DNA of 64,000 nucleotides, taken from Ruegeria atlantica (lineage in GTDB: Bacteria > Pseudomonadota > Alphaproteobacteria > Rhodobacterales > Rhodobacteraceae). The stretch spans positions 248,001-312,000 of the forward strand of contig NZ_WQCF01000001.1 of NCBI RefSeq assembly GCF_013032455.1, given 5' to 3'. Below, one piece after another: positions 1 through 64,000 of the stretch; position 1 is the stretch's first letter; each line of letters opens with the position of its first letter. The notes beneath the pieces are model-generated. The model saw only the letters and a list, made by a program, of their open reading frames with translations. It was not told the DNA's origin and ran no database searches. The translations under genes were made by a program, and so were the position numbers.

Positions 1-813
1 ATGACCGATGGCATAGGCCCAGTCGTGGATGTGGTGCCCCAGCCAGCCAAAGCCCAATACCTCCATTCCATGAATGACAATCGACCCACCAACCCATAGC
101 ATCGCCGCTGTGCCGACAATGGACAGGGTCTTCATCACCGTTGGCATTGCCTTTACCAATCCACGCCCTAAACCGCGCCCGACGGGTGTTGGCGCGTTCT
201 GCGCCAGATACAGCCCCACGTCATCCATCTTCACTATCAGCGCGACCGATCCATAAACCGCAACTGTTACACCGATGCCCACGACCGCCAGCGTCGCGGC
301 CTGCATCCACAGATTGGGGGCCTCGATGGCCGCCAGCGCAATGGTCATGATCTCGGCCGACAGGATGAAATCGGTCTTGATCGCTCCCCTGACCTTCTGC
401 TCCTCCAGATGACCAGGGTCGCGCACGTTCATGTCTTCTTCGATTGCGTGGCTGCCATGTGGAAAGAGGACGTGGAATATCTTCTCAGCCCCTTCAAAAC
501 ATAAGTATGACCCGCCCAACATCAGCAGCGGCGTGATCAGCCACGGAGCGAAGTTGGCCAGCAACAAAGCCACCGGCAGCAGCAACACAATCTTGTTGAA
601 CACCGAACCTCGCGCAATACGCCAGATGATCGGCAGTTCGCGCGCCGGCGCAAAGCCCTGAACGTATTTAGGAGTAACCGCCGCATCGTCGATAATCACA
701 CCCGCCGTTTTTGCCCCGGCCTTTCCTGCCGCCGCAACGACATCGTCCACCGACGACGCCGCGACCTTGGCAATCCCCGCCACATCATCCAAAAGGGCCA
801 AAAGACCGCTCAT
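1..813 (-). CDS. DUF808 (YedI-like) inner-membrane protein, C-terminus cut by window edge
   Basis: The reading frame is open from the ATG at 811-813 to the window edge (271 codons), so the C-terminus is missing. A GGAAAGGAAG ribosome site sits just upstream. The N-terminus (MSGLLALLDDVAGIAKVAAS) and the following Ala/Gly-rich stretch, with VDDVVAAAGKAGAKTAGVIIDDA-type spacing, are typical of the DUF808/YedI family. Several hydrophobic segments follow, at about residues 75-100, 170-195 and 230-250. The family is a multi-pass membrane protein of unknown function. It is divergent from the first gap gene, with a 181-bp intergenic region that carries operator-like repeats. Family assignment is by recognition of the N-terminal pattern and hydropathy. 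Confidence 0.85.
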   Translation of the reverse strand, partial: MSGLLALLDDVAGIAKVAASSVDDVVAAAGKAGAKTAGVIIDDAAVTPKYVQGFAPARELPIIWRIARGSVFNKIVLLLPVALLLANFAPWLITPLLMLGGSYLCFEGAEKIFHVLFPHGSHAIEEDMNVRDPGHLEEQKVRGAIKTDFILSAEIMTIALAAIEAPNLWMQAATLAVVGIGVTVAVYGSVALIVKMDDVGLYLAQNAPTPVGRGLGRGLVKAMPTVMKTLSIVGTAAMLWVGGSIVIHGMEVLGFGWLGHHIHDWAYAIGH

Positions 814-864
814 TGCGCTTCCTTTCCTGTCACCTGCCGCATCCGGACCCTACCCGATCTCACG

Positions 865-907
865 GCTAGCGCAAGCGTTAGCGCAATCGCGTTAGGTTTG
901 CGCTAAC
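865..907. promoter_or_regulatory. Three LacI-type operator-like repeats upstream of gap (GapB-like)
   Basis: Three imperfect copies of the palindrome GTTAGCGCTAAC lie in tandem: 865-876 (three mismatches), 877-888 (GTTAGCGCAATC, two mismatches) and 896-907 (GTTTGCGCTAAC, one mismatch). The perfect form occurs upstream of the second gap gene. The central CG and 12-bp dyad are typical of LacI-family operators. The regulator is not in this window. Confidence 0.6.
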
Positions 908-994
908 ACCTTAAAAATATGCCGCTTTTGCTCTTTTGAGATTGCGGATTCACCGCTATATGGCCTGCAACGCAAGCGCATCTGGAGACGTCAT

Positions 995-1996
995 ATGACC
1001 ATCAAGGTCGGTATCAATGGTTTTGGCCGCATTGGCCGCTGCACCCTATCGCACATTGCTGCGTCAGGCCGTAACGACATCGAAGTGATCAAAGTTAACG
1101 CGACCGGCCCGCTAGAGACCTCGGCGCACCTGTTGAAATATGACAGCGTCCACGGTCGTTTTCCGCGCGATGTGACCATTAACGGCAACACCATGGATCT
1201 GGGCCGCGGCCCGATGGAGATGTTCTCGACCTACGACATGAACGAACTGGACTGGGAAGGCTGCGACGTCGTTCTGGAATGCACCGGTAAGTTCAATGAC
1301 GGCATCAAGGCGAAAACTCACTTAGAGCGAGGTGCCAGCAAGGTTCTTCTGTCCGCACCTGGCAAGAATGTTGACAAGACCATCGTGTTCGGAGTGAACC
1401 ACAACACTCTGACAGCAAACGACAACATGGTCTCGAACGGCTCCTGCACCACCAACTGCCTCGCTCCGCTTGCCAAGGTTCTGGACGAAGGTATCGGCAT
1501 CGAAAACGGCATCATGACTACGATCCACGCCTATACCGGCGATCAGCCGACACTGGACCGTCGTCACAGTGATCTGTACCGCGCCCGCGCCGCCGCCATG
1601 TCGATGATCCCAACTTCAACCGGTGCAGCAAAAGCGCTGGGTGAGGTTCTGCCGAACCTGAAAGGTCGTTTGGACGGCTCTGCGATCCGTGTTCCAACGC
1701 CGAATGTCTCAGCTGTTGACCTGACCTTCCGCGCCTCGCGCGACGTCACAGTAGACGAGGTCAACGAGATTGTCCGCGAAGCCGCACAAGGCCCAATGCA
1801 GCGCGTTCTGGGATATGAGCCCGCACCGCTGGTTTCGACCGATTTCAACCACACCGAAGAAAGCTCGATCTTTGCGCCGGAACAAACTCGCGTTGTTGAT
1901 GGTCGTCTGGTTCGTGTTCTGGCGTGGTACGACAACGAATGGGGCTTCTCGGTTCGCATGGCAGACGTCGCCGTTGCGATGGGCCGCCTTAACTAA
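995..1996 (+). CDS. gap: Type I glyceraldehyde-3-phosphate dehydrogenase, GapB-like (predicted NADP-preferring)
   Basis: This 333-residue protein interconverts glyceraldehyde 3-phosphate and 1,3-bisphosphoglycerate in glycolysis and gluconeogenesis. The Rossmann motif GINGFGRIGR opens the protein, and the catalytic cysteine is Cys151 in NGSCTTNC. The residue after Asn35 is Ala36, where NAD-specific enzymes and the neighbouring paralogue have Asp. The 187/188 region reads LDRRH instead of the Leu-Pro typical of NAD enzymes. Both changes point to NADP use, as in GapB-type gluconeogenic enzymes; that is inference. The start has a GGAG site seven bases upstream. A terminator follows at 2022. Confidence 0.95.
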   Translation: MTIKVGINGFGRIGRCTLSHIAASGRNDIEVIKVNATGPLETSAHLLKYDSVHGRFPRDVTINGNTMDLGRGPMEMFSTYDMNELDWEGCDVVLECTGKFNDGIKAKTHLERGASKVLLSAPGKNVDKTIVFGVNHNTLTANDNMVSNGSCTTNCLAPLAKVLDEGIGIENGIMTTIHAYTGDQPTLDRRHSDLYRARAAAMSMIPTSTGAAKALGEVLPNLKGRLDGSAIRVPTPNVSAVDLTFRASRDVTVDEVNEIVREAAQGPMQRVLGYEPAPLVSTDFNHTEESSIFAPEQTRVVDGRLVRVLAWYDNEWGFSVRMADVAVAMGRLN

Positions 1997-2021
1997 GAGT
2001 TGTTTGAAATATTGAACCTCT

Positions 2022-2055
2022 TTGCCCGCTCAGGTTATCTGGGCGGGCAATTTTG
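2022..2055 (+). terminator. Rho-independent terminator after the first gap gene
   Basis: A near-perfect inverted repeat, TTGCCCGCTCAG and CTGGGCGGGCAA separated by a six-base loop, is followed by TTTTGTT. Confidence 0.75.
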
Positions 2056-2067
2056 TTCGGGGCCACT

Positions 2068-2211
2068 ATGACCAACCAAATCGCAATCTGGCTTGGCTTC
2101 CTGATCCTTGGCGCTGTCGTTGTCGACTATGCGGTCTTTGGGCCCGAGCATTTGATCTTCCTCGGGAAAAAACTTTACGCCTTTCTGGATTGGCTCGCCT
2201 TCTGGCGCTGA
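2068..2211 (+). CDS. Small hydrophobic protein (47 aa) between the two gap genes
   Basis: An ATG at 2068 opens a 47-residue frame starting MTNQIAIWLGFLILGAVVVD and ending DWLAFWR, stop at 2209-2211. It has one clear hydrophobic helix (about residues 4-21) and a second amphipathic, aromatic C-terminal segment. No conserved domain is recognised. It lies just after the terminator of the first gap gene and before the promoter of the second, on the same strand. The coherent membrane-protein composition argues for a real gene. I believe similar micro-ORFs occur near gap in related bacteria but could not check that. Confidence 0.6.
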   Translation: MTNQIAIWLGFLILGAVVVDYAVFGPEHLIFLGKKLYAFLDWLAFWR

Positions 2212-2223
2212 ATGAAGTTTTGC

Positions 2224-2260
2224 TTGACATTTCTGCTCATCTATCATTGTTAGCGCTAAC
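2224..2260 (+). promoter_or_regulatory. gap2 promoter with perfect 12-bp LacI-type operator
   Basis: A consensus -35 hexamer TTGACA is at 2224-2229. The perfect palindrome GTTAGCGCTAAC is at 2249-2260, where the -10 region should lie, so a bound repressor would block the promoter. The same motif appears degenerately upstream of the first gap gene. Confidence 0.65.
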
Positions 2261-2293
2261 TTTATTCAAACCGACACTCGGACGGAGCGCATC

Positions 2294-3298
2294 ATGACAC
2301 TCAAGCTGGCAATCAACGGATTTGGTCGTATCGGGCGGGGTGTACTGCGTGCGGTCATGGAAACAGGTCGTACAGATGTGGAAATCGTTGCCATCAACGA
2401 TCTGGCCAAACCCGAGATGAATGCGCATTTGTTCGAGTTCGACAGTGTGCATGGCCGTTATCCCAACAAAGTAACCCTATCGGACGCTGGGCTGGACGTG
2501 GGTACTGGCCCGATCCGTTTGACCAGCGAACGTGATCCCGAGGCGCTGAACTGGTCAGATGTGGATGTGGTTCTAGAATGCACCGGTGTGTTCAGAACTC
2601 GCGAAACTGCTGAACGTCATTTAAAAAACGGCTCCAAAAAAGTGCTGATCTCGGCCCCTGCCCGCGGTGACGGAGCGGTAAAAACAGTTGTGTTTGGAGT
2701 GAACGAAAACGAGTTGACCGATGCGGATACAGTTGTATCGAACGCATCCTGCACGACCAACTGCCTTTCGCCGGTTGCCGCTGCATTGGATGCAGGGCTT
2801 GGCATCGTCCACGGAAACATGACCACCGTTCATGCCTATACCGCCAGCCAGCCTGTCCACGACACGGCAGGCAAAGATCCGTACCTGTCGCGCGCAGCCG
2901 CTTTATCGATGATTCCGACAACTACCGGAGCCGCCGCCGCCGTTGGTCTGGTTCTGCCGCAACTTGCAGGGAAATTGACCGGTCAGGCCATCCGTGTTCC
3001 TACGCCTAACGTATCAGTCGTTGATCTGGTAGTCGAAGTATCGCGCCCGACCACAGAGGATGAGGTCAATGCCCTGTTCGTAGGCGCGGCTGCCAAGATA
3101 CCAGGCGTATTGGCTACTGAAGACCGCCCGCTGGTATCTATGGATTTCAACCACGACTCACACAGCTCAACCGTGTCACTAGCAGAGACCAAAGTTACAG
3201 ATGGCACGCTGGTGCGCGTGCTGGCCTGGTATGACAATGAATGGGGCTTTTCGAACCGGATGCTGGACACTGCTGCCGCGATGGGCGCCTTAACCTAA
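2294..3298 (+). CDS. gap: Type I glyceraldehyde-3-phosphate dehydrogenase (predicted NAD-dependent)
   Basis: This is the second GAPDH, 334 residues, about 1 kb downstream of the first and on the same strand. It carries GINGFGRIGRG-type Rossmann residues, the catalytic Cys153 in NASCTTNC, and Asp36 in AINDLAKP, the aspartate that binds the adenosine ribose in NAD-specific enzymes. It is therefore the more likely glycolytic isozyme. The region corresponding to positions 187/188 is unusual (HDTAGKD). An ACGGAG ribosome site precedes the ATG. Its stop codon overlaps the 3' end of the convergent coaD by nine bases. Confidence 0.95.
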   Translation: MTLKLAINGFGRIGRGVLRAVMETGRTDVEIVAINDLAKPEMNAHLFEFDSVHGRYPNKVTLSDAGLDVGTGPIRLTSERDPEALNWSDVDVVLECTGVFRTRETAERHLKNGSKKVLISAPARGDGAVKTVVFGVNENELTDADTVVSNASCTTNCLSPVAAALDAGLGIVHGNMTTVHAYTASQPVHDTAGKDPYLSRAAALSMIPTTTGAAAAVGLVLPQLAGKLTGQAIRVPTPNVSVVDLVVEVSRPTTEDEVNALFVGAAAKIPGVLATEDRPLVSMDFNHDSHSSTVSLAETKVTDGTLVRVLAWYDNEWGFSNRMLDTAAAMGALT

Positions 3299-3781
3299 CC
3301 GTTCGCGCAGAGCGGTGTAGACGCGGGGCGTGACGAATTTGGATACGTCCCCGTCCAATCGAGCGATTTCTTTCACCAGTTTCGAGGCGATGGCCTGATG
3401 CCGAGCCTCAGCCATCAGAAACACGGTTTCGATGGAATCATCCAAAGCACGGTTCATTCCAACCATCTGGAATTCATATTCGAAATCGGCCACCGCGCGC
3501 AGCCCGCGCACGATAATCTGGGCACCTACATCTCTAGCACAGTCGATCAACAGGTTTTCAAAGGGATGAGCGATAATTTCTGTCCCGGTCTGCTCGGACA
3601 AAAGGGCACATTCTGCTTCGATCATGGAGACGCGTTCCTCTAGGGAAAACAGCGGCCCCTTGTCACGATTGATGGCAACCCCAATCACAAGCTTATCAAC
3701 CAAAGCCGAGGCGCGGCGAATGATGTCTATATGACCCAGAGTAATCGGGTCAAAGGTTCCGGGGTAAAGACCAACCCGCAT
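3290..3781 (-). CDS. coaD: Pantetheine-phosphate adenylyltransferase
   Basis: The enzyme transfers AMP from ATP to 4'-phosphopantetheine, the penultimate step of coenzyme A synthesis. The 163-residue protein begins MRVGLYPGTFDPITLGH, which contains the nucleotidyltransferase TxGH motif, and includes the family's central VRGLRAVADFEYEFQM block. Length matches the family (about 160). The start at 3781 was chosen because CAGGAG lies at the right distance; the frame is open further upstream but without family similarity. The gene is convergent with the second gap. Confidence 0.96.
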   Translation of the reverse strand: MRVGLYPGTFDPITLGHIDIIRRASALVDKLVIGVAINRDKGPLFSLEERVSMIEAECALLSEQTGTEIIAHPFENLLIDCARDVGAQIIVRGLRAVADFEYEFQMVGMNRALDDSIETVFLMAEARHQAIASKLVKEIARLDGDVSKFVTPRVYTALRERLG

Positions 3782-3866
3782 TACGCTCTCCTGCGTCGTG
3801 AAATTTCCGCGCCAGCAAACATAACTTTGCCATCGGTGCAAGAGGCAGCTAAGCAGCCGACCCTAT

Positions 3867-4304
3867 TCAGTGCCCCATTATCATGCCTTCCAAGGCATCT
3901 TTTTCCATGGCCAGTTCGGTTAGCTGCGCCTTAACCACGTCGCCGATGGTCACAATACCAACCAGTTTTCCTTCCTCTACAACCGGCATATGGCGAAATC
4001 GGCCTTCGGTCATGCGGGTCATGACATCTTGAACTGTTTCCTGGCGCGTTACCGTGACCAACTCTCTGGTCATATACTCCGAGACCGGATGGGCTAAGCA
4101 ACCGCTACCGCTGGCTGCAAGTTCGCGAACAATATCTCGCTCTGACAGGATACCTGCTGCGGTTTCGCCACCATCCTCAGAAACGACTACTGTACCGATC
4201 CGTTTCTCAGCAAGGATCTTCGCGGCATCGGATACCGTCGCCGAAGGTTCAACCGTCACAACGCCTTCTGCTGCCTTGGATTTCAGAATGGCCTGAACGA
4301 GCAT
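3867..4304 (-). CDS. CBS-domain pair protein
   Basis: The 145-residue protein consists essentially of two CBS domains (about residues 10-70 and 75-135), which bind adenine nucleotides and sense energy or redox state in partner proteins. Typical residues are visible: KRIGTVVVSED, GILSERDIVREL and GRFRHMPVVEEGKLVGIVTIGDVV. No catalytic domain is attached. The start at 4304 is preferred over an upstream in-frame ATG because GGAGG lies eight bases before it. No partner gene is evident nearby. Confidence 0.9.
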   Translation of the reverse strand: MLVQAILKSKAAEGVVTVEPSATVSDAAKILAEKRIGTVVVSEDGGETAAGILSERDIVRELAASGSGCLAHPVSEYMTRELVTVTRQETVQDVMTRMTEGRFRHMPVVEEGKLVGIVTIGDVVKAQLTELAMEKDALEGMIMGH

Positions 4305-4362
4305 GAAGAACACCTCCGAATTAGTAAACTTAACCAAAGCGTTGCGCGATTAAATCACCCTG

Positions 4363-5265
4363 TCAAGCGTTCGCATCGGCTTCAAGCCGCGCAACTTCGT
4401 CACGGATTCCATGCGTTAACGCCTGGGCAAAGCGGTTCAGGCGCTCATTCCTTTGGTCACCCTGATGCCGGACAAGGTAAAAACTTCGCGTCAAACTCAC
4501 TTGATCCGTCAGTATTTTCCGGAGGTCTGGGTGGAACGGCAAAGTAAAGTCATGGGCAACACATACACCTATGCCAAGGGACACTTGCCGCAGTTGGACC
4601 GACACCGAATTCGATGCAAGCGCGACACGGTCAATGCCGATGTCGCTAAGGTAGTCCAATTCCTGATCGAAAATCATGTCGGGGATGTAACCAATCATCC
4701 GATGCCCCTTCAGATCGGAAGTTGATTTTATGGGGCCATGACGATCCAGATATTCCTTTGTGGCGACCAAATGCAGTTTGTAGTCGCTGACTCTCTTGAC
4801 CAGAAGTTTACCAGCAGTGGGTGCACTAACGGTAACGGCCATGTCGGCCTCGCGCCGCGACAAGTTAATGATCCGGGGCAGAGCCAGAATCTGTATGTCC
4901 AGGTCCGGATTTGCGTCACTGATTTTCGCACAAATCTGTGGAAGCAAGTAATTCGCGCTGCCATCCGGCGCACCGATCCGAATTTGACCACTCAGCGACT
5001 TGGTCGACCCCGCCACGGCACCCTCAGCCGCACGCATTGATTCTTCGGCCTGCAAGGCATGGTCCATCAGACGTTCTCCCGCCGCAGTAAGGACATACCC
5101 TTGCTGGGATTTCGTAAACAGCGAGGTATCCAGGTTTGTCTCCAGCCGGGCAACGCGCCGTCCGACAGTTGCCGGGTCGATCTTGAGGATACGTCCTGCC
5201 GAGGACAGGCTTTCCTCGCGCGCGACGGCCAGAAAAATCCGCATATCATCCCAATTTGGGCCCAT
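4363..5265 (-). CDS. LysR-family transcriptional regulator, divergent from mmsA
   Basis: The 300-residue protein has an N-terminal winged HTH (WDDMRIFLAVAREESLSSAG, then VGRRVARLE) and a C-terminal LysR substrate-binding domain. LTAAGE marks the end of the DNA-binding region. The ATG at 5265 is preferred because AAAGGG precedes it; an in-frame ATG at 5280 is also possible. The gene is transcribed away from mmsA with about 100 bp between starts, the usual arrangement for a LysR regulator and its target, so control of mmsA is a reasonable inference. Confidence 0.9.
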   Translation of the reverse strand: MGPNWDDMRIFLAVAREESLSSAGRILKIDPATVGRRVARLETNLDTSLFTKSQQGYVLTAAGERLMDHALQAEESMRAAEGAVAGSTKSLSGQIRIGAPDGSANYLLPQICAKISDANPDLDIQILALPRIINLSRREADMAVTVSAPTAGKLLVKRVSDYKLHLVATKEYLDRHGPIKSTSDLKGHRMIGYIPDMIFDQELDYLSDIGIDRVALASNSVSVQLRQVSLGIGVCVAHDFTLPFHPDLRKILTDQVSLTRSFYLVRHQGDQRNERLNRFAQALTHGIRDEVARLEADANA

Positions 5266-5366
5266 GACTACCCTTTGCATTTTTGCAGTACTCTTTTGAA
5301 ACATTGCCTCTGTTCGTGGGATTTCTGCAAGCCTATTCTGGCCGCAACTTATCGGAGGAGTTTCCA

Positions 5367-6866
5367 ATGCAAGACCTGACCCATTTCCTGAACGGCGAAC
5401 AAGTGGCTGGCACATCTGGTCGGTTCGACGATGTATTCAACCCGGCAACCGGCGAAGTACAGTACAAATGCCCAATGGCAAGCGCGGACGAAACTACCGC
5501 TGCCATCGAAAGCGCAGCAGAAGCGCAGGTTGCCTGGGGCAAGACCAACCCGCAAAAACGTGCGCGCGTGATGATGGCCATGGTTGGCCTGATCAACCGC
5601 GACATGGAGAAACTGGCCGAAGCGCTGAGCCGCGAGCATGGCAAAACCATCCCCGACGCTAAAGGCGACCTACAGCGTGGTCTGGAAGTGATCGAATACT
5701 GCGTCGGCGCACCCCAGATGCTGAAAGGTGAATTCACCGACAGCGCTGGCCCCGGCATCGACATGTATTCCATGCGCCAGCCGCTGGGCGTTGTAGCCGC
5801 GATCATGCCGTTCAACTTCCCGGCCATGATGCCGCTGTGGCACGTAGGTCCGGCACTGGCCTGTGGCAACGCTGTTATTCTGAAACCGTCCGAGCGCGCG
5901 CCTTCGGTTCCGCTGATGCTGGCCGAATTGTTTGTCGAAGCTGGTCTGCCCAAGGGCGTCTTCCAGGTCGTCAATGGCGACAAAGAGGCGGTTGATACCC
6001 TGCTGGACAGCGAAATCATTCAGGGCGTCGGCTTTGTTGGTTCGACCCCGATCGCGCAGTACATCTATTCGCGGGCAACAGCGAATGGCAAGCGCGCGCA
6101 ATGCTTTGGCGGTGCAAAGAACCACATGATCATCATGCCCGACGCCGACATGGACAAGGCAGCTGATGCGCTGGTCGGGGCCGGTTTCGGTGCCGCAGGC
6201 GAACGTTGCATGGCAATCTCGGTGGCTGTACCCGTTGGTCAGGAAACTGCAGATGCGCTGATCGAAAAACTGATCCCGCGTGTCGAAAAGCTGAAGGTTG
6301 GCCCCTATACCGCAGGGAACGACGTGGATATGGGCCCGGTTGTGACAGGTGCCGCCAAAGAGCGCATCATGGGCCTGATCAACTCGGGCGTTGAGCAAGG
6401 CGCCAAGCTGGTTGTCGACAACCGTGACTTCAGCCTGCAAGGCTATGAAGATGGCTTCTTTGTTGGCCCGCACCTGTTTGACCATGTCACAACCGACATG
6501 GACATCTACAAGCAGGAAATCTTTGGTCCGGTTCTGTCCACTGTGCGCGCTGAGACCTACGAAGAAGCGCTGAAACTGGCGATGGACCACGAATACGGCA
6601 ATGGCACCGCGATCTTTACGCGCGATGGTGACACTGCACGTGACTTCGCCAATCGGGTCAACATCGGCATGATCGGCATCAACGTTCCGATCCCAGTGCC
6701 GCTGGCCTACCACACCTTCGGTGGGTGGAAGAAGTCGATGTTTGGTGACCTGAACCAGCACGGTCCGGACAGCTTCAAGTTCTACACACGCACTAAGACG
6801 GTCACGTCGCGCTGGCCGTCGGGCATCAAGGAAGGTGGCGAGTTCAGCTTTAAAGCAATGGACTGA
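5367..6866 (+). CDS. mmsA: CoA-acylating methylmalonate-semialdehyde dehydrogenase
   Basis: The enzyme oxidises methylmalonate semialdehyde to propionyl-CoA, the last step of valine degradation, and malonate semialdehyde to acetyl-CoA. The 499-residue aldehyde dehydrogenase has the family signature around the catalytic cysteine (GAAGERCMAISVAVPVG) and the MmsA-specific KNHMIIMPDAD and FKFYTRTKTVTSRWP blocks. The start follows a strong CGGAGGAG site. It stands alone, with its own terminator, but the other valine genes lie 3.6 kb downstream on the same strand. Confidence 0.95.
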   Translation: MQDLTHFLNGEQVAGTSGRFDDVFNPATGEVQYKCPMASADETTAAIESAAEAQVAWGKTNPQKRARVMMAMVGLINRDMEKLAEALSREHGKTIPDAKGDLQRGLEVIEYCVGAPQMLKGEFTDSAGPGIDMYSMRQPLGVVAAIMPFNFPAMMPLWHVGPALACGNAVILKPSERAPSVPLMLAELFVEAGLPKGVFQVVNGDKEAVDTLLDSEIIQGVGFVGSTPIAQYIYSRATANGKRAQCFGGAKNHMIIMPDADMDKAADALVGAGFGAAGERCMAISVAVPVGQETADALIEKLIPRVEKLKVGPYTAGNDVDMGPVVTGAAKERIMGLINSGVEQGAKLVVDNRDFSLQGYEDGFFVGPHLFDHVTTDMDIYKQEIFGPVLSTVRAETYEEALKLAMDHEYGNGTAIFTRDGDTARDFANRVNIGMIGINVPIPVPLAYHTFGGWKKSMFGDLNQHGPDSFKFYTRTKTVTSRWPSGIKEGGEFSFKAMD

Positions 6867-6890
6867 TCCACAACTTCAGCCAAACAGATC

Positions 6891-6920
6891 AACCCGGCCT
6901 TGCACAGGCCGGGTTTTTTT
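6891..6920 (+). terminator. Rho-independent terminator after mmsA
   Basis: A perfect AACCCGGCC/GGCCGGGTT stem with a six-base loop is followed by a run of T. Confidence 0.93.
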
Positions 6921-7047
6921 AGGCAATGCATCGCCAAAACTGACAGCTTCACAACAAATTCACTCGGCAGACCCTAGAAATACGGGGCAATGACCAATAA
7001 TTTACTGGGAAATTATTACTCGAGCAGATCCTGAACTGGAGGCCAAT

Positions 7048-7647
7048 TTGTCAAATTCCCGAATGACTCGTCGCTCTGCTTTGTTGGGCGCAGCTTCCCT
7101 TGTTGCGACGCCTGCCTTGGTGCGCGCGCAAAGCATCGATGCTTTCCCGCAGGATGAAGAGGCCATCAGCACACAGTTGCCCGTACGCCGGAACGTTTCT
7201 TCATTTTCACAGCAGAACTGGCAGGACCACTTTGACGAGTTGGGCGTTGGCTGCCTGTTGGCCGATATCACCAGCCGCGCGGTGCATTACTGGGGGTCTG
7301 ATGGATCGTATAAACTGTATCCCAGCTCTGTCCCTATGAGCGAAGAACTCACAAAACGCGGCTATACCAAGGTTGTTCGCAAAGCAGAGAATCCAACTTG
7401 GACGCCAACTGCGTCCATGCGCGAACGTGACCCTACCCTACCTGTACGCATGGAAGGTGGCGATCCCGGCAACCCGCTGGGCACCCGCGCCATGTACCTA
7501 GATTGGCCTGCCTATTTGGTACACGGCACCCATGATACGCGCAAAATTGGACGTCAAAGCTCTTCGGGCTGCATCGGGCTGTACAATCAGCATGTCGAGG
7601 AACTTTATCCTCTGGTCCAGATCGGAACGCAGGTCAGATTGGTCTAA
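7048..7647 (+). CDS. L,D-transpeptidase (YkuD) family protein, Tat-type signal
   Basis: The 199-residue protein starts at TTG (GGAGG five bases upstream). A twin-arginine signal (MTRRSALLGAASLVATPALV) indicates periplasmic export. The YkuD domain is recognised by HGTHDTRKIGRQSSSGCIG, which supplies the catalytic His and Cys. The arginine that usually follows the Cys-x pair (SxGCxR) is replaced by glycine, which may affect activity or may be normal in this subfamily. Such enzymes crosslink peptidoglycan or attach lipoproteins to it. A strong terminator follows at 7653. Confidence 0.88.
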   Translation: MSNSRMTRRSALLGAASLVATPALVRAQSIDAFPQDEEAISTQLPVRRNVSSFSQQNWQDHFDELGVGCLLADITSRAVHYWGSDGSYKLYPSSVPMSEELTKRGYTKVVRKAENPTWTPTASMRERDPTLPVRMEGGDPGNPLGTRAMYLDWPAYLVHGTHDTRKIGRQSSSGCIGLYNQHVEELYPLVQIGTQVRLV

Positions 7648-7652
7648 CGAAC

Positions 7653-7684
7653 AAAGCCCCGGTGATTGTCACCGGGGCTTTTTC
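7653..7684 (+). terminator. Rho-independent terminator
   Basis: The stem AAAGCCCCGGTGA/TCACCGGGGCTTT is followed by a T run, six bases after the transpeptidase stop. Being symmetric, it may also serve the convergent fasciclin gene. Confidence 0.92.
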
Positions 7685-7700
7685 TTCGCGGGCTTTGATT

Positions 7701-8177
7701 TTATTCCGGAATAATTACGGCATCGACTACATGAATTACGCCGTTGCTCGTTACGATGTCAGCCTGAACAACTTCGGCGCCGTTGACCTTCACACCATTC
7801 TTGGCATTCACGCTGAGGCGGTCGCCTTGAACGGTCAGAACCTTTGCGCGTTTGCCAGCGATATCACCGGACATCACCTTGGCGGGAACCACGTGATACG
7901 TGAGAATCTCAACCAACTGGTCTTTGTTTTCAGGCAAAAGCAACGTTTCCACCGTGCCCTCTGGCAGCGCGGCAAAAGCTTCGTCTGTTGGGGCAAACAC
8001 AGTAAACGGGCCGTCGCCCTTCAGAGTGTCGACCAATCCGGCGGCCTGCACGGCGGCGACCAGTGTATTGAAGGATCCGGCCGAAACGGCGGTATCGACG
8101 ATATCAGCGGCTTGCGCTTTGACAGGTAGTGCAAGGGCAAGTGCGGCGGCGGCTCCGATGAATGTGCGACGGAACAT
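7701..8177 (-). CDS. Secreted fasciclin (FAS1) domain protein
   Basis: The 158-residue protein has a 23-residue signal peptide ([20 protein letters not shown], cleavage after AQA) followed by one FAS1 domain. The two conserved FAS1 segments are visible: [14 protein letters not shown] and [13 protein letters not shown]. Such proteins are extracytoplasmic and often take part in adhesion or matrix binding; no specific partner is suggested here. GGAGAGGAG precedes the ATG. It is monocistronic, convergent with the transpeptidase gene. Confidence 0.93.
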
Positions 8178-8248
8178 GGCTGTTGTCTCCTCTCCAGCTT
8201 GTTACGGAAAGGGATACGGGCATTTTTCCGCAGCGGATCACTCTGAGA

Positions 8249-9100
8249 TCATTTTTCTTTGATCTGAATCCAGATGCTCTGCGCACGTCCTTCTTTCAGA
8301 AACGGCAAAGCTTCAACTGCATTGGGTCGGTCTTGTTGCAGAAAGTAACCCGGCCAAAGCATTGAATATCCACCAGATTGCAGCAACGCATGCAGAATGT
8401 ACTGCTCGCCCCACCCTGGGCAATCATAGAAAAACCGCTTGGGATATTCGTAAGGCAGAAAAACATCGTGGACATGAATGACCACACCAGGTTTGAGCGC
8501 GGGGATGATGCGACAGAACAAATGCGCGACGTCATTGCTCATCCGTACTACATGGCTGGAATCGATGAAAAGGACATCACCCGCCTCAAGTTGCTCGAAC
8601 AATGATGGATCAACCTCTTCCAACCTCATCTGTTCGAAATGGTCCACAACATGCGCGATATCAGCGCGTGGGTATGGGTCGATCGCCGTGATCTGTGTGT
8701 CCAATCCACCGTCAATGACGGCCTGCCTTGTGATACGGGTGGAATTGCCACAGCCGACCTCGATCACCCGTTTGGGTGCAAACCGTCGGATCATCAGATA
8801 CAACGCTTCGGCATCTGGGCTGTCGTAATAGCCGTTGCCCATGTGATAACCAGTCTGGTTGCGTGCAGAGTCTTTCAGGGCTTCCAACGCATCCGCATGC
8901 TGGCCATACTCAGCGACCAACTGGCCGATGTCGAAATCTTCCATTCCCGGTGACAGGGCATAGGCCGGACGGGTCAACCCGCCAGCGCGTTCAAACGCCT
9001 CAAGTCTGGCACGCTCCTCCTGCTCAATGGTCTTGTCGACCAGCTTTACCCCCAACTCATCAAGGGCTTCGTTGATCTTCGGGAATTTTCTGGGTTTCAC
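8249..9100 (-). CDS. Class I SAM-dependent methyltransferase (Methyltransf_24 type)
   Basis: The 283-residue protein has the SAM-binding motif I VIEVGCGNS, the acidic motif II ITAIDPYP and the later VLFIDSSH and IHVHDVFLP blocks typical of Methyltransf_24-like enzymes. The substrate is unknown. GTG at 9100 was chosen as start because GGAG precedes it and the preceding in-frame residues (Pro/Gly-rich) do not look like protein; no in-frame ATG lies near. It is divergent from the carboxylate-amine ligase gene. Confidence 0.82.
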   Translation of the reverse strand: MKPRKFPKINEALDELGVKLVDKTIEQEERARLEAFERAGGLTRPAYALSPGMEDFDIGQLVAEYGQHADALEALKDSARNQTGYHMGNGYYDSPDAEALYLMIRRFAPKRVIEVGCGNSTRITRQAVIDGGLDTQITAIDPYPRADIAHVVDHFEQMRLEEVDPSLFEQLEAGDVLFIDSSHVVRMSNDVAHLFCRIIPALKPGVVIHVHDVFLPYEYPKRFFYDCPGWGEQYILHALLQSGGYSMLWPGYFLQQDRPNAVEALPFLKEGRAQSIWIQIKEK

Positions 9101-9233
9101 GGGGCCGCTCCAATTTCCTCTTGCTTGTTCCTTACCGTTGCTTGGCGGGCCTCTGCAAGAAGGGCCGCGCCAAACGCTTGGCAAAACAGAAAATTCCGTA
9201 TTCACTGGTGCGAACAGTTAAGCGAGGGCCGCC

Positions 9234-10349
9234 ATGCAGCAAGAATACACGCTGGGTATTGAAGAAGAATATTTGCTGGTTGACCGCGACAGCCTTGAAC
9301 TCGCCGAAGCACCTGCCGCACTGATGGAGGCCTGTCAGGCTGATTTCGAAGGTCAGGTCAGCCCCGAATTTCTTCAATGTCAGATCGAAGTCGGCACCCG
9401 CCCTCATACGACGGTCAAGTCCGCCCGTGAGGATCTGAAACGGTTGCGGTCCTGTGTTGCGCAGCGCGCGGCCGAGTACAACCTTGCCCCGATTGCCGTG
9501 TCCTGCCACCCTTTTGCCGATTGGAAGAAGCAGCACCACACCCGCAAGGATCGCTATGATGCGCTGCAGCATGCTTTGGGGGGCGTTGCACGGCGCATGT
9601 TGATCTGTGGTATGCATGTCCATGTCGGGGTCGAGGACCCTGCCCTGCGCGCCGATCTGATGCCGCAGCTTTCGTATTTCCTTCCGCATCTTCTGGCTCT
9701 GTCTACTTCCTCTCCCTATTGGAATGGTGAGGATACCGGCCTGTCCTCATATCGTCTGACCGTATTCGATAACCTGCCGCGCACAGGACTGCCGCCGGTT
9801 CTAGCCAGTTGGTCCGATTATGAGCGCACCACCGGGATCCTGGTCGAGCTGGGCGTGATCGAAGATACCACTAAAATCTGGTGGGATCTAAGGCCGTCGC
9901 ACCGATTCCCGACTTTGGAAACCCGGATCATGGATGTACAGCCACGGTTGGAGCACACGCTTTCCCTGGCCGCGCTGCTGCAGGCTTTGACCCGAATGTT
10001 GTGCCGTCTGAAGGATCGAAACCTGCGCTGGCGCAACTACGATCAGTTCCTGATCGGCGAAAACCGCTGGCGCGCGCAGCGCTACGGCGTCGGTGAAGGG
10101 CTTATTGATTTCGGAGATCGATCCATCAAACCAATGCCCGAATTGATGGGAGAACTTATGGGCATGCTTGCCGAAGACGCCGAGGCGCTGGGAACCATGA
10201 CTGAACTCGCCCGTCTGCAACAGATTGCCCAGAATGGTACCTCTGCCACCCGCCAGCGCCGCATCCATGCCGAGGCTGCAGCGCGCGGTGATGATCCCGG
10301 CAAGGCCGTGGTACAACATCTTATCGAAGAATATCACCACGATCTTTGA
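9234..10349 (+). CDS. Carboxylate-amine ligase, YbdK/GCS2 family
   Basis: The 371-residue protein belongs to the glutamate-cysteine ligase type 2 family: [16 protein letters not shown] at the N-terminus, then [11 protein letters not shown] and the [10 protein letters not shown] region. Members form gamma-glutamyl-type amide bonds using ATP; YbdK itself has weak glutamate-cysteine ligase activity, so the real substrate is uncertain. Length agrees with the family (about 370). The ATG follows AGCGAGGGCCGCC. It is not obviously linked to its neighbours functionally. Confidence 0.88.
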
Positions 10350-10455
10350 CTCTCTGGAATGCCTCATACCGATGATTGCTGATCGTGCAAAATTTCTGTA
10401 AGGATTGCGAAATAGAACAGTTGTTCAATTCATCCGGCAGCGTGGGAGGCAAGCC

Positions 10456-11598
10456 TTGGATTTTGCACTTACAGAAGAGCAAACCGCGATCTTCGATATG
10501 GCATATGGTTTCGGGCAGGATCACATCGCCCCCAACGCCCGCCAATGGGAGGCTGACGGCACCATCCCTAAAAGCCTTTGGCCGCAGATCGGTGAATTGG
10601 GATTCGGGGGGCTCTATGTCTCGGAAGACAGCGGAGGGTCCGGCCTCAGCCGTCTGGATGCAACGCTGGTGTTCGAAGCACTTTCAATGGCCTGTCCATC
10701 CGTCGCGGCATTCCTTTCGATCCACAATATGTGTGCCAAGATGCTGGACAGTTTTGCCAGCGACGAACTGAAATCACGCATCATGCCCGACGTACTGAGC
10801 TTGAATACAGTCCTCAGCTACTGCTTGACCGAGCCCGGATCGGGTTCGGACGCCGCCGCGCTGAAAACCCGCGCGGACCGCACGAATGAAGGGTACACGT
10901 TGAACGGCACCAAGGCCTTCATCTCGGGCGGTGGCTATTCCGACGCCTATGTCTGCATGGTGCGCACTGGTCAGGATGGACCCAAAGGTATCTCGACCGT
11001 TTATGTCGAGGACGGCACACCGGGGCTAAGCTTTGGCGCGCTGGAACAAAAGATGGGCTGGAAAAGCCAACCCACAGCGCAAGTGCAGTTTGATGATTGC
11101 CACATTCCTTGGGGCAACCTTGTAGGCACCGAAGGCGACGGGTTCAAATACGCGATGATGGGTCTGGACGGCGGACGTTTGAACATCTCCTCCTGCTCGT
11201 TGGGTGCCGCGCAGACCGGGCTGAACATGACACTTCAGTATATGTCCGAACGTAAAGCTTTCGGCCAATCCATTGATCAATTCCAGGCACTGCAGTTCCG
11301 GCTGGCGGATATGGAGATCGAACTGCAGGCTGCCCGAACATTCCTGAGACAGGCGGCGTGGAAACTGGACCAGGGCGCGCCCGATGCGACTAAGTTCTGC
11401 GCTATGGCGAAGAAATTCGTAACCGAGACTGGATCGAAAGTGGTTGATCAATGCCTGCAATTGCACGGCGGGTACGGCTATCTGGCGGATTACGGCATCG
11501 AGAAACTGGTCCGTGATCTGCGCGTACACCAGATTCTCGAAGGCACCAATGAAATCATGCGGGTTATCGTGGCTCGTCAAATGCTTGCAGAACGCTGA
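10456..11598 (+). CDS. Acyl-CoA dehydrogenase, probably isobutyryl-CoA dehydrogenase
   Basis: The 380-residue flavoenzyme probably oxidises isobutyryl-CoA to methacrylyl-CoA in valine degradation. It has the acyl-CoA dehydrogenase signature CLTEPGSGSDAAALKT and the catalytic glutamate in QILEGTNEIMR near the C-terminus. TTG at 10456 was chosen because GGGAGG lies six bases upstream and the protein then starts with the usual LDFALTEEQ. Substrate assignment depends on context: the next genes are the hydrolase and mmsB of the same pathway, with five- to seven-base spacing, forming an operon. Confidence 0.88.
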   Translation: MDFALTEEQTAIFDMAYGFGQDHIAPNARQWEADGTIPKSLWPQIGELGFGGLYVSEDSGGSGLSRLDATLVFEALSMACPSVAAFLSIHNMCAKMLDSFASDELKSRIMPDVLSLNTVLSYCLTEPGSGSDAAALKTRADRTNEGYTLNGTKAFISGGGYSDAYVCMVRTGQDGPKGISTVYVEDGTPGLSFGALEQKMGWKSQPTAQVQFDDCHIPWGNLVGTEGDGFKYAMMGLDGGRLNISSCSLGAAQTGLNMTLQYMSERKAFGQSIDQFQALQFRLADMEIELQAARTFLRQAAWKLDQGAPDATKFCAMAKKFVTETGSKVVDQCLQLHGGYGYLADYGIEKLVRDLRVHQILEGTNEIMRVIVARQMLAER

Positions 11599-11605
11599 GG
11601 ATTCC

Positions 11606-12646
11606 ATGCCTGACATCGACATCCGCATCACAGGCCGCGCCGGTCGAATTACCCTGACCCGCCCAAAGGCTTTGAATGCGATGACCTATGATATGTGCAT
11701 GGCCATCGACACGGCCCTGCGCAATTGGCGTGAAGATGACACCGTAGATCTGGTGATCATGGACGCCGAAGGCGACAAAGCATTTTGCGCGGGCGGTGAT
11801 ATCGCCGATCTCTACGAAACCGGCATCAAGGGCAATTTTGACTTTGGTCGGACCTTCTGGCGCGACGAGTATCGGTTGAACGCACTTATCTTTGAATACT
11901 CCAAACCGGTCGTCAGCTTTCTGCAGGGTTTCACAATGGGCGGCGGTGTCGGCATCGGCTGTCACGGTAGCCACCGAATCGTCGGAGAGTCTTCAAGAAT
12001 TGCCCTACCGGAATGTTCCATCGGATTGGTGCCAGATGTAGGCAGTACCCTTATGCTGGCACTGGCCCCCGGACGTCTGGGGGAATATCTGGGTACCACT
12101 GGTCATCACATGGGGCCCGGAGATGCCATCTTTGCCGGATTTGCTGATCACTATATCCCAATCTCGCAATGGCCTGACCTGATCGAAATGCTTGAAGCAT
12201 CCGGCGATGCGGAATTGCTGGCGACGCATTCCACGACACCTCCGGAAAGCGAATTGGCCAAGCAACAAGCGAAAATCGACGCTCATTTTGCCGGGGAAAG
12301 CCTGGGCGACATCCTGAATTCTCTGAGCCAATCAGATCTCGAGTTAGCAACCAAAGCTCTTGAACTTATGGGGCGCAACTCACCGCTTTCGATGGCTTGC
12401 ACTGTGGAAATTCTTCACCGACTGCGCGGCCCCAGTCTGACGCAGCGCAAAGCGCTGGAGCTGGAGTACCGCTATACTTTCCGCGCGATGGAGCATGGGG
12501 ATTTTCTGGAAGGCATCCGCGCTCAGATCATCGACAAGGATCGCAACCCGCGTTGGCAGTTTGCCGACCAGACCGTGCCTGCAATTGCAGTGTCAAAGAT
12601 GCTGCAACCGTTGGGTAAAGAAACACTGACATTTGAGGAGACATAA
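11606..12646 (+). CDS. Enoyl-CoA hydratase/isomerase family, probable 3-hydroxyisobutyryl-CoA hydrolase
   Basis: The 346-residue crotonase-fold protein has the oxyanion-hole segments CAGGDIADLYETG and GFTMGGGVGIGCHG and the ALPECSIGLVPDVG block that distinguishes 3-hydroxyisobutyryl-CoA hydrolases (about 350 residues) from true hydratases (about 260). It would release free 3-hydroxyisobutyrate for MmsB. It starts seven bases after the dehydrogenase stop, whose GAGG acts as ribosome site. A dedicated methacrylyl-CoA hydratase is not seen in the window. Confidence 0.88.
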   Translation: MPDIDIRITGRAGRITLTRPKALNAMTYDMCMAIDTALRNWREDDTVDLVIMDAEGDKAFCAGGDIADLYETGIKGNFDFGRTFWRDEYRLNALIFEYSKPVVSFLQGFTMGGGVGIGCHGSHRIVGESSRIALPECSIGLVPDVGSTLMLALAPGRLGEYLGTTGHHMGPGDAIFAGFADHYIPISQWPDLIEMLEASGDAELLATHSTTPPESELAKQQAKIDAHFAGESLGDILNSLSQSDLELATKALELMGRNSPLSMACTVEILHRLRGPSLTQRKALELEYRYTFRAMEHGDFLEGIRAQIIDKDRNPRWQFADQTVPAIAVSKMLQPLGKETLTFEET

Positions 12647-12649
12647 GTG

Positions 12650-13522
12650 ATGAAAATCGGATTTATCGGTCTGGGTAATATGGGTAATCCGATGGCAGCC
12701 AATTTGGCCAAGGCCGGGCATGAGGTTACGGGCTTTGACATGGCCGAGGTTGACGTTGACGGTGTCTCTCTTGCCGGATCAGGTGCAGAGGCCGCTGCCA
12801 ACGCGGATATCGTCATCACGATGCTGCCAAACGGCCAAATCCTGCGCTCGGTTGCTGATGAGATCCTTCCAGCGATGCATTCCGGAACCGTCTGGATCGA
12901 CTGCTCGACGGTTGATGTCGACAGCGCCCGCGTCGTTGCAGGTCAGGCGAAAGAGGTTGGTGTCCTAGCGGTTGACGCCCCGGTCTCGGGTGGAATCGGT
13001 GGCGCTGCGGCGGGTACGCTAACCTTCATGGCGGGCGGCAGCGATGCGGCTTTTGCCAAGGCCGCCCCTCTTTTCGACATCATGGGACAGAAAGCCGTAC
13101 ATTGCGGTGATTCCGGCGCTGGTCAGGCCGCAAAGATTTGCAACAACATGATCCTTGGCGTGACAATGATCGCCACCTGCGAAGCCTTTGCGCTGGCCGA
13201 CAAACTTGGCCTCGACAGGCAAAAGATGTTTGACGTGGTCAGCACCTCCTCGGGCTATAGCTGGACAATGAATGCCTACTGCCCCGCCCCCGGCGTTGGT
13301 CCGGAAAGCCCGGCAGACAACGGCTATCAGCCCGGTTTTGCCGCTGAATTGATGCTGAAAGACCTGCGGTTAAGCCAGCAAGCCGCCGAAAGTTCGGACG
13401 CGGACACACCAATGGGTCAGGCTGCGACTGCGCTGTATGAGCAATTCGTCGAGGCCGAGGGCGGATTAGGCAAGGATTTTTCTGCCATGCTTCCACGGTT
13501 CGAAAAGCGTGGACGCAGTTAA
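12650..13522 (+). CDS. mmsB: 3-hydroxyisobutyrate dehydrogenase
   Basis: The 290-residue beta-hydroxyacid dehydrogenase oxidises 3-hydroxyisobutyrate to methylmalonate semialdehyde, the substrate of MmsA. It has the NAD-binding start GFIGLGNMGNPMAANL, the substrate motif DAPVSGGIGGAAAGTL and the catalytic lysine in AAKICNNM. ATG at 12650 is favoured by spacing from GAGGAG; a GTG one codon earlier is possible. It is the last gene of the three-gene valine operon. Confidence 0.94.
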   Translation: MKIGFIGLGNMGNPMAANLAKAGHEVTGFDMAEVDVDGVSLAGSGAEAAANADIVITMLPNGQILRSVADEILPAMHSGTVWIDCSTVDVDSARVVAGQAKEVGVLAVDAPVSGGIGGAAAGTLTFMAGGSDAAFAKAAPLFDIMGQKAVHCGDSGAGQAAKICNNMILGVTMIATCEAFALADKLGLDRQKMFDVVSTSSGYSWTMNAYCPAPGVGPESPADNGYQPGFAAELMLKDLRLSQQAAESSDADTPMGQAATALYEQFVEAEGGLGKDFSAMLPRFEKRGRS

Positions 13523-13619
13523 TTGCAACTCATGGGCGACTTCCCGCGCATGGGGTTGACCATACCGTGACCGACGGCCATCTGTCTCAAGAACGGGCAT
13601 TTAGTTGAAAGGAAGCAAG

Positions 13620-13952
13620 ATGAAGCGCAGCTTGGCCATTACGACGGCAATATTGGCGATTGCGCTCAGTTCAGGCGTAGCCATGGCCGGGAACGGCAAA
13701 GGAAAAGGTGGGCACTGCCCACCCGGTCTGGCAAAGAAATCCGTTCCATGTGTGCCTCCAGGTCAGGTGAAGAATTTTTACCGCACCGGCGACTACATTA
13801 ACCGCGACTACCGGTGGATTGACGACCCCTATCGATATGGGTTGCGTCGTGGTGACAGCTATATCCGAGCAGGCGACTACGTTTACCGCGTCGATCCCGA
13901 CACCAGAAAAGTGCTCAACCTGATCGGCGCGGTGGCTGACATCCTTAACTGA
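13620..13952 (+). CDS. Small secreted Gly/Lys-rich protein (RcnB-like), paralogue of the gene at 58594
   Basis: The 110-residue protein has a signal peptide (ending VAMA), a GNGKGKGGHCPPGLAKK segment, PPGQVKNFY and a C-terminal domain with RGDSYIRAGDYVYRVDPDT and a LIGAVADILN end. The C-terminal pattern resembles the periplasmic RcnB/YohN family, which affects nickel and cobalt homeostasis, but I cannot confirm membership. Proteins of this kind next to uvrA have, I believe, sometimes been mislabelled as excinuclease subunits; nothing in the sequence supports that. AAGGAAG precedes the ATG. It is convergent with uvrA, 11 bp apart. Confidence 0.78.
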   Translation: MKRSLAITTAILAIALSSGVAMAGNGKGKGGHCPPGLAKKSVPCVPPGQVKNFYRTGDYINRDYRWIDDPYRYGLRRGDSYIRAGDYVYRVDPDTRKVLNLIGAVADILN

Positions 13953-13963
13953 GGATCTGCGCT

Positions 13964-16822
13964 CTATTCCGCAGCAACCCGAGCGCCCTCAAGCATCTGT
14001 TTCAGATACCTTCCAGTATGGCTGCGTTCAATCGCGGCCACATCCTCGGGTGTTCCGGTTGCAACAATCTCACCACCACCGTCGCCACCTTCGGGGCCAA
14101 TATCGATGATATGATCCGCAGTTTTCACAACATCCAGATTGTGTTCGATCACCACAACAGTATTACCCTGATCAACCAATTCATGAAGCACTTCCAGCAA
14201 CTTACGAACATCTTCGAAATGCAGCCCCGTGGTCGGCTCATCCAGAATATAAAGCGTTCGTCCGGTCGAACGTTTGGACAATTCTTTCGAAAGCTTTACG
14301 CGCTGCGCTTCACCGCCCGAAAGGGTCGTGGCCTGCTGACCAACCTTGATATAGCCAAGCCCGACACGCGCCAGCGCATCCATCTTGTCGCGGATCGAGG
14401 GCACGGCCTTAAAGAATTCCTGCGCGTCTTCCACTGTCATATCAAGGACATCGGCAATGGACTTGCCCTTGAACTTGATCTCAAGCGTTTCGCGATTGTA
14501 CCGCGCGCCTTTGCAGGTTTCGCAGGTCACGTAGACGTCGGGCAAAAAGTGCATCTCAATCTTGATGACACCATCGCCCTGGCAGGCCTCGCACCGGCCA
14601 CCTTTGACGTTAAAGCTGAAGCGACCCGGCTTATAACCTCGTGCCTTGGCCTCGGGCAGACCGGCAAACCAGTCGCGGATCGGGGTGAACGCCCCGGTGT
14701 AAGTCGCTGGGTTTGAACGCGGTGTCCGCCCAATGGGGCGTTGGTCAATGTCGATGACCTTGTCCAGATGTTCCAACCCCTTAATGGTTTCACAAGGCGC
14801 TGGGGTTTGCCGCGCCCCGTTCAATCGCATCGAAGCGGTCTTGAATAGTGTTTCGATGGTCAGCGTAGATTTACCCCCACCAGACACACCAGTCACACAG
14901 ACAAATTTACCCAGCGGAAAGTCGGCCGTAACATTCTTGAGGTTGTTACCCGTGGCTTTGACAACTGAAACTTTCTTCTTGTTTCCCATCCGTCGCTCGG
15001 TCGGAACCGCGATCTCTCGGGTACCTGCAAGATACTGCCCGGTCATAGACGCAGCATCCGCCGCAATTTGATCTGGCGTTCCCTGACTTACAACCTGCCC
15101 ACCATGAACTCCGGCACCGGGGCCGATATCAAATACATAGTCGGCCTCACGGATGGCTTCCTCGTCATGCTCCACGACAATCACAGTGTTGCCCTGATCG
15201 CGCAGGTTTTTGAGCGTGCCCAGCAACCGGTCATTGTCCCGTTGGTGCAAGCCGATAGAGGGCTCGTCCAACACATACAGAACCCCCGTCAGGCCGGAAC
15301 CGATCTGGCTGGCCAGTCGAATCCGCTGACTCTCCCCCCCAGACAATGTTCCACTTGAACGGGATAGCGTAAGGTATTCCAGCCCAACGTTATTCAGGAA
15401 TCCCAAACGTTCGCGAATCTCCTTCAAGATTGCACGAGCAATCTCATTCTTCTGGTTGCTCAGATGGTTTGGTGCAGCCTCGACCCAAGCCAGAGCCTCT
15501 TTGATCGACATCTGAACCACCTGGCCCACATGCAGACCAGCGATCTTGACCGCCAACGCCTCGGGCCGCAGACGGTACCCTTCACAGGTGCCGCAAGGCC
15601 GATTGTTCTGATACCGCTCGAATTCCTCACGAATCCACGCACTGTCGGTTTCGCGATAGCGGCGTTCCATGTTCGGAATCACGCCTTCAAAGCTACGGGT
15701 CACCTGATACACCCGCCCGCCTTCGTCATAGCGGAACTGGATTTCCTCGTCACCCGAACCGCGCAGGAACACCTGCTGCACTTTTGCCGGTAGATCTTTC
15801 CAAAGGGTGTTCTTATCAAATTCAAAATGGCGTGCAATCGCCTCAATGGTCTGCAGGAAATACGGAGATTTGCCTTTGCGCCATGGTGCCAAAGCGCCAT
15901 CGTACAGCTTCAGCGTCTGATCCGGCACCACCAGCCGTTCGTCAAAGAACAGTTCAACCCCGAGACCATCGCAGTCCGGGCAAGCCCCAAAAGGCGCGTT
16001 GAATGAAAACAGGCGGGGTTCAATCTCGGGAATCGTAAATCCGCTGACCGGGCAGGCAAAATTCTCGCTAAAGGTGACGCGTTCCGGGTCGCCTTCGCGC
16101 GGTGCCGTCTCTAGAATCGCAATTCCATCGGCAAGATCCAGAGCGGTGCGCAAACTATCGGCCAGCCGGGTCTCCATCCCTTCACGTACGACAAGGCGGT
16201 CAACGACCACATCGATGTCGTGACGGAACTTCTTGTCCAACGTAGGCGGTTCGTCCAGTTCATAGAAGTCACCGTCAACTTTAACGCGCTGGAACCCCTG
16301 CTTGCGTAGCTCAAGGAATTCCTTTTTGTACTCGCCTTTCCGGTCCCGCACAATCGGCGCCAGCAGATAGCCCCGAGTCCCCTCCTCCATTGTCATGATC
16401 CTGTCGACCATGTCCTGCACCTGCTGAGCCTCGATGGGTTGACCAGTGGCGGGGCTATAGGGTGTGCCCGCACGTGCGAACAGAAGACGCAGGTAGTCAT
16501 AGATCTCAGTGACAGTACCAACGGTCGAACGCGGGTTTTTCGAGGTGGTTTTCTGCTCGATGGATATCGCCGGGGACAAGCCGCTGATGTGATCCACATC
16601 GGGCTTTTCCATCATATCGAGGAACTGACGCGCATAGGCCGACAGGCTTTCAACATAGCGGCGCTGACCTTCGGCGTAGATCGTGTCAAACGCCAATGAC
16701 GATTTGCCCGAGCCCGACAGCCCAGTGATCACCACCAGCTGATCACGTGGGATATCCACGTCGATGCTTTTGAGGTTATGCTCGCGCGCGCCGCGCACCT
16801 CGATATTCTTCAGCTCAGCCAT
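13964..16822 (-). CDS. uvrA: Excinuclease ABC subunit A
   Basis: UvrA recognises bulky DNA damage and loads UvrB in nucleotide excision repair. The 952-residue protein contains two ABC ATPase units with Walker A motifs [10 protein letters not shown] and [10 protein letters not shown], signature [12 protein letters not shown] and [12 protein letters not shown] sequences, and zinc-binding cysteine pairs ([17 protein letters not shown] with CETCKGAR). Length is normal. The start [11 protein letters not shown] was chosen over an ATG six codons upstream by family similarity. An SOS box lies about 70 bp upstream. Confidence 0.98.
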
Positions 16823-16890
16823 TTTCGGCCCCCAACACACAAGTGTCTTAGAAATAGGCTAGCGGCATCGAGTCTCCAACAAAAAAGTTA

Positions 16891-16905
16891 GAACAAAGTA
16901 TGAAC
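16891..16905 (-). promoter_or_regulatory. Alphaproteobacterial LexA (SOS) box upstream of uvrA
   Basis: On the uvrA strand this reads GTTC-N7-GTTC exactly (GAAC at 16891-16894 and 16902-16905 on the + strand), the direct-repeat LexA site known from Rhodobacter and rhizobia. It lies about 70 bp before the uvrA start, suitable for repression. Confidence 0.82.
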
Positions 16906-16998
16906 AATCGGATTATTGCCGACATCTCCTGACACAAAAACCCCGATCCGATGGCCACCCCTAGAAAGGGGTTAAGATTTCATCGTATCTAAGGGAAA

Positions 16999-17075
16999 TG
17001 GCGCGGTTGACGGGGCTCGAACCCGCGACCCCCGGCGTGACAGGCCGGTACTCTAACCAACTGAGCTACAACCGC
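16999..17075 (-). tRNA. tRNA-Asp (GTC), copy 1
   Basis: Read on the - strand the 77-nt cloverleaf has acceptor GCGGTTG/CAACCGC, discriminator G, encoded CCA, anticodon loop CTGTCAC with anticodon GTC, and a T-arm with GGTTCGAGCC. It is identical to the copy at 17127 and downstream of it. Confidence 0.97.
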
Positions 17076-17126
17076 GCATTAAGGTCTATGTCTGACCCAT
17101 TGACCCGGATCAAAGGCTGGCAGCGA

Positions 17127-17203
17127 TGGCGCGGTTGACGGGGCTCGAACCCGCGACCCCCGGCGTGACAGGCCGGTACTCTAACCAACTGAGCTACAAC
17201 CGC
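17127..17203 (-). tRNA. tRNA-Asp (GTC), copy 2
   Basis: The 77-nt sequence including CCA is identical to the copy at 16999, 51 bp apart. As it is promoter-proximal, both are probably cut from one transcript. Confidence 0.97.
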
Positions 17204-17234
17204 CCGCTGCACGTTCGTTGCTGAACGTTTGGGT

Positions 17235-17263
17235 GTATTATGGCTACGGTCGGGCAGCGTCAA
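17235..17263 (-). promoter_or_regulatory. Sigma-70 type promoter for the tRNA-Asp pair
   Basis: On the - strand TTGACG (17263-17258) and TAATAC (17240-17235) are separated by exactly 17 bp, about 30 bp upstream of the first tRNA-Asp. Confidence 0.75.
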
Positions 17264-17368
17264 GCGGCGTTTTGAAGTTTTTTCAGGATTTCGAATTTTT
17301 CCGCGCAGCCAGCCATTTTGGGTCAGCCCCACAGCAGGTCTTACTTGCAGAAACGTGCTTGGTGGTAC

Positions 17369-17397
17369 TTGCAGCCTGCCGTAAGTCACTTTATGAA
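17369..17397 (+). promoter_or_regulatory. Probable promoter of tRNA-Val
   Basis: TTGCAG (17369-17374) and TATGAA (17392-17397) are separated by 17 bp and end 10 bp before the tRNA 5' end. Confidence 0.5.
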
Positions 17398-17407
17398 GCG
17401 CTCTGGC

Positions 17408-17482
17408 GGGTGATTAGCTCAGTGGTAGAGCGCTTCGTTCACATCGAAGATGTCAGGAGTTCAAATCTCTTATCACCCACCA
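17408..17482 (+). tRNA. tRNA-Val (CAC)
   Basis: The 75-nt cloverleaf has acceptor GGGTGAT/ATCACCC, D-arm GCTC/GAGC, anticodon stem CTTCG/CGAAG with loop TTCACAT (anticodon CAC), T-loop TTCAAAT, discriminator A and encoded CCA. Confidence 0.95.
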
Positions 17483-17669
17483 TCACTTTCATAATTGTTA
17501 AACGCCACTTACTTGGTTCGCAGGCCTGAAAAGACGACAATTGACATGACGCTAGGACAAGAACCTCACTGTCTCGGCCTTTTTGATCGCTAAGTTGAGC
17601 AACTTGCGTTTATCCAGATACCGAGCTACGGCTATGTCCAATATTATGTGAGCCAAACGAGCAGGTTTT

Positions 17670-18746
17670 TTGAAGACTATCATTCACATTGGAATGCCCA
17701 AGACGGGCAGTACGGCGCTTCAAAAGGCCCTTTGTGGTGCACGTAAAGAGTTGGCCAAAAATAGTGTGTTATATCCAATTCAAGGCAAGCAAGTAAACCA
17801 CGGACTGCTTGCTGGTGCAGTTCGACCTTATGAGGTTGCTCCGAGACGGTTTCGAAGATTTTCAGAACAGGAACTCAACTCACGCGTTAAGGTTTTTCTT
17901 GAAAACTTGAACAGTCAGATTTTAGGGCACGATTCTGATCTGTTAATCCTCTCCTCCGAATACCTGTGGCCAGTGGGGCAAAACCAAGCCGGGCTGGAAA
18001 AGCTCGGGTTTTTGCTGAAACAGGCCGGAATCGAAAATCCTGAATTCGTAGCTTATGTCAGGGGGCCTTCCAGCTACTATCTGTCAGCAACTCAGCAGCG
18101 CTTACGAGCATCCTCTACGTTTCGACAGCCCGGCAATTACAACATAACAGCGAATCTTGACGCATATTCAGAGTTTTTTTCGAATTCGAAATTCTCCGTT
18201 CGCTTGTTCAACCGCGAAGCTCTGGTCGGCGGCGATATTATTTCTGACTTTATGTCGCTGCATAGGCCAGACCTGCAGGGAATCGTGTCGAAGGCGGCAA
18301 AAAAAATCTCGACCAATGAATCGCTGTCTGCTGAAGGAATGGTGTTGATGCAGCAGTTTAGAAGGCATTTCTACGCGAACCAAGATGACCGAATTAACAA
18401 GCAAACACTAAGGTTCATTAATCAGTTACGTCGTGTAGAGAAGAGGTTAAACCTGCCTCGTCCCATGCTTCGACCTGAGGTCGCCGAATATACAGATTAT
18501 TCAGGCACTGGGCCTTTAGAACTGCGTGATCGCTATGGCATCGTTTTCCCGAAACTAGACTATAGCCGCCTCGAAAGGGGTGAGTTCGCTAAAAAGCCTC
18601 AGATCGGAAGTGACGTCCAGGACGTTGTGCAAGTCAGCGATGAACGACTGGAACAGATGGTACGCCGCCTTTTGCAGAGCTATCTCAGCTTGAATCCCAC
18701 CCTTAGAAAATGGTTGCGATCCTTGCCTCTTGGTAAATCGGCTTAA
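17670..18746 (+). CDS. Sulfotransferase-like protein of unknown substrate
   Basis: The 358-residue protein begins MKTIIHIGMPKTGSTALQKA, which matches the PAPS 5'-phosphosulfate loop of sulfotransferases (HIGMPKTGST). A later FVAYVRGPSSYYLS resembles the 3'-phosphate binding segment (VRxPxxxxxS). The rest is poorly conserved to my eye. The start is TTG at 17670 with a weak AGCAGG site; the first ATG would cut into the motif. The gene is visibly more AT-rich than its neighbours, uses TTA and AGA codons, and sits alone after tRNA-Val, which suggests acquisition. The acceptor could be a surface polysaccharide (inference). Confidence 0.75.
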   Translation: MKTIIHIGMPKTGSTALQKALCGARKELAKNSVLYPIQGKQVNHGLLAGAVRPYEVAPRRFRRFSEQELNSRVKVFLENLNSQILGHDSDLLILSSEYLWPVGQNQAGLEKLGFLLKQAGIENPEFVAYVRGPSSYYLSATQQRLRASSTFRQPGNYNITANLDAYSEFFSNSKFSVRLFNREALVGGDIISDFMSLHRPDLQGIVSKAAKKISTNESLSAEGMVLMQQFRRHFYANQDDRINKQTLRFINQLRRVEKRLNLPRPMLRPEVAEYTDYSGTGPLELRDRYGIVFPKLDYSRLERGEFAKKPQIGSDVQDVVQVSDERLEQMVRRLLQSYLSLNPTLRKWLRSLPLGKSA

Positions 18747-18898
18747 TCCGCTTTAGCCAGTTTAGAACGCCGCGCAGATTGGCCGATCATTTCTTCAACA
18801 ACCATGATATCCGGCAGCAGAAACAAGCCTCTTCAATATCTAAGCGTACGCCTTTCACAGCTGAAAGACTCAAGACAGCGATTTTTATAGATGAATGA

Positions 18899-18914
18899 CG
18901 GGGCTGTCGCCCCG
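18899..18914 (-). terminator. Possible lon transcript terminator hairpin
   Basis: A six-bp GC stem (CGGGGC/GCCCCG) with a four-base loop lies 16 bp beyond the lon stop. No T run follows directly on the - strand, so it may only stabilise the 3' end. Confidence 0.35.
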
Positions 18915-18930
18915 CTTCTTCCATTTCAGA

Positions 18931-21339
18931 TCAATGCGCTGTTGCCGAAGGAACAGCGTCTTCTGACGCCTTAGCAGCCGCCGCAGCAGCTTCTTCTGCC
19001 GCTTCGTCCCACTCAATGGCCTCAGGCTTGCGCACAAGAGAATGTTCCAGAACTTCCGACACATGTTTGACCGGAATGATCTCTAGCCCTTCTTTCACGT
19101 TATCCGGAATATCTGCCAAGTCCTTCTCGTTTTCTTCCGGGATCAGAACTGTTTTGATCCCACCGCGAAGCGCCGCAAGCAGTTTTTCCTTAAGCCCACC
19201 GATCGGCATCGCATTTCCTCGCAATGAGACCTCGCCAGTCATCGCGATATCCTTGCGCACCGGAATGCCGGTCAGCACGGACACAATCGAGGTCACCATC
19301 GCCAGACCAGCACTCGGGCCGTCCTTGGGCGTCGCCCCATCCGGCACGTGGACGTGGATATCCAGCGTGTCGAATTTCGGCGGCTTCACCCCGATCTGAG
19401 GCGAGATTGACCGCACATAAGACGAGGCCGCGTCGATGGATTCCTTCATCACATCACCCAGCTTACCCGTGGTCTTCATCCGCCCCTTGCCGGGCAGTTT
19501 CAGCGCCTCGATGTGCAGGAGGTCGCCACCGACCGATGTCCACGCCAGACCGGTGACAACACCGACCTGATCGTCCTGTTCGGCCAGACCGTAACGGAAC
19601 TTGGGCACGCCAAGGAACTCATCCAGATTGTCCGGCGTCACGGTGATCGAGTCCGCCTCTTTCTTGATGATCTTGGTCAGCGATTTCCGCGCCACCTTGG
19701 CGATTTCGCGTTCGAGGTTCCGCACGCCCGCCTCGCGGGTATAGGTGCGGATCATCTTTTGCAGCGCTTCGTCGGTCAGTTCAAACTCCTTGGTTTTCAG
19801 ACCATGGTTTTTGACCTGCTTGCTGATCAGGTGCTGTTTGGCGATCTCGCTCTTTTCCTCTTCGGTGTAACCGGCCAGCGGGATGATCTCCATCCGGTCC
19901 AGCAAAGGCCCAGGCATGTTGTAGCTGTTCGACGTGGTCAGGAACATCACGTTGGACAGGTCATATTCGACCTCAAGATAGTGGTCCATGAACGTGCTGT
20001 TCTGTTCCGGGTCGAGCACTTCAAGCATCGCCGAGGCTGGATCACCACGGAAGTCCTGACCCATCTTGTCGATCTCGTCGAGCAGGATGAGAGGGTTCGT
20101 GGTTTTCGCCTTTTTCAGCGCCTGAATGATCTTGCCGGGCATCGAGCCGATATAGGTCCGACGGTGGCCCCGGATCTCGGATTCGTCGCGCACACCACCC
20201 AACGAGATGCGAATGAACTCGCGCCCCGTGGCTTTGGCAACCGACTTACCCAGCGAGGTTTTACCCACACCCGGAGGGCCAACAAGGCACAAGATCGGGC
20301 CTTTCAGCTTTTTCGACCGCTGCTGAACGGCCAGATATTCAACGATCCGCTCCTTGACCTTCTCAAGGCCATAGTGGTCGTCATCCAGAATTTCCTGCGC
20401 CCGACCCAGATCCTTTTTGACGCGGGATTTGGTGCCCCACGGCAGCGATAGAATCCAATCCAGATAGTTGCGCACAACGGTCGCCTCAGCCGACATGGGC
20501 GACATGTTCCGAAGCTTCTTCAGCTCACCTTCGGCCTTTTCAAGCGCCTCTTTCGACAGCTTGGTTTCAGCGATTTTGGCTTCCAGCTCAGCGACTTCGT
20601 TGCTACCGTCCTCACCATCGCCAAGCTCCTTCTGAATAGCTTTCATCTGCTCATTCAGATAGTACTCGCGTTGGGTTTTCTCCATCTGGGACTTGACGCG
20701 GGTCTTGATCTTTTTCTCGACCTGCAGAACCGACATCTCGCCCTGCATCAGGCCATAGACTTTCTCAAGCCGCTCGCTGACGCTGAGGGTTTCCAGCAAT
20801 TCCTGCTTTTGCTCGACTTCGATACCCAGATGACCCGACACCAGATCAGCCAGCTTGGCAGGCTCCGTGGTCTCACCAACCGCGTTCAAGGCTTCCTCGG
20901 GGATGTTCTTGCGCACTTTGGCATAACGCTCAAACTCATCCGCGACGGTGCGCAGAAGCGCTTCGGTCGTGGTTACGTCGCCCGGAATTTCGGTCAGATA
21001 TTCGGCGCGCGCCTCGAAAAACTCTTCGTTTTCAAGAAATTCAGTGATCTGCACACGCGCCTGCCCCTCGACCAGCACCTTCACGGTGCCATCAGGCAGC
21101 TTCAGCAATTGCAGAACGTTGGCCAGAACACCAGAACGGTAAATTCCGTCCTGCGCCGGGTCATCATCACCGGGATCAATCTGGCTGGACAGCAAAATCT
21201 GCTTGTCGTCCTGCATCACTTCTTCCAATGCGCGGACGGATTTTTCCCGCCCCACGAACAACGGCACGATCATATGCGGAAATACCACGATATCGCGCAG
21301 CGGAAGTACGGGGTATGAGGAATTAAGGGGCTCTTGCAT
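18931..21339 (-). CDS. lon: ATP-dependent protease La
   Basis: Lon degrades misfolded and regulatory cytoplasmic proteins. The 802-residue protein has the N-terminal LON domain (PVLPLRDIVVFPHMIVPLFV), Walker A GPPGVGKTSLGKS, Walker B LILLDEIDKMG and the catalytic serine in PKDGPSAGLAM. Length is usual. The ATG at 21339 is preferred because AGGA lies six bases upstream; a TTG two codons earlier is less likely. It appears to be transcribed alone from a heat-shock-like promoter. Confidence 0.98.
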   Translation of the reverse strand: MQEPLNSSYPVLPLRDIVVFPHMIVPLFVGREKSVRALEEVMQDDKQILLSSQIDPGDDDPAQDGIYRSGVLANVLQLLKLPDGTVKVLVEGQARVQITEFLENEEFFEARAEYLTEIPGDVTTTEALLRTVADEFERYAKVRKNIPEEALNAVGETTEPAKLADLVSGHLGIEVEQKQELLETLSVSERLEKVYGLMQGEMSVLQVEKKIKTRVKSQMEKTQREYYLNEQMKAIQKELGDGEDGSNEVAELEAKIAETKLSKEALEKAEGELKKLRNMSPMSAEATVVRNYLDWILSLPWGTKSRVKKDLGRAQEILDDDHYGLEKVKERIVEYLAVQQRSKKLKGPILCLVGPPGVGKTSLGKSVAKATGREFIRISLGGVRDESEIRGHRRTYIGSMPGKIIQALKKAKTTNPLILLDEIDKMGQDFRGDPASAMLEVLDPEQNSTFMDHYLEVEYDLSNVMFLTTSNSYNMPGPLLDRMEIIPLAGYTEEEKSEIAKQHLISKQVKNHGLKTKEFELTDEALQKMIRTYTREAGVRNLEREIAKVARKSLTKIIKKEADSITVTPDNLDEFLGVPKFRYGLAEQDDQVGVVTGLAWTSVGGDLLHIEALKLPGKGRMKTTGKLGDVMKESIDAASSYVRSISPQIGVKPPKFDTLDIHVHVPDGATPKDGPSAGLAMVTSIVSVLTGIPVRKDIAMTGEVSLRGNAMPIGGLKEKLLAALRGGIKTVLIPEENEKDLADIPDNVKEGLEIIPVKHVSEVLEHSLVRKPEAIEWDEAAEEAAAAAAKASEDAVPSATAH

Positions 21340-21418
21340 GCTCAATCCTTATCGTTGGCAAGACGGCTCTGGTCCCTGCTTGAGGCAACTCTTGGCCATC
21401 TCCTGTCTTGGACGATAA

Positions 21419-21446
21419 AGGTGGGGCCTCATCGCCCTTTTTCAAC
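21419..21446 (-). promoter_or_regulatory. Sigma-32 (RpoH)-type promoter of lon
   Basis: On the lon strand GTTGAAA (21446-21440), a 13-bp spacer and CCCCACCT (21426-21419) closely match the RpoH consensus CTTGAAA-N11-15-CCCCATNT. It lies about 80 bp before the lon start. Apart from this, the 340-bp region 21340-21679 between lon and the next gene holds nothing I recognise; frames in it lack ribosome sites and protein-like composition. Confidence 0.72.
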
Positions 21447-21679
21447 CTTACCGCCATGTATCGAGGTTCAGAATGACTGTTGTGTTCGGCAAGGGCAAGG
21501 CGACAAACCACAAGCTTTGGCAATTTTCCTGAAAAACAATTCAGGCGCGAACTCAATGCCGCGAATTTCCGTCTCCTTCCAGTGCATTACCAAATTTTGA
21601 CCACAAACACGTCACGATCGTTTCGCGATCAACCAATAGTTGCTGTGATTAAAGGATTTTCATTCAAGCCGAGTTCATC

Positions 21680-22546
21680 ATGCTAACCCGTATCTTCTTA
21701 CAGTACCGACGCTTCTTTCTTTGCTGTATTCTCCTATCAGTCTTTTTTTACCTAGCTACTTTGCTTGGTTACGGTGAGTGGCCAGAAGACGTCCGGGGAC
21801 CACTTGCTCCGCTCGCATACATTATCACGATCGCGATCTGCATAGGCACGCCCATCATAGTATTTTCGCTTTTAGCAACCTTTATGCTTCCGTTGATGGA
21901 GATCTGGTTAGTGTCTTTGATTGTTTTAATGCTGGTCTTCACCCCAATGCGCGCCCTTTTACCGGCAGACTCCATTCCCGGATGGGTGGATTGCATAGCA
22001 TTGGGTGCCCTAAGCATCCTAACTTATCTCGCGGTGTACGGTTCATGGTTCGGTGGAATTATGAAAAAACACATGAAAAAGCACACAAAGACTTTCCATT
22101 TAACCGGAGACCCCGAGGACATCTGGAACGCTTTTTTCCCGAACCCCGAAAATCCAGATCGGTATTATTGGCCGAACACCCAGTTTCTTCCGCCTCCAAA
22201 TGGCAGCAAAGCAAGTTTTGTCATGACACTCCCTCGTCGCGGGGACCTCGAGAACATGACGCAGAAAGTTTTCATCGAATACGCACAACCCTTTTCAGAG
22301 TTTCGGTTCAGCACCCGCTCTCTGCCAGGCTGTTCGGACCCAAATCAGATTGTTGAGGTCAAGATCACGCCAACTGGAACAAAGTGCCAAGTGGAATACA
22401 CACGCCAACTGATTGACGTGCCTATCGGAAAGCGGCTTTTTCTGTATTTGTCCAACGACTTTCGCGACACTGTTCACAGCATGAAACGCCGCTTTTCCGG
22501 GCGGCGAGACGGATCGTTGCAAGGTCGACAAATGCTTCGCGGTTAA
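21680..22546 (+). CDS. Uncharacterised membrane protein with C-terminal soluble domain
   Basis: The 288-residue protein is not recognised. The N-terminal half has four hydrophobic segments (about residues 12-30, 43-70, 74-95 and 103-122), then a basic stretch KKHMKKHTK and a soluble domain of about 150 residues beginning [16 protein letters not shown]. The phrase after the helices, with a beta-rich remainder ending in a helix, resembles an SRPBCC (START-like) fold anchored to the membrane, but this is only a structural guess. The ribosome site is weak. Base composition is lower in GC than in flanking lon and tgt. It is convergent with tgt. Confidence 0.7.
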
Positions 22547-23673
22547 AGAAGATCTATATCGCCCTGCGCCCGCTGCGCGTGAAACTGCGCCTGCCATGCG
22601 TCAAACGCACCTACCGAAATAGCATCGCGCATACCCTGCATGATTTCCTGGAAATAGTGCAGGTTGTGCCACGTCAGCAGCATGCCCGAGATCATTTCGT
22701 TGGACCGGAACACATGATGCAAATAAGCCCGTGAATAATTCGAACAGGCGGGGCATGAACAGTTTTCATCCAGTGGCCGTGGATCATCAGCGTGGCGGGC
22801 GTTTTTGATGTTCACAACGCCATAGCGGGTGAACACTTGCCCGGTGCGGCCCGAGCGTGAGGGCAAAACACAATCCATCATGTCAATGCCACGCGCTACC
22901 GCACCAACGATATCATCTGGTTTTCCAACCCCCATCAGATAACGCGGCTTGTCGGCCGGCAGGAAGTCAGGCGCGTAATCGAGGCAACCAAACATAGCCT
23001 CCTGCCCCTCGCCCACGGCCAGACCGCCAACGGCATATCCTTCGAACCCGATGGCCTTCAGTGCTTCGGCACTTTCCTCGCGCAGGTCCTGCTCCAACCC
23101 GCCCTGCATGATGCCAAACAGCGCGTGGCCCGGACGGTCCCCGAAAGCTTCGCGCGACCGTTCGGCCCATCGCATCGAAAGACGCATCGACTCGGCAATG
23201 CGATCGCGGTCCGCAGGCAAGGCTGGGCATTCGTCGAAACACATGACGATATCCGAGCCCAGCAACCGCTGAATCTCCATCGACCGCTCCGGTGTCAGCT
23301 CATGCTTGGAACCGTCGACATGGGATTTGAACGTCACACCCTTTTCAGTCAGCTTTCGCAGCCCGGCCAGCGACATCACCTGAAACCCGCCCGAGTCCGT
23401 TAGAATGGGGCGTTCCCAGTTCATGAATTTGTGCAGGCCGCCTAACCGGTCGATCCGTTCCGCCGTTGGGCGCAGCATCAGGTGATAGGTGTTGCCCAGC
23501 AGGATGTCAGCCCCGGTCGCACGGACGCTTTCGGGCATCATTGCCTTGACTGTCGCCGCCGTCCCCACCGGCATGAACGCAGGAGTCCTCACCTCACCGC
23601 GCGGCGTGTTGATCACTCCGGTACGGGCTTTGCCATCAGTGGCCTTAAGGTCAAAGGAAAAACGTTCGGTCAT
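22543..23673 (-). CDS. tgt: tRNA-guanine(34) transglycosylase
   Basis: Tgt exchanges G34 of GUN-anticodon tRNAs, including the tRNA-Asp of this window, for preQ1 in queuosine synthesis. The 376-residue protein has the catalytic region [13 protein letters not shown], the substrate pocket [32 protein letters not shown] and the zinc site [16 protein letters not shown]. The DEC and GGLAVGE residues fit the bacterial preQ1-type pocket. The ATG at 23673 begins the family-like MTERFSFDL; upstream in-frame sequence is not protein-like. It follows the nucleoside hydrolase gene by 64 bp. Confidence 0.97.
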
Positions 23674-23737
23674 GGGGTCGCCTCGGGGTCGCTGAACCGG
23701 GTGGGATGTGCCTGATCTGCCGCGCCATTGCAACCCG

Positions 23738-24649
23738 TCAAGGCAGCGAAGCAACGCGTTCGGTAAACAGTCGCACAACCCCCGCCCCGTCCACGTCCCT
23801 ACACACACGAACCGCCGGTCGGGACGGATCAGGGCGCGTCGCTCCGATCTCTGAGCCTGCGGTCAAAACCTGCAATCCGGTTTCAACCATGTCAAACATC
23901 GGCTCATGGGTGCAGGCAATCACCGCAGTTGAATCATGGAGGCCGCAGCCCTCAAGCCCGCCGATTTCCTTGTAGAATTTCAAATAGAACCGAGAGATAT
24001 CTCGAAGAAATCCGCCCATATCCAATGACTGATCGGCCAACGCCTCAAAGTCTGCTGTTTCATAAAGGGTTTTTAGCGTCACATCCAAACCGACCAAAAC
24101 CGTTTCTGGTGGTGCCGCAAAAACCTCATCCGCCGCATTGGCATCATGATAGATATTTGCTTCGGCGTGCGGTGTGACGTTGCCCGGGCAGTAGACCGCA
24201 CCGCCCATTATCACCAGACGCTTGATGTTGGCCGAAAACGCGGGATCCAGACGCATCGCCTGCGCAATGTTGGTCAGAGGGCCAACCGCGCAAACTACAA
24301 GCTCTCCTTTATGCTGACGCGCCATGTCCACCAGAAACTCAGCAGCCGACAGCGAATGATTTGCCCCAATCTCAGGAATGTCGGTGATATCGCCGAAACC
24401 TTCAGGCCCGTGGACATGTTCAGACGGTGCGTGGGTATCTTGCCCCGTTGCAAAGGCAGCACCTTCAGCCACTGGCGCATCCACGCCCAGCTTGTGCAGC
24501 AAGAACCGCGCGTTTCGACTGGACTGACGTACATGCGTGTTTCCAAACACAGTGGTCAGCCCGATCAGGTCGATCTCAGGTGCTGCGGCGGCGTAGGCAA
24601 TTGCCATGGCATCGTCGATGCCGGGATCAGTGTCGATGATAAGTTTCAT
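23738..24649 (-). CDS. Inosine-uridine preferring nucleoside hydrolase family protein
   Basis: The 303-residue protein begins [17 protein letters not shown], the calcium-binding DTDPGxDD motif of nucleoside hydrolases, which split ribonucleosides into base and ribose. VIMGGAV with [13 protein letters not shown] and a late HDSTAV complete the family pattern. ATG at 24649 was chosen because of the motif position; a TTG six codons upstream lacks a ribosome site. Being upstream of tgt on the same strand, it may be co-transcribed. Substrate specificity cannot be read from sequence. Confidence 0.93.
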
Positions 24650-24824
24650 GCCGATCCGATATCGCAAACATTGCAGGATGCAAAGCGGTCACAATCGGAA
24701 AATTCCGCCCTTCGTCCAACGCTTCTAAGATTTGCTTTCCAACCCAACCCCTTCATACCAGTGTTGAATTTCGGCGACTCGATACCCATATGTATACCGT
24801 CGTACACAATAAAAGAGGACAGAT

Positions 24825-25715
24825 ATGACCGAAGACCAGATTATTGGATTGCTAACGTCGAACATTATTTACGTGCTGGCGGCTGTTTTAATCATCACCG
24901 TCATATTTAAGGGTGTGAAGATCGTCCCCCAATCCGAAAAATACGTGGTCGAACGGTTTGGGCGCCTGCATTCGGTGCTTGGCCCCGGAATCAACTTTAT
25001 TGTTCCGTTTCTAGATGTTGCACGCCATAAGATATCCATTCTGGAACGTCAGCTGCCCAACGCGACACAAGACGCGATTACCAAGGACAACGTTCTGGTG
25101 CAAATCGACACCTCGGTCTTTTACCGCATTCTTGAACCGGAAAAGACAGTGTATCGTATTCGCGATGTAGACGGTGCTATTGCAACAACTGTGGCCGGTA
25201 TTGTGCGAGCGGAAATCGGTAAAATGGATTTGGATGAAGTTCAATCCAACCGTGCTCAACTGATTACCCGCATTCAGGAAAGCGTAGAAACCGCCGTGGA
25301 CGACTGGGGTATTGAAGTGACCCGCGCGGAAATTCTGGACGTGAACTTGGATCAGGCCACACGTGACGCGATGCTTCAGCAGTTGAACGCCGAACGCGCC
25401 CGTCGTGCCCAGGTGACAGAGGCCGAAGGTCAAAAACGTGCCGTCGAATTGAACGCCGATGCCGAGCTGTACGCTGCCGAGCAAACCGCCAAGGCACGCC
25501 GCATTCAGGCCGAGGCCGAAGCCTATGCAACCGGCGTGGTTGCCAAGGCCATTCAGGATAATGGTATTGAGGCCGCGCAATATCAGGTTGCCCTGAAACA
25601 GGTCGAGGCACTGAACGCGCTGGGTAACGGTACCGGTTCGCAAACCATCGTCGTTCCCGCCAACGCGCTGGAAGCTTTCGGAGATGCGTTCAAAATGCTG
25701 AAAGGAGGAAAGTAA
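24825..25715 (+). CDS. SPFH/stomatin-like membrane protein (QmcA/PHB family)
   Basis: The 296-residue protein has one N-terminal membrane segment (about residues 10-27) followed by the SPFH (band 7) domain (VPQSEKYVVERFGRLHSVL; GPGINFIVPF) and a long Ala/Glu-rich coiled coil (about residues 170-245). Such proteins form ring-like assemblies in membrane microdomains and often regulate membrane proteases. AGAGGA precedes the ATG. It overlaps the NfeD gene by one base (TAATG), the classic stomatin-NfeD operon. Confidence 0.95.
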   Translation: MTEDQIIGLLTSNIIYVLAAVLIITVIFKGVKIVPQSEKYVVERFGRLHSVLGPGINFIVPFLDVARHKISILERQLPNATQDAITKDNVLVQIDTSVFYRILEPEKTVYRIRDVDGAIATTVAGIVRAEIGKMDLDEVQSNRAQLITRIQESVETAVDDWGIEVTRAEILDVNLDQATRDAMLQQLNAERARRAQVTEAEGQKRAVELNADAELYAAEQTAKARRIQAEAEAYATGVVAKAIQDNGIEAAQYQVALKQVEALNALGNGTGSQTIVVPANALEAFGDAFKMLKGGK

Positions 25716-25993
25716 TGGCTGATCCCTTCTGGCTGACCTGGTGGATTTGGCTAGCCGGAGCGCTTGCCCTCGGAATCCTCGAAATCGTGCTGCCAGGCTT
25801 CATCTTTCTGGGCTTTGCGATTGGGGCTGCCGTCACCGGATTGATGCTGGTTATTCCCGGTGTCGCGCCTTCTCTGCCAGTTCTGCTGCTAATCTTCGCG
25901 GCTTTGTCGCTGATCTCGTGGTTGATTTTGCGTCGGGTTTTCGCCCTGCCTCATGGTCAAGTCAAAACCTTCCGGCACGACATCAACGACTAA
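25715..25993 (+). CDS. NfeD-like membrane protein, short form
   Basis: The 92-residue protein has three hydrophobic segments (about residues 8-28, 30-47, 51-70) in the NfeD pattern (GILEIVLPGFIFLGFAIGA). It ends at HDIND soon after the last segment, so it lacks the C-terminal OB-fold domain found in most NfeD proteins of about 150 residues. Its start overlaps the stop of the stomatin-like gene, with AAAGGAGG as ribosome site, and the two are expected to work together at the membrane. Confidence 0.9.
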   Translation: MADPFWLTWWIWLAGALALGILEIVLPGFIFLGFAIGAAVTGLMLVIPGVAPSLPVLLLIFAALSLISWLILRRVFALPHGQVKTFRHDIND

Positions 25994-26088
25994 ACTTCAC
26001 TGGCGCCCCTCTGGGGCGTCATTGCGCCTCTGGACGCCGCCACTGGCTTTCCCTATATAAATGCTCAGGTAACAAACCCGAGGCACGA

Positions 26089-26451
26089 ATGACTCATCCG
26101 AGTGAACAATTTGAGGGCTCACCGCTGATTGCACCTTCAAGCATCGAGCACCCCCTTTATGACACTGTTGTGGAAGCCTGCCGCGCGGTGTTTGACCCTG
26201 AGATTCCCGTGAATATCTACGATCTGGGTTTGATCTACACCATCGACATCAACGCCGAAAACGCGGTCAAGATTATTATGACTCTGACTGCTCCGGGATG
26301 TCCTGTTGCAGGTGAAATGCCCGGCTGGATCGTCGAAGCTGTCGAGCCTGTCGCAGGCGTTAAGGAAGTGGATGTAGAACTGACTTGGGAACCGCCCTGG
26401 GGCATGGAGATGATGTCAGACGAAGCGCGTCTTGAGCTTGGGTTTATGTAA
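26089..26451 (+). CDS. sufT: SufT/MIP18-family (DUF59) Fe-S assembly protein
   Basis: The 120-residue protein has the DUF59 core: VFDPEIPVNIYDLGLIY, LTAPGCPVAGEMP and VELTWEPPWGMEMMSDEAR. SufT-like proteins help mature iron-sulfur enzymes. The ATG at 26089 follows CCGAGG at good spacing. It is on the same strand as sufA about 730 bp downstream, with a convergent small gene between. The start and size match the family; the remaining SUF genes are not in the window. Confidence 0.93.
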   Translation: MTHPSEQFEGSPLIAPSSIEHPLYDTVVEACRAVFDPEIPVNIYDLGLIYTIDINAENAVKIIMTLTAPGCPVAGEMPGWIVEAVEPVAGVKEVDVELTWEPPWGMEMMSDEARLELGFM

Positions 26452-26627
26452 GTTTTCCTCGACAATCCTCTGTCATAAAAAGTTTATCTTTATGTCACTG
26501 AGGTTTCTAAAAACCGTTACCAAGATTGCAGACAGTGCTCGCGTGCTTGCGCTTGTATCCTTTCTGGCCCAGCACAGGCTGGAAAAGCTTGTAACCCCAT
26601 AAACTCCGGCCTGACGACCCAAATATG

Positions 26628-26660
26628 AGACCGCTCTTGCCCGAGGGCGGTCTTTTTTTG
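26628..26660 (+). terminator. Rho-independent terminator 180 bp after sufT
   Basis: AGACCGC and GCGGTCT form a stem followed by TTTTTTT. It ends either a long sufT 3' region or a separate small RNA. The 26452-26627 stretch holds no recognised gene. Confidence 0.85.
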
Positions 26661-26674
26661 TGCAAACAGGCTGG

Positions 26675-27004
26675 TTATTGCACACCGCAGGTAGATTTGA
26701 TTTCTGCTGCCCTTTTATCCAACGCCTTCACGTAATCACCTGATAACATGGTCAATCTTTTGTTTTCGGTTCCGGTTACCATTCCCAATAGCGCCCCTGC
26801 AGGTGTCAGCGCCACCACGCTTTCTAGCTGCTGGTCCTGAGCATGTTTCTTTTCGGCTGCAATCGCCCGCAAATCGCCCTCGGCTGTGGCGCAATTGATT
26901 GGATGTGTTTTTTGTGCGGTGTCGGCAGATGCCGCGGCCGTTGAGAGCGCTGAAAGAACAGACGCCAACATTATGTTAACAAGCAACAAATTACGCTTAG
27001 CCAT
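26675..27004 (-). CDS. Small exported protein of unknown function
   Basis: The 109-residue protein has a signal peptide (basic MAKRN, hydrophobic core, cleavage near ASA at residue 27) and a mature helical region of about 80 residues with two cysteines (NCATAEGDL and STCGVQ at the end), which could form a disulfide. No family is recognised. GAGG lies four bases before the ATG. It is divergent from sufA and convergent with the terminator after sufT. Confidence 0.75.
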   Translation of the reverse strand: MAKRNLLLVNIMLASVLSALSTAAASADTAQKTHPINCATAEGDLRAIAAEKKHAQDQQLESVVALTPAGALLGMVTGTENKRLTMLSGDYVKALDKRAAEIKSTCGVQ

Positions 27005-27125
27005 GTTACCTCATCAATTAATTTTTCGCCCAAGATTGAGTGTGATCAGCTAAAGTCAGCAAATTTCAAAAGGCAAGAACATTCACCGTAAGCGCGAAAT
27101 GTTAGGTAAGCATGGCTGCTATGTC

Positions 27126-27154
27126 TTGAGCCATCGCTCTGTCGACACTAGATT
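27126..27154 (+). promoter_or_regulatory. Sigma-70 type promoter of sufA
   Basis: TTGAGC (27126-27131) and TAGATT (27149-27154) are spaced 17 bp and lie 30 bp before the sufA start. No clear iron-responsive operator is seen. Confidence 0.55.
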
Positions 27155-27183
27155 AATACTCACGCGCGACAACGGAGATCACA

Positions 27184-27549
27184 ATGTTCGGCATTCCCGG
27201 CAAACAAGCCGTGACCATGACGCCCAAAGCGGCAGAGCAGATTGCCCGCCTGATGAAATCAGGTGGTCACGCCGGCCTGCGGATTGGCGTTAAGAAAGGC
27301 GGCTGCGCTGGCATGGAATACACAATGGACTATGTCGAACAGCCCGACCCCAACGACGAAGTCGTCGAACAGGATGGCGCGCGTATAATGATCGCGCCTA
27401 TGGCGCAAATGTTCCTGTTTGGGACCGAGATTGACTATGAGGTCTCCTTGCTGGAGGCGGGCTTCAAATTCCGCAACCCGAATGTGGTTGACGCTTGTGG
27501 ATGCGGTGAGTCGATCAAGTTCGACGAAGGCCTCTCTGCCAAGACGTAA
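27184..27549 (+). CDS. sufA: A-type Fe-S carrier protein (SufA/IscA family)
   Basis: The 121-residue protein carries nascent Fe-S clusters to target proteins. The three family cysteines are present: KKGGCAGMEY and the C-terminal DACGCGES. The N-terminal MTPKAAEQIARLM is typical. CGGAG lies seven bases before the ATG. The name SufA rather than IscA or ErpA is by similarity and is uncertain. It appears monocistronic. Confidence 0.93.
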   Translation: MFGIPGKQAVTMTPKAAEQIARLMKSGGHAGLRIGVKKGGCAGMEYTMDYVEQPDPNDEVVEQDGARIMIAPMAQMFLFGTEIDYEVSLLEAGFKFRNPNVVDACGCGESIKFDEGLSAKT

Positions 27550-27660
27550 TCCCTTACCCGCAATCCTCCCGTTTTCAGTCCTGCCTGCAACCGGAATTGT
27601 CAGTCCGGACTGGCGGTGTTATCCCGTTCTAGCAAATACGAATTTCAAGGAGATCGGGAC

Positions 27661-28410
27661 ATGCGGCGCAAGCTGGCGGCTGGTAATTGGAAGATGAACG
27701 GAACCACGGCGGCGCTGAGCGAGTTGGAGGCGCTGGCCCGAGCGCACCCGTCACCGTCCATAGATGTTCTGATCTGCCCACCAGCAACGCTGCTGCACCG
27801 CGCGGCAGAGGCCGTGCGTGATACCGATATTTCAGTAGGTGGACAAAATTGCCACGCAGCGACCTCGGGCGCACATACTGGTGACATCAGCGCGGACATG
27901 TTGGTCGACGCCGGAGCGAACGCTGTGATTCTGGGCCATTCCGAACGCCGCGAAGATCACGGCGAGCAGAACAAAGACGTTCGTGCCAAGGCGCGCGTGG
28001 CCATGGATGCCGGGCTAAAGGCAATCATTTGCGTTGGCGAAAGTCTGGAACAACGCGAAGCTGCAAATACGCTGGACATCATCGGCGGGCAGTTGTCCGG
28101 ATCGATCCCGGATCAATCGACCGGTGAGAACCTGATCGTCGCTTATGAACCCATCTGGGCCATCGGCACTGGCAAAGTCCCCACGCTGAATGAAATTGGA
28201 GAGGTTCACGACTTCATCCGCGCCCGGCTGGAACGCCGGTTTGGCGAAGGCGTCGGCCGGTCTGTACGCCTGCTTTATGGTGGGTCAGTCAAGCCATCCA
28301 ACGCCAAAGATATCTTCGGCGTCTCAAATGTGGATGGTGCGTTGGTGGGCGGCGCCAGTCTTAAGGCACAGGATTTCTCGGGCATCATCGACGCCCTGCA
28401 AAAGGCCTGA
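27661..28410 (+). CDS. tpiA: Triosephosphate isomerase
   Basis: TpiA interconverts dihydroxyacetone phosphate and glyceraldehyde 3-phosphate, feeding the two GAPDH enzymes encoded at the start of the window. The 249-residue protein has the active-site Asn and Lys in GNWKMNG, the catalytic His in LGHSERRE and Glu in AYEPIWAIGTG. AAGGAG precedes the ATG at 27661. Its last codons and stop are part of a 22-bp perfect palindrome shared with the convergent sugE. Confidence 0.98.
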   Translation: MRRKLAAGNWKMNGTTAALSELEALARAHPSPSIDVLICPPATLLHRAAEAVRDTDISVGGQNCHAATSGAHTGDISADMLVDAGANAVILGHSERREDHGEQNKDVRAKARVAMDAGLKAIICVGESLEQREAANTLDIIGGQLSGSIPDQSTGENLIVAYEPIWAIGTGKVPTLNEIGEVHDFIRARLERRFGEGVGRSVRLLYGGSVKPSNAKDIFGVSNVDGALVGGASLKAQDFSGIIDALQKA

Positions 28411-28425
28411 GCTTAAGCTCAGGCC
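28404..28425. terminator. 22-bp perfect palindrome spanning the tpiA and sugE stop codons
   Basis: An uninterrupted 22-bp palindrome (half-site GGCCTGAGCTT) contains the TGA of tpiA on the + strand and the TGA of sugE on the - strand. It likely forms a 3'-end hairpin for both transcripts. No T run follows, so true termination is uncertain. Confidence 0.5.
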
Positions 28426-28730
28426 AGTTTCATCGTCACCATACCGGTCACAATCAAAATCGCCGCGATTACGCGCGCGGCGTTCACTGTTTCCCCCAAC
28501 AGCATAACTCCAACCAGAAACGCGCCTACCGCACCGATGCCGGTCCAGATGACATAGGCAGTTCCCAGAGGCAGCGTGCGCATCGCCAGCGCCAACAACC
28601 CGAATGAGCCAATCATTGACACGCCCATGATGGCGGTCGGCCAAAGCCGTGTGAAACCAGCGGATTGCTTCATGGCAACCGCCCAAACAACTTCCAGCAA
28701 GCCAGCAAACAGCAGATATATCCAAGGCAT
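28419..28730 (-). CDS. sugE: SMR-family guanidinium exporter (SugE/Gdx)
   Basis: The 103-residue protein has four membrane helices and the SugE-type start MPWIYLLFAGLLEVVWAVAM with the conserved Glu13. GTAYVIWTGIGAVGAFLVG is the helix 3 segment typical of Gdx. Gdx proteins exchange guanidinium for protons. The upstream guanidine-II riboswitch supports this function over general multidrug export. GAGG precedes the ATG. It is convergent with tpiA. Confidence 0.95.
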   Translation of the reverse strand: MPWIYLLFAGLLEVVWAVAMKQSAGFTRLWPTAIMGVSMIGSFGLLALAMRTLPLGTAYVIWTGIGAVGAFLVGVMLLGETVNAARVIAAILIVTGMVTMKLA

Positions 28731-28746
28731 AAGGACACCTCATGTA

Positions 28747-28793
28747 TTTTCGGGTCGTCCCGAAAAATTACCCGTTTTGGGGAGGTCGTCCTC
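28747..28793 (-). ncRNA. Guanidine-II (mini-ykkC) riboswitch controlling sugE
   Basis: On the - strand two hairpins stand in tandem, both with the loop ACGA: GAGG-ACGA-CCTC (28793-28782) and UUUUCGGG-ACGA-CCCGAAAA (28766-28747). Paired stem-loops with ACGR loops define the guanidine-II class. The second stem ends six bases before the GAGG ribosome site of sugE, so ligand binding probably frees or hides that site. No terminator lies between. Confidence 0.93.
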
Positions 28794-28841
28794 TGCCTCC
28801 GATGTGGGATTGCAAGGCATATATTCAAGTGGCCCACAGAC

Positions 28842-28872
28842 AAAAAGGCCGGGCAGATTGCGCTGCCCGGCC
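28842..28872 (-). terminator. Rho-independent terminator of the dctPQM operon
   Basis: On the - strand a perfect 10-bp stem (GGCCGGGCAG complement) with a six-base loop is followed by TTTTT, 20 bp after the dctM stop. Confidence 0.93.
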
Positions 28873-28892
28873 CAAGCGAAAACTTACTATCG

Positions 28893-30269
28893 CTAGTTCG
28901 TTATGATCTCTGGCCCCATGAAGGTGTTCGGCAGGAAGGTCGAAATCCACGGTATGTACGTAACCATGATCAAGAAAACGAACAGCACAGCCAGGAACGG
29001 CAGCGCCGCCTTCACCACGCTCATCATTGGCATGCCAGCCACGCCCGAAGTCACGAACAGGTTCAACCCGACCGGAGGTGTGATCATCCCGATCTCCATG
29101 TTGACCACCATGATGATGCCCAGATGGATCGGGTCGATGCCCAGTTCGATCGCAATCGGGAATACCAGAGGTGCCACGATCACCAGTAGGCCCGATGGCT
29201 CCATGAACTGACCACCAATCAGCAGGATCACGTTGACCACAATCAGGAACGTCACCGGCCCCAGCCCCGCAGACAGCATGGCGCTGGCGATATGTTGCGG
29301 CACCTGCTCGTCCGTCAGTACATGCTTCAGGATCAGCGCGTTGGCGATGACGAACAGCAACGTAACTGTCAGCTTACCGGCCTCGAACAGAGTATGCTTG
29401 GTGTCCGGATGGAAGAAAGCAGTGACCAAAGCATAGGGCTTTTTCAGAAGCGGCAAGTTGGCCGTGCCCTCTTCTGTGCTGAGCGGCCCCATGTCCTTGT
29501 AGACAAAGCTGGCGATTAAGAACGCATAGACGGCAGCAACCGCAGCGGCCTCGGTCGGCGTGAAGATTCCGCCGTAGATACCGCCCAGGATAATGACGAT
29601 CAGGAACAGACCCCAACCGGCCTCTCGTGCCGAGGTGAAGACTTCGCCCCAACCTTTCCACTCACCTTTCGGCAGGTTCTTGACCTTGGCCATGACGTAG
29701 ATGGTGATCATCAACATCAGACCCGCCATCAGGCCCGGAATGACGCCCGCCAGGAACATGCGCCCAACCGAGACTTCAACAGCCGCAGCGTACACGACCA
29801 TCACAATGGAAGGCGGGATCAGGATGCCCAGCGTACCGGCGTTACAGATCACACCTGCGGCGAATTCCTTGGAATAGCCGACCTGCCGCATCCCCGCGAT
29901 CACAATCGAGCCGATAGCCACCACAGTTGCCGGAGACGAGCCGGAAAGCGCTGCGAACAGCATACAGGCAAACACACCCGCGATCGCCAGACCACCGGGC
30001 AAATGACCGACACAGGCAATCGAGAACCGGATGATCCGCCGCGCGACGCCGCCTGTCGTCATGAAGGACGACGCGAGGATGAAGAACGGGATCGCCAGCA
30101 GGGTAAAGTGCCCCTCAAACGCCTCGAACAGCGTCCCCGCGACCGAAGCCAGCGAACTGTCGGAATAAATCAGCAAGAACAGGGTTGAGCTGAGGCCAAG
30201 CGCCACCGCAATCGGAACACCGATCAGCAGCAGGCCAATGACCATTGAGAATAGAAGAATTACGTCCAT
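28893..30269 (-). CDS. dctM: TRAP transporter large permease DctM
   Basis: The 458-residue multi-helix membrane protein is the ion-coupled transport subunit of a tripartite C4-dicarboxylate transporter. The DctM pattern is visible: IPFFILASSFMTTGGVARRI, LFAALSGSSPATVVAIG, GILIPPSIVMVVYA and near the end EIGMITPPVGLNLFV. There is a somewhat long loop around residues 255-290. Its ATG overlaps the dctQ stop by one base (TGATG). Confidence 0.96.
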   Translation of the reverse strand: MDVILLFSMVIGLLLIGVPIAVALGLSSTLFLLIYSDSSLASVAGTLFEAFEGHFTLLAIPFFILASSFMTTGGVARRIIRFSIACVGHLPGGLAIAGVFACMLFAALSGSSPATVVAIGSIVIAGMRQVGYSKEFAAGVICNAGTLGILIPPSIVMVVYAAAVEVSVGRMFLAGVIPGLMAGLMLMITIYVMAKVKNLPKGEWKGWGEVFTSAREAGWGLFLIVIILGGIYGGIFTPTEAAAVAAVYAFLIASFVYKDMGPLSTEEGTANLPLLKKPYALVTAFFHPDTKHTLFEAGKLTVTLLFVIANALILKHVLTDEQVPQHIASAMLSAGLGPVTFLIVVNVILLIGGQFMEPSGLLVIVAPLVFPIAIELGIDPIHLGIIMVVNMEIGMITPPVGLNLFVTSGVAGMPMMSVVKAALPFLAVLFVFLIMVTYIPWISTFLPNTFMGPEIITN

Positions 30270-30946
30270 CAGTCATGCTCCCCCTGCTGAGCGCGCACTT
30301 CTTCGATCTCATCCTCAACCTCATGACTGGCGACAAGACGATCCGTTTCGCCGCGCCAGATCTGAACTGCGACCTGAGAAAAACGGATCACCAGCAACAG
30401 CATCGACAGTGGCAAGATGAAATAAGGAACGACCTTTGGCAGCTTTTCATAGGCTTCGCCGTAGTTGATCATGTCTTCCAGGAACCGCAGAGGTGCGACC
30501 ATGGGGATGTCATCAACTTCGTAAAAGCTCTGGCTACGGGCATCGACATTGAAGCCGGTCGGGAACCAGCGGCCCGACGTGGGCGGCAAATCCGCGAACA
30601 CAGCCCAATAGTCATAGGCGCCCTTCAACAGCAGCAGCGAGAATAGCAGACAGCATGCCACAGCGATCAACGCCAGTATCCGGCGCGGTGCTGGGGCCAG
30701 CATGTTCAGGATAGCATCCACACCCAGATGCGCGTGCTTTTTCACGGCATAAGACGCACCCAGCAGTACCAGCCAGCCAAAAGTGAACACTGTCAGCTCA
30801 AGCGCCCACAGAATGTTGGAGTTAAATACGAACCGCGCAATCACGTTGGCAAAGGTTACGGCCGTCATCAGGCCCAGTAGCAACGCGATCAGGGTTTCTT
30901 CGATATGGTCGACCAGCCCGCCTTGGCCGGGTTTCGCACCAGACAT
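30269..30946 (-). CDS. dctQ: TRAP transporter small permease DctQ
   Basis: The 225-residue protein has the four DctQ helices (first about residues 18-40). About 60 residues of extramembrane sequence separate helices 3 and 4, which is long for DctQ but known in dicarboxylate systems. The start MSGAKPGQGG at 30946 follows GGGGACAG; upstream in-frame sequence belongs to the dctP-dctQ intergenic hairpin. It is co-transcribed with dctP and dctM. Confidence 0.93.
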   Translation of the reverse strand: MSGAKPGQGGLVDHIEETLIALLLGLMTAVTFANVIARFVFNSNILWALELTVFTFGWLVLLGASYAVKKHAHLGVDAILNMLAPAPRRILALIAVACCLLFSLLLLKGAYDYWAVFADLPPTSGRWFPTGFNVDARSQSFYEVDDIPMVAPLRFLEDMINYGEAYEKLPKVVPYFILPLSMLLLVIRFSQVAVQIWRGETDRLVASHEVEDEIEEVRAQQGEHD

Positions 30947-30985
30947 CTTTCTGTCCCCGCATTTTTGTGATGAGAGTGAATAGGT

Positions 30986-31007
30986 GGCGGGCCTGATATG
31001 GCCCGCC
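30986..31007 (-). repeat. dctP-dctQ intergenic hairpin
   Basis: A perfect eight-bp GC stem (GGCGGGCC/GGCCCGCC) with a six-base loop lies between dctP and dctQ, with no T run. Such hairpins commonly protect the binding-protein transcript and lower permease expression. Confidence 0.7.
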
Positions 31008-31062
31008 CGACCAGCGCGTCCCTCCAACTCCCCAGTCCTGGGACGCGCGGCCTGAACCGGGA

Positions 31063-32064
31063 TCAGAACCCGGCGTTGATGGCCTGCGCTGCGTCGATCT
31101 TATCTTGACCCACGTCACCTGCGAACTGATCCCAGACGGGCTTCATCGCATCAACCCAAGCCTGACGTTGTTCAGGGCTTAGTTCACGAATGATGCCGCC
31201 TGCATCAGTGATCGAGGCTTTGGCCGCTTCGTTCACCGTAAAGGCTTCTTTGTTCCGGGTTGCGGTGACTTCGTCCAGAATAGTCATGAACTGATCACGC
31301 ACTTCCGGATCCAGGCTATCCAGCCAGTCGACCGAGGTCACAACCAGATAGTCGATGATGCCGTGGTTGGTCTCGGTGATGCCGTCCTGCACTTCAAAGA
31401 ACTTCTTGCCGTAGATGTTCGACCAGGTGTTTTCCTGACCGTCCACAACACCCTGCTGCAGCGCGCCATACACTTCCGAGAACGCCATCTTCTGGGGGCT
31501 GCCACCGATGGCTTCCATCTGCGCAACCAGCACGTCCGAGGACTGAACACGGAACTTCAGGCCATTGGCATCCGAAGGGTCAACCAGCGGCTTGTTGGCC
31601 GACATCTGTTTCATGCCGTTGTGCCAGAAGGCCAACCCCTGCAGTCCACGACGCTGCATACTGTCCTTCATCGCCTGACCTTCGGCCGAGGCTTGGAATG
31701 CGTCCACAGCATCGATGTTCTTGAACATGAATGGCAGGTCGAACAGACGGAATTGCTTGGTGAATTTTTCAAACTTTGACAGCGAAGGCGCGGCCAGTTG
31801 CACGTCACCTTGCAGCATCGCCTCAAGCACCTTGTCATCGTTATACAGGGTGGAGTTCGGATAGACTTCCACGCACATCACGCCATTCATCTCGTCATTG
31901 ACGCGCTGCTCCAGCAGGGATGCTGCGATGCCCTTGGGGTGTTTGTCGGTATTCGTAACATGAGCGAACTTCACGACGATCTCGCCATCATCACAGGCCG
32001 CCATGCCTGCGGTCGCTGTTACGGTCAGTGCCATGGCTGTTGCAGCCGTTGTCAGGAACTTCAT
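31063..32064 (-). CDS. dctP: TRAP transporter C4-dicarboxylate-binding protein DctP
   Basis: The 333-residue periplasmic protein has a signal peptide (MKFLTTAATAMALTVTATAG, cleavage after MAA) and the DctP fold. The substrate-binding arginine region is LKFRVQSSDVLVAQMEAIGG, followed by EVYGALQQGVVDGQENTW. It captures succinate, malate or fumarate for DctQM. AGGAAAA precedes the ATG. It is the first gene of dctPQM, behind a region with paired palindromes and a possible sigma-54 promoter. Confidence 0.95.
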   Translation of the reverse strand: MKFLTTAATAMALTVTATAGMAACDDGEIVVKFAHVTNTDKHPKGIAASLLEQRVNDEMNGVMCVEVYPNSTLYNDDKVLEAMLQGDVQLAAPSLSKFEKFTKQFRLFDLPFMFKNIDAVDAFQASAEGQAMKDSMQRRGLQGLAFWHNGMKQMSANKPLVDPSDANGLKFRVQSSDVLVAQMEAIGGSPQKMAFSEVYGALQQGVVDGQENTWSNIYGKKFFEVQDGITETNHGIIDYLVVTSVDWLDSLDPEVRDQFMTILDEVTATRNKEAFTVNEAAKASITDAGGIIRELSPEQRQAWVDAMKPVWDQFAGDVGQDKIDAAQAINAGF

Positions 32065-32228
32065 CAGTCTTTTCCTCCCAGACTTTCTAAATCTTCAACT
32101 CGGCACCCCTTCAAGCGCCGTATACTGGAAGTGAACCGAATCAACGGGCACGGCTCAACGGTTTGTTACGATTCGTGTTTTTTCTGAGATTTTGATTATA
32201 TAACAGATAATTAAAACATGCCTTCAAT

Positions 32229-32246
32229 AGGCTCATTTTGTGCCTT
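32229..32246 (-). promoter_or_regulatory. Possible sigma-54 promoter of dctP
   Basis: On the - strand AAGGCACAAAATGAGCC has GG and GC exactly 10 bases apart, as required for -24/-12 recognition, but the -12 part (GAGC) deviates from TTGC. The match is moderate and the local DctD lacks the residues needed to contact sigma-54. The remainder of the 371-bp gap 32065-32435 holds only the two palindromes and no gene. Confidence 0.4.
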
Positions 32247-32256
32247 TACATGTAGT

Positions 32257-32304
32257 GTGCGAAATTCCGCACGGCCATATCAGTTGTTGTGCGGAAATTC
32301 GCAC
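32257..32304 (-). promoter_or_regulatory. Two palindromic DctD-type upstream activating sites
   Basis: Two 16-bp dyads, GTGCGAAATTCCGCAC (32257-32272) and GTGCGGAAATTCGCAC (32289-32304), are centred 32 bp apart, about three helical turns. Arm sequence GTGCG...CGCAC resembles tandem DctD sites described for rhizobial dctA. Confidence 0.8.
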
Positions 32305-32435
32305 TTCCGGCGAATCATCTTGGCAGAATCACGAGCTGAAAAACTGCGCTAACCGCAGCTTGCGTCAGCGGGCTGCCCCGCCCAACTGCTAAAAGTGCAT
32401 GACAATGCGATTTCAGGAGGCGGGAGCCTCTCGCT

Positions 32436-33665
32436 CTATCTTCGGTAATCCTCGGGGCGTATCTGATACCGGGCTAGCTTGTCGTAAAACGTCTTGCGCG
32501 GCAGCTTCAAAGCCTTAGCCGCATCCGAAGCCTTTCCATTGTGCCGCCCCAACGCCGCGACCAGCAATGAACGCTCCACCCGCGCCATCTGCTCGCTCAG
32601 CCCCAGATCGGTGGCCTGCGCCACTTCTTCCGGCATACCAAGCACGAACCGCATCGCGGCCGACATCAAAGACCGCGCATTCCCCGGCCAGTCGGCGGCC
32701 ATCAGAGCCGCCAAATGTTCCGAGGAAATCTCGGGTTCTGCGATGCCCGCTTGCTCAGCTGCCTGAGCCACATTGTGTCGAAAAATTACCGGAATATCCT
32801 CGGGGCGCTCAGCCAGTGACGGAATACGCACACGCATTACGTCCAACCGATAGAACAAGTCCGCCAGAAATCGCCCGTCGGATGACAGATCCGCAAGATC
32901 CGCCGTTGTTCCCGCAAGGATACGCGCGCCTGTTCCCTGCTCAACCAATTCCAGCGCGGCATATTGCGTGGCTTCAGGCATGGCTGAAATCTCATCCAGA
33001 AACAGTGATCCACCGGCTGCGTCCTCGCAAATCTGAACCAGCGCGTCCGGCGTCAAACCCGATGATGGCCTTTTTACAAACGGCCCCTGCCCCTGCGGTG
33101 ACATCAGATGCACAACCTCGGCCACCTTGGATATCCCACTACCTGCTGGCCCGGTCACCAGAACCTCAGCCCCAGTGGGCGCAACGGTCCGAACCCGCTC
33201 TCGCAATGCTTCTGCCTGAGGAGACAAACCGAACAGTAACCGAGCAGCCGGATCTCCACGCTCCAACTCATGCTTAAGCGCGCGCTCTTCCAAAACCTGA
33301 GTGCGCACGGCAAAAGCCTTGCTCAAAACATCCAAAAGATCAGCGGCTGCACATGGTTTTTCAAGAAAATCAAATGCGCCCTGCCCCATGGCCCGCACCG
33401 CCATCGGAATATCCCCTTCACCGGTCAATAGAATGACTGGCAAATCCGGGTCGATCTCAAGCGCATAGGTCAGCAGATGAAACCCATCACGGCCCGGCAT
33501 TCGAATATCAGATACGATCACACCGGGAAAATCCGCGCGAATGTGATCTTTCGCCGCCACGAAAGAACCAGCCGACACGGGAAGATAATCCGCAAGTTCC
33601 AGCGTTTGCGCCAGCGCCTCACGCACGGCGGCGTCGTCATCAACCAAAAGAACTTTACGCGTCAT
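32436..33665 (-). CDS. dctD: DctD-like response regulator with degenerate AAA+ domain
   Basis: The 409-residue protein has a receiver domain (phosphoacceptor Asp53 in VIVSDIRMPG), a sigma-54 activator-like AAA+ domain and a C-terminal Fis-type HTH (KASDAAKALKLPRKTFYDKL). The AAA+ domain is altered: the Walker A lysine is missing (GPAGSGISK, residues 172-180), and the stretch that should hold GAFTGA is absent, going directly from KRPSSGLTPDALVQ to GGSLFLDEI. It therefore probably cannot hydrolyse ATP or remodel sigma-54 holoenzyme and may act as a conventional DNA-binding activator. It overlaps dctB by four bases. Confidence 0.93.
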   Translation of the reverse strand: MTRKVLLVDDDAAVREALAQTLELADYLPVSAGSFVAAKDHIRADFPGVIVSDIRMPGRDGFHLLTYALEIDPDLPVILLTGEGDIPMAVRAMGQGAFDFLEKPCAAADLLDVLSKAFAVRTQVLEERALKHELERGDPAARLLFGLSPQAEALRERVRTVAPTGAEVLVTGPAGSGISKVAEVVHLMSPQGQGPFVKRPSSGLTPDALVQICEDAAGGSLFLDEISAMPEATQYAALELVEQGTGARILAGTTADLADLSSDGRFLADLFYRLDVMRVRIPSLAERPEDIPVIFRHNVAQAAEQAGIAEPEISSEHLAALMAADWPGNARSLMSAAMRFVLGMPEEVAQATDLGLSEQMARVERSLLVAALGRHNGKASDAAKALKLPRKTFYDKLARYQIRPEDYRR

Positions 33666-35392
33666 GCCACTTCATCTTCCCGATACGCTTCAAGCTCGAC
33701 AGTGAACACCGCCCCTGTTTGCGTATTTGCCCCGCGGATATTGCCACCAAAACTTTGGACCAAACCATACGAGATTGACAGACCAAGACCCATCCCCTCG
33801 GACGACCCTACCGCCTTGGTGGAGTAGAAGGGTTCGAACAGCTTCTCGGTATTCTCAATGCCGGGTCCGATGTCGTGTACAGTGACAGAAAGCGGCTCTT
33901 CGCTGTCGACTTCAATGCGAATAAGCCGATCGTCTTGCTGGCTCATCGCGTCAGCAGCATTGTTGATCAGGTTCACAAAGACCTGCACCAACCGTACCTC
34001 TCCACCCCAAGCGAAAACTGGCCCGTCCGAGGGCTGCCAATGCAACTTAACACCTTCAGCACGCAAACGCGCATCGGTTAGTTCCACGGCTGTGTTGATC
34101 ACCTGCACCAAATCAACCTTGCCCATCGGTTCGCTTTCATTGCGCGCGAAGGCGCGAAGATTCTTGATGATACGCGCCATCCGAGAGGCCATGTCCGAAA
34201 TGCGACTCAGATTTTCTGAGGCCTTTTCTGAACGCCCCTTTGTCAGAAACGCCGCGCCATTATCCGCGAATTGCCGTATCGCCATCAGGGGTTGATTCAA
34301 TTCATGACTGATCCCCGCTGACATCTGACCCAAAGCGCTAAGCTTGCCGGCCTGTATTAGTTCTTCCTGCGCGTGTTTCAGTGCGGTCTCGGCCTCTTGT
34401 CTTTCACGCACCTCGCGTCGCAGGGCCGTGTTGGCGACCGTCAAGGCGCGCGTACGCTCTGTAACGCGGCTTTCCAAAATCACGTTTGTTTCGGCCAAGG
34501 TTCGCCGCCGTTCAGTCGCCAGAAACAGCAGCGCTCCGAACGCCAAACAGATCGCTGCGACGGTTGCCGCCTGCAACCCAGCCAAACGCTGGGCTGGGGC
34601 GACATCAACCAGCACCTCTGCCGTCATGTCGATCACCGGAAGGTCCAGCATCAGGTGCAGCGCGCGTTGCGGAAGATAGCGGCCCCAGTTCAGCGTCCAT
34701 AGCTCATGCCCGCCAACCATGGTCGTCGCGAAATCGACGGGGCCTCCGTCTGGTGGTTGCAAGCCCTGCTGCCCTTCGGCTCTTTGCCAGAACAGAAGGT
34801 CAGACCGGTTCGAGATAAAGACTACCCCGTCCCCGTCGATGAAAAACACCGCCTCGGTACTGCCACGCCAAGTCTGCTCCACATCCTGCACATCAGCCAC
34901 AACCATCAGCGCGCCCTCAACGCGCCCCGTGGAATCAAATGCAGGTGCCGCGTAAGAATAAGTCCGCTCTCCGCTATCCAGCGCACCATGCGCGTTACCC
35001 AAAGCCCCCTGCAAGGCCCGCCGAAATGCCGGGTGATCCGCCATATCCTTTTGCGCCACGGGTTGGGCCGAGGTCAGAACCTGTCCGCGACGATCCAGAT
35101 ACATCATGTTCACCGCAGCCGTCTTGTCAGTCACATCCAACAAAACCGCTTGCGCCGCCTGTTGCCGGGCCGGGCTATCCAATGTGCGCAAGGTGGGGTG
35201 GGTGGCCATAAGCACAGCCAATTCCTGATACACCTGCATCTGGGTGCTAAGCCTATCGGCAGCCAGTTCAAGATCGGCCTCGGCCTTTTCGCTAAGCTGC
35301 GACAGTGCCTGTCGATAGCCATAAGACCAAACCCCGGCGGACAACAGCCCGACGGCAAACAGAAATCCAAGGATCATCCAAATCCGTTGCAT
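33662..35392 (-). CDS. dctB: C4-dicarboxylate sensor histidine kinase DctB
   Basis: The 576-residue protein has a first membrane helix (about 5-25), a periplasmic double-Cache-type sensor region, a second helix (about 273-292), a coiled coil (300-345), a HisKA domain with His363 in MSAGISHELNQPLMAIRQF and an HATPase domain (NLINNAADAM, DIGPGI, GMGLGLSI). It would sense dicarboxylates and phosphorylate the adjacent DctD. No strong ribosome site is seen at the chosen ATG, so the start is slightly uncertain. Confidence 0.95.
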   Translation of the reverse strand: MQRIWMILGFLFAVGLLSAGVWSYGYRQALSQLSEKAEADLELAADRLSTQMQVYQELAVLMATHPTLRTLDSPARQQAAQAVLLDVTDKTAAVNMMYLDRRGQVLTSAQPVAQKDMADHPAFRRALQGALGNAHGALDSGERTYSYAAPAFDSTGRVEGALMVVADVQDVEQTWRGSTEAVFFIDGDGVVFISNRSDLLFWQRAEGQQGLQPPDGGPVDFATTMVGGHELWTLNWGRYLPQRALHLMLDLPVIDMTAEVLVDVAPAQRLAGLQAATVAAICLAFGALLFLATERRRTLAETNVILESRVTERTRALTVANTALRREVRERQEAETALKHAQEELIQAGKLSALGQMSAGISHELNQPLMAIRQFADNGAAFLTKGRSEKASENLSRISDMASRMARIIKNLRAFARNESEPMGKVDLVQVINTAVELTDARLRAEGVKLHWQPSDGPVFAWGGEVRLVQVFVNLINNAADAMSQQDDRLIRIEVDSEEPLSVTVHDIGPGIENTEKLFEPFYSTKAVGSSEGMGLGLSISYGLVQSFGGNIRGANTQTGAVFTVELEAYREDEVA

Positions 35393-35439
35393 GACATAGG
35401 GTCTTGCATTCGACGCGCCTCATGGCAAGTCTGCCTCGC

Positions 35440-36612
35440 ATGAAGACCGTAATCCAATCCCCGGTGGAACCGGGTTTCGTGCAAAATCCTTATGCCTTCT
35501 ATGACACGGCCCGCACATACGGGGACCTTGTCTACTGGAATGACTACAAGAAGGTCACAGCGGTCTCGCACCGTGCTGTACAGGCGCTGCTAAAAGACAG
35601 ACGCTTTGGCCGAGAAGTTCCCGCCGAGATGCAAAGGCCCGGCCCCGCGCATCTGCTCCCGTGGTTGAATATCGAGGCGCATTCGTTGCTTGAGGCGGAA
35701 CCACCACGCCACACCCGTCTGCGCGCGCTGGTGATGCGAGCCTTCACGTCACGCGCGATTGCGGCACTTGAATCGTCAGTTCACGAGCTCAGCCACGCCT
35801 TGATCGACCGATTTCCCGATACTCCATTTGATCTGTTGGATGCCTTTTGCACGCGGGTGCCGGTGATCACCATCTGCCGCCTTCTGGGTGTGCCCGAAGA
35901 AATGTCGCCTGATCTACTGCGCTGGTCTCATGCGATGGTGGCGATGTATCAGGCCAGCCGCACGCACAAGACCGAGGACGCAGCCGCCAAAGCCGCCGAG
36001 GGTTTCACTGCGTTCCTGAGTGAGTACATCGAAAAACGCAGAACCGATCCCCGAGACGACCTGATCACCCGCCTGATCGCTGCAGAAGAAGATGGCGAAA
36101 AACTTTCACGCGATGAACTGGTGGCCACCTGTATCTTGCTGCTGAATGCTGGCCACGAGGCAACGGTTCATTCTCTTGGAAATGGGGTGAAAACGCTGCT
36201 GAAACTGGGTATCAACCCATGCAACCAGAGAACGGATGGGCTGGTCGAGGAAGTCCTGCGCTATGACCCACCGCTGCATATGTTCACGCGCTACGCCTAT
36301 GAAGAGGTCGAAGCCTTTGGCCACAGTTTCAAACGGGGGGATGAGGTTGCCTTGCTGCTAGGTGCGGCGAACCGCGATCCTGCGGTTTGGAGCGAGCCGA
36401 ACCGCTTTGATCCGACTCGCCCGATTGTCACTAACACCAGTTTCGGAGGTGGTCTGCATTTCTGCGTCGGGGCCCCACTGGCACGGCTAGAGATGCGCAT
36501 TGCGTTGGTGGCGTTATTCGCTCGGTGCCCGAACCTGCGCCTGACCGCCGAACCGGAATACTCAAACACCTACCACTTTCACGGGCTGACCCGCTTGATG
36601 GTTCAGACCTGA
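35440..36612 (+). CDS. Cytochrome P450
   Basis: The 390-residue haem mono-oxygenase has the I-helix oxygen-binding segment LLLNAGHEATVH, the K-helix EEVLRY and the haem-ligand loop FGGGLHFCVGAPLARLE. It resembles the bacterial class I P450s of about 400 residues, which need a ferredoxin partner not encoded here. The substrate is unknown. ATG at 35440 (MKTVIQSPVEPGF) is preferred by family resemblance; an ATG at 35422 is also in frame. No clear ribosome site precedes either. It is divergent from dctB and convergent with lrp. Confidence 0.92.
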   Translation: MKTVIQSPVEPGFVQNPYAFYDTARTYGDLVYWNDYKKVTAVSHRAVQALLKDRRFGREVPAEMQRPGPAHLLPWLNIEAHSLLEAEPPRHTRLRALVMRAFTSRAIAALESSVHELSHALIDRFPDTPFDLLDAFCTRVPVITICRLLGVPEEMSPDLLRWSHAMVAMYQASRTHKTEDAAAKAAEGFTAFLSEYIEKRRTDPRDDLITRLIAAEEDGEKLSRDELVATCILLLNAGHEATVHSLGNGVKTLLKLGINPCNQRTDGLVEEVLRYDPPLHMFTRYAYEEVEAFGHSFKRGDEVALLLGAANRDPAVWSEPNRFDPTRPIVTNTSFGGGLHFCVGAPLARLEMRIALVALFARCPNLRLTAEPEYSNTYHFHGLTRLMVQT

Positions 36613-36618
36613 GAAGCC

Positions 36619-37098
36619 TCAGTTTTCGATCAGCGCATTCAGCGGCAGCATGGTGGTGGACTTGATCTCCTCCATCGACAGCAATGCGGTCACGTTATGC
36701 ACACGCACCTCTGAAATCAGGGTCTGGTAGAACACGTCATAGGCCCGTGCATTTTTGACCCGAACCTTGAGGATATAGTCGATGTCGCCCGCCAGCCGGT
36801 GCGCCTCTTGCACTTCGGGGCGGTCGCGCAACGCTTTTAGGAACTTACGCTGCCATTCCGCCTCGTGTTCAGAGGTTCGAATCAGAACAAAAAAAGTGGC
36901 TTCGAATCCCAGTGCTTCGGCATCCAGCAAAACAGTCTGCTGACCGATGACTCCGGCCCCTTTCAGCTTGCGGATTCGATTCCAGACCGGGGTCTTGGAA
37001 CTGCCAACACGGGCTGCTATTTCGTCCAGCGATTGGCTGGCGTCGCGCTGTAGCTCGACCAGAATTTTCCGATCCGTGTCATCAATTCGCACTGACAT
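36619..37098 (-). CDS. Lrp/AsnC-family transcriptional regulator
   Basis: The 159-residue protein has an N-terminal HTH (DDTDRKILVELQRDASQSLD, VGSSKTPVWNRIRKL) and a C-terminal RAM ligand-binding domain (GDIDYILKVRVKNARAYDVF). ATG at 37098 was chosen by family length (about 155). It is divergent from the sulfate assimilation operon, and two palindromes occupy the shared intergenic region, so it may control both itself and that operon in response to an amino acid such as cysteine or methionine (inference). Confidence 0.94.
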   Translation of the reverse strand: MSVRIDDTDRKILVELQRDASQSLDEIAARVGSSKTPVWNRIRKLKGAGVIGQQTVLLDAEALGFEATFFVLIRTSEHEAEWQRKFLKALRDRPEVQEAHRLAGDIDYILKVRVKNARAYDVFYQTLISEVRVHNVTALLSMEEIKSTTMLPLNALIEN

Positions 37099-37110
37099 TC
37101 CAATTTTTCC

Positions 37111-37126
37111 TTTGTTTCGAAACAAA
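37111..37126. promoter_or_regulatory. 16-bp perfect palindrome at the lrp start
   Basis: TTTGTTTCGAAACAAA is a perfect dyad 13 bp upstream of the lrp ATG, well placed for autoregulation. Confidence 0.6.
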
Positions 37127-37182
37127 AGTCCCGCACAGAGGCGCTGACCAAACATTTGTTCTTATTTACACGCCCATATAGC

Positions 37183-37210
37183 GCAATACAGGGAATATTT
37201 CCTATATTGC
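37183..37210. promoter_or_regulatory. 28-bp near-perfect palindrome upstream of cobA
   Basis: The segment has 24 of 28 positions symmetric, with arms GCAATA/TATTGC and centre GGGAATATTTCC, 29 bp before the cobA ATG. The AT-rich centre flanked by GG/CC suits an Lrp-type or dimeric regulator site controlling the sulfate assimilation operon. Confidence 0.6.
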
Positions 37211-37238
37211 AGGTCAAGTCAAACCAAGCGGAACGAAC

Positions 37239-38015
37239 ATGCAGCTTACGCATTCATATGATGGCACAGGACACGTCGACTTTGTCGGCGCGGGTCCGGG
37301 CGATCCGGAATTGCTGACGCTCAAGGCGGTGAACGCCTTCGCGCGTGCTGACGTCGTGCTGCATGACCGCCTGATCAGCGCCGAGGTTCTGGAGCTGGCG
37401 GGCAAGTCCGCCGTTCTGGTTGACGTCGGTAAGGCAGGCTTTGGTCCCTCTTGGAAACAGGAAGACATCGACGCGCTGCTGGTCGACTACGCAGTCAAGG
37501 GCCACCACGTCGTACGCCTGAAATCGGGTGATCCGACTGTGTTTGGTCGCCTGGATGAAGAGATCGAAGCGGTCGAGGCCGCAGGTATCTCATGGCAGAT
37601 CGTACCGGGCATTACGGCGGCCTCTGCTGCCGTTGCAGGAATCGGTCAAAGCCTGACCCGCCGCGGCCGCAACTCGTCCGTGCGGTTCCTCACCGGTCAC
37701 GACATGAAAGGTTTCGCCGATCACGACTGGACCGCGCTGGCGCGCTCCGGCTCTGTGGCCGCAATCTATATGGGCAAGAAATCCGCCCGTTTCATTCAGG
37801 GCCGCCTGATTATGCACGGCGCTGACCGCGAAACGCCGGTCACACTGATCGAAAACGCGTCGCGCCCCGATCAACGCATTCTGGCCACCACGCTGGACCA
37901 GCTGCCCACCGATTTGAACGCCGCCGAAATGGACGGCCCCACCCTGACCTTTTATGGCCTCGCCCCGCGCCAAGCGGCCCAGGCCCTGACCGAATTCAAG
38001 AAGGAGCACGCCTGA
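37239..38015 (+). CDS. cobA: Uroporphyrinogen-III C-methyltransferase
   Basis: The 258-residue enzyme methylates uroporphyrinogen III twice to precorrin-2, the first step to sirohaem, the cofactor of the downstream sulfite reductase. Motifs are FVGAGPGDPELLTLKA, VLHDRLIS, VVRLKSGDPTVFGR and VPGITAASAA. It lacks the N-terminal dehydrogenase/ferrochelatase part found in full-length CysG, so those steps must be encoded elsewhere. First gene of the operon; its stop overlaps the DUF2849 start by one base. Confidence 0.95.
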   Translation: MQLTHSYDGTGHVDFVGAGPGDPELLTLKAVNAFARADVVLHDRLISAEVLELAGKSAVLVDVGKAGFGPSWKQEDIDALLVDYAVKGHHVVRLKSGDPTVFGRLDEEIEAVEAAGISWQIVPGITAASAAVAGIGQSLTRRGRNSSVRFLTGHDMKGFADHDWTALARSGSVAAIYMGKKSARFIQGRLIMHGADRETPVTLIENASRPDQRILATTLDQLPTDLNAAEMDGPTLTFYGLAPRQAAQALTEFKKEHA

Positions 38016-38329
38016 TGGCCCGCGCTTTTACACCCAAAGTGGTCACCGCCAACGATCTGTTGGAAGGCGACGTTATCTATCTGACCGAAGACGACCGCTG
38101 GTCGCGTGACCTGTCCGAGGCCGAGCTGATCACGGATGAGGCCCACGCTCAGGTCCGTCTGCTGGATGCCACCCGTCAGGCCAACAAAATTGTCGGCGCC
38201 TATCTCGCCGATGCCGTAGCAGGCGCGAACGGCCCCGAACCCACCCATTTCCGAGAGGACTTCCGCCGCACCGGACCGTCCAACTATGCCCACGGCAAAC
38301 AGGAAACAGCAACGCAGCCCCGGGCCTGA
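38015..38329 (+). CDS. DUF2849 family protein in the sulfate assimilation operon
   Basis: The 104-residue protein begins MARAFTPKVVTANDLLEGDV and has the family pattern YLTEDDRWSRDLSEAELI, with a basic C-terminal tail. Its biochemical role is unknown, but the family occurs almost always between the methyltransferase and sulfite reductase genes, which suggests a role in that pathway. It overlaps cobA by one base (TGATG). Confidence 0.9.
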   Translation: MARAFTPKVVTANDLLEGDVIYLTEDDRWSRDLSEAELITDEAHAQVRLLDATRQANKIVGAYLADAVAGANGPEPTHFREDFRRTGPSNYAHGKQETATQPRA

Positions 38330-38395
38330 TATCTGGCCCTCTCTCTCCCCTACAAGGCCCCCAGGTTTCGGGGCTGCAATTAAGGACAGCTAATC

Positions 38396-40060
38396 ATGTA
38401 TCGCTACTCCGAGTTCGACACAGCATTTTTGGCAGAACGTAACGCGCAGTTCCGCGCGCAGGTTGAGCGCCGCATCGACGGCTCGCTGACCGAAGACGAA
38501 TTCAAACCGTTCCGCCTGATGAACGGCCTGTACCTGCAGCTACACGCATACATGCTGCGGGTTGCTATCCCCTATGGTACGCTGTCCAGCGCACAGATGC
38601 GCCAACTGGCACTGCTGGCCGAGAAGTGGGACAAGGGTTATGGGCATTTCACCACCCGCCAGAACATCCAGTACAACTGGCCCAAGCTGAACGATGTGCC
38701 GGACATGCTGGACGCGCTGGCCGAGGTTGGCATGCACGCCATCCAGACCAGCGGTAACACCATCCGCAACGTGACCGCCGACCATTTCGCCGGTGCCGCC
38801 GCGGATGAGATCGCTGATCCCCGCCCCTATGCCGAACTGCTGCGCCAGTGGTCGACCGACCACCCGGAGTTCCAATTCATGCCGCGTAAGTTCAAGATCG
38901 CCATCACCGGCTCGGAAAATGACCGCGCCGTGATCAAGGCGCATGACATCGGCCTGCAGCTGGTCGAGCGCGACGGCGTTCTGGGTGCCCGTGTTATCGT
39001 GGGCGGCGGTTTGGGCCGTACACCGATGATCGGCAAAGAGCTCTCGGAATTCGTCGCCTTTGACGACCTGCTGGCTTACCTCGAAGCCACTGTTTCCGTG
39101 TGGAACCAGATCGGCCGCCGCGACAACAAGTATAAGGCGCGCATCAAGATCACCGTCCACGAGAACGGCATCGACACCATCCGCGCCAAGGTCAACGAGC
39201 GCTTCCTGCAGGTTCGCCCGCAGTTCAAAGGCGCCGACATGAACCTGCTGGAAGAGATCAAAGGCCACTTCGCTGCCCCGGCTTTCCGTGAGGGCTCGGT
39301 TGCCTCGTTCGAAAGCGCCTATACCAACGATCCTGTCTTCCGCTCGTGGGTCGACACCAACATCGCGCCGCACAAGAATGCGGACCACGCGATCGTCACG
39401 ATCTCGATCAAGAAACACGGCGCGACGCCGGGCGATGCAACTGCTGAGCAAATGCGCGTGATGGCCGATCTGGCCGAAGAGTTCGCCTATGACGAGCTGC
39501 GTATCAGCCATGAGCAGAACGTGATCCTGCCGCATGTCCACAAGTCGGACCTGCCCGCAATCCACGCGAAGCTGAAGGAATACGAATTGGCGACCGCCAA
39601 TATCGGCCTGATCAGCGACATCATCGCCTGCCCTGGCATGGACTACTGCGCACTGGCAACCGCCCGCGCAATTCCGGTTGCGCAGGAAATCGCGACACGT
39701 TTCGACGACCTGAAGCTTGAGCATGATATCGGCCACCTGAAGATCAAGATCTCGGGCTGCATCAACGCATGTGGTCACCACCACGTGGGTCACATCGGCA
39801 TCCTTGGTCTGGATCGCGCTGGCGTCGAAAACTACCAGATTACTCTGGGTGGTGACGGAACCGAGACCGCGACCATTGGCGATCGCACCGGTCCGGGTTT
39901 TGCCTACGATGAGATCGTGCCAGCCGTTGAGCGCATCGTCGACACGTATCTTGAGCAACGCGAAAGCAACGAGGAAACATTCCTGCAGACCTATCGTCGG
40001 GTAGGCATGGCGCCGTTCAAGGCGGCGCTCTACCCCGAGGCGCAGGCCAATGCCGCTTGA
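38396..40060 (+). CDS. cysI: Sulfite reductase (sirohaem, ferredoxin-type nitrite/sulfite reductase family)
   Basis: The 554-residue enzyme reduces sulfite to sulfide with six electrons. It has two ferredoxin-like/sirohaem repeats and the four cysteines that hold the coupled [4Fe-4S]-sirohaem centre, in CPGMDYC and SGCINACGHHH. Sulfite rather than nitrite is assigned from the cysH and cobA neighbours. It overlaps cysH by 11 bases. Electron supply is probably by ferredoxin and the Fpr encoded downstream. Confidence 0.93.
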   Translation: MYRYSEFDTAFLAERNAQFRAQVERRIDGSLTEDEFKPFRLMNGLYLQLHAYMLRVAIPYGTLSSAQMRQLALLAEKWDKGYGHFTTRQNIQYNWPKLNDVPDMLDALAEVGMHAIQTSGNTIRNVTADHFAGAAADEIADPRPYAELLRQWSTDHPEFQFMPRKFKIAITGSENDRAVIKAHDIGLQLVERDGVLGARVIVGGGLGRTPMIGKELSEFVAFDDLLAYLEATVSVWNQIGRRDNKYKARIKITVHENGIDTIRAKVNERFLQVRPQFKGADMNLLEEIKGHFAAPAFREGSVASFESAYTNDPVFRSWVDTNIAPHKNADHAIVTISIKKHGATPGDATAEQMRVMADLAEEFAYDELRISHEQNVILPHVHKSDLPAIHAKLKEYELATANIGLISDIIACPGMDYCALATARAIPVAQEIATRFDDLKLEHDIGHLKIKISGCINACGHHHVGHIGILGLDRAGVENYQITLGGDGTETATIGDRTGPGFAYDEIVPAVERIVDTYLEQRESNEETFLQTYRRVGMAPFKAALYPEAQANAA

Positions 40061-40811
40061 CCTGATCCAAACGGAACTGGGTAAAGACCGAAGCGCACTG
40101 ACCGAAAGGGTCGAAGCGCTGAACGCCCAGTTCCGGCACCACAGTGCGCATGATGTCATGCATGGTGCCATCGAAGAGGTCGACAAGCTTGCTCTGGTCT
40201 CAAGCTTCGGTGCGGAATCGGTAGTGTTGCTGCACATGGCGGCGGTCGTCGACAAGATGACCCCGGTGTTGTTCGTGGACACGCAGATGCTGTTCACCGA
40301 AACCCTGGAATACCAGCAGGAGGTCAGCGAGCGTCTGGGGTTAAAAAACGTCCATATCATCCATGCCGAGGATGAGGACGTGCAACGTGAGGACCCTTAT
40401 GGTGCGCTGCGTTTACGGGACACGGATGCGTGCTGCAATCTGCGTAAAACCTTCCCGCTGCAGCAGGCTTTGACAGGCTATTGCGGCTGGATTACTGGAC
40501 GCAAGCGGTTCCAGTCGGGCACTCGCGCGGCGCTCGATTTCTTCGAGGTAGAGGACGGCACGGGCCGGATCAAGGTCAACCCGCTGGCCCATTGGGCGCC
40601 CGAAGATGTGCGCGCCTATATGGAAGAAAACAACCTGCCCCGGCACCCGCTGGTGGCCAAAGGATACCCTTCGATTGGCTGTGCACCCTGCACCTCGCCG
40701 GTCAAAGAAGGCGAAGACCCCCGCGCCGGACGCTGGCGCGATCAGAACAAAGAAGAATGCGGCATCCATTTTGTCGATGGCAAGATGGTGCGCGCCGGAG
40801 AGAAAACATGA
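40050..40811 (+). CDS. cysH: Adenylyl-sulfate (APS-type) reductase
   Basis: The 253-residue protein reduces activated sulfate to sulfite. It has the [4Fe-4S] ligand pairs Cys128-Cys129 (DACCNLRK) and Cys211/Cys214 (GCAPC) plus the catalytic cysteine Cys237 in KEECGIH. The iron-sulfur cysteines mark it as an APS-type reductase that does not need PAPS. Motif SSFGAESVVLLHM is the PP-loop. It overlaps cysI and the next gene, confirming one operon. Confidence 0.95.
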   Translation: MPLDLIQTELGKDRSALTERVEALNAQFRHHSAHDVMHGAIEEVDKLALVSSFGAESVVLLHMAAVVDKMTPVLFVDTQMLFTETLEYQQEVSERLGLKNVHIIHAEDEDVQREDPYGALRLRDTDACCNLRKTFPLQQALTGYCGWITGRKRFQSGTRAALDFFEVEDGTGRIKVNPLAHWAPEDVRAYMEENNLPRHPLVAKGYPSIGCAPCTSPVKEGEDPRAGRWRDQNKEECGIHFVDGKMVRAGEKT

Positions 40812-41215
40812 ACGTAATCGTATCGGATGAGGGGTTCGCCCCCGACGACTGGACCGACGGCTTTGTCACGCTGGAAGACGCGGCCAATGATGTGGTCGCG
40901 CTGGATGTGGCCTCGGACACTGACCCGGATGACCTGATTGACCGTTTGGGCAACGCAAGGATGGTGCGCGTGGACTTCCCGTCTTCGGCGGATGGCCGCG
41001 GCTTTACCATTGCCCGCGTTCTGCGCTTGAAAGGCTATACCGGTCGCCTGCGCGCCAAGGGTCACGTGCTGGCCGACCAATACGCTATGGCCCGCCGCAG
41101 CGGTTTTGACGAGGTCGAGATCGACCACGCACTGGCCGCCCGGCAGCCGGAAGACCAATGGTTGGCCCGTGCCAACTGGAAAGACAACAATTACCAGGCC
41201 CGCCTGCGCGGCTGA
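40808..41215 (+). CDS. DUF934 family protein
   Basis: The 135-residue protein overlaps cysH by four bases (ATGA). It shows the DUF934 core VRVDFPSSADGRGFTIARVL followed by GYTGRLRAKGHVLADQYAMARRSGFDEVEI. The function is unknown; the family accompanies sulfite reductase and APS reductase genes in many proteobacteria and is thought to support assimilatory sulfate reduction. The N-terminal 50 residues are acidic. Confidence 0.9.
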   Translation: MNVIVSDEGFAPDDWTDGFVTLEDAANDVVALDVASDTDPDDLIDRLGNARMVRVDFPSSADGRGFTIARVLRLKGYTGRLRAKGHVLADQYAMARRSGFDEVEIDHALAARQPEDQWLARANWKDNNYQARLRG

Positions 41216-41322
41216 GACCCGCATAGCCAGCTTGTGAGCGGAAGGGGGCAATCTGTCCCCTTTTCCTGACTTGGATCAAAGATTAAACGGAGATGTCGGT
41301 TTACCCCACCGGCAGTGAAACG

Positions 41323-42156
41323 ATGACAGAGATGAAGCCCGTGACCGAAGCAACCGCCGTGAAGGCCCCCGTTCTGCCGGATGCGCAGACCGTAACAGAT
41401 GTCAAACACTGGACCGACAGCCTGTTCTCGTTCAAGGTGTCGCGCCCTGCCTCGCTGCGGTTCCGCTCGGGCGAATTCGTGATGATCGGCCTGCTGGGCG
41501 ACAACGGCAAACCGCTGCTGCGCGCCTATTCAATTGCCTCGCCGTCCTGGGACGAAGAGCTGGAGTTCTATTCGATCAAGGTGCAGGACGGTCCGCTAAC
41601 CTCGAAGCTGCAGCACATCAAGGCAGGTGACCAGATCATCCTGCGGCCCAAGCCCGTCGGCACACTGGTCCATGACGCGCTGCTGCCCGGCAAGCGCCTG
41701 TGGTTCTTTGCCACTGGCACCGGTTTTGCGCCGTTCGCCTCACTGCTGCGTGAGCCTCAGACCTATGAGGATTACGATGAGGTCATCATCACCCACACCT
41801 GCCGTGAAGTGGCCGAACTTGAATACGGTCGTCAGTTGATCGAAAGCATCCGCCAGGACGAAATGCTGGCCGAACTGATGGGCGAAGGTTTTGCTGACAA
41901 GATTCGCTATTACCCGACCACCACACGGGAAGAGAGCCCCAAAATGGGCCGCATCACGAACCTGCTGAAGGACGGCACCGTGTTTGCCGATCTAGGCATC
42001 GAAGGTGGCATCAAGCCTGAAACCGACCGCGCGATGGTCTGCGGTTCGCTAGCCTTCAATCTGGATATCAAGGCAATCCTTGAAGAATTCGGTCTGCGTG
42101 AAGGTGCGAACTCGGAGCCCAAGGAATTCGTGATCGAAAAGGCCTTTGTAGGCTGA
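41323..42156 (+). CDS. fpr: Ferredoxin-NADP+ reductase
   Basis: The 277-residue flavoprotein has the FAD motif RAYSIASPS, the pyrophosphate region and the NADP motif FFATGTGFAPFASLLREP. It would move electrons between NADPH and ferredoxin, plausibly for the sulfite reductase upstream. ATG at 41323 is favoured; an in-frame ATG at 41293 has its purine-rich site directly touching the start codon and is less likely. It is 107 bp after the DUF934 gene and may be the last operon gene. Confidence 0.93.
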   Translation: MTEMKPVTEATAVKAPVLPDAQTVTDVKHWTDSLFSFKVSRPASLRFRSGEFVMIGLLGDNGKPLLRAYSIASPSWDEELEFYSIKVQDGPLTSKLQHIKAGDQIILRPKPVGTLVHDALLPGKRLWFFATGTGFAPFASLLREPQTYEDYDEVIITHTCREVAELEYGRQLIESIRQDEMLAELMGEGFADKIRYYPTTTREESPKMGRITNLLKDGTVFADLGIEGGIKPETDRAMVCGSLAFNLDIKAILEEFGLREGANSEPKEFVIEKAFVG

Positions 42157-42165
42157 TCCTTTCGT

Positions 42166-42193
42166 GCGGGCCGCTGAAATGACAGTGGCCCGC
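42166..42193 (+). terminator. Hairpin after fpr
   Basis: GCGGGCC and GGCCCGC, with inner CTG/CAG pairing, form a stem 10 bp after the fpr stop. No T run follows, so it may be a stability element or a Rho-assisted stop. Confidence 0.4.
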
Positions 42194-42247
42194 GCATAAA
42201 CCCGCTGCAAAACCTGTGAATTTCAGCCTTTTCGACGCGGATGGCGC

Positions 42248-42276
42248 TTGAATCAAGGCGCGGGGCGGTCTAGATT
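42248..42276 (+). promoter_or_regulatory. Probable promoter of infC
   Basis: TTGAAT (42248-42253) and TAGATT (42271-42276), spaced 17 bp, lie 40 bp upstream of the predicted infC start. Confidence 0.5.
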
Positions 42277-42315
42277 TCGGGCTCGAAATTCTGCAATCAT
42301 CAAAGGAATGAACCC

Positions 42316-42864
42316 ATAGCCCGCAGACCCCACAACGCGCCGCCGCAGAGAGACACCGGACCGCGCGTCAATGAAAAAATCCGTGCCCCCGAAATTCGCC
42401 TGATTGGCGCTGATGGTGAAAATGTCGGGGTGGTTCATCCCGCCAAAGCCATGCAACTAGCCGCAGATGCCGGCCTTGACCTCGTCGAGATTTCGCCAAA
42501 CGCGAACCCTCCGGTCTGTAAGATCATGGATTTTGGCAAGTTCAAATACGAACAGCAAAAGCGTGAGAGCGAAGCCCGCAAGAAGCAAAAAGTCATTGAG
42601 GTGAAAGAGGTCAAGTTCCGGCCCAACACCGACACTCATGACTATGACGTCAAGATGAAGAACGTCTTCAAGTTTCTGGAAAAGGGCGACAAGGTCAAAG
42701 TCACCCTGCGTTTCCGAGGCCGTGAAATGGCACACCAAAACCTGGGCCGCGAGCTGCTGGAACGTGTGGCCGAAGACATCAAGGATCTGGGCAAGGTCGA
42801 GAATATGCCCAAGATGGAAGGCCGTCAGATGATCATGATGATCGGGCCTCTGCCACAGAAATAA
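42316..42864 (+). CDS. infC: Translation initiation factor IF-3 with AUA start codon
   Basis: IF-3 binds the 30S subunit and checks the start codon. Read from 42316 the protein has 182 residues, the normal size, starting with the family-like [10 protein letters not shown] and [20 protein letters not shown]. No ATG, GTG or TTG gives this N-terminus; the codon at the family start is ATA, with AAAGGA eight bases upstream. Non-AUG infC starts are well known in other bacteria and underlie IF-3 autoregulation. A three-codon out-of-frame AUG ORF (42308-42319) overlaps the start. The C-terminal domain ([14 protein letters not shown]) is typical. Confidence 0.93.
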
Positions 42865-42886
42865 GGTTCTGACTGATCAGACCAAG

Positions 42887-42917
42887 AAAGCCTCCTCAAT
42901 TTTGAGGAGGCTTTTAA
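42887..42917 (+). terminator. Rho-independent terminator after infC
   Basis: AAAGCCTCCTCA/TGAGGAGGCTTT with a four-base loop and T run. Symmetric, so it may also stop the convergent aminotransferase transcript. Confidence 0.93.
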
Positions 42918-42934
42918 TTTTGCGCTCTGCGTTG

Positions 42935-44251
42935 TCAGATCACCGCAGGAATGGCCCTGCTCAGTTTCCCAACCAGTTCGTCAATCTGCGCGTCTTCAAT
43001 GATGAACGGCGGCGCCAGCAGAACGTGGTCTCCCTTTCTCCCATCTCGGGTGCCTGACATCGGATAACAAATCAGCCCCTCAGCCAGAGCGGCCTTTTTG
43101 ATCTTTCCAGCCACCCCAAGTGCAGGGTCAAACGGCGTTTTCGTATTCCGATCCGCAACAAGCTCAATACCCCGGAACAACCCTCGACCCCGAATATCAC
43201 CGACATTCGGGTGCTGCCCCAGTGCAGCTTCAAGCGAGGATTGCAGTCTTTCACCCATGACAGCCGCCCGCGCCGGTAGCTCGCGGTCGGTCAATTCACG
43301 TACGACCGCCAAAGCCGCCGCCGTCGCCACCGGGTGCCCGATATAAGTGTGACCGTGTTGAAAGAATCCGGACCCATCGCGGATGGCGTCATATATCTGA
43401 CCTGTGCACATCATCGCACCGATCGGCTGATAACCCGCCCCCAACCCTTTGGCGATACACAGAATATCTGGATCCACCCCATCGTGGTCACAGGCAAACA
43501 GATGTCCGGTTCGGCCCATGCCGCACATCACTTCATCCAAGATCAACAGCACGCCGTATCGATCACAGATTTCACGAACGCGCTTAAAATACCCATCAAC
43601 AGCAGGCACTGCACCCAGTGTAGCACCAACAACCGGTTCAGCCATGAACGCCATCACAGTGTCAGGACCCAGTCGTAGGATTTCAGCCTCCAACTCATTA
43701 GCGACCCGCTGACCGTAGTCAAAGCTGCTCTCACCTTCGGGTTTTTCAGCATATTCATAGCAAGCTGCGATATGAGTCATGTCGATCAGCATCGGCGCGA
43801 ACTGCGCGCGCCGCCACGCATTTCCACCCGCAGACAACGCCCCAAGGGTATTGCCATGGTAACTCTGTCGCCGCGCAATCACGTGCCGCCGGTCAGGTTG
43901 ACCGATCTCCAGAAAGTACTGCCGCGCCAGCTTGATCGCCGCCTCGGTCGCCTCGGACCCGCCCGAGACGAAATACACCCGATCAATATCCCCCGGCGCA
44001 TGTTCGATCAGCAGGTCCGCCAAGGCTTCGGCCGGTTTCGAGGTCATGAAACCGGTATGCGCGAAAGCAATCTGTTCGACCTGTTCCTGCACGGCCTGGA
44101 TGACTGCGTGGTTGGAATGACCCAGACACGACACCGCCGCATCGCCACAATCCAAATAACGATTACCCTGCGCGTCGATTAGATAACACCCGTCTCCACC
44201 TGCCGCGACCGGCAATTCGGATTTCGTGTGGCGAGGAAATACGTGACTCAT
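42935..44251 (-). CDS. Class III PLP-dependent aminotransferase
   Basis: The 438-residue enzyme belongs to the omega-amino acid/acetylornithine aminotransferase group. YFVSGGSEATEAAIKLAR binds PLP phosphate, LILDEVMCGMGRTG carries the ring-contact Asp, and the Schiff-base lysine is in CIAKGLGAGYQPIGA. Substrate is unknown. ATG at 44251 is supported by AAAGGG upstream. It overlaps the DUF849 gene by four bases, so the pair probably deaminates an amino compound to a beta-keto acid and cleaves it (inference). Confidence 0.92.
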   Translation of the reverse strand: MSHVFPRHTKSELPVAAGGDGCYLIDAQGNRYLDCGDAAVSCLGHSNHAVIQAVQEQVEQIAFAHTGFMTSKPAEALADLLIEHAPGDIDRVYFVSGGSEATEAAIKLARQYFLEIGQPDRRHVIARRQSYHGNTLGALSAGGNAWRRAQFAPMLIDMTHIAACYEYAEKPEGESSFDYGQRVANELEAEILRLGPDTVMAFMAEPVVGATLGAVPAVDGYFKRVREICDRYGVLLILDEVMCGMGRTGHLFACDHDGVDPDILCIAKGLGAGYQPIGAMMCTGQIYDAIRDGSGFFQHGHTYIGHPVATAAALAVVRELTDRELPARAAVMGERLQSSLEAALGQHPNVGDIRGRGLFRGIELVADRNTKTPFDPALGVAGKIKKAALAEGLICYPMSGTRDGRKGDHVLLAPPFIIEDAQIDELVGKLSRAIPAVI

Positions 44252-45015
44252 TTGACTGCCCTTTCCAGCGTGGCAACAAGCGCCGAAACCGACGCGGCAT
44301 TGTTTTTCCAAAGGTTCCCGTCTTCATCGGTCAGACTATTTTCGAACCCGACGCGAACATTTCCGCCTTGCCGAGCAGCGTATGTCAGACAGGCATGTTC
44401 CTGAGCACCAAAAGCACAGACCATCCAAGGCGATTTGGTTTTGGGAAAATGGTCCAAATCCTGCGGTGCAGACTGCTGGCCCGCAGTATACCGTCCCAAT
44501 ACGAAAATACGTTCTGACTGCCCAACTCGTACGGTCCCAGCCTTCTGCCACTGCGCCAACAATGCGGCATCTTCGGAATCATACAGAATATGCTGCACAC
44601 GCGTATCCTGTTCAGCACACAGGCCGTACACCCGCTCCGCCCATTCCGGTGCTCGCGCAATCTCGCGCACAGAAATCGACGCCCACTCAGGGCGCACCCG
44701 TTCCAGACATGCAAACTGGGCAGGCACATCGAAAGTACCGGCGGCTTCGGTCGTGATCTGAATGTCCATCTCGGGTACAGCCGCCCGAAGCTCGGCCATT
44801 GTCTCAAGATAGAGACCGTCGTCCAACGAATGCAACCCATTCGAATCCCGAACATGCAAATGCAGCCCATTCGCCCCTGCATCAAAGCTGGCTTTCGCGG
44901 CTTCCACAATCTGATCAGTGGACACCGGCAAATTCGGGTGATCCACCGGCCCGCGCCGTGCACCAGTCGGAGCGACAAGAATATAAGGTCTAATTTTGGA
45001 TCGCATGTCGGACAT
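44248..45015 (-). CDS. Beta-keto acid cleavage enzyme (BKACE, DUF849)
   Basis: The 255-residue protein matches the family of 3-keto-5-aminohexanoate cleavage enzymes, which exchange acetyl-CoA with a beta-keto acid to give acetoacetate and a new acyl-CoA. The zinc-binding HxH is in NGLHLHVRDSNG, and VRVGFENSL supplies the late glutamate. It is slightly shorter than the usual 270-300. AGAGG precedes the ATG. It is first in a two-gene operon divergent from an RpiR regulator. The actual keto acid cannot be deduced. Confidence 0.9.
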   Translation of the reverse strand: MSDMRSKIRPYILVAPTGARRGPVDHPNLPVSTDQIVEAAKASFDAGANGLHLHVRDSNGLHSLDDGLYLETMAELRAAVPEMDIQITTEAAGTFDVPAQFACLERVRPEWASISVREIARAPEWAERVYGLCAEQDTRVQHILYDSEDAALLAQWQKAGTVRVGQSERIFVLGRYTAGQQSAPQDLDHFPKTKSPWMVCAFGAQEHACLTYAARQGGNVRVGFENSLTDEDGNLWKNNAASVSALVATLERAVK

Positions 45016-45103
45016 TAAGATACCTCTGAGCTCCCGGCCTCACCTAATCCATTTCGCTATGTTTTTTAGTTGCCTTTTCCATAACATTTGTTTTTTTTGA
45101 TCT

Positions 45104-46003
45104 ATGGACGCTACGCCCAACCAACTCCTCGATCGACTGCGCCAAGATATTGGCCAGATGCCGTCTGCCCTGCAAGCTGCGGCCAAGTATATCATCGACC
45201 ATCCTGGTGATTTTGGACTGAACCCGATCCGCACCAGCGCTGAAAAAATCGGGGTTAGTTCGAATGTTCTGGTTCGGCTAGCACAACGCATGGGTTTCGA
45301 CAGCTTCGACTCCCTCCGAAGCCCCTTTCGTGACGCGCTGGTCACAGACCGGGAAAGCGTATTGGGGCAGGATTGGCTAACCACGCTGCAGCGCGAAGAT
45401 GCCTTCAGCAATACCCAGGCAAGACTGGCTCAGAACGAGCAAAACGTGGTCGCCCGATCACTGCGTCTGATGAAACCCGATAAAGTACGCAACGCTGTCG
45501 CATATATGACCGAGTCGCGTAGATGCTTCGTTACGGCGACGCGTGCCAGCTATGCGTTGGCCTATTACTTTTCTTACACCGGACGCATGGCGCATCCAGG
45601 TATCCAATTAATACCGCGCCATATCGGCTCCGCCACCGACGATCTGCTTGACGCCGATCAACGGGATTGTCTTCTCGTCATCACCGTTCACCCCTATTCA
45701 GCGGACACCATCCAATCAATGCGGTTCGCGAAACAAAAAGGTCTGCGCCTTATTCTGATCTCAGACAGTGACGTGATCGCACCTGGGGTCGAGCCTGACG
45801 TCGCATTTAAGGTCAGCACTCGGGCATTACACTCGTTTTCCTGCTTTACCGGGGCCATGGCCGTTCTGGAATGTCTGCTGGGTCATCTTTTCGACGCCGG
45901 GGGTGACACTGCCCGACAGCGGATCGACGCCTATCAAAAGGCACGTGAGGACACTGGTGCCTACTGGCAACCGTCCAAACCACCAAGGCTGCGCCGAAAA
46001 TAA
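45104..46003 (+). CDS. MurR/RpiR-family transcriptional regulator
   Basis: The 299-residue protein has an N-terminal RpiR HTH (NPIRTSAEKIGVSSNVLVRL) and a C-terminal SIS domain (about residues 130-265). SIS domains usually bind phosphosugars, yet the neighbours suggest amino or keto acid metabolism. It is divergent from the DUF849-aminotransferase pair with 88 bp between starts, so it likely regulates that operon. Confidence 0.93.
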   Translation: MDATPNQLLDRLRQDIGQMPSALQAAAKYIIDHPGDFGLNPIRTSAEKIGVSSNVLVRLAQRMGFDSFDSLRSPFRDALVTDRESVLGQDWLTTLQREDAFSNTQARLAQNEQNVVARSLRLMKPDKVRNAVAYMTESRRCFVTATRASYALAYYFSYTGRMAHPGIQLIPRHIGSATDDLLDADQRDCLLVITVHPYSADTIQSMRFAKQKGLRLILISDSDVIAPGVEPDVAFKVSTRALHSFSCFTGAMAVLECLLGHLFDAGGDTARQRIDAYQKAREDTGAYWQPSKPPRLRRK

Positions 46004-46031
46004 AAAGCCCCGACGCACGACCGGGGCTTTA
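46004..46031 (+). terminator. Rho-independent terminator shared by rpiR-type gene and coxM
   Basis: AAAGCCCCG and CGGGGCTTT with an internal loop follow immediately after the regulator stop; the coxM stop lies 16 bp further on the other strand. Confidence 0.85.
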
Positions 46032-46046
46032 ATAACAGAATACAAA

Positions 46047-46838
46047 TCACAGACAGGCTTCAACAGCCCGCTTTGTCATGACGCCAACAAGATGGGCACG
46101 GTATTCTTTACTGCCATGCAAATCAGCAATCATGTTGGCCGGGTTAATACGCAGATCCATCAGGGCGTCTGCCCGGAACTCTTTGTTCAAAGCCTCTTCG
46201 GCCTCGGTCCAGCGGAACACACCGTCTTCACCAGCCCCGGTCACGGCCACTCGAACCCCATCTGCAAACCGCGCCAGATACACGCCAACCAGAGCAAAAC
46301 GCGATGCTGGCTGCAGGAACTTCTGATAGCTGGCGGCTTGAGGCACCGGGAACCGGACCGTGGTAATAATCTCGCCCTCATCCAACGCGGTCGAGAACAT
46401 CCCGTCGAAAAAATCATCCGCCGCAATCTGACGCGTGTTGGTTATGATCGTCGCTCCCGAACCAAGTGCCCCTGCCGGATAGCACGCCGCAGGATCATTG
46501 TTGGCAATCGAGCCGCCAATAGTTCCCCGGTTGCGCACCGCCGGATCACCGATCTGACCAGCTAGCGCCGCCAATGCCGGATAGCTGCTTGCAGCCTCGT
46601 TCGCCACGGTGGCGTGGGTTGTTGCCCCACCAATCGACACCGAACCATCATCGTCGACACAAACCCCCTTCATCTCGGCAATCCCACTCAGAGAGACCAA
46701 CACCGAAGGCGCCGCCAACCGTTGCTTCAAAGTCGGGATCAGGGTCTGCCCACCCCCTAAAGCCTGCGCATCCTCATCTCCCAAAGCGGCGACCGCGTCA
46801 GCAATGGTAGAGGGTTTTTCAAACTCGAAATTGTACAT
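46047..46838 (-). CDS. coxM: Molybdenum hydroxylase FAD-binding (medium) subunit
   Basis: The 263-residue flavoprotein passes electrons from the molybdenum/iron-sulfur subunits to the acceptor. FAD-contact motifs are LGGGQTLIPTLK and TIGGSIANNDPAACYP, followed by the C-terminal CO-dehydrogenase flavoprotein domain. It is last in the order coxS, coxL, coxM on this strand, 95 bp after coxL. The name follows the cox convention; the true substrate is not established. Confidence 0.94.
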   Translation of the reverse strand: MYNFEFEKPSTIADAVAALGDEDAQALGGGQTLIPTLKQRLAAPSVLVSLSGIAEMKGVCVDDDGSVSIGGATTHATVANEAASSYPALAALAGQIGDPAVRNRGTIGGSIANNDPAACYPAGALGSGATIITNTRQIAADDFFDGMFSTALDEGEIITTVRFPVPQAASYQKFLQPASRFALVGVYLARFADGVRVAVTGAGEDGVFRWTEAEEALNKEFRADALMDLRINPANMIADLHGSKEYRAHLVGVMTKRAVEACL

Positions 46839-46869
46839 TTCGCTTTTCCTTTCCGAAAGGCGCTCCTTG

Positions 46870-46921
46870 GCCCTTCATCTTTTTGGAAATACTCCGGGGA
46901 GCGCGAGGGGCTGGCCCCTCG
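46870..46921. repeat. Intergenic element between coxL and coxM
   Basis: The 95-bp gap contains CTTTTTGGAAATACTCC-like sequence next to an eight-bp GC hairpin (CGAGGGGC/GCCCCTCG). I recall similar sequences recurring between genes in Rhodobacterales genomes, but only this copy is seen here. Confidence 0.4.
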
Positions 46922-46933
46922 TACCCCAACCAC

Positions 46934-49294
46934 TTAACTGTTCATCGCCGTCCAGACACGCGACGGGCTCACCGGCATATCGATGTGATCCACAGCCTTG
47001 CCGCCCGAGTTCAGCGCATCCAGCACAGCGTTCACCACCGCAGGCGGCGAGCCGATCGCCCCGGCCTCACCACAACCCTTTACGCCTAGCGGGTTGTGCG
47101 TACAGGGTGTCTGGCTGGAATGATCCACCTCATAAAACGGCACATCGTCGGCGCGCGGCATCGCATAATCCATGAAGGACGCACTCAGCAGCTGGCCGTT
47201 CTCGTCATAGGCACAGTTCTCCAAAAGTGCCTGACCAATGCCCTGACCGATGCCACCATGCACCTGACCATCCACGATCATAGGATTGACGATGTTGCCA
47301 AAGTCATCCGCTGCCGTGAACTTTTCGATGCTGACTTGACCGGTTTCCGGATCAACTTCGACCTCACAGGCGTAGGCGCCTGCCGGGAAAGTGAAGTTCG
47401 CCGGATCATAGAACGCTGTCTCTTCCAGACCGGGCTCGACCTCCAACGGATAGTTGTGCGGGACATAAGCCGTTAGGGTCACATCCCCCCAAGCCACCGA
47501 CTTGTCGGTGCCAGCCACGCTGAATTGACCATCCTTCAGCTCAATATCTGCCTCGGACGCTTCCAACAAATGCGCTGCGATCCGCTTGGCTTTTTCGATG
47601 ACCTTTTCGGTCGCCTTGACCATTGCCGATCCGCAGACGGCCAGCGATCGCGAGCCATAGGTGCCCATGCCAAACGGGATCTTGGATGTATCGCCATGCA
47701 CGATCTCAACCATCGACTCGTCAATGCCGATCATGTCGGCCACAACCTGCGGGAAGGCGGTCTCGTGCCCTTGCCCGTGGCTATGCGCCCCCACCATGAC
47801 GCTGATCGAACCGGTGGCGTTCACCCGCACCGTCGCCGCATCATACAAACCCGCGCGAGCCCCCAACATGCCAACAATGTTCGAGGGCGCAATACCGCAA
47901 GCCTCGATATAGCAGTTGATGCCCAGACCACGCAGCTTGCCCTTGGCCTCACTTTCAGCACGGCGCGCGGCAAAACCTGCCAGATCAGCCGCAGCCTCCA
48001 GCTTATCCATCGTACCGTTGTAGTTGCCTGTGTCATAAGTCAGCGCGACAGGCGTATCGTACGGGAATTCAGTGATGAAATTCTGGCGGCGTAGCGCAAT
48101 TGGATCGACACCCAATTCACGCGCGGCCTTATCCACGACACGCTCCAATTGGAACGTCGCCTCGGGGCGACCGGCGCCGCGATAGGCATCCACCGGCACC
48201 GTGTTGGTGAACATCGCCTTCACGTTCACCTGAATGACCGGCGTCTTGTAATTGCCCGCCATCAGCGTGCCGTGCAGCCATGTCGGCACTGAACTGGAGA
48301 ACGTGGAAAGATAAGCACCCAAGTTGGCGTATGTATTGGTACGCAGACCGACAAAGTTGTTGTCCGCGTCCAATGCCAGTTCAATGGTGCTGACGTGATC
48401 TCTGCCCTGTGCGTCCGACATGAACGCCTCGGACCGGCTCGCGGTCCACTTGACCGGACGTCCACATGCCTTGGCGGCAAAAGTACAGAATGCCTCTTCC
48501 GCGTAGTGGAAAATCTTGGTGCCAAATCCGCCGCCCACGTCCGGAGCAACAACGCGGACCTTGTGTTCCGGCAGCCCCAGCACGAAGGCACACATAAGCA
48601 GTCGGATCACGTGAGGGTTTTGCGACGTGGTGTAGAGAGTATACTCCTCGGTCCCGCGCGCGTATTCGGCCACCGCCACACGCGGTTCCATTGGATTGGC
48701 AACCAGTCGGTTATTTACCAGATCCAGAGTGGTCACATGCGCCGCATTGGCAAAGACCTCATTGACCTTGGCATCATCCGCCTCACCCAATTGCCAGTCA
48801 TAGCAGATGTTGTTTTTCAGATCGTCATGGACCAGTGTCGCGCCATCCTGCGCTGCAGCCTTCATGTCGAGAACAGCGGGCAGTTCCTCGATATCTACAT
48901 CGATCGTTTCCGCCGCATCACGGGCCTGTTCCAAGCTATCCGCCACAACAGCCGCGATAGGATCGCCCACATGACGCACTTTTCCCTGCGCCAGAATGGG
49001 GTGAGGCGGTTCCTGCATCGGCGCGCCGTGCTTGTCGGTCACTTCCCAGCCGCAGGGTATACCGCCCACGCCTTCGAAATCCTTGCCGGTGAACACCTTA
49101 ACCACACCGGGCATGCCTTCGGCGGCTGAGGTATCTACGGATTTGATACGGCCATGAGCGATGTCGGACCGCAGAAAATGCACATAGGCCTGGCCATGTA
49201 CGTTGATGTCGTCAGTATAATTGCCCGCTCCGGTCAGAAAGCGGACGTCCTCGCGCCGCTTGGAACTGGCTCCGATGCCACTGTCTTTGGGCAT
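46934..49294 (-). CDS. coxL: Molybdenum hydroxylase large subunit, CoxL form II
   Basis: The 786-residue molybdopterin subunit belongs to the xanthine dehydrogenase/CO dehydrogenase family. The active-site loop is AYRGAGR (residues 370-376), the form II signature, not the AYxCSFR of true form I CO dehydrogenase. The C-terminal catalytic glutamate is in KGCGEAGAIGSPPA. CO oxidation is therefore doubtful; an aldehyde, purine or other N-heterocycle is equally possible. Start MPKDSGIG was chosen because GGGAGGAG precedes it. Confidence 0.95.
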   Translation of the reverse strand: MPKDSGIGASSKRREDVRFLTGAGNYTDDINVHGQAYVHFLRSDIAHGRIKSVDTSAAEGMPGVVKVFTGKDFEGVGGIPCGWEVTDKHGAPMQEPPHPILAQGKVRHVGDPIAAVVADSLEQARDAAETIDVDIEELPAVLDMKAAAQDGATLVHDDLKNNICYDWQLGEADDAKVNEVFANAAHVTTLDLVNNRLVANPMEPRVAVAEYARGTEEYTLYTTSQNPHVIRLLMCAFVLGLPEHKVRVVAPDVGGGFGTKIFHYAEEAFCTFAAKACGRPVKWTASRSEAFMSDAQGRDHVSTIELALDADNNFVGLRTNTYANLGAYLSTFSSSVPTWLHGTLMAGNYKTPVIQVNVKAMFTNTVPVDAYRGAGRPEATFQLERVVDKAARELGVDPIALRRQNFITEFPYDTPVALTYDTGNYNGTMDKLEAAADLAGFAARRAESEAKGKLRGLGINCYIEACGIAPSNIVGMLGARAGLYDAATVRVNATGSISVMVGAHSHGQGHETAFPQVVADMIGIDESMVEIVHGDTSKIPFGMGTYGSRSLAVCGSAMVKATEKVIEKAKRIAAHLLEASEADIELKDGQFSVAGTDKSVAWGDVTLTAYVPHNYPLEVEPGLEETAFYDPANFTFPAGAYACEVEVDPETGQVSIEKFTAADDFGNIVNPMIVDGQVHGGIGQGIGQALLENCAYDENGQLLSASFMDYAMPRADDVPFYEVDHSSQTPCTHNPLGVKGCGEAGAIGSPPAVVNAVLDALNSGGKAVDHIDMPVSPSRVWTAMNS

Positions 49295-49374
49295 TGCTTG
49301 TTCTCCTCCCATAAACGGGTGCTTATGCACCCTGTGTCATCCCACGGGCATCTCCTCCGACGCCCGCAGTGGCA

Positions 49375-49860
49375 TCATTCGGCAGCGATGCTGCTGACGT
49401 CCTGACCGGATGCGGCCATGATCGCCTTGACGATGTTGTGGTAGCCGGTGCAACGACACAGGTTGCCTTCGAGGTACTTGCGAATTTCGGCCTCGGTCGG
49501 GCGCGGATTTTCCTTAAGCAGCGCCGCCGCGCTCATCACCATACCCGGTGTGCAAAACCCGCACTGCAGGCCATGGTGATCCTGAAAAGCCTGCTGGATC
49601 ACGTTCAACGACCCATCGTCGTTAGCCTGCCCCTCGATGGTGCCCACATCGGCCCCGTCCGCTTCAAGCGCCAGCATGTTGCAGGATTTGACCGCCTCGC
49701 CATTCACATGAACCACACACGCGCCGCATTGCGCTGTGTCGCATCCCACATGAGTACCGGTCAGGTGCAGATTGTCGCGCAGAAAACTGGACAGCAAGGT
49801 CCGGCCCTCGACATCACCGCTCACGGATTTTCCGTTCACGGTCATTGAGACCTGTGTCAT
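49375..49860 (-). CDS. coxS: Molybdenum hydroxylase 2x[2Fe-2S] small subunit
   Basis: The 161-residue protein has the plant-type [2Fe-2S] set [16 protein letters not shown] with a later KSC, and the second cluster set [10 protein letters not shown] and [10 protein letters not shown]. It links the molybdenum centre to the FAD subunit. ATG at 49860 follows GGGAGGAG; the frame runs further upstream without similarity. First structural gene of the operon. Confidence 0.96.
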
Positions 49861-49997
49861 TGGCTCCTCCCAAAATGAAACTCCCTGGCCCGAGTTAAAC
49901 ACGGGAATTTTTGTTTGAGAACAAAAATATTTAGCGACTTGCCTTTATGGCCGCTTGGTTAACTACCATAAGTATTTCGTTGACTCCGAAAGGCAAA

Positions 49998-50996
49998 TTA
50001 TCGCCGTGACGCCCGTGGCTGGGGCCGCGTCGGGATCTCTTTAAGCAGTCCGCCAACGCCCATCGCTGCAATGTCAGCACCTGTCGTTTCGATCCCACAG
50101 GCGACACGAGACAGAACCCAGTCGGCCCCATTCAAAGCCGGAGATCGCGCGCATCCCGGTAGCCCAATCACCGGTCGCGGGCCGAGCACGCCCAGAAACA
50201 AAAGGTTGCCTGGATCAACCGGCATGCCAAAACGATCCACATGGCCGCCTGCGGCGCGCACTGCCTCGGGCGCTATGTCCATCACATCCGACGTGGCTGA
50301 GCCGGTCAGGATCATCACCAAATCGCCTTGCGTTTCCAAAAGCGCAATCGCAAGCGCATCTGTCCGGTGCGGCACGATACGCACGTCGTTCATCTCCATT
50401 CCCAGTGCCTCGACACGGCCACGGATCGCGGCGATGCCCTTCTCGTTTGATGGACCGCCAGGAATGTCAGTCACGACCAACCCGGCGCTTCTGTAAGCTG
50501 GCGTCGCAAGGCGAATGGCGTTTTGCGCAACGCGCGACGCTGCAAGAACATCGCCACCCGGAACCGCATAGGAAATGACCTTTATCGTCGCGACCATACC
50601 CCCGGCACTCATCTGTTGATACTGTGGGACGGTGGCGACGGTAATCATCGGGTTGACCAGATTGAACGCCTCAAGCGCGGCTATGTCCAGAACCGCAATA
50701 CCCGGCCCATCTGCAAGCAGATTCACACGACCGGTAAAGGGCTGTGTTACCCGCAGGTTCGCGGCAGCGGCATCAGATACCAAAGCATCGGCCAACATCC
50801 CGGCAGCTTTGTCTTCATGGCAATCACCGGGCTCCAACCGGGCAACCGTGACGGAACTGTATCCGGCGGAAACCAACTGTTCCTGATGTTCAGTCGTAAG
50901 AACAATGCCTTTGCGCAGTTTCGTGCCTGCTGCCTGTACGGAATGGGCCAGAATGGCCCCGGCGGCCTGATCAACAGGAACGGAGCCGAACTTCAC
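49998..50996 (-). CDS. Molybdopterin-binding domain protein
   Basis: The 332-residue protein has a MoeA/MogA-like molybdopterin-binding region in the C-terminal half (VMILTGSATSDVMDIAPEA, FGMPVDPGNLLFLG, PVIGLPGCARSP). In related clusters such domains are fused to a MobA-like nucleotidyltransferase; here it is separate. A role in maturing or inserting the Mo cofactor for CoxL is likely. It overlaps xdhC by four bases. Confidence 0.88.
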   Translation of the reverse strand: MKFGSVPVDQAAGAILAHSVQAAGTKLRKGIVLTTEHQEQLVSAGYSSVTVARLEPGDCHEDKAAGMLADALVSDAAAANLRVTQPFTGRVNLLADGPGIAVLDIAALEAFNLVNPMITVATVPQYQQMSAGGMVATIKVISYAVPGGDVLAASRVAQNAIRLATPAYRSAGLVVTDIPGGPSNEKGIAAIRGRVEALGMEMNDVRIVPHRTDALAIALLETQGDLVMILTGSATSDVMDIAPEAVRAAGGHVDRFGMPVDPGNLLFLGVLGPRPVIGLPGCARSPALNGADWVLSRVACGIETTGADIAAMGVGGLLKEIPTRPQPRASRR

Positions 50997-51961
50997 GCTT
51001 TGCCTCGCAAGACGGCAGTCATCTGAGCAAGTATTGACACGGCTATTTCCGACGGATCCGCAGCGCCAATATCCAACCCAACCGGGCCGTGGATACGTGC
51101 AATCTGCGCGTCGGTGAAACCCGCCTCTTTCATTCGCGCCACCCGTTTGGCATGGGTTCGCTTGGATCCCAATGCCCCAATGTAGAACACACCTGCCTTC
51201 AACGCAGATTTTAGCGCTGGATCGTCCAGCTTGGGGTCGTGCGTCAACAGCACCATCGCCGTTCGCGCGTCCAATCCAAGCTTGGCCACTGCTTCATCAG
51301 GCCAATCCGTCAGAATCGTTTCACCGGGAAAACGCGCGCTCGAGGCGAAAGCATCACGTGGGTCAACAATGGCAGGGTCGTACCCAGCAATCCGTGCCAT
51401 CGGCACCAGCGCCTGCGCAATATGCACCGCCCCCACGACAATCAATCGCAACGGAGGGTTATGAACCGCCACAAACGTCTGACCGTCTTCTTCGAATCCG
51501 GAACGGTCCATTCTCAGGCGATCCGGATATGCGTTCCGACGCAAGGCGCGGTGGCCGGTTTCGATGTTTACTTCATAGGCGACAGACTCACGCCGCGCGC
51601 GTCGGTCGACCAGTTCGCGTAACATCGGTTCGTGCAGCACCTTGCCCACCGGCTCCACCAAAACGCGGATGGTTCCGCCACAGGCCAGCCCAACGGCAAA
51701 AGCGTCGTCATCACTGACACCAAATTCCAATAGCCGCGCCTCGCCTTCGTCTATCGCCTCAAGGGCCTCGACCACCACCGCGCCTTCGACACAGCCACCC
51801 GAGACGGAGCCTTCGATGCGACCGTCCCCGCCAATCACCAGCTGAGCGCCGACGCGACGCGGAGCACTACCCCAGGTTTCGACAACAGTGGCCAATGCCG
51901 TCGGCTTACCATCGTTATACCAACGCAGCGCCGTCTCAGGGCTGTTATCGAATCTGTCCAT
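50993..51961 (-). CDS. xdhC: XdhC/CoxI-family maturation protein
   Basis: The 322-residue protein has the XdhC N-terminal pattern VETWGSAPRRVGAQLVI, GSVSGGCVEGAVV and the LACGGTIRVLVEP cysteine, followed by a Rossmann-like C-terminal domain (VVGAVHIAQALVPMA; FYIGALGSKRTHAKR). XdhC binds and sulfurates Mo cofactor before insertion. ATG at 51961 is preceded by GGAGAG. It forms an operon with the molybdopterin-binding gene. It is divergent from the small exported gene. Confidence 0.94.
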   Translation of the reverse strand: MDRFDNSPETALRWYNDGKPTALATVVETWGSAPRRVGAQLVIGGDGRIEGSVSGGCVEGAVVVEALEAIDEGEARLLEFGVSDDDAFAVGLACGGTIRVLVEPVGKVLHEPMLRELVDRRARRESVAYEVNIETGHRALRRNAYPDRLRMDRSGFEEDGQTFVAVHNPPLRLIVVGAVHIAQALVPMARIAGYDPAIVDPRDAFASSARFPGETILTDWPDEAVAKLGLDARTAMVLLTHDPKLDDPALKSALKAGVFYIGALGSKRTHAKRVARMKEAGFTDAQIARIHGPVGLDIGAADPSEIAVSILAQMTAVLRGKA

Positions 51962-52194
51962 GGAACTCTCCGAATGTGTTCTGACCCAACATAAGCAGGT
52001 TTGGCGCGATGAAAAGGAACCTGGGTTCTCAAGTATATGGGTCGGCGGACAAACTGGTAATTTCAGCGCCATTTGGCCGGGATTTTCGCGCTTTGTGCAA
52101 AGGATTGATTGTCATGGGGCGTGGATTTAGCCTACACGCGCAACTGGTGCATTCCAGAATGCGCATATTGTTTTTACACAAGGGAGTCAGAGAC

Positions 52195-52695
52195 TTGAAA
52201 CGCATTTTTACATTCGGACTGGCAATGGGTCTACTGACCTCGACTGCGGTAAGTGCCGATACGTTTCTGCGTTACGGCGAAGTGGAGGGGTGGAAGGTCT
52301 TCATTGATCAAGACAAAAAATCCTGCCTGATCGAAGCCGTGGATGACGCTGAAAACGTTGTTCAAATGGGGCTGACCGAAGATCGCGGCGTGGGCTATGT
52401 CGGTGTTTTCACCAAGGGGGAAACCAACATTAAACGCGGTGAGAAAGAAGGTGTTGCGATTCTGTTGGGCGAAAACATCTATGTCGGCGAAGCCACTGGT
52501 ATGAAGGGCAACATCACAAAGGGGTATTCCGGCGGATATGTTCTGTCAGATGATCCTCAATTCGCGGACGATATCGCCAAGCAGAAAGTAATGGTCGTAT
52601 TCCCCGAGAAGGAGTTTGGCTTCACAGTCGATCTGACGGGTACTTACAAGGCCATGGAAATGGCGCGCAAGTGCAACGAAGAACAGCTGGGTTAA
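52195..52695 (+). CDS. Exported protein of unknown function within the cox region
   Basis: The 166-residue protein starts at TTG (AGGGAG eight bases upstream) with a signal peptide of about 21 residues ending VSA. The mature part includes EGWKVFIDQDKKSCLIEA and a late KCNEEQLG, so two cysteines may pair. The size and the W...C...C pattern recall IalB-like proteins, but I do not recognise the family with confidence. It is the only + strand gene between xdhC and coxE and has its own terminator inside the coxE end. Confidence 0.75.
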   Translation: MKRIFTFGLAMGLLTSTAVSADTFLRYGEVEGWKVFIDQDKKSCLIEAVDDAENVVQMGLTEDRGVGYVGVFTKGETNIKRGEKEGVAILLGENIYVGEATGMKGNITKGYSGGYVLSDDPQFADDIAKQKVMVVFPEKEFGFTVDLTGTYKAMEMARKCNEEQLG

Positions 52696-52698
52696 GGC

Positions 52699-53955
52699 TC
52701 AGCCCGAAAGCGCGGTCATCAACCGCGCTTTCTCTCCCACGTCTTCGGGCTTTGAGATGACAGCGGCCAAATCCTCTAACGACGCGATCGAGTGCCCTGC
52801 GCGAAAACTGTCCACATGTGGCAGCATCGCGGCCACGCCCTGCGCCTTGGGCGCGAAACCGTCCCAGCGCAACAATGGATTGAGCCAGATAAGACGACGT
52901 GCCGACAGATGCAGGCGCTCTATCTCTTTCCCCAACGCCTCGGGGTCGCCCCGATCCAGACCGTCCGAGATCAGCAGAACCACCGCCCCCTGCCCCATAA
53001 CCCGGCGTGACCAGTCGCGGTTGAAGGCATGTAGACACTCTCCGATCCGGGTTCCCCCCTCCCAATCCTGCGCCTCGGCCCCTGCAGCGGCGAGTGCGGC
53101 GTCCACGTCGCGCTGTTGCAGGTGTCGGGTGATATTGGTCAGTCGCGTTCCAAAGGTGAACGCATGCACCTTGGCCCACCCCGCCCCCTTGGCATTCGAG
53201 ACTGTATGCAGGAAATGCAGGACGATCCGACTGTATTGGCTCATTGATCCTGAAATATCGCAGAGCACCACAAGGTTGGGCCAGCGCGGTTTGGGCTTGA
53301 GACGGGCGATGTCACGCAGTTCACCCCCCTGTCGCATCGCCGCGCGCAAGGTTCGGGCGCGGTCAATCCGATACCCCAAATGACTGGCCTGCCCACGCCG
53401 GGAACCGATAGGTTTAACAGGCAATGTCAATCGCGCCAGCATACGCTTGGCCTGCGAAATTTCGGCCGTACTCATCTGTTCGAAATCCAGACTACGTAGC
53501 CGTTCCTCGGTCGATGCGGTTTGCGAGGCATCAATCTCAAGCAAGGTCTCTTCTTCGGAATCTGACGATTCAGGCTGATCGCGCTCTACCCCGTGCAACA
53601 ATGCCTCGGCCGCGCGCTTTTCAGCCGCGTCGGCCTTGCGGTCCTCCTGTACGCCGCGGATTGCAGGCAGCATCATGGACATCATGTGTTCCATGTAACG
53701 CGGGTCCCGCCAATACATGCGAAAGACCTGTGCGAACACCGTTCGATGCTCGGGGCGGCTAACGAAACAGGCGTGCAACGCCCAGTAGAAGTCCCTCTTT
53801 TCAGTGAACCCTGCGGCTTGCACAGCTCGGATTGCGTCAACAACGCGGCCTGTTCCAATTGGTAATCCAGCCTTGCGCAAAGCTCGTGCAAAATGCGTGA
53901 TGTTTTGCGCCAGTTTTGGGTCGTCGGGAACAGCGAGAGGAAGCTGTTCTGCCAT
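52699..53955 (-). CDS. coxE: VWA-domain protein CoxE
   Basis: The 418-residue protein has a C-terminal von Willebrand A domain with the metal site DISGSMSQYS (about residue 235) and the CoxE pattern NLVVLCDISG. The N-terminal part is helical, with an acidic stretch (SSDSEEETLLE). With the MoxR ATPase CoxD it is known to mature the active site of CO dehydrogenase-type enzymes. It overlaps coxD by one base. Confidence 0.93.
   Translation of the reverse strand: MAEQLPLAVPDDPKLAQNITHFARALRKAGLPIGTGRVVDAIRAVQAAGFTEKRDFYWALHACFVSRPEHRTVFAQVFRMYWRDPRYMEHMMSMMLPAIRGVQEDRKADAAEKRAAEALLHGVERDQPESSDSEEETLLEIDASQTASTEERLRSLDFEQMSTAEISQAKRMLARLTLPVKPIGSRRGQASHLGYRIDRARTLRAAMRQGGELRDIARLKPKPRWPNLVVLCDISGSMSQYSRIVLHFLHTVSNAKGAGWAKVHAFTFGTRLTNITRHLQQRDVDAALAAAGAEAQDWEGGTRIGECLHAFNRDWSRRVMGQGAVVLLISDGLDRGDPEALGKEIERLHLSARRLIWLNPLLRWDGFAPKAQGVAAMLPHVDSFRAGHSIASLEDLAAVISKPEDVGEKARLMTALSG
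52706..52732 (+). terminator. Terminator embedded in the 3' end of coxE
   Basis: An 11-bp perfect stem GAAAGCGCGGT/ACCGCGCTTTC with a five-base loop lies 10 bp after the stop of the exported protein, inside the last coxE codons. Confidence 0.75.
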
Positions 53956-54863
53956 CAGACCGGTTCCAAATCGGCTTTAGCCTGATCCAATATTCGCTTT
54001 GCCTCAGACCCCTGAAGTTTCTGAATATCGTCCTGATATTTCAGAATCGCACCCAGCGTATCGCCGATCACCTCGGGGCTGAGGTTGATCACGTCCAAGG
54101 CCAGCAGGCATTTAGCCCAGTCAATGGTTTCGGCCACACCAGGTTTCTTGAACAGATCCTCAGTGCGCAAACGCTGTACAAAAGCAACCACTTCGCGACT
54201 GAGCGCCTCAGCAGCCTCGGGTGCGCGAGCGTGCAGAATATCGATCTCACGGTCGAAATCCGGGTAGTCGACCCAGTGATACAGGCAACGACGTTTCAGC
54301 GCGTCGTGCACTTCTCGCGTGCGGTTCGACGTCACTATCACAATGGGTGATTCAGGCGCTTTGACAGTGCCCAACTCAGGGATCGTAACCTGAAAGTCGC
54401 TCAGCGCTTCGAGCAGGAATGCCTCGAACGGCTCATCCGTGCGATCCAGCTCATCAATCAACAGGACCGGAGCGCCGTTTTCGTCCGGGCGCATGGCCTG
54501 CAGCAGTGGCCGCTCGATCAAATATTCATCCGAGAACAATTCATTCTGCAACGCGCCCCGATCGGCACCACCTGCAGCCTCCGCCGTACGGATCGCTACC
54601 ATCTGCGCCGGAAAGTTCCATTCGTACACGGCCGACGATGCATCCAATCCCTCGTAGCACTGCAACCGGATCAGCCGCCGGTTCAGCCCTGCGGCCAGCG
54701 CCTTGGCGATCTCGGTTTTGCCAACACCAGCCTCACCTTCCAGAAACAAAGGGCGGCCCAGCTTCAAGGACAGAAACACGACTGTAGCCAGCGCTCGTCC
54801 GCAGACATAGCCCTGCGCACCCAGCATTTCTTGAACTGCGTCAATGGTATCCGGCTGTTTCAT
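53955..54863 (-). CDS. coxD: MoxR-family AAA+ ATPase CoxD
   Basis: The 302-residue ATPase has Walker [17 protein letters not shown], Walker [12 protein letters not shown] and the sensor TSNRTREV. MoxR proteins act as metal-centre insertion chaperones with VWA partners such as CoxE, which overlaps it by one base. ATG at 54863 follows GGGAGAG. It is divergent from pyrC. The coxDE pair is separated from the structural cox genes by xdhC and two other genes. Confidence 0.95.
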
Positions 54864-54999
54864 GTTCTCATCTCTCCCTCGCCACAACAGGTCACGGCAA
54901 CGCGCGGGCGTCAAGACTACTGTCTGTCGGGGACTTGGACCGATCCGGACCGCTGACAAGGGCTTTCGCGCGGGTCACTGCTGTGCTAGCGGATGCGCC

Positions 55000-56037
55000 A
55001 TGACCGATAGCATCACGATCCGCCGCCCCGACGACTGGCACCTGCACCTGCGCGATGGCGCGATGTTGCAGGCCGTCCTGCCCGAAACCGCACGCCATTT
55101 TGGCCGTGCGATCATCATGCCGAACCTCGTTCCGCCCGTCGTACGCGGCGATCAGGCCGCCGCCTATCGCGACCGCATAATGGCCGCCCTGCCCGACGAC
55201 ATGACGTTCGAGCCGCTGATGACGCTCTATCTAACCGAAGACACCGACGCCGAGGACGTGGCCGCCGCACACGCCAGCGGTCTGATCAAAGCGGTCAAAC
55301 TGTATCCGGCAGGCGCAACAACAAACTCGGCTTCGGGCGTGCAGGACTTTAACAATGTTCGTTCGGTGCTGGAAAAGATGGCCGAGATCGGACTGCCTTT
55401 GTGCGTTCATGGAGAGGTCACAGATGCCGAGATTGACATCTTTGACCGCGAGGCCGTGTTCATCGACCGGGTTCTGGACCCGATCCGCAAGGCCACCCCC
55501 GGCCTGCGCGTGGTGATGGAGCACATCACCACCAAAGACGGCGTTGAGTATGTCAAATCTAACGAAACCGATCTGGGCGCGACCATTACAGCGCACCACC
55601 TGATCATCAACCGCAACCACATTCTGGTCGGTGGAATCAAACCGCATTACTATTGTCTGCCTGTCGCAAAGCGCGAAGAGCACCGTCTGGCACTGCTGGC
55701 CGCTGCAACGTCGGGCGATAAGCGGTATTTCCTGGGTACCGACAGTGCGCCGCACACCGATGCCAATAAGGAAATGGCCTGCGGTTGTGCTGGATGCTTC
55801 ACTGCAACGAACACCATGTCTCTGGTTGCCGAGATGTTCGAGCGTGAGGGCGCATTGGACAAGTTGGAAGGCTTTGTCTCACTGAACGGCCCTGCCTTTT
55901 ACGGCCTGCCGGTGAACGAAAGCACGATCACCCTGACCAAAGGTGACCCCGTCGAATATCCAAGCAAGATCGAAACCGAAGACGGCCCGGTAACGGTGTT
56001 CGAGCCAGGTTTCCCTCTGCACTGGCGCGTGGTTTAG
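55000..56037 (+). CDS. pyrC: Dihydroorotase
   Basis: The 345-residue zinc enzyme closes carbamoyl aspartate to dihydroorotate in pyrimidine synthesis. It is of the class II PyrC type: [10 protein letters not shown] holds the HxH ligands, [15 protein letters not shown] the carbamylated lysine, and GTDSAPHT the catalytic Asp. Start [14 protein letters not shown] matches family length (about 345). Its end overlaps the convergent MmgE/PrpD gene by four bases. Confidence 0.97.
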
Positions 56038-57329
56038 CCCGCCAGCCTCTTTGCCAGATCGCGGGCGCGACCGCCGGTGCGTAGCATCGACCAGATCGCG
56101 TCCGCCTCATCGTTTCCAATCAGCTTGGCAGCCTTACCGCGTACGCGGTCTTCCCGTTCAGACAAGGACATCGGCGCCAGCAGGTCATGTTTTGCCTCTC
56201 GCCGCGCACCATCCCGGCGCAACAAAGTCAGATGCGCCTGCGTTTCCGTAAGCGTGTCGTCAGCCTCAACCGAGATACGGTCCCGAAGGGACATCAGACG
56301 CGAATCCGCACAGTTCTTTTCGCTATAACTTCCCGGCAATGCCGTGTCATATCCAAGCGCCTGCATGGCGATGACGGTCCGATATGAGAATTTCGCCCCC
56401 AGCCCCGTTGTCGGATTCATCTGGTTACAAACGCTCATCCAACGAGGATGGGTCTTGATCTTGATCTCAGCCACTTCGGGTTCGGCAATGTCCAGATCGC
56501 GCGCGGCCTCAAGCGCTGCATGCAGACCATGACAGCATGCATGAAACTTGTGGCTTACGCTTTCGAACAACCATTCATCGCCCAAACCCTCTAGCGCTGC
56601 TTCCGCGTTAGCCTCACCTTTATGGGTCGCGCCAAATCCAAATGGGCCTTCAAGCGCACCCGAGTTTGGTTCGAACCCTTTTGAAATTAACAAAGCGGCT
56701 TCCACTCCGACCGCCGCCGCCAGCCCCGCGTTATACGGCTTGCCCATCGTTCCGAACTGCGCTTTTAACCCCGCCGCGCGTGTCGCCGTAAGCCCCAAGA
56801 CACTGTGCATTTGATCCGCGTCGAATTCCAAAAGGCGCCCCGCAGCTACAGCGGCGCCAAACGCGCCAGCCGTCGCAGTCTGGTGAAACCCTGCTTGATA
56901 GTGATCGCGCCCCAGCCACAAACCGACGCGTATGGATACCTCCATACCCACCAGCGCGGCCTCAAGGAAATCGACCAGGATACGATCATCCCATTCGCTC
57001 AGCGCCAAAGCGGCAGGTAGGACTGCAACCGAAGGATGACCAATATGGGCAAAATGCGTGTCATCATAATCCAACGCGTGCGACACAGTCCCGTTGACCA
57101 ATGCCGCCCCACGCATTGGCACCGCGCCGCCGCCAAACAGACGTGCTTGCGCGGCACCTTCTTCGCCTAGCACGAGATCGCGAACGACCGTCGATACCGG
57201 CTCATCTTGTCCGGCGCGCCCAACAGCGAGCCAGTCGAGCACAGACAGTGAGGTGACGACTCGCGTCTGCAGCGTTGTTTCAATGGGGCCTGCGGAAAAC
57301 CCAGCCAGAGATGTGGAAAAATCGCTCAT
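56034..57329 (-). CDS. MmgE/PrpD family protein
   Basis: The 431-residue protein belongs to the 2-methylcitrate dehydratase-like family: [16 protein letters not shown] near residue 80, then [13 protein letters not shown] and [16 protein letters not shown]. Members include methylcitrate dehydratase and aconitate decarboxylases, but many have unknown substrates. With valine degradation yielding propionyl-CoA in the same window a methylcitrate role is imaginable, but prpB and prpC are not here, so no specific function is assigned. Confidence 0.88.
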
Positions 57330-57366
57330 GGGCGCAGTCTATCGCCCGGATTTCACGGGTAAAGAC

Positions 57367-57813
57367 CTAGCCGTACAAATCCTCGGCACGGGCTTCGAAC
57401 GCCTGCACGATCCGGTGCATCGCTTCGTTGAACACTACCCCGATGATACCCTGCAGGATGGCGTTCTTGAATTCGAAATCCACATGGAAAGACACGTTAC
57501 ATCCGCCGTCGGGCGTGTCTTCAAAATGCCAATCGGACTTCATGTACTTGAACGGGCCGTCCAGATATTCTGTGTCGATCTTCATTTGATCGGGGAACAA
57601 TGTCACCCGGCTGCCGAACCGTTCACGGAACACCTTGAACGAGATGATCAGATCCGCCTCCATCACCTGCGCCTCGCCTGCGGCATAGGTCCGGCGGATA
57701 CGGGAGGCGGCGCACCAGGGCAGAAACTCGGGGTATTTCGCCACATCCGCAATCAGGTCATACATCTGCTGAGCCGTATAAGGCAGAGGGCGAGTTTCCG
57801 AATGAGTAGGCAT
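57367..57813 (-). CDS. Coenzyme Q-binding COQ10/RatA-like START protein
   Basis: The 148-residue protein has the SRPBCC fold pattern of this family: YTAQQMYDLIADVAKYPEFL, PWCAASRI, and YLDGPFKYMKSDWHF. The mitochondrial homologue COQ10 binds ubiquinone and aids respiration; the RatA toxin label in some databases is doubtful in this group. ATG at 57813 was chosen by family length. It is divergent from hpt and 37 bp from the MmgE/PrpD gene on the same strand. Confidence 0.92.
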   Translation of the reverse strand: MPTHSETRPLPYTAQQMYDLIADVAKYPEFLPWCAASRIRRTYAAGEAQVMEADLIISFKVFRERFGSRVTLFPDQMKIDTEYLDGPFKYMKSDWHFEDTPDGGCNVSFHVDFEFKNAILQGIIGVVFNEAMHRIVQAFEARAEDLYG

Positions 57814-57885
57814 AGCGTCCGGTATTAGCAGGTGACAATGGCGCGTCATGTCGTATGTTGCGCGCCAAAGATCAAGGGGGCAGCG

Positions 57886-58428
57886 ATGAGTGACCGTGCA
57901 TATGTAATCGACGAGATGATCTCGGCCAAGGCTATCGCTGCTCGGATCGAAGAACTGTGTCGTGAAATCAGCACAGAGTTTTCTGATACCGATAAGCTGG
58001 TTGTGGTCGGCCTGCTGCGCGGCAGTTTCGTCTTTATCGCCGATCTGGTGCGTGAGCTGGACCTGCCGATCGAGGTGGACTTCCTTGAGGCTTCTTCATA
58101 CGGAGACTCGATGGAGAGCAGCCGGGAAGTTCGCATTCTCAAAGACTTGCGCGGTGCAATTGAAGGGCGCGATGTGTTGGTCGTCGAAGATATTGTCGAC
58201 ACAGGCCACACGCTGAACCACGTGACCAAACTGCTGGAAAGCCGCAAACCCGCGCGCCTGAAGTCTATCGCCCTTCTTGACAAACCCAGCCGGCGCGAGG
58301 TGGATTTCCGGTCCGACTGGATAGGTTTTGATATCCCTGACGAGTTCGTGGTGGGCTATGGAATCGATTACGCTCAGCGAAACCGCAATTTGCCGTTCAT
58401 TGGCAAAGTCCGCTTTACCGAAGACTGA
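57886..58428 (+). CDS. hpt: Hypoxanthine phosphoribosyltransferase
   Basis: The 180-residue enzyme salvages hypoxanthine and guanine with PRPP. The PRPP motif is [13 protein letters not shown], and [17 protein letters not shown] and [11 protein letters not shown] are typical of Hpt. ATG at 57886 follows AAGGGGG. It appears monocistronic. Confidence 0.96.
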
Positions 58429-58593
58429 GAAGACCCAGCCCCAAATTTTTAACAAAAACTCGTTTTTGTTCTACGCAAGAACAAATGAGCTCGGATTCCG
58501 TAACAACACCAATCAAATTCCCAAACCGGAATATCAATGGACAACTGGCCAGACCCCAGATTAACCTTCAAAAATCTTAGGAGGTTAATGCAC

Positions 58594-58953
58594 ATGAAGT
58601 TGTTGCCTATAGGTATTCTGGCCGCCAGCGCGGTGGTCCTGCTTGGCGGGTTTGCCGACGCGAAAGACAATAAAGGCAAAGGTAAAGGAGCAGACAAAGG
58701 CAAAATCGAGAAGCCGATAAAGTCCAATAACGGCGTCGCTGTTCCGCCCGGGCAGATTAAGAGATATACGCGAGGCAAGAAATTGCCCGACGATTTGGAT
58801 TTCGACTACCTTGATGATCTGGACGGATGGAAGCTCAAACCTCTACCCAAAGGTCAACGCTATATCCGTGTAGATGATGAAATTCTTTCGATTTCGGATG
58901 ACACGAAAACCGTCATTGATGCGGTCGGAATTGTCGGCGACCTTGTAAATTGA
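58594..58953 (+). CDS. Small secreted Gly/Lys-rich protein (RcnB-like), paralogue of the gene at 13620
   Basis: The 119-residue protein has a signal peptide ending in FADA, then a KDNKGKGKGADKGK stretch, PPGQIKRYTRG, and a C-terminal YIRVDDEILSISDDT with an IGVVGDLVN-like end. These blocks align with the protein at 13620, so the two are paralogues with the same layout. The mid region is acidic (DDLDFDYLDDLDG), unlike the paralogue. ATG at 58594 is best spaced from TAGGAGG. Periplasmic location is likely; the function is unknown. Confidence 0.8.
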   Translation: MKLLPIGILAASAVVLLGGFADAKDNKGKGKGADKGKIEKPIKSNNGVAVPPGQIKRYTRGKKLPDDLDFDYLDDLDGWKLKPLPKGQRYIRVDDEILSISDDTKTVIDAVGIVGDLVN

Positions 58954-58957
58954 TCTT

Positions 58958-60100
58958 TCACCACAGCAAAGATCGAAGCGATGCCACAAACACGGCAGTT
59001 CCCACCGGGATGAGTTCATCTGGAAAATCATAATCCGGATTGTGCAATTGGGGGTGGGCTGTCCCTGCCCCCAGCCAAAACATCGCCGCCTTTGCGTCTT
59101 TCCCAAACTGCCCGAAATCTTCGGAAAACTTCTGTGGGCTGGCCGTCAAGGTGCAGGACACGCCGGTTTTGGCGCAAGATTGGTTCAGGATATCGACTGC
59201 TTCAGGCTCGTTCACGCAGGCTTCGAAAACATCTTCATAGCTGATTTCACAGCCTAGCCCGTGATCAGTCGCGGTCTTGTCAACCAGCGCCTCGGCTTCC
59301 ACGATCAGGCTCTGCATCCGTTCATCCGCGACAGTGCGTAGCGTCACCCAAAGCTCGGCCTCACCCGGCGCGACGCCAAAAGTCGGCTCACCAAGGTTGG
59401 CATGCGTGACAGTGGTCAGCGCAAAATCGGCGTCCAAAAATCCGCCCTGACCCAGTCCTGCCAATTGCGGCATAAGAGACGCCAATGCCGCAGCCGGTGA
59501 CACCCCATCTTGCGGTGCCGACGCGTGCGAGGTTTTGCCCGTCAGAACAATCCTCATCCCACGTGAGGCACAATTTGCGGGGCCTTCACACAACTCGACT
59601 TCCCCCAGTGCAAGCCCCGGAAGGTTATGCAGAGAAAACGCATAGTCTGGTGCAATTTTCGCAAACTGGGGGTCAACCCGATAGGCGATTGCGCCCTGTC
59701 CGGTTTCTTCCGCCGGTTGGAATATCAAGACGACACGGCCCTTTTTCGGGCGGTTGCCCCTCAGATAATCCGCTACGCCCAAAACCATTACCATATGACC
59801 GTCGTGACCACACAGGTGACCTTTGCCCGGAATGCGCGACACATATTCGGCGTCGGATTGTTCTTGAATCGGCAATCCGTCCAACTCGCACCGAATGGCG
59901 ACTGTTGGCCCGACCTGTCCACTGTCAAACACCCCGGCCACCCCGTGACCGCCAATTCCCGTCAGCACCGTATCAGCACCCCGAGCACGCAGCTCGTCTG
60001 CTATTCGAGCAGCCGTTTGCTCCTCTTGCCCTGAAAGTTCGGGGGCTTGATGAAGCGCGTGACGCAGACGAGTCAGCCGCGCGATTGTGTCAGGCGTCAC
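58958..60100 (-). CDS. M20-family amidohydrolase (hippurate hydrolase-like)
   Basis: The 380-residue metallopeptidase-like enzyme has the metal motifs [20 protein letters not shown] and the dimerisation-domain segment [10 protein letters not shown], as in HipO-type N-acyl amino acid hydrolases. The natural substrate is unknown. It overlaps lipA by four bases (ATGA), so it is co-transcribed with it though no shared pathway is obvious. It is convergent with the small secreted protein gene. Confidence 0.93.
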
Positions 60101-61047
60101 CCTTGTTCCAACTTTTTCTGGCGGGCATCACGCAGACGGGCAAAGTCGTCACCCGCATGATAGGACGACCGGGTCAGCGGTGTCGCGGATACCATCAGGA
60201 AGCCCTTGCCATAGGCAGCTTTTTCATACGATGCGAATTCCTCGGGCGTGACAAATCGGTCAACCCCATGGTGTTTCGGCGTCGGTTGCAGATACTGGCC
60301 GATGGTCAGGAAATCGATATCGGCAGCGCGCATGTCGTCCATGACTTGCCGGACCTGCTGCTCATCTTCCCCCAAGCCGACCATGATGCCCGATTTAGTA
60401 AAGATCGAGGGGTCCATTTCCTTGACCCGCTGCAATAGCCGCAGCGAGTGGAAATAGCGCGCACCGGGGCGCACTTCGGGATACAGACCGGGGACGGTTT
60501 CAAGGTTGTGGTTGAACACGTCCGGTTTCGCCTCGACCACAACTTCCAGAACCGAAGGATCACATTTCAGGAAGTCCGGCGTCAGAATTTCGATCGTCGT
60601 CTTGGGCGAGCGGTGACGAACAGCACGAATGGTTTGCGCAAAATGCTCGGCGCCGCCGTCCGTCAGATCATCCCGGTCAACCGACGTGATAACCACATGG
60701 TTAAGGCCCAGTTTCTGCACCGCGTGCGCCACACGCCCGGGCTCGAACGCGTCCAGATCATCCGGACGGCCTGTCGCGATATTACAGAAGGTACAGCCAC
60801 GGGTACAGATTTCACCCATGATCATCATGGTAGCGTGGCCTTGGCTCCAGCACTCGCCTACATTGGGGCACCCAGCCTCTTCGCAAACAGTGACCAGATT
60901 GTTCTCGCGCATGATCTTGTGCGTGTCTGCATACCCCTTACCGCCGGGCGCCTTAACGCGGATCCACTTTGGCTTTTTCGGCTGCGCATTGTCTTGACGA
61001 TGCGCCTTTTCGGGATGACGTTGTTCGGGGATCTTCAGATCACGCAC
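60097..61047 (-). CDS. lipA: Lipoyl synthase
   Basis: The radical SAM enzyme inserts two sulfurs into octanoyl groups on lipoyl proteins. It has the N-terminal cluster cysteines [12 protein letters not shown] and the radical [15 protein letters not shown] at 61047 was chosen because AGGAAAG lies seven bases upstream and gives the family-like [16 protein letters not shown] and 316 residues; the frame stays open to a GTG at 61101, which would add 18 residues. Confidence 0.96.
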
Positions 61048-61310
61048 AGCTGGCTTTCCTGACTTGGGGTCAATTTCCTTGGGCATAATATAATTCGCCA
61101 CACTTAGCTACACCACCCATGCATACCTGCTATAACAGCGCACCGCGCAAGTGCAGAAAAAAGGCCCCCTAAAAGCTAGAAAGCCTTTAAACAATAGCAT
61201 GTTCAATAACCTTAAATCTTATTCGCGACCGCAGCAGAAATTACGTTGAAGCCAATTTAGAACTGTTTTAAATCGCAAACAGTTCACAAATGAATCACAG
61301 GAATATGAAT

Positions 61311-61859
61311 ATGAAATCCGGTACCAAACTGCCTGACGTAACCTTTCACACCCGTGTCCGTGATGAGGCTGTTGAAGGCCCCAACCCGTTCCGCTGGGAA
61401 GACAAGACCACCGCAGATTACTTTGCCGGCAAACGCGTAATCCTGTTCTCTCTGCCCGGCGCGTTCACCCCGACCTGCTCGACCTACCAGCTTCCTGGCT
61501 TTGAAAAAGGCTATGGCGAGTTTAAGGAAAAAGGCATCGATGAGATCTACTGCATGTCGGTGAACGACAGCTTTGTCATGAACAAGTGGGCGCTGGATCA
61601 GGGTCTGGAAAACGTCAAGGTTATCCCGGATGGATCTGGTGAATTCACCCGCAAGATGGGCATGCTGGTCGACAAGGACAACCTGGGCTTTGGCATGCGT
61701 TCGTGGCGTTATGCGACCGTCGTCAACGATGGCGTGGTCGAAGCTTGGTTCGAAGAACCGGGCCTGATGGACAACTGCCCCGAGGACCCCTATGGCGTGT
61801 CCTCCCCGGAAAATCTGAAAAAGCATCTGGACGAAGCAAAAGAGCCAGCGCTGGCATAA
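61311..61859 (+). CDS. Peroxiredoxin (Prx5 type)
   Basis: The 182-residue thiol peroxidase has the peroxidatic cysteine in LPGAFTPTCSTYQLPG and a Prx5-like C-terminus. It removes hydrogen peroxide and alkyl hydroperoxides. ATG at 61311 has the best distance from AGGA. It is convergent with oxyR, the expected peroxide regulator. The 263 bp upstream hold no other recognised gene. Confidence 0.95.
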   Translation: MKSGTKLPDVTFHTRVRDEAVEGPNPFRWEDKTTADYFAGKRVILFSLPGAFTPTCSTYQLPGFEKGYGEFKEKGIDEIYCMSVNDSFVMNKWALDQGLENVKVIPDGSGEFTRKMGMLVDKDNLGFGMRSWRYATVVNDGVVEAWFEEPGLMDNCPEDPYGVSSPENLKKHLDEAKEPALA

Positions 61860-61879
61860 GTTTACGTGCAATTGCATAT

Positions 61880-61912
61880 AAAAGACCCGCATTCTCGCGG
61901 GTCTTTTCGTTT
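61880..61912. terminator. Bidirectional terminator between peroxiredoxin and oxyR
   Basis: AAAAGACCCGC/GCGGGTCTTTT with a six-base loop and T runs in both directions. Confidence 0.9.
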
Positions 61913-61913
61913 T

Positions 61914-62837
61914 TCAGGCTCTGGTTTCGGAAACGATTTCTTCACCGACTTGTCGGATGACCTCGGCCAGACCATCAAACCAATCCTCGCCACCGGTAGA
62001 TGCACGGCGCACCAAACCAACCGTCCGTGCCGGTTGGGGTACGGTGAAACGCAACAGTTTCAAGCCGGGAACCGCCTCGGATTCGGCGCGTGCGGCCAGT
62101 TCCGGCATCAGGGTCAAACCAAACCCTTCGGCGACCAGTCGGGACAAGGTTGCCAAAGATGATGCACCCATATTGATCAAACCACTACTGCGATCCTGAC
62201 CGCAAACCTCAAGGGCCTGATCAGTCAGGCAATGGCCATCATCCAACAACATCAACTGAGCGGTCTGCAAATCCAGAGGCCGCAATGCCTCGGGATTTGT
62301 CGCCATGGTCTCTAGGCGAGCTGTGCTGCCAGCCAATAGAAAGTGATCCTGAAACAACGGCAGTTCGAAGAGTTCGCGTCCACCGGCTGGCAGGGCCATG
62401 ACACCGGCGTCGATCTCTCCTGCTCGCAGCATGGTCAATAGACGCTCGGTCCGGGCCTCGCGAATTTGCACTCGCAGCGACACGTCAGAAGACCGTAGCC
62501 CCGCCAACACGCCGGGAAGCAAATATGGTGCAATGGTCGGAATGATCCCGATGGATAGCGAACGGTGCCCACCTGAACGATCCTTTGCGAACTGGTCAAG
62601 CCGTTCGGCAGCCCCCAGAACCTGACGCGCATGGTCCAACACATCACGCCCCAGCGGCGTTAGAAGGATATCACGCGCCTGACGTTCGAACAGCGGGCCT
62701 CCCAAGCTCTCCTCAAGCGTCTTTATCTGCACTGACAAGGCGGGTTGAGAAACATTGCAAACTTGCGCCGCGCGGCCGAAATTTCTCTGTTCGGCGACTG
62801 CCCGCAAGTATTGCAACTGTCTAAGGGTGAAATGCAT
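61914..62837 (-). CDS. oxyR: OxyR-type hydrogen peroxide-sensing LysR regulator
   Basis: The 307-residue protein has a LysR HTH (LRQLQYLRAVAEQRNFGRAA) and an effector domain with Cys203 and Cys212 in DDGHCLTDQALEVCGQD, matching the two redox cysteines (199/208) of E. coli OxyR. Peroxide would link them and switch on antioxidant genes. It is convergent with the peroxiredoxin gene. Confidence 0.95.
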   Translation of the reverse strand: MHFTLRQLQYLRAVAEQRNFGRAAQVCNVSQPALSVQIKTLEESLGGPLFERQARDILLTPLGRDVLDHARQVLGAAERLDQFAKDRSGGHRSLSIGIIPTIAPYLLPGVLAGLRSSDVSLRVQIREARTERLLTMLRAGEIDAGVMALPAGGRELFELPLFQDHFLLAGSTARLETMATNPEALRPLDLQTAQLMLLDDGHCLTDQALEVCGQDRSSGLINMGASSLATLSRLVAEGFGLTLMPELAARAESEAVPGLKLLRFTVPQPARTVGLVRRASTGGEDWFDGLAEVIRQVGEEIVSETRA

Positions 62838-62881
62838 AACCCGTGATTATCACTTGGCGCCACCAGCGCAACCAAAACATA

Positions 62882-63979
62882 TCACCCGATCATTCGGTTG
62901 CGCTCTGACTGGCTCTCATAATGCCGCTTGAGTCTTTGCAGCGCGATCCGTAGCACGATCTTGCCCGAACGCGCGGACCAACCCATTCGTTTTTCCGCCA
63001 ATTCAAGCCCTTCAAGGTAGCAACAACAGCGCAGAGCAACATCACTCAGCCCTGGACCGAGGTCTGACAAGGCAAGGGCGACACGATCACGCGCATCGGA
63101 AGAACCGCGCCCGCCATGGGCTTCGCTGCCAAAACTGCCGCGCCCGCCTGCAGTCAGAAAGTGATCCCAATTCTGCGTGACCTGAGGCCCAATCTGCGCC
63201 AATTCGAAATCTTCTCGCAGACGTTCGCCAGCCGCCACCAGCTTTTCATCCAGAAAAGGCTTTCCGTCCCTATCCCTCCTGCGAGCGAGAGCGATCAACG
63301 GGCTTTCCGCCGCGCTGTAGCGCATGCGTTTTGGGCGGTCATTCTTGTTTGCCCCCCCCTGCCCCGGTACCACCTTGGCCTGAAACGGTGTCTGCGCATC
63401 GGCCATTCCAAACTCATTTCGGGCGCGGGCTTTGTTTTCTGCATCGGCAACCAATTGACTAAGCGCTGTCCGACCCGTCGAAGAAATGCGATACCGCGAA
63501 ATACGTCCCGGGTTATCGCAAGAAATCCAATCTTTCAGAGCCAGCGCCTGAGCAATAGCGCAGTCCACCACCGCAGTCCTTGTCGCGCCGCCACCTCCAG
63601 AGTCTCGCACGACGACCGCCTTGTCCATCTCTTCAGCGACTGCAAGCACCGAGCCCGTTTCGCACAAGCGACGCAGAATCCGAAGGGCCTCGCGGTTGAA
63701 CTCTTCATCTTTGGCTTCGGCGGTTTCCTCAGGTGTCGTACCAAACGTGTTATTCACATGAGCCGACGGCTCGGCGAAATGCGTCTTGGCCAGCGATTGC
63801 AGAGCTGCGTCTACCAACGGATCATCCCGCCGAGTTTCGATCCGACGGATTTGTCTGAGAATGGTCGAAGCATGGCACCCAGCAGATCGCGCGATGTCGC
63901 GGATCGATTGGCCGGTTTCGGTGTGGGCAAGGTATCTTTGAGCCCCCTCTGGCACCCAAGCCGGAATAGTGAAAGCCAT
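62882..63979 (-). CDS. HTH protein with C-terminal DUF6456-like domain
   Basis: The 365-residue protein has an N-terminal HTH-like region (SIRDIARSAGCHASTILRQIRR), a central region with WISCDNPGRISRYRISSTGR, and a C-terminal domain where YLEGLELAEKRMGWSARSGK fits the DUF6456 pattern. It is probably a DNA-binding regulator; targets are unknown. ATG at 63979 (MAFTIPAWVP) is chosen with GGAA upstream; an ATG four codons earlier is possible, with its upstream region cut by the window edge. Confidence 0.8.
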   Translation of the reverse strand: MAFTIPAWVPEGAQRYLAHTETGQSIRDIARSAGCHASTILRQIRRIETRRDDPLVDAALQSLAKTHFAEPSAHVNNTFGTTPEETAEAKDEEFNREALRILRRLCETGSVLAVAEEMDKAVVVRDSGGGGATRTAVVDCAIAQALALKDWISCDNPGRISRYRISSTGRTALSQLVADAENKARARNEFGMADAQTPFQAKVVPGQGGANKNDRPKRMRYSAAESPLIALARRRDRDGKPFLDEKLVAAGERLREDFELAQIGPQVTQNWDHFLTAGGRGSFGSEAHGGRGSSDARDRVALALSDLGPGLSDVALRCCCYLEGLELAEKRMGWSARSGKIVLRIALQRLKRHYESQSERNRMIG

Positions 63980-64000
63980 GTTATTTTCCATAGTTTCTTG

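Follow-up and report, generated by a model that had tools for sequence, protein, structure and literature searches.

How does a response regulator built like a sigma-54-dependent activator control its target genes when both the ATP-binding lysine and the loop that contacts sigma-54 have gone? The question is raised by dctD (32436..33665, minus strand), which lies in the 64,000-nucleotide stretch of DNA that was analysed here as a whole (the window). The gene encodes a 409-residue response regulator with a receiver domain (REC), a degenerate AAA+ domain and a Fis-type helix-turn-helix (HTH). Upstream, and overlapping the start of dctD by 4 bases, is dctB (33662..35392, minus strand), whose product is a sensor kinase carrying a Cache-type domain (dCache_1, 44.4 bits, narrowly missing the 45-bit cut-off). 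Downstream, after a gap of 371 bp, the same strand carries dctP (31063..32064, with its ATG from 32064), dctQ (30269..31027, start as given in the open reading frame list) and dctM (28893..30269), which encode a TRAP solute-binding protein, small permease and large permease, respectively. The order is therefore dctB, dctD, gap, dctP-dctQ-dctM, and dctP is the first gene of dctPQM, the presumed target operon. With REC, AAA+ and Fis-type HTH domains beside a DctB-type kinase and a dicarboxylate transporter, the protein has the make-up of a DctD. Beyond dctB, a cytochrome P450 reading frame (35404-36612, plus strand; Pfam p450, 1.1e-31) is directed away from it, and its listed start does not overlap dctB. 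The host genome is 4.24 Mb in size and 99.92% complete, and the nearest named relatives found belong to Ruegeria.

The remade AAA+ domain of DctD

Pfam analysis of DctD returned Response_reg (2.4e-24), Sigma54_activat, Sigma54_activ_2, an AAA lid and the Fis-type HTH_8. The first-pass annotation had described a DctD that keeps Walker B and the C-terminal HTH and lacks the Walker A lysine and GAFTGA, and our alignments confirmed this on all four points. Codons 172-180 (33126..33152, minus strand) encode an altered Walker A, GPAGSGIS, in which isoleucine stands at the lysine position (residue 178), and a new conserved lysine follows at residue 180. The stretch from the first glycine of the motif to the next histidine is equally long in a canonical relative, L187 (GETGAGKEVAARMLH), and in the window DctD (GPAGSGISKVAEVVH), indicating that the lysine was substituted and not shifted by an insertion; an alignment slip was thereby ruled out as the cause of the lost lysine. 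GAFTGA and its near variants are absent from the protein, and 19 alignment columns including the L1 loop are empty. The receiver aspartate, Walker B (LFLDE), the second arginine finger (YRL), sensor II (GNAR) and the HTH are still in place. Thus, both the GAFTGA loop and the Walker A lysine that define a sigma-54 enhancer-binding protein are missing. The predicted structure (mean pLDDT 88.3, pTM 0.57) has a folded AAA+ core, and its fold matches, among them NtrX, NtrC1, FleQ and VpsR (7v2b), are those expected of the family and do not discriminate between modes of action.

Ten Sigma54_activat matches were found in the host genome and, by reading of the sequences, were assigned to six activator-type and two Clp-type proteins. 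None of the six activator-type proteins has a GAFTGA-like motif, and only in the window DctD is the Walker A lysine missing. The other five (L001 to L005; C23, C36, C1, C40) keep that lysine without a GAFTGA-like motif; they read as NtrX, a 367-residue frame, a second DctD-like protein, an AcoR-like protein and NtrC.

These observations were extended by aligning DctD across its relatives, a check that the first-pass annotation had itself proposed. A family search covered 198 genomes, and with a cut-off of our own choosing (more than 400 bits) it gave 83 core orthologues, one per genome. We found that the Walker A lysine was present in none of the 83 (0/83), nor was a GAFTGA-like motif (0/83). 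The lysine position was occupied by I in 44 rows, T in 21, V in 11, L in 2, N in 2, M in 1 and S in 1, and one row was gapped (L089, which reads GAPGTGIAK). When named and further loci were added to the 83, some of them from the same species, the resulting 187 core rows again had no lysine there, mostly I, T or V, and the new lysine two residues further on was found in 184. Receiver Asp53 was present in 82/83 core orthologues, the exception being a truncated reading frame. The Walker B aspartate was found in 79/83 and the catalytic Walker B glutamate in 69/83, arginine finger 1 in 41/83 and arginine finger 2 in 67/83 (with K in 13), the sensor II arginine in 81/83, and the HTH core was nearly invariant. 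The dN/dS of the AAA+ region was 0.035-0.109 in six of seven close pairs, with dS values of 1.2-2.2 that are near saturation, and the seventh pair could not be estimated. By these sequence estimates the AAA+ region of core DctD is under purifying selection, and together with the conserved positions they indicate that the domain is kept while its catalytic parts drift, and that the remade P-loop is itself conserved. Judged from the alignments, loss of the lysine and the loop is a property of the clade, far beyond chance; the related genomes are not independent samples. The +2 lysine and the Walker B aspartate would leave room for residual nucleotide binding. In one genome (G009) the dctD frame (L034) contains a single in-frame TAA, possibly marking a pseudogene or an assembly error.

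The region upstream of dctP

We then examined the gap between dctD and dctP, all of whose features below lie on the minus strand. A repeat search identified two palindromes, UAS1 (GTGCGAATTTCCGCAC, 32289..32304) and UAS2 (GTGCGGAATTTCGCAC, 32257..32272), which are 32 bp apart and are putative DctD sites; the tandem pair occurs at a single place in the host genome. A literature-style palindrome pattern had 0 matches in the window. Further downstream lies an IHF-like site (TAATTATCTGTTA, 32201..32213), which matches 7 of 9 letters of an IHF consensus; it is weak in the window, and its position recurs in relatives. This is followed by a predicted sigma-70-like promoter with a -35-like hexamer TTGAGC (32153..32158) and, 17 bp from it, a -10-like hexamer TTCACT (32130..32135) that matches TATAAT poorly. 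Between UAS2 and the predicted promoter the sequence is AT-rich and includes a perfect TATAAT (32195-32200). This hexamer was considered as the -10 element and set aside, since no good -35 lies at a suitable spacing from it and by eye it is not conserved in relatives.

The first-pass annotation had also seen a sigma-54-like promoter here, in tension with a DctD that lacks the loop. The pattern TGGCN7TGC found nothing in the dctD-dctP gap, and the best match to TGGCACN5TTGCA in the gap had 8 of 11 letters, a score equalled by 32.5% of 1000 shuffles. As 0/77 orthologous upstream regions have such a site either, the claim did not survive, and the tension disappears with it: no sigma-54-like promoter stands out in the window, where a conserved sigma-70-like promoter is predicted instead.

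A dctP gene was found downstream of dctD in 77 of the 83 core genomes. At least one palindrome was present at 76/77 of these loci (consensus GTGCGGAAATCCGCAC, 9 or 10 of 10 arm letters), and pairs 32-34 bp apart at 67/77, in most cases roughly 200 bp ahead of the dctP start; this start was wrongly set in L045, L046 and L053, which are among the 67, and in L055, which affects the stretch that was scanned. Relative to the second palindrome, an IHF-like site was found at +56 to +62 in 41/67 loci (median over all positional windows, 2), TTGA at +114 to +117 in 31/67 (median 1) and TTG plus two -10 letters in 19/67 (median 0), these 67 sequences having served both to discover and to score the promoter and IHF-like motifs. 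TTG occurred at +113 to +118 in 58/67, the commonest letters 17 bp further on were T, T, C or T, A, C, T, and an exact TTCACT at that distance was found in 16/58. In a further 74 named loci, which belong to the same clade and have a dctD not identical to the first set, so that they form a repeat and not an independent test, dctP was found in 62 and a pair (32 or 33 bp) in 54, with an IHF-like site in 34/54, TTGA in 22/54 and TTG plus -10 letters in 15/54. The exact -35 TTGA is thus found in under half of the loci of either set (31/67, 22/54). A looser sigma-54 pattern, which detects the site in L101, L186, L187 and L225, found none upstream of dctP at the 77 core loci (shuffles, 0.24 on average) or at the 62 further named loci. 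A first, stricter expression had found none in 90 loci, a negative that means little because it also missed the canonical L101. A candidate sigma-70-like promoter thus recurs at a fixed distance from the palindromes, with its -35 and -10 clearly assignable at fewer than half of the loci.

Sigma-54 and the order of the losses

The first-pass annotation had proposed that this DctD probably works without sigma-54, a suggestion now strongly supported: a search of the host genome revealed no sigma-54 gene, and all 83 core orthologues lack the loop (83/83). The genome had no match to the DNA-binding or core-binding Pfam domains of sigma-54, while the same models matched 4/14 control genomes, E. coli included. 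For the window DctD, neither sigma-54 in the cell nor a -24/-12 promoter at the target was therefore found. Across the surveyed genomes, sigma-54 was counted where a match exceeded 50 bits (60 genomes; 67 had any match and 61 a match over the family cut-off), and weak partial matches such as that of G075 (23 bits) were left out. By this count it was present in 17/83 core genomes (in one as a fragment with a stop, in one in two pieces) and in 43/115 others (Fisher p 0.012, for genomes that are related and hence not independent). Within the same genus, 6/54 genomes had a match over the cut-off, of which 5 were convincing. In one close relative an in-frame TAG interrupts an rpoN fragment (G031:C54:1297-1632), which may be a decaying sigma-54 gene. 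PMC3162934 refers to the only sigma-54-type activator of R. pomeroyi, so R. pomeroyi may carry sigma-54.

The P-loop is without lysine in all 17 core genomes that carry sigma-54 (17/17). As these genomes keep the factor, its loss alone does not explain the loss of the motifs. Conversely, L201 and L214 have no sigma-54 match in their genomes, yet their DctD-like protein keeps Walker A and a GAFPGA variant of the loop, which speaks against a simple rule that motifs are lost where sigma-54 is absent. From sequence comparison, the two losses appear to be tied only loosely. The DctD-like genes with GAFPGA (L201, L208 and L214; two of the three genomes without sigma-54) adjoin another transporter-type gene.

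To what state do these losses lead back? A canonical DctD with the lysine and GAFTGA was found beside dctP in three family members, L101, L186 and L187, all of which have sigma-54. In each, two palindromes are spaced by 32 bp (those of L101 are imperfect and were picked by eye), and there is a -24/-12 site (TGGCACGCATCTTGAA in L186 and L187, TGGCATGGATTCTGCA in L101). The sigma-54 pattern was thus present in 3/3 canonical relatives, compared with 4 to 6 of 2000 shuffles. The site lies at +68 from UAS2 in L101, closer than in L186 and L187 (+112 and +114). Outside the family, L225 has a palindrome together with TGGCATGCAGATTGCT beside a DctP-like gene; among 22 class-level loci it was the only one with both palindrome and -24/-12 site. 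In S. medicae, the gap between the genes of a dicarboxylate symporter and a Cache kinase contains a palindrome, GTGCGGATTTCCGCAC, together with TGGCACGCATGTTGCT, and the DctD next to this gap has GETGSGKE and GAFTGA; the record is without annotation, and the names dctA, dctB and DctD are our own assignment. The palindrome is presumably the site bound by that DctD. As most of the other class-level loci do not adjoin dctP, the evidence for the ancestral layout comes from L101, L186, L187, L225 and S. medicae.

An intermediate was also identified. L098, whose genome gave no sigma-54 match, retains GATGTGKD but not the loop. Its palindromes are 33 bp apart (the second is imperfect and picked by eye), and at +59 there is an IHF-like site (its score is tied with those of two other positions), followed at +115 by a sigma-70-type promoter, TTGATC-N17-TTCTGT. 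In the lysine-keeping L098, L101 and L187 the +2 position is hydrophobic (V or L). In a sister clade (L099, L100, L102, L103 and L104), the Walker B acids and the second arginine finger were lost in 5/5, and the Walker A lysine was kept in 4/5. The strict paired-palindrome pattern found 0/5 in the sister clade, a pattern that also missed the core genome G003. A dctB-like frame precedes dctD in this clade, and in L103 the DNA preceding this frame is by eye antisense to dctP, suggesting that the operon is divergent there.

An IQ-TREE tree was built from 54 rows, 30 of them from the 83 core orthologues, with an outgroup root that was our own choice and is drawn at the midpoint. The core formed one group (100/99), joined by the sister clade (97/88), and L098, core and sister clade together stood apart from the canonical and outgroup rows (100/98). 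Canonical, intermediate, sister and core forms therefore descend as successive forks from a common origin with the canonical DctD beside dctP. L186, L187, L201, L208, L214 and further core rows came from an order-level search, whose scores and 'stops inside' values are not meaningful because the L098 query had about 100 wrong N-terminal residues (its reading frame start was set too early). On the tree, the simplest order would be that the loop was lost together with the change of promoter, and that the ATPase was then broken by two routes.

Proposed working, alternatives and related systems

We consider it likely, with a probability of roughly 0.7, that this protein is the DctD of a DctB-DctD system for the dctPQM (TRAP) C4-dicarboxylate transporter, that it moved from a sigma-54 ancestor to sigma-70, and that it activates as a scaffold without ATP hydrolysis. 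The sequence basis for the sigma-70 reading comprises the motif losses, the lack of a sigma-54 match, the recurring arrangement of sites, the sigma-54 arrangement in canonical relatives, the order of losses on the tree and the purifying selection; we infer that DctD is controlled by phosphorylation and binds the palindromes, that IHF bends the DNA, that the sigma-70-like promoter is used and that ATP is not hydrolysed. DctB would phosphorylate DctD at Asp53 when substrate is present, and dimers of phospho-DctD would occupy the two palindromes, three helical turns apart and located some 140 and 175 bp ahead of the predicted transcript start. A bend at the IHF-like site, between palindromes and promoter, would bring DctD to sigma-70 polymerase, whose putative promoter combines a fair -35 with a poor -10. 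Activation would then occur by contact and not by ATP-driven remodelling, and the AAA+ domain, without an ATPase cycle, would serve for oligomerisation and as a contact scaffold. Most likely, DctD in a large, mostly marine clade is now a signal-controlled scaffold acting on ordinary polymerase, with its remote DNA sites kept. A wider reading, to which we give even odds, is that of a full natural sigma-factor swap: enhancers, spacing and bend site would have been kept, the loop lost first and the ATPase then dismantled in two sister clades (through the Walker A lysine in one and the Walker B acids in the other), producing in a large bacterial family a nucleotide-free, phosphorylation-gated sigma-70 activator that works at enhancer distance.

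An alternative that accepts sigma-70 is that DctD binds ATP without hydrolysing it, with the +2 lysine, Walker B and sensor II holding a nucleotide that stabilises the oligomer. The residues it calls on are indeed frequent (+2 K in 184/187, Walker B D in 79/83, sensor II R in 81/83), and R. capsulatus NtrC, as described in PMC10274813, offers a precedent. However, the P-loop lysine is missing throughout the core, the +2 position is V or L in the lysine-keeping L098, L101 and L187, the Walker B glutamate and arginine finger 1 are drifting, and in the sister clade it was Walker B that was destroyed; we regard this alternative as unlikely, though clearly the strongest competitor. That DctD is a repressor, an anti-activator or a DNA-bound relic, with dctPQM driven by something else, would fit the loss of the loop and the P-loop lysine, which are used elsewhere for activation, and the position of the palindromes, far upstream and away from the -35. 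It is made quite improbable by the purifying selection, by the palindrome pair and spacing kept at 67/77 loci, and by the fumarate defect of a R. pomeroyi SPO2630 mutant, as expected for positive control, for which this published support is indirect (PMC10130141). In Table 1 of that source, the mutant lost 96.9% of growth and 94.9% of drawdown on fumarate, like dctP and dctM mutants, and its growth loss on malate was not significant. SPO2630 is numbered just after R. pomeroyi dctMQP (SPO2626-2628); it is named a sensor protein in PMC4809877 and a regulatory protein in PMC10041152. We dropped its assignment as dctD in view of the former name, and its place in the gene order makes dctB its probable identity.

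The least probable alternative, to which we attach hardly any weight, is cryptic use of a sigma-54 missed by the assembly or the models. Carriage of rpoN by 17/83 core genomes and by 6/54 genomes of the same genus (5 convincing) would allow it, but the assembly is 99.92% complete, two domain models were negative with their controls positive, GAFTGA is absent from DctD and from all six activator-type proteins of the genome, and the sigma-54 pattern was found in 0/77 and 0/62 upstream regions.

The preferred reading, a scaffold acting on sigma-70 polymerase, can be set beside known systems. The rhizobial DctB-DctD system for dctA (Sinorhizobium) is alike in that a REC-AAA+-HTH regulator stands beside a Cache-domain kinase (by Pfam), in its dicarboxylate transport target, and in the palindrome GTGCGGATTTCCGCAC of the S. 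medicae symporter-kinase gap. By contrast, the S. medicae DctD has GETGSGKE and GAFTGA, with TGGCACGCATGTTGCT in the gap, whereas the window system has lost all three and its target is a TRAP operon. Among NtrC-family activators, R. capsulatus NtrC acts from enhancer-like sites, R. capsulatus HupR acts on hupSL from a distant site plus IHF and is reported to be active when unphosphorylated, and Vibrio cholerae VpsR is controlled by c-di-GMP and has no known partner kinase. According to PMC10274813, the GAFTGA loop of NtrC was deleted in Rhodobacterales, and R. capsulatus NtrC activates with sigma-70 and needs ATP binding. The first-pass annotation had likened the window DctD to this protein, and the comparison is apt in that the loop is gone from both and sigma-70 use is likely for DctD; its remark that NtrC still uses ATP needs rewording, as the same source describes binding rather than hydrolysis. 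The NtrC-like protein of the host genome (our naming) keeps GESGTGKS. PMC10274813 also describes VpsR as without GAFTGA, active at sigma-70 promoters and independent of ATP, and Caulobacter NtrC as without GAFTGA and active at sigma-70 promoters, with its Walker A and B residues required. VpsR, whose structure (7v2b) is among the DctD fold matches, is not a DctD; Caulobacter NtrC shares the missing GAFTGA with the window DctD and differs in that requirement. HupR, an NtrC-family protein with a changed GAFTGA that depends on sigma-70, and TyrR and DhaR, further sigma-70 activators with a lost or changed motif, are described in PMC3162934; HupR is a hydrogenase regulator of a different subfamily. 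The lost or changed GAFTGA common to such sigma-70-type activators is also found in the window DctD. No DctD of this kind was recognised in the accessible parts of the open-licence literature searched, which is weak evidence of absence. As far as we have seen, what is new is that this is a DctD, that the lysine is lost too, and that enhancer layout, sigma-54 form and intermediate can be read side by side.

Activators of this type are usually held to carry an AAA+ ATPase because sigma-54 polymerase has to be remodelled. If the ATPase does decay after a switch to a sigma-70 promoter, evolution itself has tested this dependence, and the starting point, an intermediate and two end points of the change are all available for the bench. 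If the proposed working is true, activation from a remote, bend-assisted enhancer would not in itself be a sign of ATP-driven remodelling, and the label 'sigma-54-dependent regulator' would be wrong for this DctD clade. The finding would also bear on how the uptake of C4 acids such as fumarate is controlled in these bacteria, many of which are marine.
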